From contig OZ017770.1 of assembly GCA_963969345.1 (NCBI GenBank), positions 2,861,246 to 2,925,245 on the forward strand: a stretch of DNA of 64,000 nt. The letters are read 5' to 3'. The notes under the pieces were generated by a model that did not search any database, was not told the DNA's origin, and worked only from the letters and a program-made list of their open reading frames with translations. The stretch comes from Turbatrix aceti. Its lineage: Eukaryota; Nematoda; Chromadorea; Rhabditida; Panagrolaimidae. Of this stretch, positions 1-64,000 are shown piece by piece. Within the stretch, counting starts at the first letter, position 1, and the number at the start of each line of letters is the position of its first letter. The translations under genes were made by a program, and so were the position numbers.

Positions 1-776
1 AAAGCATTAACTATTTTCCAATAACTTTATAAAAAAATCTATTTACTGATAACATTTTGTGATTACGATTTTTTTACCTGCAATAAAGTATTATGATATA
101 TTTGACTCTAAAATGTTTTCAGTAACTCATGGCATTGACTTGAATCAGGTGCTTCGTTTTCGGTCCCTCAAAGGGGTAGTTCCGGCAGCACTGGTAAGGA
201 CTTGTTTCGCTTCTTTGTCTTTCCTTCGGACTTTCCTTCTTTTAAACACGGATCTTGTGATGACTGTTTTTTTGCCGCAATATGGCAGCATTAGCATTTT
301 CGCTGGGCAGTACAGCCGGTCATGTGTTTTTTCTGCGTTGATCACTCACAGCATCTTTTTTTTTGTTTTCTATTGAGTCAGTTTTTATGTCCTCGTCATG
401 CATAGGTTGTGTTTTTTTAGGTAGGCCAAGACCGAATACATCTTCAATTGATCGTTTAGGGGCTCCGTCTTTAACCTTTACTTTTTAAGCAGTAAAATAC
501 TTCTTCTTGATTATTAGCAAGGGACCTGACATTTTGTTTTGCGGTTTGACTAACTTTATAGAAATTTAGTTTCGACTTGCAACATAGAAATTAGAATAAC
601 AGTGTTTTTTGCGTCTTATACTTTGAACTTTTTAGGTCTCTCTAATCTCATTCAAAAGTGCCTGAAACAAAACACAAAAAATAAACACATAAAGTGCTTA
701 ATTTGATCTATTCCTTTTTTTCAAATTTAAGTGCATTTAAAATAAATATTTTTTTAATTTCAGTTAATCAAGACTC
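1..776. other. Left-edge non-coding stretch
   Basis: No convincing coding exon is visible. The DNA is AT-rich with T-runs. The last bases form a good splice acceptor (ttaatttcag, ending at 762) just before the ATG at 777. This stretch may therefore hold an intron or an upstream exon of the next gene, or the acceptor may be a spliced-leader trans-splice site. Confidence 0.5.
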
Positions 777-1505
777 ATGGATCCTGCACTTATGGCCCCA
801 TCTTACATGCTTGAAGCTCGAGGTTTCCAGCCTATTGTTCCTGCGCCACCAGATTGCAAACTCGTCGAGTTTGACAGCGCCCTGGCGCGTCACGTTGTTA
901 TCAGCATCGTGTCGGTGCATTCGCAAGTTTTGAAGTTGTCAAACATGCTACATCGGTTGAAAATGAAAATCGAAAGATTTGTTGGTCCCATATTTGTTCA
1001 TTTGACAAATCAGCAATATATCCCAATGGTGTATAATAGCTCCACAGTACTAGATTTGATGAAAAACGCCCTGAACTACTATCATCGGGCCATTGATGAC
1101 TTTGAACGTATGGTGGCAAAGGCACTCGAGCGGACCACGCATCCAACGTACACCACTGTGTTCACAGGCATGCGTGCTCAACTCTGCAAGGTACGGCTAC
1201 GGTACATTCATAACATTTCAAAGGTGGGGGACATCGATAAAAATAACGCTCGCGAACGGAAAAAACTTATGAATGCTCAACAGCTTGAAGGTTTTCGATT
1301 CATTAATTACGAGTGCACTGCAACCCCAAACCTCACTCAGACTCCCGACTGCCCTAAATGTACCAGCCCTGTTTCGCCCGGATCCCTCGAACAGAATCCG
1401 GAACAAGAATCAGAATTCACGACCGCAATAAAGGCTTCTATGCCCAAAATAAACGACGCCCATAAAATTTTTGAATACATGGTTAACTCCATCAACCTTG
1501 ACTGA
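777..1505 (+). CDS. Conserved-looking protein of unknown function, 242 aa, single exon
   Basis: I do not recognise this gene. It is an open frame of 242 codons starting at ATG 777 and ending with TGA at 1503-1505. A tttcag acceptor lies 14 bp upstream of the ATG, and an AATAAA signal lies at 1649-1654, about 145 bp after the stop; together these give a complete-looking transcript end. The protein has no signal peptide or membrane segment. The N-terminal 150 residues look alpha-helical and contain many hydrophobic and basic residues. Around residues 187-192 there is a Cys-Pro-Lys-Cys pair that could bind a metal if paired with other cysteines, but only one such pair is evident. The C-terminal third is Pro/Ser/Thr-rich and probably disordered. 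It could be the last exon of a longer gene that begins to the left of the window. Reality of the gene rests on frame length, codon texture and flanking signals, not on homology. Confidence 0.6.
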   Translation: MDPALMAPSYMLEARGFQPIVPAPPDCKLVEFDSALARHVVISIVSVHSQVLKLSNMLHRLKMKIERFVGPIFVHLTNQQYIPMVYNSSTVLDLMKNALNYYHRAIDDFERMVAKALERTTHPTYTTVFTGMRAQLCKVRLRYIHNISKVGDIDKNNARERKKLMNAQQLEGFRFINYECTATPNLTQTPDCPKCTSPVSPGSLEQNPEQESEFTTAIKASMPKINDAHKIFEYMVNSINLD

Positions 1506-2017
1506 TTTAGTGCTTTTTGTGTTACTGTACTTTGTTTTTTATGTAACTTATTTTATTTTATGTTTTTTTTATATCTTTAAATATTAATTTTGTGATATAA
1601 ATTTCTATTCCGCTGAATCACCGTCAGTTGTTAACACTGTATTATTGAAATAAAAGGCTGGCTGGTTTGCGGACATCCGCAACAGAACACACATACATAC
1701 TAAACACCAACTGCCGCTGGCTATTGGTGAACTCACGGAGGGCTGTAAAAATAAAAGCTATACGATACTTTGGCTATATAGCCTGCAGCGTTTGTATACT
1801 TAAAAAATGATACTGATGCTAAAATATGTATGCACCATGAAAAAAAGTTTAAATAATATTTGTACTACAAACAATTTTTTTTCCCGATTTTTCTTATTTG
1901 GAACAACGGTAATTAGTTTTTTTCACTTTATTTCTGATAAAACGTATTTCAGTTTGACGTTTGTTCTAGTAAAACATAAGCATGTGGTTTATAATCAGAA
2001 TTATATGATTGTGTTGC
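1506..2017. other. Intergenic, convergent gene ends
   Basis: This is the 3' flank of the plus-strand gene ending at 1505 and of the minus-strand coiled-coil gene ending at 2018. It holds AATAAA on the plus strand (1649-1654) and TTTATT, which is AATAAA on the minus strand (1927-1932). Both are plausible poly(A) signals. Nothing else is supported. Confidence 0.55.
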
Positions 2018-5000
2018 TTATGTGGCATTCCTGATTGCAGTGAAAGACTCAACACTGCTGGCTTCTGAGTGGTATTGCTCGTCTTCGGCGTCAAATCTTG
2101 TGCATTGTGTTTTTTGTATACCCGTGTTATTGTTCAGCTGAAAAAAGAGGGGAAAACAATTGATTTCAAATTAAAGATTTGTAATTACCTCCAAGAATTT
2201 CTTCTTTAAAGTTGCAATCAAGTCCATCTGTGTGTTAAACTGATTTTCCAACTCATTGTTGTACGCTTTAAGTTGCTGGATTTCAAGATTGCGATTTTCG
2301 TCTTCTTGTTTAAATGCTTCGAGTTCCACAATCGTTGTCAGTGCCTGGGCGAGTTGCGTCTGATAATTCTCAGATTGTCGGTTGATTTCCGCCAGTCTTG
2401 CACGTGTTTCCACGATTTCTCGCTCTGCAGGTTGAAGTAAATCTCTTAGTGATACAATTTCAGCTTGTGCGTTCTCCAACTCCTTGGTGAGTTTTTCTTG
2501 ATGTGCAATCATGGTATTTGACTGCTCGGATTTAACAACTTCCAACGAATGTTCCATTTCTGCAATTTTCTGCTTCAATTTTTGGCATTCTGCGGTGAGT
2601 TTCTCATTTTCCATGGCCAATCGATCCGATTCAGCATTTTTCTTTTCAAGTTCGGCTTCATATTCCTTCTTGATGCTCGCAAAGTCCGACTGAATCCCAC
2701 GAAGTCTTTCATCGTCGTTGGATCTTTCTTTCCGGGATTCATTAACATCCGCGGTAAGAGTTTCGGCAGTTTGAGTGAGTTCAGCGCACAGCTTCTTGGC
2801 TGAATCAAGCTCACTGGTTACTAATTCGTTCTTAGTAATTTGTTCGTTCAGCTTGTCGACGTATGACTGGATATCGGCCTTGTGTTGTGCCTTGGATTCG
2901 TCGAGGAGCAGCTGAAGTGTCTCACATTTTGACTGGAGGTCTTGTTGTGCTGCACTTGCGGCTTCCAACTCAGAAAGTTGTTTCCTGAGACTCGAAATTT
3001 CGTTTTCGTGCGCCCGGATCGTGGATGTGGCTTGCGATAATTCTTTTTTGGATGTCTCCAAAGCGCTTTGAAGCTCCTTCTTCCTCTTTGACGTGTTTGA
3101 TGACAGTTCATGGATTTTTACCGTCAAACTATTAATATCATCTTGACGACTACTTTCGACGCGTTTCAACTCACAATTCGTCATGTTGAGTTCCGTCTCA
3201 GCGAACGACAATTTCTGCAAAAAAATAATCGCATTAGAAACCTAACAGGATAATCTATCAACCAACGTTTTCCAAATTTTCTATATGCTGAAGCGCCTTT
3301 TTGAGCGCATCTCGTTCCTTCGCCTTCAAACACGCCAACTTTCTCAGCCTCTGCATCTGTTCTTTGACGAGGTTTATCGTTTCCTGGTCCTGCAAAAAAT
3401 ATATTTGCATTTCAAAGTCCTCGGGCAAAAAAAAGTACCATCTGCACAAAAGCTTTGATATCTTCGAAGACCGATTCAAGTGCTTCGTCGTTGACAAACT
3501 CGTCGGTTTCGGTCTCTTGATGTGCGATTTTAGCGGTGCTCTGCAAATGTTGGTGTATTTAACCTTTTGCAAACCTTTGGCAGACTTACCTTTGAATCGT
3601 CGAGCGACTTTGCCATCACCTCGTTCAGTTCAAATTCGGTAACTTCAAGGCTCTGCTGAACGGTGGACAACTGGGCCTTAAGGTCATTTCGCTCTTTAAT
3701 GAGTTTCTGAATGTCTTCCTTCTGTTTGGACACCGTTGTGGTGAGCTCTGACACCCGCGCGGTCTAAATAGCGCAATTTGCAGTGGACATTGTCGTGAAA
3801 ATGCTTACTTTCAGGTTTTCTGCTGTCAACGCCATCTGCAGTTCCGCAATCGTCGAGTTAGCGGCTTCAAGTTGATCTTTTAGCAGCTGTTCTTCGGTTA
3901 GCAATAACGAGTGAAGTTTAAACGTAACGACTTGATCGTAGGAATACGAGCTAGGATCGATTTCCAGTGACTGAAAAACAACAGATAAAATTCATAAAAA
4001 TGAGTATAACGGTGCGAAAGGTAATGAATGGGAATGAGCACACCATGGAGCAACAGCGTGCGTGGTGTGAAGGAAGAAAAAGACAACGGGTATAGGATGA
4101 GAAAAGAAAATCGGGAAAAAATTGCAATTCAAGAGTGACACAATACACAATTAAACACATTTTCCCTAGTACGTACTTCATCAATGTCTTCTGCAATTTT
4201 GTCTAAATTAATTGAACTTTCAGCCGATCCTTCGGAACCGTGTGAACTCTGACGGTCATCGTCTTCCGACTTTTTCAGTAAACATTTTTTCATTCGTTTG
4301 AATTTTTGTACAAGTAGCTCGTATCGTCTGTCTTTTTCCTGGAAATAAATTTATAACGTGAGAATTCCACTTTTTTAGCACCTACCAGGCCAGCTTGTCG
4401 CAAGGCATTAATACATTTGCTATATTCGAGAACCTGATTACGATACCTGTCAAGTTCTTTCAGCTTCTCGGGAAACGCTCTTTGCTCCTTGAGAGAAGCA
4501 TTCTCCTTAATTATCCTGTCGTACGTGTCTTTCTAAAGTAGATTGTTTTGTACGACGCCCAACATGACTGACAAATTACAAACCAGTGTTAAGTAATCAT
4601 CCTGAGCATGGCTGAGCTTTTCTTCCACCTTCTTGAGCTCATTTTGGATAATTCGATTGCGATCATTTAGGCGTTTGTTTTGATCGACGAGTGGACGCTG
4701 ATTTTTTTCAAATTCAACAATTTTCTTGTTTAATTCCGCCTTGACCTGCGCGAGACCCGCTTGAGTGACCGTGCATTCGATGAGTTTGCCCTCTGCTTCA
4801 TCGAGCTTTTGCTGCCATCTCTGTCTCTCCCGTTCGTAGTCATCTTTATGGACCTAAAAAAATTAATGTCATACCCTTTATAATCCTCAAAAGTGCTAAC
4901 ATATTGCGTAGTTCCAAAACATTTGGGTGACAGGTTTATGCGGCTAAGCGTGTTGCTGCGACTCAAATTTGGCGTCTGATGACCGGATGACGGTAGCGAG

Positions 5001-5084
5001 TGCATCGACTGTTGCATTTCAGTCCAATCGAAACCTGAAGATTAGAAAAACAATTTAACGCAGTTGACGAAAACTCGGGAACAT
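2018..5084 (-). CDS. Long coiled-coil protein, 811 aa, 11 exons
   Basis: Proposed exons, in transcript order: 5069-5084, 4901-5034, 4584-4853, 4386-4532, 4177-4338, 3809-3970, 3590-3763, 3439-3540, 3267-3389, 2189-3214, 2018-2137. They total 2436 bp, exactly 812 codons. The protein starts with a short Ser/Thr-rich head (residues 1-50), then is almost entirely heptad-rich Glu/Lys/Gln/Leu coiled coil. It is interrupted near residue 240 by an acidic Ser-rich linker (DDDRQSSHGSEGS) and ends in an acidic Ser-rich tail. The 1026-bp penultimate exon is one continuous coiled coil. There are no membrane segments and no recognisable GRIP, kinesin or SMC head, so I cannot assign a family. A golgin, centrosomal or cytoskeletal scaffold role is only inference from architecture. 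The 16-bp first coding exon is the least certain part, because the frame also allows an upstream non-coding exon with a later start. Confidence 0.8.
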
Positions 5085-7575
5085 CCGTGACTGCTGCCGG
5101 CAATAATGCCGCGCCACTGCTGTCGCCTGATGGGAGAGGGTGTTTTGGGTTAAGGATTCAAGTGTCAAAATACAGGGAGGGGATTTCAAATAGCGACTTT
5201 CTTGGCGAACGCTATTGGTTCACATTTCACGCACGAGATGCACATTAACGATCCAGAAAAGGCCATGATGATGGTGGCGGTGGTGATGATGATGATGGGA
5301 TGTGTTTGTTCGGTTAAATTGACGCGTGCGCAAGACAAAATGCATGCAATAGACGGCGGTGGTCTTCTCCTCCGCGGGGGATAATAATCACGGATAACAA
5401 AAATAGACGGCATGACCCTGCCTGAATGAAGGGTAATCCGGGGAAATGGGATTGCACGTCAGAAAACGTATATCCCACATCTTGCCAGCCACCACCCACG
5501 CGGGAAAGATTGTTGCAAAAAAAACGAAGAATTAAATCATACAAAATCTTAATGAAAAGGGAAACGCGCGATGAGTGATGGAAGAAGCTGGCAGCTGGTC
5601 GTTTTTCATCAATTCATCACAAAGGGCAGTAAAGAAGCAAAACCATACAAGTCATGCATGCGCGAAGGAAAAAGGAAGGAAAGATGGGCAAAAGCAATGG
5701 CAACCCGTTTGCTTGTTCATACAGTCTTAGATTATCCAGAAAAATGGGTCAAATTAAGGCACATGCAGTTGTAAAGCTTTCCGCTAAATAAAACAAAACG
5801 GATAGAAGAAACTTCTCTTCTCGCGGCCAAATAGTCTTCATCCGCAGATGGCCTTTTTTTAACCCTCAAGATGACCAGGCAAGTGGTCATTTTCTCGAGA
5901 AAAAAGAAAAGATTAATCACGAAAAAAACGCTGTAAAAAGCGGTGCAAATTTTTCTTCAAACGCTTTGCCATATCCCGCAAGGTATTTATAAATTGAAAA
6001 TAAATAAAAAGCATTGACAAATGACAAAGAGAAATAATCTGGCATGCATGGACGTGGCAGGTCTGGTGTATGTGTCTGTGAGCATAAGAATGGTGCCATC
6101 TGGGTCGTTGAAAAACACGATTTTTTGTTATATGCGCGCGCAAAGGTGAGGTCTATCGCGGAAAGGCCCCGTTTGCAACTAGCCTAGCACAGTGCCTACC
6201 CATAAAAATGTAATACTGTCTGTCAGCAAGGGCAAAAATATCATAACATCGAGGGAAGGGAAAAACAACAATGAGACTCGTCTTCACTCCCCAAGGTCTA
6301 AAGGTGTCGGTGACGTTCCCAGTATTTGCGCTTACAATTCGACAAAATGGTATGCAAGAACACTTTTTTGTCCGTTGCATGAGAAAGAGAGGGATCAAAG
6401 ATGTTAGAGGGCGATTTCGAGGTCGTGTTGCCCTCCTTGCCTACCAATGCCCACAAGCATCGATGAGATTAAAACAATGACAACATAGAGATAAATTCTC
6501 ATTTTTTCCTTCTATTCAACGAAGGAGAAAAAATGTGCCGAATGAAAAACGCGTAGAAAAAAAACCTGAGATTACAATCTTGAGGTCAACAATTTTGTCA
6601 GATTAACGTGTTGAGACAAAAAAATTACACGTAAAGGCTCCCGGATGAAATTACGCGAGGACAAATACTTCATTGCTACACAGAGCCTGGCCCCGGCTGG
6701 TTGTAAGTGTAAATCAACGAATGAACGTCATCAATGAAGCGAACGACAACACTGGGATGAAGAATAGAGGGGCAACAAACCTCTTCGACAGGCTCCCACC
6801 TCTTTTCAAATCAGTGCTTTTTGAAACACAAGTTTTTTAAACGTCTTTTTTGTTTCTCACAAAAAAAAACAATTTGATCATTAGCAACCAATTGGATTTT
6901 CTTTTAACCTGTATCTCTTTATTCCAAGATGAGAAGCCTCATCATCACCAGAGACGAGGGGGAGTGAAGCGGTAAACCACCGAGATTGCAATGACCAAAG
7001 CAAGTGGTTTGTTGTCGAGCGAAAGAGCAGAAAAGCAGCAGCAGGGGGGTGAAGTGACCTTGCGCAGCGCAGCGATCATTGGCACCGATGTGGTGTTCGT
7101 CGCGTCATTTCCTCTTGTCAAGCGACGCGTAATTGCTGCTGCTGCGATATTACTGCTCTTGAACCAAGTAGATCTATCTCATTCCCTTGATTAGCCCCGC
7201 TACTGCCTCGACACGTAAAAAATTTTTTTATTTGGCTTGCAATGACAATAATTACAAACCAGAACAGAAAAATAGTAGTAGATGTTTGTCATGTCAAAAA
7301 TAGAGATATAGACATCTTTTATTTTTCTCTTGTTATCGTAATACTTATTACCTGTGTGAAAGAAGGGCTTCAAGTAGTGTTCAGTAGGAAGTTATAAAAA
7401 GGTCTGTTTTTTGTTCTGCTCTGTTAGAGAGGCAATTGCACAACAAGAAAAAAAACAATAGCGAATTGGTCGGATAAGAAAGCAAAGTGTACGTATGTAT
7501 GTGTCTGTATACCGATCTGTTTTTTGACTTAGAATACTTTTGACCAGAAGTGCAATTTTACCCCTATAATACGCC
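5085..7575. other. 2.5-kb intergenic stretch, nothing recognised
   Basis: It lies between the 5' end of the coiled-coil gene and the 3' end of the dual oxidase, both on the minus strand. Short open frames occur on both strands but none has splice context, family similarity or a sensible composition. The region should contain the coiled-coil promoter at its left and the dual oxidase 3' UTR at its right (minus-strand AATAAA seen as TTTATT near 7318). Confidence 0.5.
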
Positions 7576-10500
7576 TTAAAAAGTTTCAAATCGATGGACG
7601 AACGAAGGCGCATTTCGGACGCGGTTGGATTCCGTGCACGCTTCACGGATTTGTTTATTGATACCTCCAGGGCCGCAACTGAAGACGCCAATTTCGTCAA
7701 CCTGAAAAAAATGCATACATTATGCAAATTTTATGTCAATAGAAAAATGTCACTCACGTTTTGATGCCTGTTTTGGAGGTATTTGAGAAAGACTTCAAAG
7801 TTGGGACGTCCAAAGTGATTGGTAGCTCTCAGACCGGTGAACATACTTCGATTGCTGTTGTTTCCAAGACCGCGGAAATGCTTCTCGCAAATATACTGAA
7901 AATGACAGTTTTCAAAACAGGTTAATAAAATGACTCATAAATGACTCACAAGCATCGTAGTTCTCAGATCGAACTTGTGGAAGAATTGGGTGACAAAGAT
8001 GTGCGTCTCGATGATACCCTTGGGATCCATGTCTTCTGCTTTTTTGAGAACATCCACAAACCATTCAAAGTTTTTGTGAGTCGGACAAACCCAGATAAAG
8101 TATACCTAAAAGATCTTTGGTCAGCAAGCAGACCGGGAGAGAGGTCGGACGTACCTTGCGACACTTGACATCCGAGTGGGTGCCTGATTTAATTTCATTG
8201 GCCAGATCGGAGAGAGTCGATGCATATGGCGTGACGCCGATACCACCACCAACCATGACGCAAACTTCGTAGTTTTGCCAATCCTGGTTTCCGTCACCGA
8301 AGGGACCGTTCAGGTTGATGACTGGATATGGCAGGCAATGGGTTTGAGAATTCATAATCTCGTTTCTCAGCTTCCATGTCCAGGGTCCGACAGCCTAAAC
8401 AGATGAATATCATTTCTGCGATAAACGCAAAAAAACACGAACCTTGATATACAATTCCAAAATTTTAGCTTGGGGTGCTGAAGCGAGCGAGAAAGCGTGA
8501 TGTTCATTGAAGGTGCAGCTGAACGCAGGACACGACACTCTCACCCACTGACCGGAGCGGAATTTGAAGGAATGAGGTCGCTTAAACTGGATGTAGATAA
8601 TGTCAGAGGGCAAGATGGAAGCTTCCATAACTTGAAGTTGCTTGTACTGCTGTCGCATACCGATTATCTTGTCCAGAATGAATAAAATAATGGGAACAGT
8701 GACGTAGTACCAGAAAGAAGGCGCAGAAAGTAGCTTTGGCAGACCGTGAAGCACTGTCAAAGCGTACAGCAGAATGTTCAGCAAATGGGTGATGCGGAAA
8801 GCGTGATAAGCCCGACGAATGATGACTGGCATTGCGAAGACGTAGATGATGCTCATGACTACAACCAGAAGGATACCGGTCGTTCCCGTGATGGTTTGGA
8901 AGAACCAGTAGTTAATCGATGGCAAAAAGTTGGAGCTGAAGACAGCTTCCTGGAAAAGGCATGCCAATCCTTCCTGGCTCTGGGTAGCGACGTTGTAGAA
9001 GTTGATACAATGTCCGACGGTGTGAATTGTTGCCCAGAACCCAGCAGTCAGAGCGACGATTTTGTGGAACGTGATGGCTGAATCGAAGGGGATGTATTCT
9101 CCAATAGGGGTTTCTCGGAGGATGGTCATCAGATTTCGGCAAACAGTCAACAACACGACACCCATACAGAATGACAGTGAACCAGCAGCACCTCGAGTAA
9201 ATGAAATACCGAAGCCCATGACGCGACGGAGGTCTTGGTGCTCGGTCTCGAAACGATAGTCTGAAAATACGTCATACAGAAAAAAACAACTGAAATGAAT
9301 CTTACGCCAAAATCGTTCCAAAAAGATGATGAGGTTAATAGCGAAGAACATGAACAGCAGCGCGATGTGCTGACGGTAAGTTTCCAGGTAGGAGAGGATA
9401 AGTGATAGCCAATTGGCTTCAAAGCATTTTCCGTCTCCCGAGACAACGGCAAAACTGTTCAAACTCTCTGTTCTAAAAATTCGACAATGTTTGCAAAGCA
9501 TCCAGAGCAAAAAAACAAACTCTTCAAGATTGATTTTGAGTTGAGCCTTGCGGAAATGCACACCAATGGGGCGTCTCAGATCGTCAATCTGCCCAAAGAT
9601 CTTTTCAAAATCAGTGTAGCTAAGCGTATTTCTAGTAAGCGTGATACCAGCCCGGTTAAGCACCGATTCAATGACGTCTTCCTGTTCGCCTTGATCGATC
9701 TTGACACCAACAGCCATGTTGAGGGACTTGACAAATTCACAGAACTCTCGGCGCTCCACAACACCACATCCTTCTCGATCGCACATTTCAAAGACCAGTT
9801 GAAGCTTTTCACGTTGTCCACCCTGGGTGAACCGACGGAGTACATCGAGGAACTCCTGGAAGGAAACTTCATCCTTTTGTTGGTGTGCCATGCACGAGAA
9901 CATGCGTTCGACAAAGAGATCGTTCTCGCGCATGCCCATGGCATCCGCAAATTCTGCCTTGCTGAGGGTCATCTGCATGACTTCGTCCAGTGTTGTGTCC
10001 TGGAAGTCGTGGGGCGTTGCATCGCTCAGATTAGGATCGTTGAAGGCCTTGGAGTATGCTTCTCGGAAGAAATGATCCAGTTTGCGTTGGCGTTTGTCTC
10101 TTGTCTCCGCTGCTTCAAGTAAGACGTCATTTTCGGCTTCGATTTCTTTAAACAATTTTTGATGGACTGTTAGGCAGTTGGCGAAAGCACTGCGGAATTG
10201 CAACCAATGAGTTTCGGATTGGAGTCGAAGTACAACATCGTAGTGCCGGGGAACGGAAATGCAGACGAATGGACCGTGTACAGAACGACTACTTTTCTTC
10301 GTAACGGTAATGGTCACGACGTTGGCTTGTGAGACATCGATGCTGCGCAAGGGACTGCCACGGGGTTTGGAAACCTTCAGACAAGGCACATCTGCGTCGA
10401 GAGTTACGACCACTGAACGGCAGAACGTTTCATTTAGCCATTCGATTGCTGAAAGTTGCATTACGGTGAAAATTTATTGCAAATTAAAAAAAATAACCTG

Positions 10501-13500
10501 GGAAAGTAAATCTGTTTTTCTTCTTAGCAATGTCCGAAGCATCCGAAACCTGATCAGGATGCAGAATGGCATTAAATCGGAAGTTGCCGGACGGCCTTGG
10601 TGACGACTCGTACGCATCATACACCAGGCCCAGCCGCTTTCGTTTCTGAACCAGCAGATAGCCGATACCAATGCAAACTGAAAAAAATTTTGAACCCTTG
10701 CCAAAAAAATATTGAAACATACTCAGTGGAACGCAGCCAAGTGCAATGCACGAAAAAATGTAAGTGACTTCGTTGCCCGTAAAGTGATCAAATCTCATGA
10801 ATGGAATGCATGGCTCCAGACCGGTGGTATTGACCTGGAACGGCTGAGGGCACGGATCACCGTCCTTCCAGATGAATACATTTTCTTGAAGCTCGGAAGG
10901 ATCGATATTAGTCGTGTTGCTAATGACGTCACGCAGTTTGATACTTTTGATGTACGCAATGTCCTGGTTTGAAAAAATTCTGCAACATGTCCCTGTTGTT
11001 ATTTATGATCAAAGAAGTGTCGCATTTTGCAGGCTATCTACTCTCCCGCGTCGTAGTGTTTACGTTCCACTGGTTGCACTATTTTTTTTAACAATCAACC
11101 AGGAATGGGAAGTAAAAAAACCCGTGTCAAACTGTTGCTTACCCATTGAGCGGATTCTCAAACCAAAATCGATCGGAATCACGAAGACGAAGGAACTGAT
11201 CAATGATCACTTTGCTGAACAGTTCTCCGGGTCCATCGCCATTGGATTCAAGCATGCCACCGACGTAAGCATCAAGGATATCGATAGAATTGTTGTAGAG
11301 TGCTGATAGATTTGCCACAACCTAAATTGTTTACGTTATTATTTTTTTAAGGTACACAAAACGGACTTCTGGATATTGCTGGGTAAAGTGCACGTTGATA
11401 GCTGTAAAATCACGTGGTGGTAGGCCAAAGTGCTTTCTCAGCTCATTGTAAGGAGGAATGCCGTTGTCACGAGCTCTCATGATTGAAGTTGACACCACAT
11501 CCAGACGAGTAAAGTGCATGGGTCCAAAAATGAAATCTCGTAAATCCTCCACAACAACATTGTCTTCATTCTCTGCAATTTGGGAGGCCATGCCAAGGAT
11601 GATTTCATCGACTGTGTATTCTCCAACAACATCTTGGGCGTTCCACCAGTTCTGGCAAAGTCTCAAGGCCGGAAAACCGCCAACTTCGGTTCGGAATTCG
11701 CAGCTTTCATTAGAAATTGAGTTGCGTTTTCGCAGAAGCAGCGCCGGAGGTACTATTGTGTGAGGGAATCGGAACGCAGTTGTAGCAAAAGAGTGCGAAA
11801 TTCCAGGTGGAAGGTAGGGATTGTACGCTGAATACGGTGGAATAGCGTTATCGTCGTTAAGCAAAACCGGCAGGAATTCGTACATCACAATATTCTGGAG
11901 TGTGGCAATGACAAATCTCCTTGCGCCTTCGAATAATTCATCGTCTGTCCACGTGGGATGTTCATTCTGCAGGCGACGGGCTTGGAAATTGTGCCATCTG
12001 TAGAGCACCAAGCCAAAACTCAGCAATCCCGGGTTTTCGTTCACTCTTGAGTCCCCAAGTACTAAAATTTAGAAAGTTCACGTTTCGTAACCTAAAACTG
12101 TCTAGCTTACTGTACAGGCGTTCAGGATTCATCAACCTATGCACCTGAGGCGGTGCTGGATTGTTGAGGGGAATATTGAGTCTGTTGAACGGCGGATAAC
12201 CCACCCGGTCGCCTTCTTTGAGTGTACCGTTCTCCCAAGATCTCAGCTCTGCAACCCATGGTTCCTGAGTGCTGTAGATGAACGAAGCGTCGATCCAGCT
12301 GGTTCGATCATTTATCTGTTCTCGGGGAGAATTCAAGCCGTGACCTGTTGTCTTGTCGTATTTTGCTCTTGTGAATGGCATTTCTGTTTTTCCAGTGCAT
12401 TTTTTGTCAAAAATATCATCGCATTTTGGTACTGGAATTTTGACCATTTCCAGGGGACAACTATTCTGCGTAGAATGCATAATTTCGTAGGCAACAACCT
12501 GACCTGTAAGAAAAAAATTAAAATTTGTAGACTTAATTGCGAGTTATTTCGTTGCGTACTAAGAAAAAGGCCAATGGATACTTAAACGATCGTTTCTTTT
12601 TTCTTCTGTCGTTGAAGGACGGCAGACAGAGGTACAAAACGACGACGTAAGTTTCATTATGCACGCGTTCACCTCGTTTCAGGATATCCCTACGTGCAGA
12701 CAACAAAATAACCTTATAATGCTAATTACCCAAAAGCAAACACGTCTGGATTTTTGTCTGCAGCTCATACGCAGTTGCAACAAATTTGACCGGTTTGAAG
12801 ATCGCATTTTGTTTGAAATAAAGATTATCAAAACTCCTGTGGCTAACAAATAGCCGGTCGTCAAGCGAGTGTGAAAGAGAAAAAATGTGTCACAGCAAAA
12901 AAATGTCTTTGAACTTACTGAAAAATGCAATCATGGTAGTCAGGTTTCTTCCGCTGGGAATTCCCGAAGCTCCTTTGAATACCAAATCTGTGAAGAAAAA
13001 AAAGTTATTTTTATTTGTTTTCATTTCAAAGAACGAACCAGAAATTTTACGAGCTGATGGTAAGTAACCTGGAATTTGATATACGCCATCTTCGTAATTG
13101 CTTGGGGCATCTCTGTGAAGACGGCTACCCACACTTCCCCACTGGGGATTAGCCAAGTTGTTGTACCATCCATCGTAGCGTTGGAACTCATGCACCTGTT
13201 TGAGGGCTAAAATAAACTCGTTTTGATTATTTTGTTCTCTGTGGCGCAAGTTGACGAACTTTTTTTTTCTATAGCAATAGAGTAAATATTTTGCAGGGCG
13301 TTTAGGAATGCATCATGTACTCAAAAATTATTCTGCACTATGCCATGGGGGCTCTTGAAAAACCAAAGTTTAATCCTCAGTTGCAAACAAACGCATAAAA
13401 AACCATCTGAACCGAACATGCCTTCAGATAGGTAAGTAAAAAAGTAAACAGGTGTACAACCACACAGCGTATCGCTCAGTTCGCGCAAACTGTGAAAAAA

Positions 13501-15080
13501 AGTGGCCACTCGGCTGAGGAAAATTTTTGCCTGCGCGCGCACTCCTGTTTTTCTTGAAAGTGCACCCCAGATAATCGCAAAACAAAAATATTAAGATGCA
13601 AGTGTTTGTTTAGATTGATATTGTCATCGATTAAGCACATTCTTGCGAACATTTTGATGCCATTTTTGAAAAAAAATATTTATTGTGAGTCTCGCTGCAT
13701 ATTTCCAAAAACAGACATTTTTAAAAACGTTTGTGATAATTTCACAAAAAGTGTTCTGTACAGAGTTCTGAAATTTTTATGACAGTTGCATACGGTGTTG
13801 AAGAAGATATCCTGAAAATTTGGTGCAATTTCGCCTTGAAATATTAAAGTTAGCTGCTGATAACTGTTTTTCCTTGTAAAATTGCGCGCAAGCACACCCC
13901 TCTGTTCCTACTCATTGTACTCCAAAAACATTTTTTTGGTTACAAAAATGTTCGACCCCTTCACTATTGGAATATTAAAGCAATCGGAACTTCAATACAC
14001 AATTCGGGGGAGTGTCGTCGTCGAGTCGAGGAAGCACGGCGACGCGCACGAAGTTGCGGCAACAAGAAACGGGTGCCGCCGCCGATTGACCCTTCAATGA
14101 GTTGTTTGACCAGAAACAGAACAACTTCTTTGCCTTGCACATGATAGTCGTTCACTGCACACGATAGTTGTACTCAGGTACATCCCTGAAGGGTCAATCG
14201 GCGGCGGCACCCGTTTCTTGTTGCCGCAACTTCGTGCGCGTCGCCGTGCTTCCTCGACTCGACGACGACACTCGCCCGAATTGTGTATTGAAGTTCCGAT
14301 TGCTTTAATATTCCAATAGTGAAGGGGTCGAACATTTTTCCAACCAAAAAAATGTTTTTAGAGTACCCTGAGTAGGAACAGAGGGGTGTGCTTGCGCGCA
14401 CCTTTATAAGGAAAAACAGTTATCAGCAGCTAACTTTAAAATTCCAAGGCGAAATTGCACCAAATTTTCAGGATACCTTCTTCAACACCGTATGCATCTG
14501 TCATAAAAATTTCAGAACTCTGTACAGAACACTTTTTGTGAAATTATCACAAACGTTTTTAAAAATGTCTGTTTTTGGAAATATGCAGCGAGACTCACAA
14601 TAAATATTTTTTTTCAAAAATGGCATCAAAATGTTCGCAAGAATGTGCTTAATCGATGACAATATCAATCTAAACAAACACTTGCATCTTAATATTTTTG
14701 TTTTGCGATTATCTGGGGTGCACTTTCAAGAAAAACAAGGGTGCGCGCGCAGGCAAAAATTTTCCTCAGCCGAGTGGCCACTTTTTTTCACAGTTTGCGC
14801 GAACTAAAAATAGGCCTACCGATACGCTGTGCAACCATGGCGAGTATCAATCAAAAATTAAAAAAGAGCGTTTTGCTAAAAGCCAATGCCTTGAAACCTG
14901 TTTACTCTACGGGTTTACGGGTTTTTTTGTCCCAAAAAACAGAGTAAGCTGGGAAAGTCAAATCTGATTGATCTGAAACATACCATCTGTGGATGCGGTC
15001 AACAGTAACACACCACAGAGTGTCACCAGAACTTGCCAGAAACCGTCGTGTGTACTCCATCGACGGTGTCTGCTCTGCAT
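7576..15080 (-). CDS. bli-3: Dual oxidase (peroxidase + EF-hand + NADPH oxidase), BLI-3 type
   Basis: Fifteen exons in transcript order: 14984-15080, 13039-13206, 12919-12987, 12111-12503, 11358-12061, 11143-11321, 10723-10979, 10498-10677, 9521-10448, 9306-9472, 8443-9260, 8155-8394, 7950-8105, 7758-7895, 7576-7701. They sum to 4620 bp, giving 1539 aa, the usual Duox length. Exon 1 gives a signal peptide (hydrophobic core VTLCGVLLLTA). Then come the animal haem-peroxidase ectodomain starting FQRYDGWYNN, a first membrane segment, two partly degenerate EF-hand regions, and the six-helix NOX core with haem-ligand histidines (FHKIVAL, HTVGH, ITHLLN, VLHGLPK). The FAD motif HAFSLASAP, the NADPH motifs GGGIGVTPYAS and CGPGG, and the terminal RFETF follow. 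Dual oxidases make extracellular H2O2 from cytosolic NADPH; in C. elegans BLI-3 drives tyrosine cross-linking of cuticle and host defence. Residue pattern favours the nematode BLI-3 branch. Intron 1 (13207-14983) contains a foldback transposon. Confidence 0.96.
13463..14096. repeat. Left arm of foldback copy 1
   Basis: It is complementary to 14187-14831 nearly base for base. Examples are the GC-rich inner end (CGGGTGCCGCCGCCGATTGA against its reverse complement near 14192-14211) and the outer CACAGCGTATCG. Confidence 0.92.
14187..14831. repeat. Right arm of foldback copy 1
   Basis: It is the reverse complement of 13463-14096 with a few substitutions and a short extra segment (about 14812-14819) next to the terminal 12 bp. 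Confidence 0.92.
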
Positions 15081-17849
15081 AGCCCGGCAAAAGTGGCTAT
15101 TACGTCGCTGATTTAGCTGCAAATGACCCCGTCATAAAGTCATAAAATTGAAGAAGAGCAGAATGTCTTGTGGCTGGTATCGCGCACCTTTATGACCGTG
15201 CCAGCATGCAAGCAACCACGCCGAGAAGGAATAAAAAAAGAACAAAAAAATAACAGCACGGAGCAAAACAATGGAGAACAAGAGAATTTCTGGGGCCTGC
15301 TCGGTGTTAGTATCGCCATCAGAAAAAAATGCGTTGTGTTGCACGCGCAGAAAAAAAAGAAACCATAATGAGGAGCAGAAACTGACTTATTTCTTTTTTC
15401 AAATGGCTAGAGGAAAACTGACAGCAGTACAGAAGACACTGATTGGAATGTAAATTTGACCAAGTAAAAAAATGACAAATACGGAGACGATCTGAAAAGA
15501 AACGACATGCGGGATGTTCCGCCTTCAGACACTTTCACCGGGTCTACGTCGAGTCAGTCTCGTCTATGGTTGGAGCGCTTGAAACCAAGACTAATATTCC
15601 TGTCTCCGCCTCTGCGAGGTGAACACATGAACTAGAATAGCCAGAAGGCTACAAGCCATGAGTCAACAACTATTCGGTGCGTTTGATCAAGATATGTGAC
15701 ATTTCACAACCGTCAAACTGCACGAGTATCTACTGGTTACAGGAAATACATTCAGGAGCATCAAACCATTGTATTTGCAAAAAGCTCGTTTTGAGGCAGC
15801 AAAAAATAATAATATTCTTGTTCTCGAAGTCCCAATTATACAAAAATCACGAACGAGGGGGAAAAGTTGTTGGTCGTTTGCAGACGTCAACTTTTGACCT
15901 CTGCCTCGGAAAGGTTAAAGTTTTGTTTGCGATTGATTCAATTTGGCCCCATTAAGTAGTGATTTTCTTTAATTTAAAATAAAGAAAGTTTTGACACAAG
16001 TAAAACCGTTTATTGATCGAATTTGGGGGGGGGGTGAAACAGAGAGGATAAAAGACAGCGAAAGCAACAAAAAAGTATCTGTTGGACAATGAATGCCACC
16101 AACGTCACCTAGAGAGGAAATCCAGGTCGTTTGTGTTGTGTTCTTATTCGCTGGTATCTCTGACTGTTCAACTCTCTAGAAAAGAAGAGAATGGATGACA
16201 GGAGGAGAGGATACCACGACAAGCACTTTGCGCTTCCTGATCCGCCTGATTCGGGGGAAGAGATCCAAAGGTTTTATTTTTTTCACCACCATCGCCATCA
16301 CCGCATGCGTGATTTTTGACGAGTTTGTTATTGAACATGCAAGCAGATGGATAGAGACGTGATTTACTTACAGAATTTACAACCTCAGGGCCACACGTTT
16401 TTTTTTATGACTTTAGGATGACGTAGACTAAAGACAAAGGCAGATGACCGTTGGAATGTCTCAAATAGAACTCGTTTACGACGTATGGTTCGAACGTTTA
16501 CTACCGCGATCAAAAAAACAAATTTGCAATTTGACATGAAAAAGGACAAATGAGACGTTTGAAAAAACTATTTTGCATAATTGTTATGTTTAATTAGTCG
16601 GCAAATAAAAGAAGTGATGGAATCATGACCCCGATGAAAAAAATACTGCGGAAACACATTCAAATATGTTAATAAAACTTTTTTATGTGCAAAAATCATT
16701 CCGAAAGTTTGTGCTTGACCGATTTGCGCGACATATTCGGTGATTTAGCAAGGAGGTTAGTAGCAAAGATGACTGACACATAATTTGAAATTAATGCATG
16801 CATACTTTCGCCTAAATCCACTTTTTGGCGCAACGTAAACCAAGTGAGACAAAATGCGCGTCAATAGATCATCGATAGATTGGCTGTATCACAGTGTTTT
16901 TCAGCTGGTGAGGCAAGCGGTTTGCCATTGTATATACAGGAAAAACCAGAATAAACTAGTTCGCAAAGATGTTGTATTGGTAAAAATTGACACCCATAAT
17001 GCAATTTTTAGGGTCATCGCCGGGGCAAGGAGAGGAAAAAAAGACGGAAAGACAATTGCGCTTCCAACTTTGCATTGTCAAAGACAACAAAGGCAGAAGA
17101 AAAAACAACAAAACGATCGTCTAGCGGTTTTTACCTCATTCCAAAAGATCACTTTTTGTTCTTGTTCACAAAGGCATTGGATGGAAAAAAACCGAAAGAC
17201 TGCAAACGCAAGCGCAGAGAAACGAGAAAGACGACATCCCACATTTTTATAAAAATAAATTGACCAGATCTTCTTTCTGATTGCCAGTCTCAGCATGCAC
17301 AGGCAAAGCGGGTGATGGTGCCTCGGGCAATCTGTGGCTGGTCTGTAAATTGAGTTGCGCAGGACCGAAAAAAATATAGATGATGACGACACTGGGACAA
17401 ATAAACTGCCCCCGCAATGTGAATGAACAAGGAAGGATAGAGGAAGATAACTTACTTATCGCCGCGGTTTTCTTTTTTTTTCGCGCAGGCAGCATCATGC
17501 GTTCCTTTTCACACCCCAGACATTGATTAACAAGTCGTTCAGCCCAACCCTATCACACCCATTTCGTCTCGAGTGTGTTCGTCTTCAAAAAGTGCATTAC
17601 GCCAATTAGGTGGTGGTACGTCAGTTTATTAATCACAGTGGTGATAATATTTCTACGACCTTTTTGGTCATTCTCGCCGTGCTTGGCTTCACAGCTATGA
17701 ATCACATGGCAGAATGCTATCAAAATGAGAGTTTTTAAAAAACTAAAAATTTTTTAAAAGAAAAAAGAATTTGAAAAATGTTCTGAAATTTTGAAAAACG
17801 TGTAAAAGTGCAACATGTCGAGGATGAAAAAATTGGAGCTAACGGCAAT
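15081..17849. other. 2.8-kb intergenic stretch upstream of dual oxidase
   Basis: It should hold the dual oxidase promoter and the 3' UTR of the first HSP12 gene. I see no supported gene. A run of 10 G lies at 16025-16034. Short frames on both strands, such as the one near 16854-17252, are Lys/Arg-rich low-complexity reads of A-rich DNA. Confidence 0.5.
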
Positions 17850-18249
17850 TTATTTCTTCTTCTGGGCGGTGATGTTGAGGACGCCTCGCGAAGAGAGATG
17901 CGACTTCAGGGTGGAGACGTCGACGTCAGCGGGGAGCTTGTAAGCGCGATGGATTTCGCGAGCAACCGATCCGTGTTGGTCACTGCGCGACTCGTGACGG
18001 CAGTTAATCAGGATGTCGTTGCCCGAAACTTTGACCTAGAAAAATTTGCTCGGTTGCTTTTGTTTATTTCTTCTTTCTTTTTGCTCAACGGAAACCAACC
18101 TCGATTTCGTTGGGAGTGAAAAACTGAACATCAAGACCAACTTCGAATTTGTCGACGGTGTTAGTCACCTTGACGACGCCATCGTTTTGCTGGAGAGGCC
18201 AATCCCAGGTCTGGCCGACCCATTCGTGAGCAACGGGGATGCTTGTCAT
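17850..18249 (-). CDS. Small heat-shock protein, HSP12 class, 111 aa
   Basis: Two exons, 18100-18249 and 17850-18035, sum to 336 bp. The protein is little more than an alpha-crystallin domain. It starts with a short Trp-containing head (WDWPLQ), then NDGVVKVTNT and KFEVGLDVQFF (beta-2/3), the core NPNEIEV-type strand, the RHESRSDQHG loop, and the terminal SARGVLNITAQKK (G-V-L motif). The IXI C-terminal extension and long N-terminal arm of larger sHSPs are missing. In C. elegans such minimal HSP12 proteins form small oligomers and lack the strong holdase activity of HSP16s (established knowledge); the same is likely here. It is a tandem paralogue of the next gene and shares the intron position immediately after the codons for N-E-I-E. 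No clear heat-shock element was found by eye upstream. Confidence 0.94.
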
Positions 18250-19065
18250 ATTTCGGAAAAATCTGAAAGAAAAAAATCAAAAGTCATAAACAAGCACAAT
18301 AATTGACAACTCGACTGTTGCAGGCTCGACAACAACAGTTAGCCTCGGCTTTCGCGCATTCAAGATCCCAGAGGCGCAGTAGGTTGTAAAAAAAAGCAAG
18401 CCTGTGTGAGGAGGCGGACTTGCTTTCCTTTCATTCCCATACTACAGCAGCAGCACAGACGGTGTTGATCTCAAAAGTTTGTTTGGTAGAGAAGCTCTCG
18501 AGCATCCGGCAACCACAAAACTTGACTGTATGACTGGAAGGGGGGCGAATCCACCTCTTTCCTTTCGGTCCCGTCATCTTGTTTGTTTCGCTGCATTATT
18601 TTTTTTGCATTTCGGAAAACAATGTTGAACTTCAAGATGTTTTTGTAATAATGAAAGGCTTTGCAACATCATCTTGTTGTTCATAACAAGCGTCATCGAT
18701 GGCACCGAGATCGATTGTTCATAGTCCGCAGTGTTCGATGATGTTTGGAACAGCTGGACGGAGTCACAATTGGCATGTCCAGTCCTCAGTGGAGGTGATG
18801 CACCTCGAGTGAGAGAGACGTACATTTGTTCTCGTAGAGATCAAGTCTCAAAGCAACCTTAGGATTTTAGCAACACTCCCCGCCCGAATGGTCGTCAATA
18901 ACCCGTCTGCTGCACATTGTTTACCACATTGCTAACTTCGAACTAGCATCACATTAAAGATTAAAGAAGAAGAAAAAAACCGACAATTAGATCAAAATTA
19001 ATTCATACATTGCGTTCTGTTAAAAATAACAAAAATGGCAAAAATGCGTAATGAAGAGGCATGAA
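18250..19065. other. Spacer between the two HSP12 genes
   Basis: About 0.8 kb containing the promoter of the first HSP12 gene and the 3' end of the second. I see no extra gene and no obvious nGAAnnTTCnnGAA array. Confidence 0.5.
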
Positions 19066-19454
19066 TCATTTCTTCTGAGCGTTGATGATGAGCACACCTC
19101 GGTTGGTGAGATGCGACTTGATCGTGGAAATGTTGACGTCTGGGGGCAGCTTGTACGTGCGAGCGACTTCGCGGGAAACGCTTCCGTACTCATCGGAGCG
19201 GCTTTCATGACGGAAGTGAACGACCAGGTTATCGCCGTTGACTTTCACCTGAGGAACAAAATTGTGAACAAAGTAGATAGAATTATTTAAAAAAAATACA
19301 AACTCACTTCAATTTCGTTGGGAGTGAAGTACTGGGCATCGAGACCGACTTCGAACTTTTCAGGGGTGTTGGTGATCTTCACGACGCCGTCGTTGTGCTG
19401 CAGGGGCCAGTCCCATTGCTCGCTTTTCCAGTCGTGAGCGACTTCAATTGACAT
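19066..19454 (-). CDS. Small heat-shock protein, HSP12 class, 109 aa
   Basis: Exons 19308-19454 and 19066-19248 total 330 bp. The sequence begins with a short head and WDWPLQHNDGVV, continues through KFEVGLDAQYF and NEIEVKVNG, then RHESRSDEYGSVSRE and ends GVLIINAQKK. It is a close paralogue of the 17850-18249 gene with the same intron position and orientation, so the pair is a local duplication. A tttttttag acceptor lies about 8 bp before the ATG, consistent with either a 5' UTR intron or spliced-leader addition. Like other HSP12s it lacks the C-terminal IXI motif. Confidence 0.95.
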
Positions 19455-19909
19455 TGCTTATTCTAAAAAAATTATATTTAAAAAAAACGTAAAATTTGTA
19501 AAAAATCAAGCTGCAAAGCCTGATCCGACGTGCACCAAACTGCAGCCGGTCAGAAAACTGAATGTTTTGGCTTTTGTCTTGCTGTTAAAATTGTAAACCT
19601 AGCGCAGTTTAACGTGATGCAAAGGCGGTGCTCTGATTGCGCCGGAACAGGCGCTCAAATCGTCCCTGGCACTAGCCGGATAAATGTGACTTCATTGCAT
19701 CATCAATCGAAGAACAGCGTCTTTGGTGAAAGGTTTATTCCTGATAACAAGCGCCTAAAAGACGTTGTCACATATGTAACTTCTTACTCGTAAGAAAATA
19801 AATAAACGAAAACAAATGGAACACTAGGCATGGTGGAAAACAAGACACAAAAAAATGCAAGGATGGATGAGATTCGTTGTTGTTCAACACAGCTATGTCA
19901 CGATCTTGT
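19455..19909. other. Spacer between HSP12 and ERp72
   Basis: About 0.45 kb with the upstream region of the second HSP12 gene and the ERp72 3' UTR. Two TTTATT sequences on the plus strand (AATAAA on the minus strand) occur near 19734 and 19801. No gene is visible. Confidence 0.45.
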
Positions 19910-22183
19910 TTACAGCTCATCTTTCTTCTGGAAACTCTTAACCGCGTGCTTTTTCATGAACTTGGTCAGGTCATCGAGCTCGCGGTTGCCAGAATACTTG
20001 ATGGGTGTATCCTTCTTGCCGGCGGGTGCGAAGTAGATCGTAGGGAAGCCCTCAACGTTGAAGTTGGCCGGCGGGTCGTTGGCAGTCGCATCGAACTTGC
20101 CGAGCACGAGATTGGGCTGTTCTTTGAGCAGCTTGGCCGCCAGTTGCTTGTATTTTGGCTCAAACTGCATGCAGTGACCACACCACGGAGCGTAGAACTC
20201 AACGAGAACGTCCTTGTTTTCGTCGTTGACGATGTTATCAAAGTTCTTGGCGACCAGTGTGCGGACCGGACCGTGGTCGTGTCTCGGAGCTGGCTGCGAC
20301 TTGACGTATGGCTTGACTTTGCCAGCACTGATGTCTTTCATGAAGGTCTCCAGGTTCTCTTCCAAGTCGCTGTCATAGACCTCAGGATCCATGGGGTACT
20401 TCTTGCCATCGAATCCGAAGACCAGCACGTTCTGTTCAAGACCGCTGTCTCCGAGACCTACTTCTTCAAGCTCGCGGCTGAACTCGTCCTCGTCAGCGAT
20501 GGCGAAGCGGTACTTCTTGTCTTTGTACTCAGTGGCGACGCGGAGCACCTTGTTACGCCAGAACTGGGTTCCCTCGCGGTACTGGGGTGAGAAGTCGACG
20601 TTGTAGTACACGACAACAAGCGGGTACTTGCTATAGCGAGTGGCAGCGTTGTTGCGAGTCATCTGACCAACCAGAGGAGCAGCATTATCGCGCCAGAAAG
20701 CCAAGAGATCCTCCACAGCAGCTCCGTCCTTGTGGTAGGTGCGAGAGCGAGGTTCGTGCTTCGACCAGAAGATTTCAGGGTAGAAGAGAACGATGTCATT
20801 GGGCTTGGCCTTGTAATGCTTGATAACGGCCGGATCCGTGGAATAGCCGATGTGAGTGAACTCGGTACGAGTCATTTCAGCCGCGTCGACAAAGGAGGTG
20901 AATGAGCGTGATTCTTCCGTTGCAAAGAAACCGAGGATGGTGACTTCATCCTTGGTGAACAAGCGCTCAGCTGCCTTGATCGTTCTCAGTTGCTTGGCTG
21001 CGGGTCGGGATTGAAGTTTCATGTATTTCACGATACCAGCAGCATCACGAGGTCCCTCGTAATCAAATCGTTTGCCCAAACGGAAGAGCTTGATCGTGGG
21101 AAAGCCTTTGACGTCAAACTGATCGGCAAGTGATTTTTCAACCGTGGCGTCAACTTTAGCGAGAGGGATGTCATCTTCCTGAAATATTTTTTTTCAGTTT
21201 TTTGTTCAGTCCCCGGTAATTGCTAGGCAGTCTGGTGTCTCATGCTGTGCGTCAGCACAACAAGGTAAAATAATTCTCGTGATAAGATAAATTTTACGTC
21301 GTTTTTGATGTCGTCAAAAAAATTAATAAGTGTTTGAGATAACGATTGTACGCCCAAAAAAATGTTTTCATTAATGAATTACACTTTTTTGATTTGATAA
21401 ACTCACCGCCAGTTTCTTGGCAGCCTTTTCCCATTCAGGGGCAAGCTTTTTGCAGTGTCCACACCATGGCGCGTAGAACTCGACGGCTGCAATCTGCTTA
21501 TCGGCAATGAATGCATCAAAGGTTTCCGTTGTTAGGGAAACAACCGATTCCGGGGGAGGCTTATAGTTCGGGTCGGTTCGAGCAGAAATCCACTGCACAA
21601 TACCTGAAAGCAACACTCATTAGTCCGAATACGCGAGGCTGTTTGTCTGCGCGACCTGTCAGTACCAGGTTGGCAGGGTCAATGCAAATATTGACACAAC
21701 CTATGGGTTGAGGATACAAAGATCTCGACTACCTCAACTCTAGATCTTTTAGCCTTTAATTCGTTGCTAAAAACCCACCATCGGCATCGCGTTCGCCATC
21801 GAAGTCAATCGGCTCTTCACCGTCTTTCCAGAACTTAACCGTGGGATAGCCCTTGATGTCGAAGCGTTTACCGAGCTCGGTCTCCACCGTGGCATCGACC
21901 TTGGCCAGGGGAACATCCTTCAGGCGCTGGGCGGCTTTTTCATACTCTGGTGCAAGTGATTTGCAATGGCCGCACCTAAAACTCATCCTTACAACGTCGA
22001 CAAAACACAAAACACATACCAAGGAGCGTAAAACTTGATCAAAGCTGTCGGATTTTGAGCGAGGAAATCATCGAAGTTGGAGTCGGTGAGAACATAGACA
22101 CCTTCGTCTTTTGAGATTTCCGTTCCCTGGATGACGCATAACGCTATGGCAGCGAGAAAAACGATACAAGTGAGTCGAGACAT
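19910..22183 (-). CDS. PDIA4: Protein disulfide-isomerase A4 (ERp72)
   Basis: Exons 22020-22183, 21779-21975, 21407-21603 and 19910-21178 total 1827 bp, 608 aa. The first residues are a signal peptide ([16 protein letters not shown]). Three catalytic thioredoxin domains each carry WCGHC (first at residues 55-59; second about 170; third about 515), with two non-catalytic b-type domains between the second and third. This is the a0-a-b-b'-a' order that defines ERp72. The chain ends in KDEL, so it is an ER-lumen resident that forms, breaks and isomerises disulfides in secretory proteins. Intron 1 splits the codon for the Trp of the first active site (CCT TG/G TGC), a nice internal check on the model. 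It diverges from the annexin gene across a 1-kb spacer. Orthologues are induced by the unfolded-protein response. Confidence 0.97.
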
Positions 22184-23190
22184 GGTCTCTGAAACAATAG
22201 CGATGAATCAAATACGCGAGGGATGAATCAGGAACGCGAGTAGAAGCGAAAATTCGAGTTTGCTTAGCGCGCTGCTCGACTCTCATTTTTTCCATACAAG
22301 AACATCGATGAACAGCTCTTCTCTTGGAGAATTATCATCACGGGAGAGCAATGAAGAGAGAGGAAAAGAGCAACAATAATGGCTCATCCGTTATTGGCCT
22401 ATTTAAAAAACGTGAAATACGTGAACTGAGGCAGCAAATGCTTTTTTAACCGATGCGCGAGAGCTTTCGGACACGCAGTATGGACGGCCGTGCAACGACG
22501 TGGCTGGCGCGCTGCCTGTCTGCGAGCACTCCTCGTCTCGCTGACCTGTGCTGCGCGAGGTGTTTGCGGCGCGACTGTGCTTGTCTTTACTCTGTGAAAG
22601 TGGTCTCCATTTGTCTCCTCAAACCACCGCCTCCGATGAGGCTCTCTTTCCCGACATAGCGGATGAAACCCTTGACTTCCTCATTTGTGTACCTCGAGCT
22701 TTGTTAGCTTATTGGGTCCTCCGCAACGCACACGTGAAAAAGGCGACACAGACGAGAGAAGGCAGGTCGTCAAAGGACACGTACCGCGATCCAAAGCAAA
22801 GGTTGAACGAGGCGAATAGATGTGTTTACGCCCGGTGTCGACCAATCTTACTGCACGCACAAATCGATAGGTAGACGACGCAACGTCGTGGTTTTTGCAT
22901 TTTGAGCATTGATAACGAAACTTGATGGATGACGGGTACAGTTTTGTATTCTTGATGATTTTTCCATAAGAAGAAAGCAAATTATGCGTTGACGCGTTGC
23001 TAACTTGACGTCACCGCTGTACAAGATCTTGGGTGACTCATCGCCTGAAATGACGTCGTGGGGGGCGGGATGGGCTTTTCGCAGCGTGTATTTCGTCATT
23101 ATGTGCACTATTTAAAAACCACCTAGTTTTGCATTCATTTGAGTTTTAGCTCACTCGATATCTCTCGATAGCAGATAGATCAGCGTTACA
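22184..23190. promoter_or_regulatory. Divergent promoter region, ERp72 (-) and annexin (+)
   Basis: The 1-kb spacer separates two start codons facing away from each other. Toward ERp72 there are several ACGTG cores (for example near 22409 and 22418) and CGACGTGG at about 22497-22504, one base from the TGACGTGG box bound by XBP1 in UPR genes. Toward annexin there is TGACGTC at about 23051 and a TATTTAAA-like sequence near 23109, some 80 bp before the annexin ATG. Assignment of any factor is inference. Confidence 0.35.
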
Positions 23191-25880
23191 ATGAGTTTCA
23201 ACAATATTCTCGGTTCCCTTGCTGTGAGTTTGTTTTTTTCCTCCCTTTGAGCGACATAATACTTTGTTTACTTTTAGAATGCAGCTGTCAGCCAACTTGC
23301 CAAGAAGAAGGGCGGCAATAATGCAGATTCTAATTCCGGCAGCTCCTACCAGGGTAGCGGCCAAGGTGGCGGATATCCCAACCAAAGTGGTCCTGGTGGC
23401 TACGGAGGCGGATACCAAGACCAAAGCCAAGGTGGTTATGGCCAAGGCGGATATGGCCAAGGCGGTCAGGGTGGATACCCCGGCCAAGGAGGTCCAGGTG
23501 GATACCCCGGCCAGGGAGGTCCAGGCGGATACCCTCCTCAAGGAGGCCCTGGTGGATACCCTCCTCAAGGAGGCCCTGGTGGCTATCCTGATCAGTCATT
23601 CGGCGGCGGCTACGGCGCTCCTTCTGGTCCCCAGGGCGGCTCGCCCTACCCTGGAGGAACCTATCCCGGCGCCCAGCCCGGCCAACCCCAAGCCTATCAA
23701 GGCTATGGTGGAATTTATGGCCCCGGCCAAACCTACGGAGGTCAACAACCCGCTGGCCCATTTGGAGGGCCTCACGGCGGTCCCCAGTACCCAGGAGGCC
23801 CGCCTTCTGGACCCCAATCCTTCGGCATGCCTCATCAGTCACCTGGAAACTTCGGAGGAGGTAAGATTTGTTTTTCTTTCTGTGTTGTGTTTGCTCATAG
23901 GGTGTGCTGCAGGCTCAGGTGAAAGTCCTCAGATTGGTTTTAACGTAGGATCTAGTGTTTCCCAATCATCATCACCTTATCCGTCCGGAGGAGGTGGAGG
24001 AGCGCCGTATCCCTCGGACAACTCACCTCTTCCGGCAATTGGTGGAGGTGCTGTTTATCCGTCAGCAGGATCGCAGCCTCCGGCTCAATATCCTCCACCT
24101 GCGCCGGTTTCTCAGTATCCGGCACCGATGACGTCCGGTTCTAACAATTATCCCACCCTCGGATCGGGTAGTGGATATGCGGCTCCCGGTGGCTATAATC
24201 AACCTAGCGCACCACCGGCTCCTTCTCAATACCAAGCTTACGGTCGGTAAATGTTTGTCCGACGCCAAACATTCGAAAATGTGAGCAACATCACGGCCTC
24301 TGCAGTATACCTATTCTTCCTAACCTTTCATCCTTTAGTTGCATTTGTTGACTAACGTGTGCATTATTTTTCTGGGCCACCGCTTCGATTGCGTGATCAA
24401 TCGTCGCTATGTTACCAAACGCCACTATATGTCTGACAGCAGCGCGGACAATGATTCCGGTTTTTTTTTTCTGCTAGTCCGCAGCATAACTATTTGAGCC
24501 ATTGTTTATTATTTGTAGTCTATTTTAATTGAAACCCCTTTTTCTTCTCCTACTCTTGGCCCATCAGGACGCATCTGTGGTTACCCACAACCCCCACCCA
24601 TCTCTTGGAATGTTTGAGGAACTTTGAAGGGCAGGCAGCGACAGTGACTAATAGAATGCAGATGTACAGCAACCTTTGTTATTTTTTATTTGATGCAACG
24701 GCCTTGTTGCTTTTTTTTCGACGTTTTTCCTCTAAATAGAATGCGGGGTTGTTTTGTAAAAAATAGGGGGAAAGGCAGTATGTGTGTTGTTGATCCGTTT
24801 CCCTCCGTGCGCCGCGTGTTCGAAGTAGATGTGTTCGCTCACATTTTCAGTTTTTGTGCGTTTTTTTGTCTGTATTGGTTGCTTATTCATGATGCTAAGA
24901 ATATAAATTTTTCAGCACCTACAATGTATAGCAACCCATCTATCCGTCCCGTCGGCAACTTCAATGCGAATGCCGATGCTGAGGTCCTCCGCAAGGCCAT
25001 GAAAGGCTTCGGCTGCAACAACGGGAAAGTCATCAGCGTGCTTTGCGCCCGCGGCGCTTGGCAACGACAGCAAATTGCACAGGCCTTCAAAGTTATGTAC
25101 GGCAAGGACCTTATCAGCGACCTCCGCTCTGAGCTCCACGGCGACTTCGAAGACCTCATCCTCGCTCTTTTGGAGCCCCCGGCGAAGTACGACGCTCTTC
25201 AGCTGCACAAGGCCATGGCTGGCCTCGGAACGAAGGAATCTGTTCTCATTGAGATCATGACCACACGCACAAATGCTCAAATTCACGAACTTAAGCAGGT
25301 GTACCAACAGCTGTACAGAACCGAACTTGAGCGGGATCTCATCGGCGAGACCAGCGGTCACTTCAAGCGACTCCTCGTTTCTCTGTGCGCCGGCTACCGC
25401 GATGAAAGCAACACCACCAATCCCCTCAAGGCTAACCAGGACGCCGTCGCTCTTCGCCGCGCTGGTGAACTCCGCCTCGGTACTGATGAGAGCACTTTCA
25501 ACGCCATCCTTGCCTCTCAGAACGCCGCGCAGCTGAATCTCGTCTTTCAAGAGTACGCTAAGGTCGCTGGCCACCCCATCGACAACGCGATCAACTCTGA
25601 ATTCAGCGGCGACATCCGGGACGGTCTTCTTGCCGTCATCAAGAGCATGCGCAACCGACCTGCCTACTTCGCCGAGCTCCTGTACAACTCGATGCGTGGC
25701 CTCGGCACCCGCGACAACGACCTCATCCGCCTTGTCGTTTCCCGTTCCGAAATTGATCTACGCGACATCCGTGCTGCCTATCAGCAGCTGTACAAGACTC
25801 CCCTCGAGAACGCAATTGCCGGCGATTGCTCCGGCGCATACAAAGACGGTCTCATCGCTCTCGTCAAAGGCAACTACTAA
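23191..25880 (+). CDS. Annexin with Gly/Tyr/Pro-rich N-terminal head (A7/A11-like)
   Basis: Head exons: 23191-23223, 23278-23860 and 23913 to about 24242/24246. Core exon: 24916-25880. The head opens MSFNNILGSLANAAVSQ, a possible amphipathic helix, then has about 300 residues of GGYPGQGG/GGYPPQGG-type repeats, a low-complexity prion-like region as in annexins A7 and A11. The core (ATG 24924, 318 codons) has four annexin repeats with GLGT-type type II calcium sites in repeats 2 and 4, a variant GFGC in repeat 1 and RLGT in repeat 3. Annexins bind acidic phospholipids in a calcium-dependent way. The join between head and core is uncertain. The strong donor gtaaat at 24247 is out of phase with the acceptor at 24915; the weaker gtcggt at 24243 is in phase. 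The core may instead be expressed separately from its own ATG. AATAAA lies at 25996-26001. Confidence 0.88.
23350..23650 (+). repeat. Tandem GGYPxQGG-coding repeats in annexin head
   Basis: Imperfect 24-30 bp units encode Gly-Gly-Tyr-Pro-(Gly/Pro)-Gln-Gly-Gly-Pro. Adjacent copies around 23470-23590 are almost identical at DNA level, indicating recent unit duplication. Confidence 0.8.
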
Positions 25881-25995
25881 TCCCGATTTATTAAGCGCAA
25901 TTAACTTTCACTACTTTTTTATATCTTTAATGCATTTCCACACAAGTGTATCCTTGGCATGTGTTACTATCCTTATGTTCACTTTAACAAGATAT

Positions 25996-26001
25996 AATAA
26001 A
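25996..26001 (+). terminator. Poly(A) signal of annexin gene
   Basis: AATAAA, 116 bp after the annexin stop codon. The TTCAGCG foldback element begins about 12 bp beyond it. Confidence 0.55.
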
Positions 26002-26012
26002 ATTGCATAAAA

Positions 26013-27225
26013 TTCAGCGACTACTTGGATGGCATTTGGTTTCATTTGGCTCTAGGTCGATTCAGCGTAATGCATTTTTCAGCACAGTGTACTTTTCAGC
26101 GGAGCAAAATACAGCGCAACAGACATTTCAGCGGAGTAAAAATAAGCGGAAGACGAATTCAGCGTAGATTATTTCAGCGTAAGAAAAGTGAGCGTCATTG
26201 ATAACTGAGCGGATAATAATTGAGCGGGTGTTTTTTTCAGCGCTAATTTTGAGAACACAATTAGGGGGGGGGGCTGAGTGGTCTCGAAGCGAAATCTCAG
26301 ATTTTCGTTGCAAGAGTACCGCGTGCGCATTTTTATTTTTATTTTTCATTTTAGATTATAAGTTTCGTTGTAGGAGCATCAGAATTTGAATTTTTGACTT
26401 TTTGCACCGTTCGATCGTGTTTTCAGGTTTTTTATTTTTTTTAATCGTTTTTTTTTCGCTTTTTGTTGCTTTTTTTTCGGTGTTTCGTGATCAATAGGAA
26501 GGTGAAGACACGAGAAGGTACCTGCTTTGTACTTTTGAAATGTCATACACGGGTACTGAATCTGCCAAAAACTAAATAAAAGCTTAACACTTGCTGTAAA
26601 CCGGATAAAAAAAATATAAATCTGTGACCACGGATTGGATAAAATCTATATCCGTGCTTTCCATCGCGTTTCGAAGATAAACTTCGGAAACAAGCATTTT
26701 GGAATTTTGGGATAAAGGATGCATCCAGTTTAAACCAAGTCAGGATTTTATTGTGTTTTTAGTTGATTCGATATACGTGTACAATGTCCAAAAAGCACAA
26801 AGCAGGTGCAGTTCATTGTTTGAACCTTCCTATTAATCACTAAACACCGAAGAAAGCAACAAAAAGCGAAAAAAACGGTAAAAAAGATCGAAAAACGAGA
26901 AAACACGACCAAAAAGGGATGCAAACAGCCTAAAAAGTCAAAAAAACAAATTTTTGGTGTTCCCGCAACGAAAATTATTATCAAAAATCAAAAATACCAA
27001 AATTATCGCTTTGAGACCGCTCAGTGCGCACGCGCGCCCTTCCTGTTGATCACTAGTCCGCTGAATTGCTAACTCCGCTGAATTATCACTCCGCTGAAAA
27101 GTACAGTTGCGCATAGTTTGGGCCCGCTGAGAGTTGCTCCGCTGAATTTTCCTTCGCTGTGTTTTTCTTCGCTGAGTTTTGCACTACGCTGAGTTTTTCG
27201 TTCCGCTGAAAAATACTCCGCGCAA
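26013..27225. mobile_element. Degenerate foldback element with inverted TTCAGCG arrays
   Basis: The left end carries many TTCAGCG(G) motifs at roughly 15-20 bp spacing (26013, 26061, about 26094, 26127 and further variants to about 26240). The right end carries the reverse complement, CCGCTGAA, in a mirrored array (about 27058 to 27210). Between them the halves stay imperfectly complementary. CTGAGTGGTCTCGAAGCG near 26274 pairs with CGCTTTGAGACCGCTCAG near 27006. The sequence AATAGGAAGGT near 26493 pairs with ACCTTCCTATT near 26824. A T-rich segment (about 26390-26480) mirrors an A-rich one (about 26850-26960). No coding frame or clear target duplication is seen. It looks like an old non-autonomous foldback or MITE-like element with subterminal arrays; the family is unknown. 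Confidence 0.75.
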
Positions 27226-27474
27226 ACAGCCGGCCCCGTTTCATTTTCAAACAGCGGTGTCATATGACATGAAATAAACATTAGTGGCGAGGAGAAAAAA
27301 TGGTCGTTTCAAGTGTAATGCAGCTTGCTTAGGGTTTCGTTTTTTATACACTGGGCTCGTCTGTCCTTTCAACACGATGAGTGCCACGACAACTGCTTCC
27401 CTCCAAAAAGATGCAGTTTTTGGGAAGTTTACAACGCCGCCTCCTGGCATAAACAAATATCTTAGTGAGATCGA

Positions 27475-27499
27475 CTGATTTGCTAACAGCTGTCAGACC
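27475..27499 (+). promoter_or_regulatory. Conserved upstream box of insulin-like gene 1
   Basis: CTGATTTGCTAACAGCTGTC followed by AGACC. It matches, with few changes, the box at 29484-29508 upstream of the second insulin-like gene. It contains an E-box (CAGCTG). It lies about 64 bp before the TATA box. Confidence 0.55.
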
Positions 27500-27562
27500 C
27501 GGTGGCGGCAATGCGTTGAGAGAGGTTGGTTTTTCTATTTTTTGCTTTTTTTTTTAGATTTG

Positions 27563-27570
27563 TATAAATA
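27563..27570 (+). promoter_or_regulatory. TATA box of insulin-like gene 1
   Basis: TATAAATA, 48 bp before the chosen ATG (27611). The upstream in-frame ATG at 27590 would lie at or before the expected transcription start, so it was not chosen. Confidence 0.6.
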
Positions 27571-27610
27571 CATTGTTTTGGTTTAACATATGCACTTGAT
27601 TCTTGCAGGG

Positions 27611-27951
27611 ATGAAGTTATCAACAACTTTCACCGTTCTTCTCCTTCTCTTCGCATTTGCCGCCGGGCTCAAACAAAGTTACTGTGGAAAACCACTGGCT
27701 ACCATGCGCCAGAAGGTCTGCCGTTTTGGCGGGGAAACCAAGCCTTGCCTTAGTGAACAAAATCACGCAGGTTTGTTAACTTTGATAACATTGAATAAAA
27801 TCTAGGACTTATTAAATTTTTAGACCTGGTTGAGCAGTGCTGCAAACGCGGATGTGATCTTACAGACATCCAACGGTTTTGCTGTTTCACAGAATCATGC
27901 CTTGCAAAATGCTACCCTGGAAAGAACCATAAAATGGGCGGCGTTTATTAA
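27611..27951 (+). CDS. Insulin-like peptide precursor 1, 95 aa
   Basis: Exons 27611-27770 (160 bp) and 27824-27951 (128 bp). A signal peptide (TTFTVLLLLFAFAAG) is followed by a B-chain-like segment with C-G-x10-C spacing (YCGKPLATMRQKVC), a short linker containing one Cys, and an A-chain-like segment QCCKRGCDLTDIQRFCC. The A-chain spacing CC-x3-C-x8-C is exactly that of insulin. The intron falls in the linker, as in many insulin genes. The peptide then continues with FTESCLAKCYPGKN, adding two more cysteines, so the mature part has ten instead of the usual six or eight. No dibasic cleavage site flanks the short linker convincingly, so it may stay single-chain. Such peptides act as secreted ligands for insulin-type receptors. 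The gene is a tandem paralogue of 29576-29913. Confidence 0.88.
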
Positions 27952-29483
27952 TTTCCATTTTTTTCTACGCACTTAAACTATCCTCAATGAACACCATAAC
28001 ATCACCTGGAATATCGGAATTGGCTTACCACAACATCACCTGGAATTTACAAGAACCTACTTCGTGGTCCTACACGCGGGAAATACTCGTTGGACTACAC
28101 ACGCTTCGGCGTGTTTACATTTTTTCATCGTGTGTTACTATATTAGCCCATTTTTATTCTTTTGTAATTTTTTGATCTATCCAGTTTGCACTTAGTTTAT
28201 ACTTTTTTTTAATAATAAGCAGTACAGCAAAATCAACACTCGAATATGCAGGGACTGGGGTGTGACGTCACGTTTGTTGACGGCATTCATTTCAGAATTG
28301 CTCACTCTACGTCTAAGTTAAGATTGACAGCAACAGGCATGCTTCAAATAAGTAGAGGCATGAACATCAATCGTAGGTGCTGTCTTGGTATAAACACAAA
28401 TTATAACCAACAAAATGGCATAGGAAAGAGCATAATGAATAACAGATCGGAATTTTCACCGGAAAGAAGCTGTGAGTTTCCGCCTGCCATTAGGCACGTT
28501 TTTATGAGCAATGGTGGTATTTATAACCAACGCAGCTTTTTTTATTGTTTTTTTTATTGTTATTACATTTCGTAGCTATTCATTTGAACAAAGATTTTTT
28601 TAACATGAACGGATGAAAAACAAAAACAAAAACAACAATATTTATATAAAAAAACGCAACTTTCCGGGCGAAATGATGGCGTTCATCTCTTTGTTGATAG
28701 ATGCAGAGGATGATGCTTTTTCCAAATCAGACTATTGCTATCGGTTACGATTTGAAAGCGACAAATGTTGTTATTGCTATAATAAAAAACGGCCTAATTT
28801 GTTTAGTTTTTTTCATACATAGTTGATCAGGAAATTATAAACGGATCATCATACAATACAACAGTTGATTTTACATGCATACAAAAAAGTTTTTTTTGAA
28901 TGTGTTCAAAAAATGCACCAATGGTTGACGAAAAAATAGTGCAACAAAATAAAAAATGGTATCATTTCGCAAAAACCCTGCATTTTTGACGAAATGATAT
29001 CCCTTTTGAACACATAGTACATTTTTAATTAGGCGACACAAAACATTTTTTGTTGAACTTTTGGGAAGTGAATTATAAAAAAATTCGGCCTAACTTTTGT
29101 TATCGAGTATCGAACCCAAAAATCGAAATCGATCAGACCAAACAGAATTGTTTCCTATTGGGGGTTCATTTATTTTGTATGTATTTAATTTTAAATTGAA
29201 TTCGAACATACCCCAGGTATTGACAAAAGTGTTGTCAAGTACTTGAAAAATTTTGGAGCCGCAAAAAAACATTGATTGTGATGGGTCACGCCAAACTACT
29301 GATTGATTTTATTTAGTGTTTTATTTTGAGTCCAGACTACGGATCAATTTTTGACCAATCCATTTCCTTGTCTCATTTTAGTTTTTTAGATTTTGAGACA
29401 CACATAAAGGGGATAAAAACATAATAAAGCAACTGCTGCCATCTAAAAAATGCCTTCTCTTCGGATAAAATGATTTCGGCTCG
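27952..29483. other. Spacer between insulin-like genes
   Basis: 1.5 kb, AT-rich, with no supported coding exon. It contains a nested inverted repeat at 28901-29014 (separate entry). Frames near 28246-28575 lack splice context and look random. Confidence 0.5.
28901..29014. repeat. Nested inverted repeat (hairpin-forming)
   Basis: The outer pair is TGTGTTCAAAA at about 28901 and TTTTGAACACA at 29004-29014. The inner pair is GGTATCATTTCG (28958-28969) and CGAAATGATATCC (28990-29002) around a 20-base loop. It has the form of a small MITE remnant or a structured transcript. Confidence 0.6.
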
Positions 29484-29508
29484 CTGATTTGCTCACAGTT
29501 GTCACACC
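29484..29508 (+). promoter_or_regulatory. Conserved upstream box of insulin-like gene 2
   Basis: CTGATTTGCTCACAGTTGTC followed by ACACC. It is the counterpart of 27475-27499, at comparable distance from TATA and ATG. Confidence 0.55.
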
Positions 29509-29530
29509 AATTGTGTTCAGTTTTGAGACG

Positions 29531-29538
29531 TATAAATA
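29531..29538 (+). promoter_or_regulatory. TATA box of insulin-like gene 2
   Basis: TATAAATA, 45 bp before the ATG at 29576. The sequence TTCAGT about 30 bp downstream resembles an initiator. Confidence 0.6.
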
Positions 29539-29575
29539 CCCTCGTTTGATCTCGAGTGCCCATTCAGTCCCAGGG

Positions 29576-29913
29576 ATGAGGTTTCTGACTACATTTACCG
29601 TCGTCCTCCTGCTTATTGCGTATGCCTCAGGATTAAGGCAATCTTATTGTGGAAACCAGATGCGTGTAATTATTGAAAAGGTCTGCAGCTTCAGTAGGGA
29701 ATCCAGAGCATGTCTCAGTGATGAGAAACACACAGGTTTGTCAATATTAAACACACGTGTCGTTTTTGAAAGTTTTGATTTTTAGACCTATACAAGGACT
29801 GCTGTACAAAAGGATGCGATTTTGAGGACATTCGCAAGTTTTGCTGCTTCACCGATGCATGTCTTGAAAAATGCTACCCAGGAAAGAACTACAAATTTGG
29901 CAACGTTTATTAG
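29576..29913 (+). CDS. Insulin-like peptide precursor 2, 95 aa
   Basis: Exons 29576-29735 (160 bp) and 29786-29913 (128 bp), identical in length and phase to insulin-like gene 1. A signal peptide (FTVVLLLIAYASG) precedes SYCGNQMRVIIEKVC (B-like, C-x11-C) and DCCTKGCDFEDIRKFCC (A-like, CC-x3-C-x8-C). The extra C-terminal cysteines in TDACLEKCYPGKN follow, and the chain ends GNVY. All ten mature cysteines align with paralogue 1, while many other residues have diverged, so both copies look functional. Shared upstream box and TATA suggest shared expression. Confidence 0.88.
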
Positions 29914-32900
29914 CTGTTGTCTCCAAGTAACAATTTAATATCATGTTTCTATGAAACCGATTGAATTACGCAATTTTTACTGCACTGCGTTTGTATATTT
30001 TTTTTCTGTACTTCAAAAAGTTGTTTTTTTGTCCTATTTGAAACAAGAACACATATTTCCGGTACGGCGTAAAAATAAATGAAAACAAAAAAAACCTTTG
30101 TTCTTTCAAAAAAATAATTACTTTTTTAAAGAGATTCTGTTGTAAATAAAATTCCTTGGCTCACGACGATCAACTTAACGGCGAACCACAGCAGTTGTCG
30201 TGGTTTGACAGCATGATATTTAGTATATGTTGTTGTTGAACCATTTTTTTTAACTGTCATGTTTTTTTTCAAAAACATTTGAATTCACACCTTATGCATT
30301 CTTTCAAATTTGCAAAGGTTAAATTTGACAGGTGGAAAAATCATTCACCTTTTTTCTCTCTTTTTTTTCTCTTCGTTGGGTTTGTCTAGTGCATTTTTTA
30401 AATCGTATATTGTTGTTGCAAAATAAACAAAAAACAAACAACTGCTATCATCAAAAAATGAAATTTTAAAAAAAAATAATTTTTTTTCTTGAGACAGCCA
30501 AATTCCAGTATGCCATAAAAAAGTTAAGCATTCCTTTCACAAAAAGAGGATATCGGTTTATTGCTGTGTGTATTCTGAAGTTGTGCTGCGCGAATGATTT
30601 CTTCGAGGCAATTGAGTACATGACAGCACACATAAATTGAATTTCAACCTTTTTGAACAAAAGATGGGAGGAAAGAATTGTTCAATTGGACTGCTTCCGC
30701 ATAATTAAGGCGAGCTACTATGATGGCTGACTTGATGGCGCACATTATAGACAAAATACGTAGGCGGAAAGACTTCTGAGGAGAATAAATCTTTGGTTTT
30801 CCTTAGAGTTCTGTAAAAGTGTCAGGGTGGCTCTAAAGGTGTCAGAGGCGATGTAAATAAGAACTTATCCGGTGATGGGTAACAGTTTTACGACATCAAA
30901 GAAGGCGATGCGCCGAGGCGAACATTGTACCCTGCCCGGCTGTTGTTCACAACAACAGGCAGAGTATCCTGTTTTGGAGCCGGATTCAGTTGTTCTGGTG
31001 CTATTCATCATCATTGACTTTCAATATTAGTTTTTATAACCCAGACATGCCATTCTCAAAATTTTTTTTCCAACTGAATGACTTTTGATTGACAATTCAG
31101 GAGCGTAAATCTGCTTAAGTAACTATGCCTATCAAGCGAAGACGACTCTTGACCAGCCAGATCTCTCCAAACATGTCCAAACAATGGAACGAGCGGCTGT
31201 ACCTTTGCCAAACTTCCTTCCGGATATTAATTTGAGCATACTCGTGCTCATGTGTCTTTAAGGAGGTCGCACCCTACCCCAAAGCTCATTCGAGCATGAA
31301 AACCCCCCGCCTTTCAATCCCTAAAATCCGTTTAAGGCATTGTCATTGTTTTTGTGCAGAAATATGCCGATCAAGGTCAATAATCGCTGCTGTCATGTTT
31401 GCTACACACTCGTGAGCATATGCTTGCTTTTTCTGCCTGCTAAAAGTTGTGTGTTTTGTCATTTTGTTGTTGCATTTTATGATAACCCGTGCGATATTAT
31501 GATGGATATATTGGGGGACTCCTGGCAGAGGGAAAGGCGAAAACCAGGTTTAGTCGTCATCAATCTTGGTGACGATTAATTTACTCCAAATGACCACAAG
31601 CCACCAGAACACGTGTTTATCTTTTGAATTGTGATGAGCGCGTTCATTTTCGAAACTTAAGAACCTGACTGAATTGTCAAAAAGCAGATCAGTTGGCTTT
31701 CGCAGTGACGGGAGGGCTGCGCCAATGAAAATTGTCAACCATAGTTTTTAATTTAGCGGGAAATCGAGGAGGAAAGGAAAACACCCTCGCCGCCCCCGCT
31801 ACCGGTAATCCCCTTCTTCCCCCTGCCCTATCTGTAACGCTAACACATTTGTGGTGACCGAATCGTCTTATACGATACCCGGTCGTTTGTTTCCCGTTTA
31901 ATTTTGAATCATTTGTCAACAAAAAGTAACGCTGCTTAGCATTTTTGTGAATCCAAACTCTGTTCCCCAAAAACTACAAAAACCATAATTAGTTCTTGAC
32001 ACATCAAGCATGCCGTTTGCGCGCGTGTGCAAAGTGCCAATTTCGTGTCGTCTGCTTTTTCCTGTCCCCAAAAACAAACACAAAACCATTTAGGAGAGAT
32101 TTTTGTGCAATTTTGGCACCGACTGATGACTTTCTTGTTCTTTTTTGGCCCATACTCCATCAATCGGTGCTTCGTTTCGAGTGTCAATTGTCTTTTTGAA
32201 AAAAAAAATCCCTGGGACCACCACCACCGTTGGGCATTTTTTCGCACGAACAACATGGGAAGTCGGTTTTCTTTTCGGGTGTCTTACTTTCAGGATTACC
32301 AATGAATTGTTGGGGTCCAGTCCAGGGAGCGGCTCCAAAGCGCGATTATGCGGTGCAAAAATTGTAAATACCAAAAGTCGTGTGCATTATTCGTAATCGA
32401 GTCATCACGCAGCATTGACCACAACCGCAATCCCCCCACGCTTTCGATTTTGCAGAAACCTCGGGAGAATTGTTGATTGCCCAATCTGACCATAGCAGTG
32501 GCTATCTGCAATCGTGTTTTGGCATCGCTTTTAATGACCTTATTTCTTTGCCACTTCCTAAGATCCCAAGTTTTGATACTACCACTTTCTATTGCCCGCT
32601 CCTTTCTTCAGGGGTAGAGCGAGATTTGAGTTATTTTCCTCCCTCCAGCGATAATTGGCAACAAGTGTATTAGTATATATAGCATTATGCGGCACTTGCA
32701 TAATTTCTGAGCTTTTGAGCTTGACTGATTTTTGAAACTTGCCAAAAGCTGTACAAGTATAAGTCAAAAGTAGAAATTGTTGGCTCTGTTTCACGTTATG
32801 TTAGCTTTGGCATAGAAAAATTCCGGACACATTGAGATTTCACACTTTTTCGCCTTCTTGCGCACTGCTGCACATTTTTGAAAGTAGGACGAGAAAATGA

Positions 32901-33411
32901 CTGGTTGTTTGCCTATTTCGGCAGTGCCTTTCGCCGCCATACCTCTCTCTTGTTTGTTTTTATTTCAAATAGGGTATCCATACCCATATGCTTGTAAGTG
33001 ATACATCAAAATATATTTTTTCAAGTGTCATCTGGTCGTGTTCCAGGAACGCGGTCCAAAAAATGTGCGAGCTAACTAACTGTCCTTAAAGGAAAGGAGG
33101 GGACTCCAGGAGAAAAGTTAAGCGACCCTTTGTAAGCTCATTTATAATTATTATTAGCCAGCAGGGGTGCGCAACAAGTTTGTTTATGTTTGTTCGATAG
33201 CCGGGAGATTTGTCCTTAACGGTTGCGGCAGTGATCAAAGTTTTATGTCCCAGAGTTAATGTCTTTTCTCTCGCTCTGGGTAATTCTTTGCTGTGTAATC
33301 AAAACGCGACCTCTACAAACGATCTTCTTTTTTCAAAAGTTTTTTATTCAGGTTATGAACTTCGCCTGATCGGTGGACATTTGTCTGTCACCTTTTTGTG
33401 ACACGACTGCA
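29914..33411. other. 3.5-kb gene-poor stretch
   Basis: The 3' flank of insulin-like gene 2 (AATAAA near 30143) is followed by AT-rich DNA with long A and T runs. No exon with credible splice sites or family similarity was found on either strand. It includes the promoter region of the PEBP-like gene at its right end. Confidence 0.5.
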
Positions 33412-35280
33412 ATGATTTTTCATTTCCTGTTATTATTTCTAAGCTATTTTTTGACAAGTGCTCGCAGTGCTTCCTTCTGCTCGACCAATGTGGCATGCAT
33501 AGAGCACATCAAAAAAATTGTGCCCGAAACCAATAGATTCTGGTTCGGTGATCAGTACAAGTTACAATGCGGAACCGGATCGAACGCGCGCTTCCGAGCG
33601 GTAGGTGTCCCCATTGTTCTGGTCAGCAGGAGACTGTCATAATACCCATTATAGCAAAACTCGATAGATTGTATTAATCCGCGTGAATTGGCTGGATTCT
33701 ACAATCTTGGAAGTCGTCTGTTTCGTGTGAAAACATTTGCGTCTGCCTACCTAAACAATCTACAGATCTTTCCACGAATTGTCTACAAACCGGAAAATGG
33801 AACGTATCGTGCCTGTGATCACGACTATAATACCACATTTTATGACGGCGAAATTCATGGACACCCCGATATGGAACCCGCTTCACCGTTTGCCCTCAGC
33901 AAGCCTCCCAAAATTGTCTGGCCCGAACTTGACCATAATGATTCGCTAATTATTGCAATGGTTGACGTCGGCTTTGGAACGCTTCGTTTCCTATCGGCTA
34001 ACTTTCCGCGGGACACCGTTGTCATTCGAAAATATCAAGTGGTGGAAAATTACCGAGACGGAATGCCCACTCCGATGGCTTTGTTGGTGTTCCGACCACC
34101 GAGCGGTGTCATTTACACACCAAAGGCTTTCAAAAACTATGCATATGGCCAATTTGACTTAACCGATTTTATGATGAGGCACAACCTTGAACGAGGTGAG
34201 GCAATGACTTTTGGAGAGTACGTTAAACTTGAAATGTTGCAGGGTTAATTGGTCTTAATTGGGTTATGGTTGGTTCGGACGCGTATGCCATTGAAAAGCA
34301 GAGGCTACGAGGCACCGTAGACAACTGTCACTCACTGGTTCAATCGAGTAAGATCGCCTCCTCATTATTTACATGCCATAGACAGTAATCCGATTGTTTT
34401 AGAGCTCTTGAAGGATCAGCGTTGGGATTTTGTGGACAGCTTTTCTCTCAGCGAGATGGACTCGTCCTTGAGCGCTAGTTTCAGGCAGCCGGCTTTCTCG
34501 GAAGACGTTTGCTGTTCTCGTATCGAATTAGCGTGAGTTTTAATTAAACTTAAACATTTTTGTTTCAAGCGAAAAACTCATTAAAATTTTTTTAGTGCGG
34601 ATACTGTTTTTGCGGATCCGCTGGGTGATAAACAAATTCCGTCAATTGCGTACAAAAACGAGCCGGTGCTGACCTCGTTGCAATCCCTGCAACAGTCGAC
34701 CGACGGCTATCAGCGAGCATTACGGCACTATATCGTCGCCAAGGATGACAGGTTTACGATAGCCATGCTTGATCCAAAGCGGGGGGTGCTTCACTGGCTG
34801 GTAGCCGACGTCTCGGCCGCGTCCCTGGCAACTGGCGAGCCGCTCAACGACGGCGTTGTTATTGCGCCCTACTGGCCGCTTGTCCCTGATAAACCGAATG
34901 ACTGTAATCACATTATTATTATGGAGTTTAGACAGCCAAGGAGTGCTGCAACGTCGGAAATAGTCGAGCACTACAATCAGGACCATCCACTGCGGTCAGC
35001 GCAGTGCAAGGGAGATTGCATTTATCGGTTCGTCATTAGGAAATTCTTCTTGCTTCCGATTTGACCCTCGTTTGTCTTTTCCAGAAAGTCATTCACCATT
35101 GAGCAGTTCAAAGCATTCCATCGTCTTTCATTGTCGTCCATGACGTGGTTTAAAGTATGCTATGACATCTACGAGGCTTCCGTTCGCCTCCGAGACATTC
35201 AGAATGCCAATTTCTCAACTTCCGTGGACTCTCAGCATAAGCCCATGGAATACGTCAAAGAACAAAGGCAAGAGAGCTAG
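33412..35280 (+). CDS. Secreted protein with two PEBP-like domains, 493 aa
   Basis: Exons 33412-33600, 33766-34195, 34243-34347, 34403-34532, 34596-35027, 35085-35280 total 1482 bp. Residues 1-20 are a signal peptide (IFHFLLLFLSYFLTSARS). Two regions resemble the phosphatidylethanolamine-binding protein fold. The first (about residues 95-200) has SLIIAMVDVGFGTLRFLSAN. The second (about 330-420) has FTIAMLDPKRGVLHWLVADV, the TGEPL turn, an IAPYWPLVPDKPN loop and HIIIMEFRQP. In classic PEBPs these correspond to DPDxP, the HHFLVVN-type strand and the GxHR motif. Here the ligand-pocket residues are weakened, especially in domain 1. Cysteines are frequent, as expected for an extracellular protein. 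Function is unknown; PEBPs include phospholipid-binding and kinase- or protease-inhibiting members. Exon 2's acceptor is the least certain junction. The family call rests on motif order and is moderate. Confidence 0.68.
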
Positions 35281-36610
35281 GCGATTTTTCACGCACTCTA
35301 ACAGACCGTTTTTTTAGACGCTTTGCTCAGCAACAACACATTGACATGGAGAATATTTGTGCGCTCGTTCATCAAACGGACATTGATTGTATAAGACTCT
35401 CGACGGCTTCAGCGACCCCCAGGCCAGCGCTACCTCCGCTTGCCTTCATTATGCAGGCATTTGTTATGTCTATATTTATAATAGTCTAATGCAATTACAA
35501 CATTTGCTTTACATTCTATACTTACGTTCTCGCAGCCCAGCCCAGCCGCCTACGGCATGTTCACGTCGGTGACAGCGTCCGCCTTTCCAGTCAGCTTTAT
35601 CTTTGTCTTTTGTTTCCAACCCTCAACTCATTACCGTTTATTTTCCCTTCCTTCCTCCTTTTTTATCCCCTTCCAAAATAGATGTCATTCGTCTCAGTGA
35701 AGACAAACGGGTTAAAATAAATTTTATAAAACTTGACTTTGATTTTTACTGGTTGAATTTGATGTTATCAGGCAGAGCCGGAATTCCGGACAGTGTCTGG
35801 TTGATAAAATTTTTTAAACAGTGATACTCGACATGCTCGTGGTAGAGCTCGGTGGTCGCCTTTGTCATGCTCATGCACGTGCCCTAAGTCAAATATACTT
35901 TTGTACCAAATCGAAAGGTAAGAAAGAGTGTTTTTGTGGGCCGCAAGATACTCAGACAATTGCAATGCGCCTTTTCAATAACATTCTTCCTGTTTTGTAA
36001 ACAGCAACAGTTGATCCGCGTAACTAGGTGGTGCGAAAGCATTTTTTATGTCTACATGTTGGATGCCTTAAAAAAATGGCCGAAAGAAAAAACGTATTTC
36101 CTATGTCTTTGCCACTACTAGTTACATCCATGCATCCGCCGACATCTTTCGGCAAGCCAACGTCAAAAAAAAGCTAACGCGAAATCGATAAGTCAGTAAG
36201 TAAAAAATACACTGTAAAAAAAGTTTAAAAGCGGAGAAAACCCGGAAAAGCAGCCGGAAAAAAGGCCCATAGACAAAGCTTTTTTTTACCTCCTTACGTT
36301 GAAAATCGATTTGCTTAGTGCGTGCGTATTGCAATATTCTCAGAGCGATTTTTGAGCGGAGTCTTGCTTAGCTGCAGTGTTGCGATAAATTTGCGTCGAA
36401 ATACTGGATGGCGTATCGTTTTGTTTTTTATCACGCTCACTCATCTTGTTTTTGCGCAGGCCTTGTGATATCCTGATTTTCGAGACGTCTGCGCTATTGA
36501 TTGCCCGTAGTGTAGTATCATAGGGAGATGAATAAGCGTTTTTTATGAGGGTGTGGCGCTGTTGACGAATTATCCATTACTCAGCGTATTTGACAACTGT
36601 CTGGCTTCAG
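35281..36610. other. Spacer upstream of NDUFB10
   Basis: AATAAA at 35716-35721 could end the PEBP-like transcript. Nothing else is supported. The last bases (gcttcag) directly abut the NDUFB10 ATG and form a splice acceptor. Confidence 0.5.
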
Positions 36611-37594
36611 ATGGCGCAGGTCAACGACACGGAGGCTCTGTCCCCTCTGCAGCGTCGTCGTCTGCAAGATCGCAACGCCTGGAGCGCTTACTGGGACCTC
36701 CTCGAACGCGAAACCCGTGGCAGCGTGTTTCCACGCATTCGGTACTATGGCAAACGTCTTTTTGACGTCCCGGTTACCTGGTTCCGTGAAACCGTTGTAG
36801 AGCCACTCAATGACAAGTACCGCCTGCCTTATTACCAGCGTCGTCTCAACCGCGTTCCTGAAATCGACCAGTGCGGTGTGAATGATCAGGTGCGTTGTCG
36901 CTGCCAGATTTTTTATATAATCTAGTTTTTCGAACTGACATTGGTTCATTACATGCGAGGTGGTTTACGATATTTAGTGTCGTTTAGTGCTCCACTGCCT
37001 GCCTCTGATGAAACCAGAAAACTCATAATACTTCCGTGTTCCTTCTAGTAAAGTTATTATCACTTTTAGGCCTGCTTTTTCGAAGCCAACGAACAGTACC
37101 GTCTGGACAAGCTCGTCGACTACTACATTCTCAACACCCTGCGCGAACGAACCGACCGCTGCATGCTCTATAATGATACCCAGTTGAACAAGTGCTCCGG
37201 TGTCGTCGAAGACATGGAAGAAGCCGAACTCAACTACTTCATCAAGTACGGCGAGATGAGCTCGGAGGCTGATGTCCGTGACGTTTACATGAAGCAGAAG
37301 CACCGCCTTATCTGGGAGCGTCGCCACCCTGAGATCATGGCTGAGCGCCAACGCGCTTACGAAGAGCACAAAAAGTCTCTGCGTGAGGGCAAATTTGACT
37401 ACGCGTTCTGGAAGAAGGGAATGTTCTTCCAAGACAAGAAGAATTACGAGCCACCGTACGAGTTCTTCCTCTCCAAGCCATCGGTTGAGGGCGACAAGCC
37501 GCTGTCCAAGGATTGGCAGTACTACAAGAACGTCGCCGAGGATCCTGAATTCGACAAGGAGCAGGGCTACAAGTCCAAGTTCAAGATCTTCTAG
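36611..37594 (+). CDS. NDUFB10: NADH dehydrogenase 1 beta subcomplex subunit 10 (complex I PDSW)
   Basis: Exons 36611-36889 and 37070-37594 give 804 bp, 267 aa. This is a nuclear-encoded accessory subunit of mitochondrial complex I facing the intermembrane space. Support comes from the basic, aromatic N-terminal part (ETVVEPLNDKYRLPYYQRR), the cysteine pattern DQCGVND/QACFFEANEQYRLDKLVD, and then the second pair DRCMLYND...NKC. The conserved cysteines form the disulfide bridges typical of this subunit. The C-terminal extension (KFDYAFWKKGMFF onward, ending FKSKFKIF-like) makes it longer than the mammalian protein, which is about 172 aa. The splice acceptor cttcag sits directly against the ATG, which fits a spliced-leader trans-splice or a 5' UTR intron. 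The downstream PITP gene starts 329 bp later on the same strand. Confidence 0.93.
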
Positions 37595-37923
37595 GTACAT
37601 AGGGAAACGTAGACTATATCACAGTGACTCTTTTTACCCGTTTTTTATGGTTGTTGTCGCGCGCCACGGTTCGGGATGGTCGTGACATCGATTGCCCCAT
37701 AAGGATATTTTTTGATGTGAATTGAGTAAAACAAAACAATTCTGCCTGTCCGGATGACTGCGTTGTGGTAAACTTTCCACGTTTTGTATTTATCGATTTC
37801 GTGTTTTGATTCATTATTCATCATTTTTAATCAGCGCAGCTGCACTGACGTGTCGTTGCAAGCCTTCCTGTTTTCCTCGAGTGAGCCAGTCAGTCGAGGA
37901 GGCGACAGCGTAGTGCTTTCAAT
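37595..37923. other. Short spacer between NDUFB10 and PITP genes
   Basis: 329 bp with no clear AATAAA on the plus strand. The two genes could be co-transcribed, but no acceptor directly precedes the PITP ATG, so an operon is not supported. Confidence 0.4.
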
Positions 37924-39305
37924 ATGATCATCAAGGAATAGTGAGTTTTTGTGAATTATTGTACATTTTTTACACCTTTTTTATATTTTTTAGTCGTGTC
38001 ATATTGCCACTCACGGTTGAAGAATACCAAGTCGGACAACTGTGGTCTGTTGCCGAGGCTTCAAAACAGGAGACTGGCGGCGGCGAAGGTGTCGAGGTTC
38101 TCAGAAACGAACCATTTCAAGAAATTCCTCTCCTCGATGGCAACTATACGTGTGGGCAGTATACACACAAAATTTACCACCTTCAATCGTAAGTGCTTTT
38201 TTTATTGTAATCTCTCTCTGATGCTACGTCATGGCTGCAAGCAACGTGGCAGTCGTGCTGTGAGCCTATTTTGCATCTTAATTATGAGACACTAAAGAAA
38301 ATCGAAGTCTTCTAATAATGTATTTTTTTAATTTGACGCAAATGTTAGCCGAGAAGAAAAGGAAAAAAAATTGCGCGGCTTTAATATCAGCCAGGCGGCA
38401 GGGCCAGGGGCGCTTGAAAGAAATTTTGATGCATGCGAGGGAACGAACGTAAACTATTTTCACACTTTTGAGAAAATACCAAGCATCTTTTCTTTCCTGG
38501 TTCTGACAGAGATGTAATTTATGTATTCCACATTTCAGCAAGGTGCCGTCACTGCTGAGAAAAGTAGCACCCAAAGGTTCGCTGGAAATTCACGAAGAGG
38601 CATGGAATGCTTATCCGTACTGCAAAACAATTTTGAAAAATCCCGATTACATGAAGGATAACTTTTTTGTCAAAATTGAGACCATTCATTTGCCTGATCG
38701 TGGATCTACCGAAAATGTAAGCTAACTGAAATTATAGAAATCAGGGACAAAATTTTAATTATTTATTTATTTTAAGGCTCATAACTTGCCGCCCGAAATA
38801 CTTGCCAAGCGTGAAGTTGTCTACGTTGACATCGCAAATGATCACGAATTTCTTAATTCTGCGGATATTAAACCCGAAACGTCGCCGTCCCTATTTCTGT
38901 CTCAGAAGACGGGTCGAGGCAAGCTTCAACCAAACTGGCGAAATACGCATGAACCCATCATGTGTGCGTACAAGCTCGTTACTGTACACTTCAAATGGTT
39001 CGGTTTCCAGAATATTGTTGAAGGATTTGCTCACAAGGTTAGTAGCACCTTTTTTTTTTGTTATTTTTTGCGGGAGTAATTGTGTACAATTTTTTTCCAG
39101 CAATATCCAAGATTGTTTTCAAAGTTCCACCGGGAAGTATTCTGTTGGATTGATAATTGGTATGGTCTCACGATGGAAGACGTTCGGGCAATCGAAGAAA
39201 AAGCTCAACGCGAGTTGGACGAGGTTTGTTTGCTTCTGACTCATATATAAAAAATTTGAATACCCCTCTGATACAACACTTTTTTCTCAGCTAGGTGAAT
39301 CATGA
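37924..39305 (+). CDS. PITPNA: Class I phosphatidylinositol transfer protein
   Basis: Exons 37924-37940 (17 bp), 37994-38188, 38539-38716, 38777-39037, 39101-39223 and 39291-39305 (15 bp, five codons with stop) give 789 bp, 262 aa. The sequence follows the animal PITP-alpha/beta family almost throughout. Landmarks are [65 protein letters not shown], the [13 protein letters not shown] loop, [18 protein letters not shown] and [20 protein letters not shown], which includes the lipid-exchange WW/FW-type region. These cytosolic proteins shuttle phosphatidylinositol and phosphatidylcholine between membranes and feed PI to kinases. The C-terminal tail after ELDE is only LGES, shorter than in vertebrates. 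The terminal microexon assignment rests on phase and a good ttttttctcag acceptor. Confidence 0.95.
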
Positions 39306-40531
39306 TTTTTTCACACAGAAAATTGTAGACAAAGGGAAAACATGGTTTTACGAGTTTTTTACTGATTTTTTTGGTTTCATAAACAAAGGACTGTTTTAAC
39401 CGGTTATCTTTTTTTTTAATTAATCGCCGATTAATTAGGTGTAAATTTTGAAAGGTCGGTCTCCGTATGTACCTTTGTCATGTGCGAGGGGGAGACGAGA
39501 CAACTCGTCTTCTTTCCAATGTGTGAAAAGATGCACGTCTTCCGGTTGTCATTCATGGCTTAACAATAAATAAATAAATAAAAATCCAGTTGCATTACTG
39601 CTTGGTGACGTCAGTATACTTTTAGGCTCGACGAACTGGCCATGTCCGCGGCATGACGGCATGATGTTCCTGGCATTCATCCGATCGCCGACTGATGGCT
39701 CAATGGCTTCCATCCATCCACTATTATTCATCTTTTTATTTTTCAAATTTGTCTATCTGGTGTTCGAAACAACGTAGTAGTTCAGTGTATACACTCTGAG
39801 TATTTTTCTTAGGGGTTTGGCACACAAAAATATATTTATTCCAACTATTATTGTCCAACTTTTCTGACAAAGATTGTATTCTTTTCTTCTTCTCATTTGG
39901 GAGCGTTTTGTAGACGTACACGAGACCTTCTAGTCGTCCTTATATTTTTTCATGTTTTCAAATTTTCCTATATTTGTATCTTATCATATTCCTAATTTGT
40001 AATCCCCGAATCGATTTCTTAAATAAAATTCTTGTTATTAAAAATTAACTTCACTTCCGTTTAACCGCAAATTTTGGGTCGAATTCTTTTTCAACTCAAT
40101 TTTGGCAGTCGTCTACTGTCTTGGAGCGTTTATTTACACATAAAGTAAGTTATAGTTCTATCTTTTTTAAAGCTTTTATCTTTGACATGTCTTGTTTTTT
40201 ACTGACATCGGTGAAAATAAAATGGAAAACAAAGCAAACTTCAAACTTGGAGTGAAAGGGAGGGAACGAAGCGATATTGTTCCTCGGGAGTAAGCATGCT
40301 TTAAGAAAGCACAAGCTTGTAGCAAGTGATGTAATGATTACCCCTCATTACCCCAAAATGTAAAAAGCTGTTAGACACCCCCGCGTGTACTTAAGCGGAT
40401 AACACAGAAGGTAAGAACAGGTTTATTGTGTTGGGAAGAAGTTTGAAAAATGAAGCATAGAATGAATGCGAAATAGTGTATTCAAGATGGATGCTGCTAC
40501 CAATCATCATAATTCACGATCAACGCCGCTG
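39306..40531. other. Spacer before foldback copy 2
   Basis: AT-rich, with clustered AATAAA-like sequences near 39567 and 40023 that may end the PITP transcript. No gene is recognised. Confidence 0.5.
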
Positions 40532-41906
40532 CACAGCGTATCGCTCAGTTCGCGCAAACTGTGAAAAAAAGTGGCCACTCGGCTGAGGAAAATTTTTGCC
40601 TGCGCGCGCACTCCTGTTTTTCTTGAAAGTGCACCCCAGATAATCGCAAAACAAAAATATTAAGATGCAAGTGTTTGTTTAGATTGATATTGTCATCGAT
40701 TAAGCACATTCTTGCGAACATTTTGATGCCATTTTTGAAAAAAAATATTTATTGTGAGTCTCGCTGCATGTTTCCAAAAACAGACATTTTTAAAAACGTT
40801 TGTGATAATTTCACAAAAAGTGTTCTGTACAGAGTTCTGAAATTTTTATGACAGTTGCATACGGTGTTGAAGAAGATATCCTGAAAATTTGGTGCAATTT
40901 CGCCTTGAAATATTAAAGTTAGCTGCTGATAACTGTTTTTCCTTGTAAAATTGCGCGCAAGCACACCCCTCTGTTCCTACTCATTGTACTCCAAAAACAT
41001 TTTTTTGGTTACAAAAATGTTCGACCCCTTCACTATTGGAATATTAAAGCAATCGGAACTTCAATACACAATTCGGGGGAGTGTCGTCGTCGAGTCGAGG
41101 AAGCACGGCGACGCGCACGAAGTTGCGGCAACAAGAAACGGGTGCCGCCGCCGATTGACCCTTCAATGAGTTGTTTGACCAGAAACAGAACAACTTCTTT
41201 GCCTTGCACATGATAGTCGTTCACTGCACACGATAGTTGTACTCAGGTACATCCCTGAAGGGTCAATCGGCGGCGGCACCCGTTTCTTGTTGCCGCAACT
41301 TCGTGCGCGTCGCCGTGCTTCCTCGACTCGACGACGACACTCGCCCGAATTGTGTATTGAAGTTCCGATTGCTTTAATATTCCAATAGTGAAGGGGTCGA
41401 ACATTTTTCCAACCAAAAAAATGTTTTTAGAGTACCCTGAGTAGGAACAGAGGGGTGTGCTTGCGCGCACCTTTATAAGGAAAAACAGTTATCAGCAGCT
41501 AACTTTAAAATTCCAAGGCGAAATTGCACCAAATTTTCAGGATACCTTCTTCAACACCGTATGCATCTGTCATAAAAATTTCAGAACTCTGTACAGAACA
41601 CTTTTTGTGAAATTATCACAAACGTTTTTAAAAATGTCTGTTTTTGGAAATATGCAGCGAGACTCACAATAAATATTTTTTTTCAAAAATGGCATCAAAA
41701 TGTTCGCAAGAATGTGCTTAATCGATGACAATATCAATCTAAACAAACACTTGCATCTTAATATTTTTGTTTTGCGATTATCTGGGGTGCACTTTCAAGA
41801 AAAACAAGGGTGCGCGCGCAGGCAAAAATTTTCCTCAGCCGAGTGGCCACTTTTTTTCACAGTTTGCGCGAACTAAAAATAGGCCTACCGATACGCTGTG
41901 CCGCTG
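40526..41906. mobile_element. Foldback DNA transposon, copy 2, with 6-bp target duplication
   Basis: The element proper is 40532-41900 (1369 bp, the same length as copy 1) in the same orientation. It is flanked by CCGCTG on both sides (40526-40531 and 41901-41906). Left arm 40532-41165, loop 41166-41255, right arm 41256-41900. By eye it is nearly identical to copy 1 at a constant offset of 27,069. The one substitution I noticed is G at 40770 where copy 1 has A at 13701. It lies in intergenic DNA. There is no transposase frame. Confidence 0.93.
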
Positions 41907-44900
41907 ATTGCCACCTTGGTTTTTTTGGAGAGCCCCCCTTTTTCTTCTTTTATGCCCACCCACCGCAACCACTAGCCAAATAGATATTATGTTGTTTTTT
42001 TTCTGTACCACTAAAGTTTTAGTCTGCTTTTTCCAAGCTGCACTTGCAAGAAAGAATAATATAACGAGCGATAGATAGCGCGCTCCGCTGACATTGCCAC
42101 CACGACCACAAGCTGCAAATGCGACTTGATGTAAGGATAAGTTGTAACGGTTCATTTGTGATTGAAAATCAGTGATTTTGACGCCAACGTACACTGCGGA
42201 TGGACGACTCATCATTTTGATACATCCTTCCTAAAACATCTGCAGCTTAAAATTTTTTATTCTTTTTTTGTGGCCATTTGGGTTTTTTTTAAATAACAAA
42301 TGAAACACACAACTTCCCCCTGTTTTTCAGAGTTATTGAGGTTTTAAGTTTTGCAACGAAACCGAAACGGACGTTTGTGTCGGATCCGGGAAGGGGTGTG
42401 GCGTGTGTGCTATGTTTGTATCAATTATAATTTTTTTGTTCTATCTATTGACACGCGCGATCTCTAAGAGGTGCGAGCATCTCTTATGTAGGCAATATGC
42501 TTACGGGACACGTTTTCCTCCTGGTAGTGATGGACGGCGTCCGGCGCTTATGTTAGCACTTTTCATTGTCGTGTTGTGGTCAAGTAGTGAGTGATGCGGT
42601 GCCATCATCGCTTGCTATTGTGTTCGTGTCAAGCAGGCAGCACGGTGTCTGGTCATCTCATCCGGTTATTAAGCAGTCATGACAGTTCGAAGCGCGCGTA
42701 CATCATGGAAAGCAGGCAAGCATTTCTCGAGAGGCAGATACAACGCTATGCGCAAGAGCCTCGTCAAGCTGTTGATTTTTTTATTTATACATTTTTTTCC
42801 GCGCAAATTGACTGAAAGACCTATCATAACCCTGAGCTTCTCGTTTCCTGACTCTACTATGTACTTGACATTGTCGATGACCAGTTTTTATCAGAGTCAA
42901 AAAACTGTGGAAGCTACTGACTGCGCGCCTTGGCTCATGGGAACTCTGAGAGGTCTCGTCGCTGTAATACAGCGCATTTCGAACCAAAACGACCTTCGAA
43001 TGGGTACGTGCGCTACCGAACCACATGTATCGGTTGCGGAGGCACCCCTCCCGGACGACTGGGTTTACGGCTACTATTTAGGATATATCCATTTCCTACT
43101 ACACGATTTATTGTGGGGAGGAAATTGTAAAACAGCTAGTTGATTTCCATTTCGGTTCCTGCGCGTTTTTTTTTGTAATTTATCACGCTGACTTGAATCA
43201 CGGAGACGTGAATCGGCTGACGTTATGTTCTATTGGGCATTAACGTGTAGTATATGAGTAACGGCACACTTTTGCAACTGGAGTATCTTTTTGCAGGAGA
43301 GATAAGCGGGCCTTACAATGTGTCAATGAATAACAAACAATGTTCGTGTTAGAAGGTTACCCGTAAGTATGAGTAAGATGAACTCTGACATTATCATCAA
43401 CTCACCTACGCCTTCAAGTACTCGGTTGTTTCCAGTCTTTTGATTACCCTTCACGTCCGTTTGAACTCCTCTACCGCAAACACACATCATTTTGTAAAGA
43501 TCTGCCAGCGTCTTGCATCCTCTTGGATGACAGCTCATCTAAAGACGTGATTCAGATTTTTACGGATTTGCATTTTTCAAAAAACTTACACCATCACAAA
43601 AAAACTTAATGAATTAACGCTCAGGGGGAGTTTTTTTGTGATCGATGTGAAGATGGCGGGCTCGCGCACACTCTTTTTCCTTGTTCAAACGACTCCATTT
43701 CTTTGTTGTGTCGGACTGCGCAGACGGACCCCAAACGGATGAGACAGCTGAAACTAAACTACAGGAAAGAAAGAAGGGCTGGTGGTTGCGTAGTGCCCCC
43801 GCAGACCTGGCTGACCGCAGTGTGCCACACGGTCATCTGTCATTCGACAACTTCATGCCCTTGCTGTGGTTTTGGACTTCGTTTTACCGAATTGTCAGTT
43901 AGTCTTTATTTTGATTTTTTTTCTTCTTTATTCTATTGTTGTCATGTTTATGGCGTTATTTTTAACCAAAAGATCGTTAAAATGTCAGCAGCTTGCAAGC
44001 TTCTGTGTATAACCCTGTTGTTGCCACACTTCTTCAGCCCCCGTGTTGAAAAAATGATCTGAGTGTGCAAACAGAGGTTGACTGTCACTTCTCACATTCA
44101 TTAAGCTCTTTTTTTCAATTTGCGCCGATCTTTTTACAAAATACCGTTCTTTTTTGTTCCGTCTCTACTCGTCCCCGTTATGGTCAAGTAAGAGAAGGTA
44201 AGGGGTTGTTCGACACGCTACGAGTCTTTTGTAAGCTGAGAAACAATGTGTCGCCCGAGGTGTGATTGAACAGTACGTTTTTTGCCCCGGGGCCCGGACC
44301 CGTCCTTTATGGGTGATAAAAGAGGAGGCAATGTCTCGCCTTTACGTCCCCGTTTCTTTGTCACCATCGATTAAAGATGAGTGAGTTCATGTGCTCATAA
44401 CCCACCACCCTGTCTTTGGCTTATTGACGTCTTCTAACCTTCTAAAAAGCAAACAACGATAGGCCAGGCCAGGTATAGGCCGTATTATCGCTGTGTTCGT
44501 CGAACAAATACTTGATCACATTCGCGAGGGCGGCGGCGCGATGTAAGCAGTTTTGCGCGATTTTTGAATTTCCTGACACACAAAGTTTTCCATTGTTGTA
44601 TGCCTTGGTCTTCTGCCAGACTTGGACCCCCTTCCCCGTTTAAGCCTTAGCTTCTTCGCACGTTTTTCAATTTTATGCCCCAGTGGCGATCTCCCGCGTA
44701 TAACATATCCTATCATTTTTTCAATACTCCAAAAATGCAATTTCACGTTTAATGAGCGCAAGACAAGTTTTTGCTGGGAGGCATCAACACGGGCACGCGC
44801 GTTTGTCTTTTCATCTGTTTTGCAATGACCGCGGACGTCCGATTTGTCACCTTCTTCTGTTCTGGCGTGGCTCTTTGACAAAGTTTACGAAGAGATCGCG

Positions 44901-45511
44901 GGTCATTACCTAATTTCGTGTCACCATCTTCTTCCTATACAAACCAAACCCATTGTATTGTTGCGGTTTTTGTTTGTTGTTGAAACCGGTGGAATGACTT
45001 GTTCAATGTCAATAACTCCCACATATTTTGCTTTTCTTTACCGTGAATATGATTTTCTTCTTATCACTATTTCCAAAATTAGTGATCGATTTATTCCGAA
45101 AAAATGTGTGTGTATCGTAAGATCAATTTGATCCGTTTTCTCTGATGCTTCTTTCCCTGTTGTTCCGTTTCGTTTTCCTGTGAACATGTCATCCATGACT
45201 CCGATGCACATTGTGGTCTGATTCTACCTTTTAAATGCGTGATTCATCGTGCGTTGATTTACCCGCGTTTCCGTCGCTGTATCGATCACCCCTTTTTTTT
45301 GAGTTTTTTTTCTTCAAGAGGGTAACTGACGACAAAAATTTCAACTGTTGGTTTATCGCGGTTCCTGTTTCGTTTTCTTGTTGCCCTTTTGGCCTGTCGT
45401 CCATTAGTTTTGCCCCTTCTGGATGCTTTCTTGATGCCGACTTTTATCCGCCATTAAGAACCGACGTCCGCTCTCTCTCCCCATCAACGTACTTGATTTG
45501 CATTTTTTCAG
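41907..45511. other. 3.6-kb stretch upstream of the RhoGAP gene
   Basis: No well-supported gene. Several medium frames exist, but none shows family similarity. A short frame around 42703-42770 (MESRQAFLERQIQRYAQEP) with a following gt could be a 5' exon of the RhoGAP-START gene, but its phase does not fit the first accepted exon. T-rich tracts dominate 44000-45500. Confidence 0.4.
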
Positions 45512-48500
45512 AGACGAGCGCACCTGGGTACCAAAAAAGCACTCACCCCTCTTCTGTGGCCTTAGTTTCTTTGATACTGGTAATGTGGCCGTAATGCTTG
45601 GTGCTGACGTTTGTCATTTTAATCCCGATCCTGCCAAGATGGCGTACATCATGGAGGCCACACAGATATCGGTAAGTGACTTTTGCCATTTGCTTTGTCC
45701 TTCAAAAAACCATCTTTTATTGCCAGGAGGGCCTGGGTAGATATTTTTAACGTTCGAGAGATGACGTGCATCTTGCCTACTAAAAAAAGGGTAACAAGCG
45801 GATGAATCGATGAGATTCTTCCGGTGTTATTTTTGCTTTTTGCAACCGATTTTTTAACCTGCTCTTTAGCCATCGTCATGATGCACCTCATTTTTTTTCT
45901 AAATATTAGTGATGATTCAAGGGATAGGAGCCGTGGTACACGCCGGCGCATTTCTTTTTAACACACGGTGTTCGTGCGAAGAGGGCATACCGTGGACTAC
46001 CCAAAAACGGGCGGGTCCATCTTGTAGTTGGAGCAGTCAGTAGACATGCTAGGATTCCTTTAAAGCGGCGTTTAGCGACGGCGATACGAGTCTGTACTCA
46101 GATGTTTCAATCTTTCAAGCAAGGCACGGGTTGTGGTTAGGAAGCGCTGAGGAAACAATATCTTGTGCAGGGTTTTTTTGAATATAGCTAGACTCTTTTT
46201 TTGACAGCTTGGAGGCTATCAAATTAGGATTCAGTTGTGCTGCGGGATCATAAAAGTTCAATGTATAATAACTTTATTTTTTGTAATAATTAGGGCGTTC
46301 AATTTAAGTTTCAAGGTTTAAAACGCGCCAAAAACGCCCAAAAAAACTTTTCCAAGATTAGTTTGTTAAGTAAATAACTTTTCTTTTTATCTCGTATCAT
46401 AGGTACAAATCAGCGACACAATATCAAGTGCTGCACCCGAACTGTAGGGCTTACGTAAATTTAAGTGTTTTTTTCATAATCAATAAAACAATAGATATTA
46501 TTGAGTGCAATGCTATCAAAAATATCACAATCGTGAGTCACAAGGTAGGGGACATATATTTTTAAAAATCTGGCACCTTTTTTTTACGGTGTAATTTCCT
46601 ATGTGTGCGTTTAGCAACGCATAACAAAAATAATTTTCAGTTGTTTTTTTACCGTTAGAATGTTTTCGGAAGTAAACAGTGTTCACAATATTTCTAGTAA
46701 AATACAATAAATGTTTAAATAATTGTTGGTTATAAACATAATTTTAGGGTTACGGAACCGGCGGAGAATCATCTTCAATTGCATCTTCTGGATCTTGTCC
46801 AATTAACAACAACAGCATACGTTTTACTCAAATTGATAGAAAAAATTCAACAGATTTCGTAGAAAGCGCGTCATCGAGTTCAGTTGACTGTTCTTCGACG
46901 GCATCGTCCATCAACTTCTTTTCATTTCCACCCGAAGAAAGAATAAAGAACAACTACTTTCTGCCAAGAATTTCAGCCATTGACGACGAAAAGGCGCCCG
47001 CAGAAACCGAGCTAAGCAATCATCGATCGTAAGCTTCTTTTTCGTAGATCATAGATTTTTTATTGGTCATAACTCCTGCAAACAACAAACGGGATAACTT
47101 TTCCACACTCCCACATTTCAGTCTGACCATAGATAAGTGTCTTCACGATATGATAACTACCGCCCAAGAGCTATCACTTGTATCATCGGTCAACCAGAGT
47201 GCTGACAGCAACTCCAACACCGGCCAGTCACGGTCATCGACTGCCGACAATCGCGGTGAGCATGTCCAGCGTCGTGATAGCGGTCCATCTTCGTCCTCAG
47301 GGGCGACAGCTACCCGACCTCGGCGTTCCGTGAGCTCCTTTTCCGCAAAACTCCCTTTGTGCACCTCAATTGACAAGGTTGGCCCCGTGTGTATTTTTAT
47401 GTTCGCTCGTAAGCAAGCGGTGACACATTTCTGTTTTTGCAGGAGCTTGAGTCTTGTCTGAAAGACGCGGAGGACCTCATCCAGCAGTTCTCTGGCATGA
47501 CTAAGGAGGCCCCGTCTCCTGTAACACGTCGTAGGTTAATCAATTATATTCATTAACATTGAATTTTTATTGCAGGTGGTTTCCCCCGAGTTACCCCTCC
47601 ATTGACTCGTGACTACACGACTTCCGGTTACGTCAACCAGGTACAGGATTTCACCGCGCAGACCCGTCAAATGCCATCGCCTGCGCTACAGGATCGTCAA
47701 GAGTAAGTTGTCATGAAATTTTAAACTCTTGCGTCAATGACATAAAAAACAACTCATTTTGATATATTTCTGTAGGCGGACATCAAACTGGGCCTCGCAA
47801 CTTCCCTCGCAACCGGCGGCGCCAAGTGGTAGCTTGCCTGGAACGCCCACGGTACCTCCGGCTGCAGGGCATTCGTTGCTTCGGCCGCAGCCTTCTGTTA
47901 CCGCTAGTAACCGTGCGGGGCCTAGCCGAAATGACGCCCATATTTACAAAAAGGCAAACGTTAAACCAAATGCCAGGGCACATTTGACCTCTGCCTTTGG
48001 ACGAGCTCGACAATCGCCTCTTGTTTTGCACCGATCTCTTCACGGACGACCCGAGGCTCGATTTATGTCCCAGTCAGATCTCTCCTACCGAGCGCCCATG
48101 GTTGTCAGCAGCCCCTTCTCATTTAGACAGGCCGACTCATCTGCTGCAAGTGCCACCAGTGGGGAAGGAGCTTCCTTGTAAGTTTTGAAAAAGATGTATG
48201 CACTGACAGTTCAGTTGCGCTCTGGTTTTAGTGTTTCTACGGATTCTCCAGGATTTCCCGAGTCATTTATTGACCAATACGTGTTCACCACAAATCCTCG
48301 AAAAATTGTTGACTTAACTGCTGATGCTATCGTAAGTTCGAGTTTAATCAAACTAAAAAAATTATATTAATTTAGGATATCTACCGTAACGCTGCTTTTC
48401 AAATGCTTTCGCAATCTGTCGCCGACAAACCTCTTCGCACTCGAATCAAGGAATGGGGCTCCAAGCTTGACGTCATCAAAAACATCAAAAATAAATTTTA

Positions 48501-50214
48501 CAAGCATCCCGTTCCGGATGACACTGCTTACTCGGGCCTCTTCGGCATGCCTTTACACGTCGTGCAGAGCTTCAGCTTCAAATTGCTTCCTCTCCCGCAA
48601 TTCGTGCTTGACATCATGACTATCATCACCGAACACTCAGGCTCGATTGACGGAATCTTCCGTCGCTGCGGATCTCACAAACGCGTAACCGAAATGCGAG
48701 AAGCCTGCAACAAGCTAGGAGTCAACGATCGCCTTCCTCCGGAGTACAATTCCGCTTCTCAACTCAACGATCTCAGTGATCTCATCAAACAGTACTTCCG
48801 AGCGTTGCCAAATCGTCTCTTTTCTGAGTCAGAAACCATGATTATTACCTCTTCGCTGATTAGTAAGCATGTTTTTTGACGCTTTCAACCTGCTTTAGCT
48901 CTTTCAGGAAACGGCCAAGATAACCACGTAAATAACTACCTCAACGTTCTGCAGTGCGTTCTCTGCATCATGCCCGATGAACACCGTGAAGCGTTGGTTC
49001 TTTTTGTCGAATTTCTGGCGGACATTGCCAAAAATGCGGAGTCAAACAAGGTAAAACGACTTTTCACGCCAATAAATATGAGCAAATAAATTCTGATCCA
49101 GATGACGGTTGACAACTTGGCGATCTGCACGCTGCCGACCATCTTCTCGATGAACTCAACCCCGCCGACAAATCGTCGCCGCACGATCGCCGTTTCGCAG
49201 TGCGATGCCGAGGATTACACGATTCTCAAAAAAGCTCTTTGCGTTTTGATCGAAAACTGCATGCATCTTCGCCATGTCTCCAGCGAGCTTTTGCAGAAGC
49301 TCGTTGAGTTCGGAGGCCGGCGCAAAAAAGGCAGCAACTTGCTGCCACCGCTCTTGCATGCCGGCGATGGCATTTCGCTTCGCACCTTCGTCAGCACTCT
49401 CGTTGAGGTATGCGTTGGCTTTTTTTAGATGCATCAAAAATCTTACAAAAGCAAAAAATTACAGGATATGAGTGATAAATGGCGGAATTGGAATGTTGAA
49501 CAAACATTTGACGACGGATTCCAAGTGTCATCACGTGACGTCAATGACACCCATCCCATCAAGTCGTACCGCATCCAGTTCACCGTTCCTTCCGCTTCAC
49601 CGCAAACCATACTTCGCTGTCTTGCGACTGAACCGTGAGTTTTGGCAGGGGTTTTGGCCTATTTTCATCCCTCTCCCTTTAGGCCCGAATGGGACACAAT
49701 GATAGCTAGCTTTGACTATGAGTTGTACAACCCAGATATTAACGAAGACATTCGCGAGTACAATTACGTTGAGGCGTGTGACGACGTTCCGAAAAAATCA
49801 TTTGTCACTCGGTTGGTTGTTGTCCAAGTCAGATGACCACTTGGAGATTAACCACTTATTTTGCAGCGTATATGAATCGTACCTGAACGAAAACGGCTTT
49901 GCCTTTTTCGCCCAGCGTACATCGAATCACCTTCGCTCGAGGGTGGAAAACCAAGTAGAGTGCTATCACTCCGTGTATATACTCTCCGTGCTTAACCAGC
50001 CAAACGTTCAAGGAACTCTCGTTAACCACATTTGCCGTTATGACTTACGGTAATTTTTTTTGGCTTGAACAAAAATTCAAAAACAATAAATATGTTTTTC
50101 AGCGGCAAATCTTCGTCCTGGTACGAGCGAACCTACCGACTGGTTGCTGTCAACCAGATGCGGCGCTTCGTCCAACACTTTAACAGCCGTCACATGAACG
50201 ATAGCGCCGTCTAA
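45512..50214 (+). CDS. RhoGAP-START protein, DLC1/STARD13 family
   Basis: Exons: 45512-45671 (uncertain), 46748-47028, 47122-47377, 47443-47530, 47576-47702, 47776-48177, 48232-48331, 48376-48862, 48908-49050, 49102-49407, 49465-49634, 49683-49811, 49867-50049, 50103-50214. Phases agree throughout. The N-terminal half is Ser/Pro-rich and probably disordered. The RhoGAP domain (exons from 48376 to about 49407) opens FGMPLHVV, with the arginine finger in GSIDGIFRRCG, then LIKQYFRALPNRLF and MTVDNLAICTLP. The START domain follows (WRNWNVEQTF to the end, QMRRFVQHFN). This order matches DLC1/STARD13 and Drosophila crossveinless-c, which switch off RhoA/Cdc42 at adhesions. The N-terminal SAM domain of vertebrate members is not visible; it may be lost or lie in unfound 5' exons. 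The start codon is not established. AATAAA at 50601-50606. Confidence 0.88.
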
Positions 50215-51124
50215 CTCTCCTGCTTTGAATTCCAAGCCTTCACAATCTTTCGAAGATAATCACTTTACCAAAAAAACAAATCTGTCCTGTCCTTTGTAGT
50301 ATTGATAATTAGTGCTTCAAGCGGTTATTGTAAAAATCCCCGTGTCTGCTGTACCTGGGCTGCTTGGCACAGCAACGAAAAAAACATACTTTATAATACC
50401 CTTAACTTATTCACAATTCTTTCTGTATACACGTCTTTTCTTGTATGCAGCACATCTGTCTATTTTGTCTATCCACTTTTTTTGGTGCACATTGTTTCAC
50501 GTCCCAAACCTTCCAATTTTCGGTACGTATACCACTTTACCCCAGTTATGCTTTGATGAGCCGCACTTTGCTATCTGCGCTTTGCTATTTTTTCTTGCTA
50601 AATAAAGGTGTTGGCCATGCATTGCGTGCTACGTGAAGAACGTTAAAAAAATCATAGACGTTTTTGTGAATGTGGAAAGAATACAAACAGTTTGCACCAT
50701 TTTTGAATGTCATAAATAAAATGTTAGCACAATGCTGAAGTCACAAACAAGCAGGCTGATTTTTATACAGCGTTGCATCGTTAATGAGTTTATGCGTATG
50801 TGGGTTTGAACAAAAAACTGCTACTGGTATCAGTCAAAGTGCGAGCGCGCGAGTCGTTCGTTAGAAAACGTGCAAGATTTCCACGGCACTAACAATTAAG
50901 GCCAACAAGTCATATTCTTTCGTGCAAGAAAGTGCGCGCTGACATTTAACGAAAAAAAATCCTTAAAAATAAATGCTTTCTGTAATTTTAAAACCCTTTT
51001 GGATCAAATAACGTTTTTTATTGCGGGACTAGTACAGTTAACAAAACAAAAATATTTGCAAATAAATTTCAGTAATTAAATAATATTAGCTACAAACAAT
51101 CAATTCAGGAAGCAACCTGAAAAA
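50215..51124. other. Convergent 3' flanks of RhoGAP and TAF12-like genes
   Basis: AATAAA on the plus strand at 50601-50606. Minus-strand AATAAA appears as TTTATT near 51016. No gene is seen. Confidence 0.5.
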
Positions 51125-54100
51125 TCACTCGTACAAACAATTGTCTCTGACAAAGGCCCCGTCCTTGCGGTCAATCTTGGAATTGCGTCGAAGACGAGCA
51201 GCAACCACGAGATCGTTGATGAGCAGCTGTGAGTATTCATCTGCGTAGCGCATAAGAGCTTCGCGAACGTCCGGATCAATGGTCTCGATACCGACTTCAG
51301 CAAAGAGGCGGTCAATGGCATTCTTGTTCAGCGTGCTAGGAGTATGGATCTCGTCTGGACCCAGGGTATAGTCAATGTTCCTGCCATTGTTGTTGATGCC
51401 GCGCGAGTTTGTCGCATTCATAGTCGTCGAAGTGACCGGCATGACTACGGTACTGTTCGTAGCCGTCGAAAAGCTCGAGGTATGCGACGATCCAGCAGCC
51501 GACGATGCGGCAGCAGCAGACTGAGACTTGCGCTTCTTTTTCTGGGAACTGCGAGCGACGGGGGGACGGGTAGCGGCCGGAGTCGGGGTCTTCCGCTGCG
51601 GAGCAGGACGCTGTACGGTCAACTGCGCGCCAGGTGTAAAGGATTCCGAGGCCTCCATCGCATCGAGCATTTCGGCACTGGTCTGGTTCGTTGCTTGTTG
51701 ATAGATGACTACGGGCTGTGTCCCAGGATTGGTTGATAGTGCCATTTGCAGCGGCGTCTGACCGGTAGGCTGATTCCTTTGAGGCTGTGGAGCTAAAATG
51801 AAGTATATGTATGCACAACGCCATAGTACCGCTAAATGCACCAGAAGCAAACAAGGCAGTAATTAGAATAACAAGAAATAAAATGCCCCATGCGAAGTAT
51901 ATGTTTTGTATGGGGAAACTATTACACTAAAATTCAAAGCCTATCAGCGCAGCAAACATAAAAAAGAAGTAAGATTGGGGCAACCCTTCATTTTTCCGGT
52001 AAAAAAGAGCTCTTAAAGGCAGAAAATAGTAAAAGGTAATGTTTCCCGTAATTTTGTGGCTTTCTGCGTTTGTAGCAAACGTTTATTTATAGAAAAAAGG
52101 TACTTTATGGTTTTCCGGCTCAGGATTGTTTGCTATCACTTTGAGATTGGATTATTATTGCAAAAACAGTACTTTGGAGGGGTTAAAGTTTTGGGTGCTA
52201 ATGATAAATTTTCGGTGAACGATACAGTTTAAGAGCAATCAAAAAAGTGTTGAAAACCCCCCAACCGAATGTTATAAAAGCATTTAAAAATATCAAACTA
52301 CTCTGCAGGCGCCGAGCAGCACGGTCTAGTCTACATTAGTCAAAATTAACGGGACGCCATCCTGAGCGCGCAAATAGCCGTCAAAACATAAACAAAGCGT
52401 CACAATTTTCCATAAATTACGATTGAGAAAATAAAACTATCGCTTTGGGCTAGCTTTTTGTGTTTGCAAAAAAACTATCACAGCATGTAACTGATCATTA
52501 TATAAAACATGATATCAGACAGTCAATCGCCCGATCAAGCTACGCACTTCCGTGATCAGCGAGATACAAAATAAAAACTGAGCTTGAATTCGATTGAGCT
52601 ATGATCAGATCAGAAAACAAACCTTGTGATATGTAGGCTGCATTAGGGATATTCATGGTGTTGCTGGCAATCTGGTATCCCGGTGTGATGATGTACGAAC
52701 CCGAAGTAGGAATAGGAGCATTGTTGTTCGCCTTAGAACGAGACTTTGCACGTGGTTGCACGAACGTCGGTTGATTGGAGGCAATCTGAATGTTCTGAGG
52801 CAAATTCTGGACAAAGTGTCCGTAAGGCAATCCTGGACCCTGAGCGATCTGATTCATTTGAATTGGTGCCTGAAACACGATCGGTCCGTTGTTTGGCTGC
52901 GTGTGGATGATGGTGGGTCTCGTGACACTCTCGGTGACTATGACTGTATTGGTATTCGGCAGAACGGGCAGCTCGTAGACAGGCCGGACAACCATTTGCG
53001 GATTACCGCGCTGGATGAGCATCGGTTCCTTCTTTATCTGAGCCCTGTGTTGGACGGAAGAATCCTGCATCACCTGTTGTGGCGTAGCGGGTCGGGGAGA
53101 CTGTTGTGGCGGGCCTGGATGCCGGGGAGGTTGTCCTTGCGAAGGATGCGGAGCACGACGAAGAGAAGGATCGGACAGCATAGGAGCATTAAACGAGTTG
53201 AAATCTGAAAATATGTCGTTAAAGGTAATGAATCACTTCCCAGGGTAAAAATAACAGCAAAAACCCTAGCATTGTGGTAAATCGCTTTCAAACAGAGGAG
53301 TAAAAAAAGTGCGCACGCTAAATAGAAAATGTCACAGCACACACGGATGTCAGTCGTCCATAGTAAGCACGGCATTTCCAAAAAGCGCGCGAACGATCGC
53401 GCAGGTTCCTTTCAAAAAATTTTGAGATGTGCGCTTGCTTTCATTTCAAACTGTCTCAAATTTTAAAAATAATAAAAACTACTAACTCATTTGTTGTTGT
53501 TGCTGCTGCTGCTGCTGCTGTTGTTGTTGATGCTGTTGCTGCTGCTGTTGTTGTTGCTGATGTTGCTGCTGCTGCTGGATGAGCATTTGCGGCTCACGTT
53601 GACGCATCTGTGGACTCGCCGTTTGCGGAATGCCCATGTTTCGTCGGTGAAATTCAGCCTGCTGTTCGGGAGGAAGCATACTTACGAATGGCCTTGGATG
53701 ATACATACCACGAATTTGCCGGCCGTCGTCGAAAGGCATCTGTAAGTGGAGATGAAACTACTAAACTTTTTTTTTCATCCGCGGTGACCGCCCTGATAAG
53801 GCCAATCGACTTTTTTGCAGTCGATAAGAACGGAGCACGGTTTATATAAGACCTTTCCCCCCCACTACAACCAATCCAACTAACCGGCACCGGAGACGGC
53901 ATCCGCATCTGCTGGTCGGAGGGCGTTGCTTGTCGCATGTAGGGCGACATCATCGGCCGCATGCCAGGGCGCTGTGGCATATTCGATTGTTGCGGCCGCT
54001 GTTGTGGATGGGAGCGCATGTGCGATCCCATAGCCATTTCGTGCATGCGCTGTTGCTGCTGCTGCTGTTGTTGTTGCTGAATGACTGCTGGATTGATGCC

Positions 54101-54142
54101 CGGCGGGTATCTGGGATCCTGCTGATAGTTGTTGTCCATCAT
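51125..54142 (-). CDS. TAF12-like TFIID subunit with polyglutamine head, 586 aa
   Basis: Exons 53885-54142, 53487-53739, 52623-53204 and 51125-51792 total 1761 bp. The first 350 residues are Gln/Pro/Met-rich with pure Gln runs from CAG/CAA tracts (about 53490-53580 and 54050-54080), as in co-activators. The C-terminal 70 residues form a histone-fold-like segment: STLNKNAIDRLFAEVG, then IDPDVREALMRYADEYSQLL and AARLRRNSKIDRKD. This follows the TAF12 pattern (loop, DEDV-type helix 2, basic loop, KD start of helix 3). TAF12 pairs with TAF4 in TFIID and with ADA1 in SAGA. The chain stops soon after the KD motif (FVRDNCLYE), so helix 3 is shorter than in vertebrate TAF12. The start was set at the double ATG 54140-54142/54137-54139, because the frame upstream has no ATG. 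Another histone-fold factor cannot be fully excluded. Confidence 0.75.
53490..53580 (-). repeat. CAG/CAA polyglutamine tract
   Basis: A mixed (CAG/CAA)n tract with scattered His codons, coding Gln runs of the TAF12-like protein. A second shorter tract lies at about 54049-54083. Confidence 0.9.
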
Positions 54143-57100
54143 TGGCGGGAGTGAAAGCGTGGAGAGACGATCGCTTCGTTGATGATGCGTATCGATTCTG
54201 CTGCGCAGCAATGATGCACGTCGCAGAGAACTTCCACTGCCCCCAGCCGATGGTCAACCCTTACCTTAAAACAATGTGGACTATATTGTTATTACACGAG
54301 ATTAAACAATACACATCAGTCACCCCAGCCTACGTTGTTAGCCATGTCGATGAATGTCGCATTCTGGCTCAAACTGCCCGCAACATGCAGAGTTTTTACT
54401 ACACAACTGCCACGTTGTTTCTCTCGACACACGAAAAATTGCGACTGGGTTGGCGAGAAGGGTGAGAGCAGCAGCGCAAACAACACAGCCGAGCAAGTCT
54501 GTTGTTACTTTTCACCTGGAAAAAAGCGAGTTGGCGTATGTATAGATTTGAATCGAAATTTATGGCATTTTTTGCCTTATTTTTTTTAACTTGACGGACT
54601 TTTTGTCGTTCTTAAAATGCAATTCTCAAAACGAGATGTATCGACAAATCATACATGGCAACTTTTTGTCATTTTGTGAAATTGAAAATAAAACTCCGGA
54701 ATTTAAATAAAGAGAAAAAGTCTGCAGAAGGCCTCCACTGATACAAAAAACAGATAATTGGTAAAATAATTTCTGGGTTGTTTCCAATTGAAAGCACTTT
54801 GTTATTTTCGGTACGAACATTGTTATTTTATTTATAAAAGTCAGATATCTAAAATTTTATGAAGTTTTGTGAGATTAGAAAAAGTGCACAAGTTGTATAA
54901 AAAATAAAAAATTACGCAGTTGTCATATTTGTAATGTAAAAAAGCAAAATTGATTAATTGCACTTTGCATGAAGAGATAAAAAATAAATGTCAGGGAGAC
55001 AAAGACATTTTTATCCCATGAGAAAAAAAGCTGGACTATTACAGATTTTTTTTTCAATGTATTACTTATCACTCAAAAATAAAAATTTTTTAAAACTTTA
55101 AAAATGCTTTTTGAAAAATTCCCCCTTTTTCATTTTACTTTGGAAATGTGTATTGTGTTTAAATGCGAACATAACACAAATATTTAAAATCAGCAGCCTC
55201 GGGGGTTATCTCCATTTACTTTGACTCGAGTTTGATCTTTTCAATACACACTAAACTAAATTATTTATTTTTAACCAGTTCAGTTGTGATCTACTTGAAT
55301 CATTCTCTCCTTTCTCAGACTACGTACCAGATTGTAACAGAGAATCTCTCCGATCTTTTCCATCGTCACGGCTGCTCGCGCGAATTCTCCATGCCACAAA
55401 TAAAAGAAAGATAACAGTTTACGATGAAAACAGAGGGCAATAAACGACATGGAAAATCATTTGATGCAATGATGATCTTTAGTTGAACGATTTACAAAAT
55501 GAAAAAACGTCTGCTGCAAATTACTGTTGCAGTAAACAGTGAACAGTCTTTGTTGTTAAGTTACATGCACTTTGATCATGTGCAAATGCCACAAACAGGC
55601 TTTTGATATTTTGTTTGCGTTGTAGATACAATAAAAAATTGACGACTGTAAATATCATGCGTTTACCACGCCATAGGCAATGTATTATTGCGTTTAATTT
55701 TTTTTTGTGAACTCTCTCGTCTATGAGTTTATAGAACAACTAATCCACAGCTGTTTGCTCAGCTCACATCATCTTTGGTTGGTAAAGATGTTTTTTTATA
55801 AACTAGACAAGCACGACGACTCTGTCCATTAGTTTTTACGTGCATCATGTCATTCTCTATCGTCAGAGGTTTGTTATCGCAGGTTTAGTAATGTTTTCTT
55901 CGCTGTAGTATTTTGACTTCCAAGTTTTTGTTTTTACGGTTTAAAAACAAGCTGCACACAAGTTCCTTAATGTTTTTTTTGGGGGGGGGGGAAAGAGATT
56001 AATTTTATTTCCTGGTTCCAATACGCCGAATAGAAACTAGATTCTTTGGCTACAACATGTTTCATTCTCAATGATTTTGAGAAAGAATGTGTTACGTGTT
56101 TTCGCGCAGATACTACGTTACTACGTCCCCCGCGCTTAAATACTATGTTACTACATACCACGTGCAAAGTTCAGCGTAAAATTTAATGTTATTAATTTCT
56201 TCGTGACAACGAATCATACTCGCCGAACTTGATAAACTAAACTCCCTTTACATCAAACCTATTTAAATCGGCTTTCTCCTTTGACACTATATCAATCTCT
56301 GCCAGAAATGTACTCAAAGATCGACCAACTGAAATTTTAGTGTTTTTTGCTCTGTGGATGTTGGACGCTTCGAAACTGGTTCAAATTTTAGGGTGCGCTG
56401 ATTTCAATATTCATAATTTTGTGTTATGGGAGGGATCAAATTTGCATTAATAAATGTTTCATTGGCAGCAATTTTTTATTTGGGTTATCTACAGCAAAAA
56501 ACTGGTTTTCAATTTCATCTTGAGTTCATCAATATTCATCCGTGTATAGAGGCGAGCAGACAACGGTTAGCACTCCATAACGACTCACGGACGCTGCACG
56601 TCGACGCGTCGTTCCTCACCAGAGTTATACGTGTTACGCTACCAAAGTTACAGCCGGCCAGTGTTATGGCTAGTCGCTTGCTGTTTTTTCTATTGAATGT
56701 AAAAAAAGAGACGAGAATTAGCCGCTTTTCCTCTAGCGGCGCGTGAGGAATAAGAGCAGACACAGAGCGTGAAGTTTTTTTCATTCGTAGACGTCTCTTT
56801 TGTTTTTAGCGCCTGTTTCATTGCGTTGGCTCTTGAGATTTGTGTTTATATGTTACGCTTCATGTCATATCTATATTTTTTTTTATCGCTCCAGGGCATA
56901 ACCCACTTGCTCCGGTGCGTTTTGTTCTCCTAACGCCAGTTTCGGGTACGTTCAGAACATGACATGTTTTTTATCGACTCAAAACCTGGTTTGGAAAGCG
57001 TTTTCAATCGTCGTTGCGATTGTTAGTTTTGTTTTTGTAATAGTTATAAATCTCTTGGACAACCAGCTTGACAGACGCATACGTGTCGATGATCGCGTTA

Positions 57101-57371
57101 GTGCAATGTTTTTCCAATAGCAATGTAGCGCTCTAGTGCGGCTGTGTTTTTTTACTTTCCACTTTGGTAAGATTTAGATGTCAATGAAATGTCGACGGAC
57201 AACGTATATGTTGATTCAGTCAGTCAATCGCCGAATACCTTCTTCTTATTTTGAGTTGACGCGTTTCGCGATTCATCCCCCTTTGCACTTATATAAACCG
57301 TATTTTTCATGGTATAACCAATTTCAGTTGTACAAAAAACTTAACGTTAAACCGACACACGCATACACACG
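54143..57371. other. 3.2-kb divergent spacer, TAF12-like (-) and IkappaB-like (+)
   Basis: AT-rich, no supported exon. A run of 11 G lies at 55981-55991. TATAAA at 57292-57297 is the likely core promoter of the ankyrin gene. Confidence 0.5.
57292..57297 (+). promoter_or_regulatory. TATA box of IkappaB-like gene
   Basis: TATAAA within CTTATATAAACCG, 75-80 bp before the ATG at 57372, leaving a short 5' UTR. Confidence 0.55.
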
Positions 57372-59732
57372 ATGTCGTCTAATTCAACGTGTCTTGTGGC
57401 ACGTGCCATGCCGTGCGTCGTGCCATCGGCAGCAGACAACAGCATTGCCGACGCACTCGTGAGTGATATGAAAAAGCTGTCGCTTCAAAAAGCCGCGACA
57501 GCGACTGCGCCCCCAGCCCCACATGCAGCAGAGAAAAAGGCCACGCGCACAATAGATGCCATTACGCCGGCGGATTACGTCACGCTTCAAAGCCTACGGT
57601 CGAGTGCGCTTGCCCACAAGACGAACACAACATCCAAATTCTCACGTCATGGGGCAAATTTGTTTGCCGACTTGCTTAATGACGAGGCTGCAACCGGGGA
57701 GGTGAGATTTCGTACTCTTATGCCCAATTATGGTTATTTACCTGTCAGGATAATTTTCAGAAGAAGGAAACCAAAGCACCAAAAAGTGAAGTGCAAAAGA
57801 AGAGCGAAGACAACAAAGAGTCAGAGAACAAACCTGAAGAAAAATCTGAAACCGATGACAACACCGAGAAGCAGGAAGGCGAAAAGTCAGAAAACGAAGG
57901 TGAAAAATCGGATGACAAAGAGGAAGATGGCGAACTTCTTTCTCGCGGACCGATTCGCGGTTCAAGGTAAACAAACTGTTAACTGACCATTTTTTCCGGT
58001 TTTGATTAACGCGTATTTTTTTGCAGAGCTCCAGTACTCTTTCACCCATATGCAGGCGCTTATCCTCATGCGCCAAGTAACGTTGCTGCACCCCACTCCA
58101 CGGTCAACGAAATGTCAAGCTACAACACCGGCTCCTACGCAGGTGGCGACTACAGCCAGCCATGGTACCAGGGATCTGAGATCTATGCTTCAAACAGCTC
58201 GACTCCGGATACGATCAATTCAGACAACGGATATTTCTCGTCCGGCTCTCCAATCTACTACAGTCAGCAGTCATCGTACCAACAACCCACGCCTCCCAGC
58301 TACGGTGCCCCGACCAATGCGCCGTTCCCGCGGCATCTCTTTGGCGACCAGGCACTTACCTCGTCAGATCTCAACCGCCTCCTTGCTGCAAACAATGACG
58401 ATAATACCGAATTACCAGATGCCCTTTCTGACTTCATCTTGAAGTATTCTCGTCGGTACACAGCTCTGGAGAACTCCGGCCACTGCACCTCATCTTCGTC
58501 TCGTTCTACAGAATCTAGTCCTCAGCATCAGCCCCGACCATCGTCGACTGACAGCGGCTGTGACTCGCCTCTGACGGCCGGCAGTGCACCCCAGAAGTCG
58601 CCAGCTCAACCTCGAGGTGGCATCAGCGGTCCCTGCACCCCGACCAACAATCAACGCTTTGTCAGTCGCACTGGAGCTTATCAGGAAGGCAGCCGGCTTG
58701 CCAAGGAAAAGCTTCGTGCAATGTTCAGCGACGAGGATATGGATCAAGCATGGGCGTGGACGTGCAAGTGTATGACCTACTTCCCCGGTGCGCTCAGCTA
58801 TCAGGATCCGGATCGCGACACATTGTTGCACATTGTAACAAAACTTTGCGATCTTGCCAAAATTTATTCCCTGGTTGAGCGCATGATGAAGCTCGAAAAC
58901 GGACCAACGCAGAAGATGTTCGACATGCCGAACAGACTCTACGAAACCCCCTTGTTCCTAGCCGTAGAAAAGAGATGCATCGAAGTCGTTGAATACTTGC
59001 TGGAAGCCGGAGCGAACCCGAACACACAAACCACACGTCCCGAACGTGAGACCGCATTGCATTATGCCGCAACGCGTGGCATGACACCAATCGTAAACAT
59101 TCTCTGCAGTCATCCTCAAATTAACGTCAACCTTAGCAATGGCATGGGTTTGACGCCGCTGCTGTGTGCTGTCAAGAACCACAACGTTCTTGAAGAAGAG
59201 CACCAGTTGCTCATTGACAACAGGCCCACGATTCAGGCCCTTCTCAGCGTTGATGCCGATCCCATGATCCCGGTTTGTTTTCATTTCATTCACAATTTTT
59301 TTTATTAGACGTGAAAACGCTCAAAAAGCGTTTAAACAAATTCAAAATATTTGCCGAACTCGATTTCTATTGACACAGCAAACTTCATTTTATTATGCTT
59401 ATTTGATCATTGATACCCCACATCTGAACTGCTCAAAAACATACTTAACCCAGTGATATGCATTTCAGGATGCCACCAACGGTCGAACAGTCATTCACTA
59501 TGCTCTTGAGCGCCTCGATGCAGGACTCATTGAAATTTTCCGAAAAAATCTTCCGGAAGACAAAATGACTGCACTCGTCAACATGCCTGACTTGTGTGGA
59601 GAGACACCCATGAACGTGGTTGAATCTCTTCTGAATGCGGATGAGCAAACACGGCAAGCTCTTTGCCTCGAGCTCATCACATGCGGTGCCACTGCTGCTC
59701 AGAGTCAGCCAACCAACTATCCGATGTATTAA
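57372..59732 (+). CDS. IkappaB-like ankyrin-repeat protein, 681 aa
   Basis: Exons 57372-57701, 57761-57966, 58027-59272, 59469-59732 total 2046 bp. Residues 1-110 are Ala/Ser/Lys-rich; 111-178 are a highly charged Lys/Glu segment with repeated KSEDN/EKSE units. Residues 180-420 are Tyr/Ser/Pro/Gln-rich and disordered. From about residue 440 there are ankyrin repeats: DTLLHIVTK, ETPLFLAVEKRCIEVVEYLL, ETALHYAATRGMTPIVNIL, LTPLLCAVKNHNV, RTVIHYALERLDAGLIEIF and ETPMNVVESLL. The lead-in (EGSRLAKEKLRAMFSDEDMD) and repeat style resemble the nuclear IkappaB-zeta/NFKI-1 group. In C. elegans NFKI-1 acts in interleukin-17-type signalling although canonical NF-kappaB is absent (established knowledge); orthology here is inference. 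The stop codon TAA (59730-59732) overlaps an AATAAA at 59731-59736, and another AATAAA is at 60049-60054. Confidence 0.78.
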
Positions 59733-62624
59733 TAAAATCCTGGTGGTGTATCGTCTTTTGCCTATAATTTTATTTGTCTTTTCTCTGTTTCAATGACCAT
59801 TCAGCTATTCTTTGGCTGACATGCTACATCTGGCATTTAGTGTTGACCAAAAAAATAGCACTTGCTGTTGATGATTATTATGCAAAATCTACAACAATCG
59901 ACGCTGATAATTTTTGCTTCGACATCACGTGCTACGAATGACCCCCCCCCTCCGAATCTTATGCCCTCCTTCTCATACACCGGCATGTTGATCTGCGTGT
60001 AGACTATGATAAGTGTGAATTTCTCAATTGTTTTTGTGAATTGGTGTTAATAAACAATGCTATGCATATTTCCTTTCTCCGCCGAATGATTTGTAACTTC
60101 ATAATCAGTCAAAGGGAACGCCGGCGCCCTTTCAATCCCTCATGCAAAGAATGGCGACAAATTTGTCCCCAGAGAATGAAGAAAAAAAAGGCTTGATATT
60201 TCCGTTTCATTCTAGTGTTTTCATCATTTTTTTGATAATCGGCGTTTCTTGAAGACAATATACAAGCAAGTAGTACATTGGGCTATCACGGTTTCTGGGG
60301 AATCGTACTGGTGGTAAGACAACAAAAATGGCAGATGCTTGACTAAACATTTAACCGCTAGTTTTTTTGGTATTTTTCCCCCTACAGAATTATTCGAAAC
60401 GAACGAACAAAATGTTTCATATTGGGTTAAGTTTACTCCCTCGCTTTCAAAAAGACAGCGAATTTTTTTTTGGGCAATCAGGTTAGTGCCGAAATTGAAG
60501 CGCTTGACTGCCCGCTCGGTACGTTGACGTTGTGATGCACCCTATAGTTTTTTTCAATACATTCGGCAAAAAATCTTAGAATGCAATTTTTGTCTCCTAC
60601 TACTTATGGTATCTTTTTTTTATTTTCATCCTGCCGTAGTAGTCATGATTGTGGCACATGTCAAACACGTAGCCTTCTATCTTCAACTTTGCGTGATGGA
60701 GTACACATCGGGCATTCAATTTCATCTTCGCCGTCTTGTCCCCCCCTTCTACCTTTGAGGATGATCGCTGTGCGTGCTTGGGGACTAAGTTTCGGGTGTA
60801 TGCGTAAAAACTAGAGGGTTGGACGCCGGGAAATTGAAAGTATGTTTTAGCTCTTGGTGTTGTCGGCTTCCTTGCCTGATAAATGGAAAAATCGGCAACA
60901 TAAGAAGAGGAGAAGCGTGTCGCGTAAAATGGATGTCACTAGTTATTAGAGTAGGTTGACTGCCCGTATCGCCATCTCGGCTCTTCAACAACGTCTCTAT
61001 CAATCCTTTTCACGTTTGCTATATTTCATAGTCTTTTTCAACTAAGCGAACCCACAATTCTTATGTCATGATTTCTAATACCTAAAAGTCTCTACTATGA
61101 TTCTTAGATGATTTCACATGTTGCCAATTGATTCGTAACAAACATTTTATTTTTTTATAAATAATTGATCATGGTTCGTTATCTTTTTATATAGCCATAA
61201 AAAAACACCCAAGGAAATTTGCACAATTATAAACTTTATAGCAGTAATAATATTTTTTTATTATTCATCTGGGATATATAAACATGGTATGTTATTTATC
61301 TGGTTGTTTGCAAAATTTGTCAATAGACTTGATATTAATAACCGTGTATGCTTACTCTCCGGCTTTTGTTTGTTAAAATCATAACCCACTCATAGGAAAA
61401 ATGACACGGGCATACTCTGATATATTTTTTCTACCCCGGAACGTTTTTTTCTTCTTTTTAGGGCGGCGTAAATGAAAACGCTGACATCAATCTGGATAGT
61501 TCAAACGCCAGTAGAGAGCACACGTAGAGCCTTCAAATAGTATTACCGACGGCATCTTTATACTCTATTATTCCCCCTCTTTCATTTGGCCTATCCTGTA
61601 GGATTTTTTAGGTCAAATGGCCGAATTTTAAAACCCCCTCAATTGACTCTGAAAATCCGGTCTATTTTTTTCTCACGAAAAGTTAAGAATTACCATGTAG
61701 ATGAATTTGACTTTTTAGATTGTCGGTGATGTTTCATTGTTTGCAATTTTCGAGCCATTGGTGGCAAAGGCATTGAAGCGTCTTATTCTTCTCTCTTTTC
61801 TTCTTTTCTTCCTTCTTTTTAACAAGGTTCCTTATTTTTTTTCAAGGTAACGGCAAAGAAGCACATTTTTTCTAACTTCTTTGTTGTTTGTACTCAACTA
61901 CCTCAATTTGGCTCAAAACTTGGCACATTGCGTGTAGCTGCTGATTTGTTGTTCATGTTTATTGCTTCCAGCTTTTGGCGTTGCTGAAAAAGCAACACGA
62001 AAATCCAAACCACCAGAATATGAATAAATGTATCTGGAAGAAATTTTCATCGAACTCATGTATATTTCTTTCAGAATCATTCATGATTCAAGTGTCTAGA
62101 AACATGGTTGTGTCCTTAACATTTTTTTCTGCCAACATCATGTTTGCCCCATTCAAAACTATATCTCCCACATTGCTTCCAGACCAATCATTTTTGTCTC
62201 GATCAACTCTTTTTTCGCGCGGTTTCCGCTGTTTGATGAACTGTAGAATTTTTAGGGGGGTCAATTCATCTACGCTTCTTTGTGTTTTGTTTTGCATAAT
62301 ATAAAACAATTCCTAAACGACTCATCGTGGGTATGTGTAAAATATAAATATGCTTCAAATTTACACAAACAAACGTTTGCAGACATCGCTTTAATAAAAA
62401 CCTGCGTAAAATATCTTTTTTTGCGCACATTAATATTAAATTGAGAAATTTGCTCAACTCCTCGCAAAGGCAGGACTCAAACTGGCAGTGGCTAAAGATT
62501 CCAGTACTTGGCCGTTAGAGCCAGCCCATGCGTTGCCAAGCGAGTGCATTGCTTGCCCGAGTGCATTGCTTGCCCGAGTGCAGTTAGCGGCAGCACTACC
62601 CCGCTGCATTTATTCCGACGGCTA
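59733..62624. other. 2.9-kb spacer upstream of the GPCR gene
   Basis: AT-rich, no supported exon. It includes a run of 9 C at 59942-59950, a tRNA-like minus-strand fragment around 62462-62530, and a 17-bp tandem duplication at about 62543-62580, just before the GPCR start. Confidence 0.5.
60049..60054 (+). terminator. Likely poly(A) signal of IkappaB-like gene
   Basis: AATAAA 317 bp after the stop codon. The AATAAA overlapping the stop (59731-59736) is too close to be the main one unless the 3' UTR is extremely short. Confidence 0.45.
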
Positions 62625-63236
62625 ATGAACGCGACCGTAAACCAGGTTGGCGGTGATTTCCCGTCGGCTGATGGCAGCGATCTGGAGTGCAAGTGGTCGG
62701 ATGCGGTACAGCAAGCTGCCAACCTGTGTCTACAGTCACACCCTGGAGCGTTCTATGATCCGTGTAAAAATATTTGCCACAACTCAACGTCATTTTTATC
62801 TCTCAGCAACGACGCAAACTTGGAGCACTTAATTTACGGAAAGGTTTGTTTTTAATTTTTTGACAACTTCTAATTTCCTTTTAAGGTTTTTCCCGTTCTG
62901 GTACTCCTCGTAGTCGTTGCCAATGTCCTGGTTGCCATTGTGCTTTCTCAGAAACACATGATAACTCCGACCAACGTGGTACTGTACTACATGGCCGTGG
63001 CTGATTTGTGCGTGGGTATCATACCGTTGCCATGGAACTTCTTCTACCATACCCTAAGGTATTTACTCTGTTTTAATTAGTCATTAAGTAGCTTCACACT
63101 TTTTTTCAAGAAACAACGAAGAAGAAAATCAGATACAACTTTGGTGGTGCTATATGTACAAGTACAGTATGGATGCAGTACCTCCAATTTGCCATAACAT
63201 TGCCATGTGGCTAACGGTGCTTCTCGCAGGACAGAG
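62625..63236 (+). CDS. Class A neuropeptide GPCR (sex-peptide/myosuppressin-receptor-like), 5' part
   Basis: Three exons are visible: 62625-62843, 62886-63058 and 63111-63236. The gene continues past the window end. The N-terminal 73 residues are extracellular, with glycosylation sequons (NATV, NSTS) and cysteines. TM1 is VFPVLVLLVVVANVLVAIVL. TM2 contains VVLYYMAVADLCVGIIPLPW with the conserved Asp. TM3 begins with ICHNIAMWLTVLLAGQR, where QR replaces DR of the DRY motif. The P-T-N-V-V-L-Y-Y-M-A-V-A-D block and the W-L-T-V-L-L-A-x-Q-R motif are typical of the SPR/SPRR and DMSR/myosuppressin receptor group, which respond to RFamide- or MIP-type peptides. The following intron starts at 63237 (gttggt). 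I could not find the next exon in the remaining 760 bp. Confidence 0.83.
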
Positions 63237-64000
63237 GTTGGTCAGAAAGCAATTTGTTTGTAATGATATAACTTGTCAAAATATTCATAAACATGGGAAA
63301 AGAGTAGGAAAACTATTTGTAAACTTTTCTTTTTTCATGCGTTTTTAGTCTCCTTTTTTGTACAAAAAAAAGATAATTGGATTTAAAATCGTTGATTAAA
63401 AAAGAACGGAAGGGGTAGACCTTCGACCTTCTACAAGTACTGTCTAGTACCTCCAGTGGGGCCTCTTGAACAACTAACTGCAAACCAACTTTCAAATCAT
63501 GCTTTCCGTTAACTGCATTTTGAGAATTTACTAAAACAATTTTTTTTTCTACTTGACGGATTTTTTTCTGAAGGGTAATAAAAAAACGCTGGATAAGTAT
63601 GTGTAAAAGAGCTACCCATCGACAACGCATACATTTCCTCATTTGGCAATCACGCTGCCACCATTCTTCATTCAACGATGTACTTTATTCAGCCATGTGG
63701 AAAAATCCGTGAATAACCAGACAACATAGATTGTCTGTTTGCTATGATATCAAAATTTTGAAACAAAAATCATCACAGAACAAAAAATACGCATTTTGTT
63801 TTTTTAACAAAAAAAATATGAAGTTGTGGCTTCTAATCATTGTTTTGTCACGTTATGCCTTATTTGGGTAGTAAGTGGTGACAATCAATCACGCAGTCCC
63901 CAGAAAAACAAGGCCTCGTTAAATCTGACAGTGTGGCATTTCGTCTCTTTTAATGATGCACTGGAGGCTTCATTATGGCCGAACTCCTGCAAACCACTAC
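63237..64000. other. Start of a long GPCR intron at right edge
   Basis: No in-phase exon carrying the expected continuation of the third transmembrane helix was found, so the next exon probably lies beyond the window. Confidence 0.5.

Follow-up and report, generated by a model that had tools for sequence, protein, structure and literature searches.

A palindromic element of the nematode Turbatrix aceti, here called family A, is in all likelihood (probability about 0.85) a non-autonomous foldback derivative of a Chapaev-related DDE transposon of the CMC/Transib clade, moved with 6-bp staggered breaks. The evidence consists of sharply defined ends, duplications of 6 bp, two empty sites, transposase remnants in longer family-A copies and, in a related family B, a predicted unbroken gene with the catalytic signature of the clade.

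The window, by which we mean the whole 64,000-nucleotide stretch of DNA that was analysed, is part of contig C6 in an assembly of 59.9 Mb and 28 contigs. It contains two copies of family A, whose parts are as follows.

13457..13462, unstranded: left target-site duplication of copy 1, CAACCA, read from the sequence and checked by script
13463..14096, + strand: left foldback arm of copy 1, 634 bp, with outer end CACAGCGTATCG
14097..14186, unstranded: loop of copy 1, 90 bp, which in another copy (L053) holds a nested family-D insertion
14187..14831, - strand: right foldback arm of copy 1, 645 bp, with outer end CGATACGCTGTG
14832..14837, unstranded: right target-site duplication of copy 1, CAACCA
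40526..40531, unstranded: left target-site duplication of copy 2, CCGCTG
40532..41900, + strand: copy 2 of family A, 1369 bp, differing from copy 1 at a single base
41901..41906, unstranded: right target-site duplication of copy 2, CCGCTG

Copy 1 (13463-14831, 1369 bp) is almost wholly one palindrome, and the arms, loop and CAACCA repeat described in the first-pass annotation were confirmed to the base. Its outer 12 bp, CACAGCGTATCG, form a perfect inverted match between the two ends, and the arms are identical at 604 of 619 gap-free aligned positions (15 mismatches). Folded as single-stranded DNA, the element gives essentially a single hairpin, at -792 kcal/mol, a value obtained without shuffled controls. 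As in the foldback class, long terminal inverted repeats make up most of the element; the arms built of internal tandem repeats that also characterize this class are not seen, the direct repeats listed all being short and two-copy. At 8410-13249 of the window, on the - strand, are exons of a gene resembling dual oxidases (An_peroxidase, Ferric_reduct, FAD_binding_8). Copy 1 starts about 200 bp past the outermost peroxidase frame that was detected, either within an intron or in the 5' region of that gene. A further inverted repeat, with arms of about 220 bp and 75% identity, lies at 26385-26942.

Across the assembly, CACAGCGTATCG occurs 72 times, 36 times per strand, and the backwards pattern 0 and 1 times; a chance origin of the ends is excluded by this ratio of 72 to 1. 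Judged by the sequence beside them, 67 of these ends belong to family A, four (L044, L045, L046 and L048) have no arm similarity and were taken as chance matches, and one (L039) looks, by eye, like a diverged relative of the family. In terms of copies, the 67 ends amount to 28 elements that are exact at both ends and 11 that are exact at one. Nineteen of the two-ended copies measure 1368-1369 bp and nine fall between 1021 and 2899 bp; the longest (L054:347-3245, on C6) contains a nested copy, one family-A element having inserted into the arm of another with the 6-bp duplications of both left intact. At C5:8595881 the family-A loop is present, with the ends absent at the expected places. The 22-mer of the SL1 spliced leader has 145 exact occurrences in the assembly, its backwards pattern having none, which points to a nematode host, and SL1 copies form a regular array, about one every 1.5 kb, at C4:728148-753676.

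Duplications were tested in 29 family-A copies, comprising the 28 with two exact ends and one with a mismatch in its left end. An exact 6-bp duplication flanks 27 of them, and in all 27 the match ends at 6 bp; mispaired flanks match over 6 bp in two of 812 combinations. A terminal-sequence search of the kind proposed in the first-pass annotation has thus returned many copies (at least 39), and the element ends exactly at CACAGCG, as that annotation had it, rather than beyond. The two copies without a duplication are C1:967346 and C1:8919826, the latter otherwise identical to the reference copy. In family B, 13 of 13 copies examined carry a 6-bp duplication, giving 40 of 42 for the two families together. 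Insertion targets favour C as the first base and G as the last: this C....G pattern is found in 9 of 27 family-A and 10 of 13 family-B duplications, against a window background of 4.6%.

Nested insertions provide two exact empty sites, paralogous rather than allelic, and both agree with the 6-bp target model. When the flanks of the inner family-A element of L054 are joined and one 6-bp copy is removed, the result is the uninterrupted arm of the same outer copy; it also matches arms in L028/L043, L049 and L058, and differs from the window copy at one of 74 bases. In L053, the flanks of a family-D element rejoin to give the uninterrupted loop of both window copies. Family D is a third foldback family, represented at L053:1048-1940 (C6) by an 893-bp element that sits in the loop of a family-A copy, with ends CACAGTGT..ACACTGTG and duplication CCTGAG; its end has eight matches genome-wide, both arms counted.

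The age of family A was judged from 14 of the 19 copies of 1368-1369 bp, the remaining five having been examined at their ends only. Six of the 14, including copy 1 of the window and the reference copy, are identical, and the other eight differ from the reference at 1-9 sites, for 26 differences in total. The 15 arm mismatches are common to all 14 copies, barring 19 differences in five copies; when these 19 are removed, seven differences in 19,166 bases (0.04%) are left, and the family is therefore young. The first-pass annotation had taken the length and close matching of the arms as the sign of youth. That argument fails: mismatches shared among 14 copies must be older than the spread, and because they are common to the young copies, while both variants at these sites are partly present in older ones, arm similarity is no clock. 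The conclusion that this is a non-autonomous and recently mobile foldback element is nevertheless borne out by the duplications, exact ends, empty sites and copy-to-copy identity.

Nineteen of the 26 differences carry the base of the other arm, where 0.19 would be expected at random (the events are not independent), and at the 15 marker sites in 19 other loci the arms of older copies are mosaics of both versions. Mosaic arms of this kind, as if shuffled between arms or copies, are observed in L051, L052, L054, L058, L031 and others. It may be that arms or copies occasionally exchange sequence by gene conversion. We rejected the interpretation of all 19 differences as arm-to-arm transfers, since ten of them, in four copies (C2:1717114, C6:4003912, C6:10009657 and the element nested in L054), occur at the same sites in older copies as well; these ten could be variants of long standing or could have come from other copies by exchange. 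In C6:4003912 and the nested element of L054, the bases concerned are also isolated among unconverted sites, twice only one base away from one. The chances are accordingly only a little short of even that there has been no recent arm-to-arm conversion, with the other-arm bases being older variants, the outcome of inter-copy exchange or polishing errors in the palindrome. Such an account has difficulty with C2:1551089, the left arm of which has right-arm bases at nine consecutive sites (414-547) and left-arm bases at the outer six; this combination is absent from all other arms examined, and at 414-420 left-arm bases are already present in some of the older copies. Unless it reflects a polishing error, C2:1551089 would represent one clear transfer tract, from its own right arm or from that of another copy.

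The most complete transposase comes from family B, of which three copies are relevant here.

L061, on C1: 3678 bp, with ends CACAGCATTCACTTTC and duplication GTGCCG
Copy on C5: 3264 bp, with duplication CGCTGG
Copy on C2: 9193 bp end to end, with duplication CCTGCG, one mismatch in the left end and an interruption within exon 3

Assuming GT/AG splicing of two introns, the gene in L061 is predicted to encode an unbroken 720-aa protein from the third of four in-frame ATGs. The C5 copy is identical to L061 over exon 3 and has a shorter exon-1 frame (116 versus 369 aa). One arm of L061 carries an extra G-rich segment of about 407 bp (L061:3101-3507) that the C5 and C2 copies lack. Family B matches the Pfam model PF06918 (DUF1280) with 32.1 bits, the curated cut-off being 25, and the spliced protein scores 28.1 bits; the match is modest and spans only the region around the first catalytic D. 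The predicted protein contains, in order, the motifs GGDSGG, NGDLKF, CHLC, HLLRRH and TEQGLEA, corresponding to D360, D435, C454xxC457, H649x4H654 and E670 or E674 (the numbering depends on the start codon). Comparison with a large protein database returned no relative at E <= 0.001, exon 3 against solved structures gave a best value of only E >= 0.27, and Pfam gave no RAG or Transib match at E <= 1. Because database relatives are absent, the assignment of residues beyond the first D rests on motif reading and on conservation in diverged families of the same genome; a third family, on C4, retains GDLKF and CILC.

Family B also has short forms. Its end pattern, with at most one mismatch, occurs 130 times genome-wide (control, one), and among the matches listed (100 of 130) at least 38 pairs of ends lie 829-839 bp apart. 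Ten of these pairs were examined, all ten with 6-bp duplications, and the one short element examined over its whole length is palindromic, with 331-nt arms of 84% identity.

Family A, too, has transposase pieces between or beside its ends, in L051, L052, L055 and L040. L051 holds, between family-A ends, an N-terminal frame of 239 aa, a piece up to the first catalytic motif GGDSGG and a C-terminal piece; the other three loci hold C-terminal pieces. Identity to the family-B transposase is about 44-49% for the C-terminal pieces; for the N-terminal piece it is 36-39% over the last part and 26% around the first D. Together the pieces retain GGDSGG, HVLEVH and SEQGIEA, the motifs of the first D, the H(4)H and the E. 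In tblastn searches of the loci examined, using the family-A pieces and the family-B transposase, transposase was found only in these four loci, in loci overlapping them and in L103, with L061 matched for family B and L029-L032 touched by a family-A query. Genome searches with three family-A pieces yielded no copy with all parts and no intact family-A transposase, and when exon 3 of family B was used as the genome query, the region of the second D was recovered from family-B copies and from two other, diverged places only. The first-pass annotation held that an autonomous partner must exist in the genome; what the searches recovered is pieces of a family-A transposase and a related family with a predicted unbroken gene. 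Longer family-A copies do carry transposase remnants, none of them intact.

Single-ended copies were considered as long autonomous elements and rejected, as 12 stretches of about 10 kb next to single ends contained no partner end (at most two mismatches) with a matching duplication. A laxer partner end in L057 (a 12-mer with five mismatches and an exact CTCGTG duplication) lacks arm similarity, lies among receptor-like frames and was attributed to chance. Open frames were listed for six of the 12 stretches (L039, L041, L042, L049, L050 and L057), and the sole Pfam match to the frames of L041 and L050 was a GTPase in L041.

The remnant-bearing loci L051, L052, L055, L029 and L031 have one arm that matches over about 416 bp and another that matches over about 610-634 bp, and the foldback has the longer arm version on both sides. 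To judge from these alignments, the foldback resembles the 5' side of the transposase duplicated in inverted orientation. The simplest origin would be a repair event in which a copy with a transposase gene had its 3'-side half exchanged for a second, inverted 5' side.

In the mechanism that we propose, a transposase of the same lineage would have recognized ends of the form CACAGC..GCTGTG, mobilized the element and inserted it at breaks staggered by 6 bp, preferably where the target begins with C and ends with G. The chemistry would be cut-and-paste, and the family-B gene is presumed to be expressed and spliced as predicted. That the family-B enzyme itself mobilized family A, in place of an enzyme of its own, is unlikely, even though one family-B copy (C1) has a predicted unbroken gene to which a second (C5) is identical over exon 3, the two families share CACAGC ends, 6-bp duplications and the C....G preference, and no intact family-A gene was found. 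The ends of the two families agree only over approximately CACAGC, family A has distinct transposase remnants of its own, and the unequal frequency of C....G targets (Fisher p = 0.017) hints at different enzymes. The likelier mover of family A is its own transposase, now lost, unassembled or unsampled.

The placement of these elements draws on published descriptions. EnSpm, Mirage, Chapaev, Transib and RAG1 have C(2)C and H(3-4)H motifs between the second D and the E and form a clade with mostly CA..TG ends and 2-5 bp duplications (PMC12730594); DUF1280 denotes Chapaev transposases, in one clade with RAG1 (PMC3985635); and Chapaev elements generally show 3-4 bp duplications and CAC..GTG ends (PMC4079192). 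By motif reading, the predicted family-B protein has the full D, D, C(2)C, H(4)H, E signature, its DUF1280 score is above the cut-off, and the ends are of the CA..TG type in all three families (CACAGC..GCTGTG in A and B, CACAGTG..CACTGTG in D). The 6-bp duplications lie outside both of these ranges. Because the ends fit and the duplication length does not, we would place the elements in the CMC/Transib clade as a Chapaev-related 6-bp variant, not as Chapaev proper; a superfamily that the first-pass annotation left unclear is thereby resolved through the DUF1280 match and catalytic signature of family B. Apart from the duplication length, the points that weigh against our main reading are the modest and localized DUF1280 match without database relatives, the failure to find an intact family-A transposase and the two of 29 copies without a duplication.

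It is very improbable, and already contradicted, that the duplication is of the ordinary 4-bp Chapaev type, with an element one base longer at each end (G..C) inserted into C-NNNN-G targets. The 19 of 40 duplications that are CNNNNG, and the empty site CCTGAG, do read identically both ways, but the other 21 are not C....G and yet their outer bases still match across the element, and the empty site CGCGCA, also not C....G, holds one full 6-bp copy. Segmental duplication as the source of the window pair, suggested by copies 27 kb apart that differ at one of 1369 bases, is contradicted to the point of being negligible: their flanks differ, their different duplications (CAACCA and CCGCTG) make them independent insertions, and family-A copies are spread over five contigs of 11.4-12.7 Mb.

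Several known systems resemble the family in part. Chapaev and Chapaev3 (CMC) share the DUF1280-type transposase and 5'-CAC..GTG-3' ends, but have 3-4 bp duplications (TWA in Chapaev3) instead of 6 bp, and no cysteine cluster like the Chapa zinc finger (described in PMC4411706) was seen by eye N-terminal to the core of the family-B protein. Transib and RAG1 (CMCT) likewise have C(2)C and H(4)H between the second D and the E. The Transib duplication is 5 bp, versus 6 bp here, and the family-D end CACAGTG is identical to the V(D)J heptamer. Tc4 of Caenorhabditis elegans is, like family A, a foldback of a nematode; its arms are long and almost perfectly matched and only a few of its copies bear a transposase, but it has a 3-bp TNA duplication and a Tc1/mariner-related enzyme. 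Tm1, a Mutator/Foldback element of root-knot nematodes with both non-autonomous and transposase-bearing forms (PMC3169594), differs in its 9-bp duplications, arms mostly of 13-15 bp tandem repeats and Mutator-like enzyme. IS3EU/GingerRoot (PMC10045372) has 6-bp duplications, TA..TA or occasionally TG..CA ends and an integrase-related transposase; it was set aside because the ends here are CACAG..CTGTG. Dada, with its DxxH motif, terminal zinc fingers and 6-7 bp duplications (PMC3706591), and hAT6, with 6-bp duplications, were set aside solely because the match is to DUF1280. Neither a Chapaev relative with 6-bp duplications nor a foldback form of Chapaev is among the literature matches listed; nematode repeats of this kind may be present in Repbase or Dfam.

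We suggest tentatively, with the odds somewhat against it, that these elements form a lineage of their own within the RAG-related clade, next to Chapaev and Transib. It would be marked by 6-bp duplications with a C....G preference, RSS-like CACAG(C/T) ends, palindromic forms of at least three families (A, B and D) and the exchange of sequence by arms, of which there is one clear nine-site tract. How long a duplication is depends on the distance between the two strand-transfer sites, and a 6-bp enzyme related to CMC/Transib would therefore widen the range known for the clade from which RAG1 arose. Young foldback copies, whose arms differ from each other at 15 marker positions, could show how long inverted repeats exchange sequence and, if the separate lineage is real, these marked arms would naturally record how kilobase inverted repeats are repaired in the germ line of a nematode.
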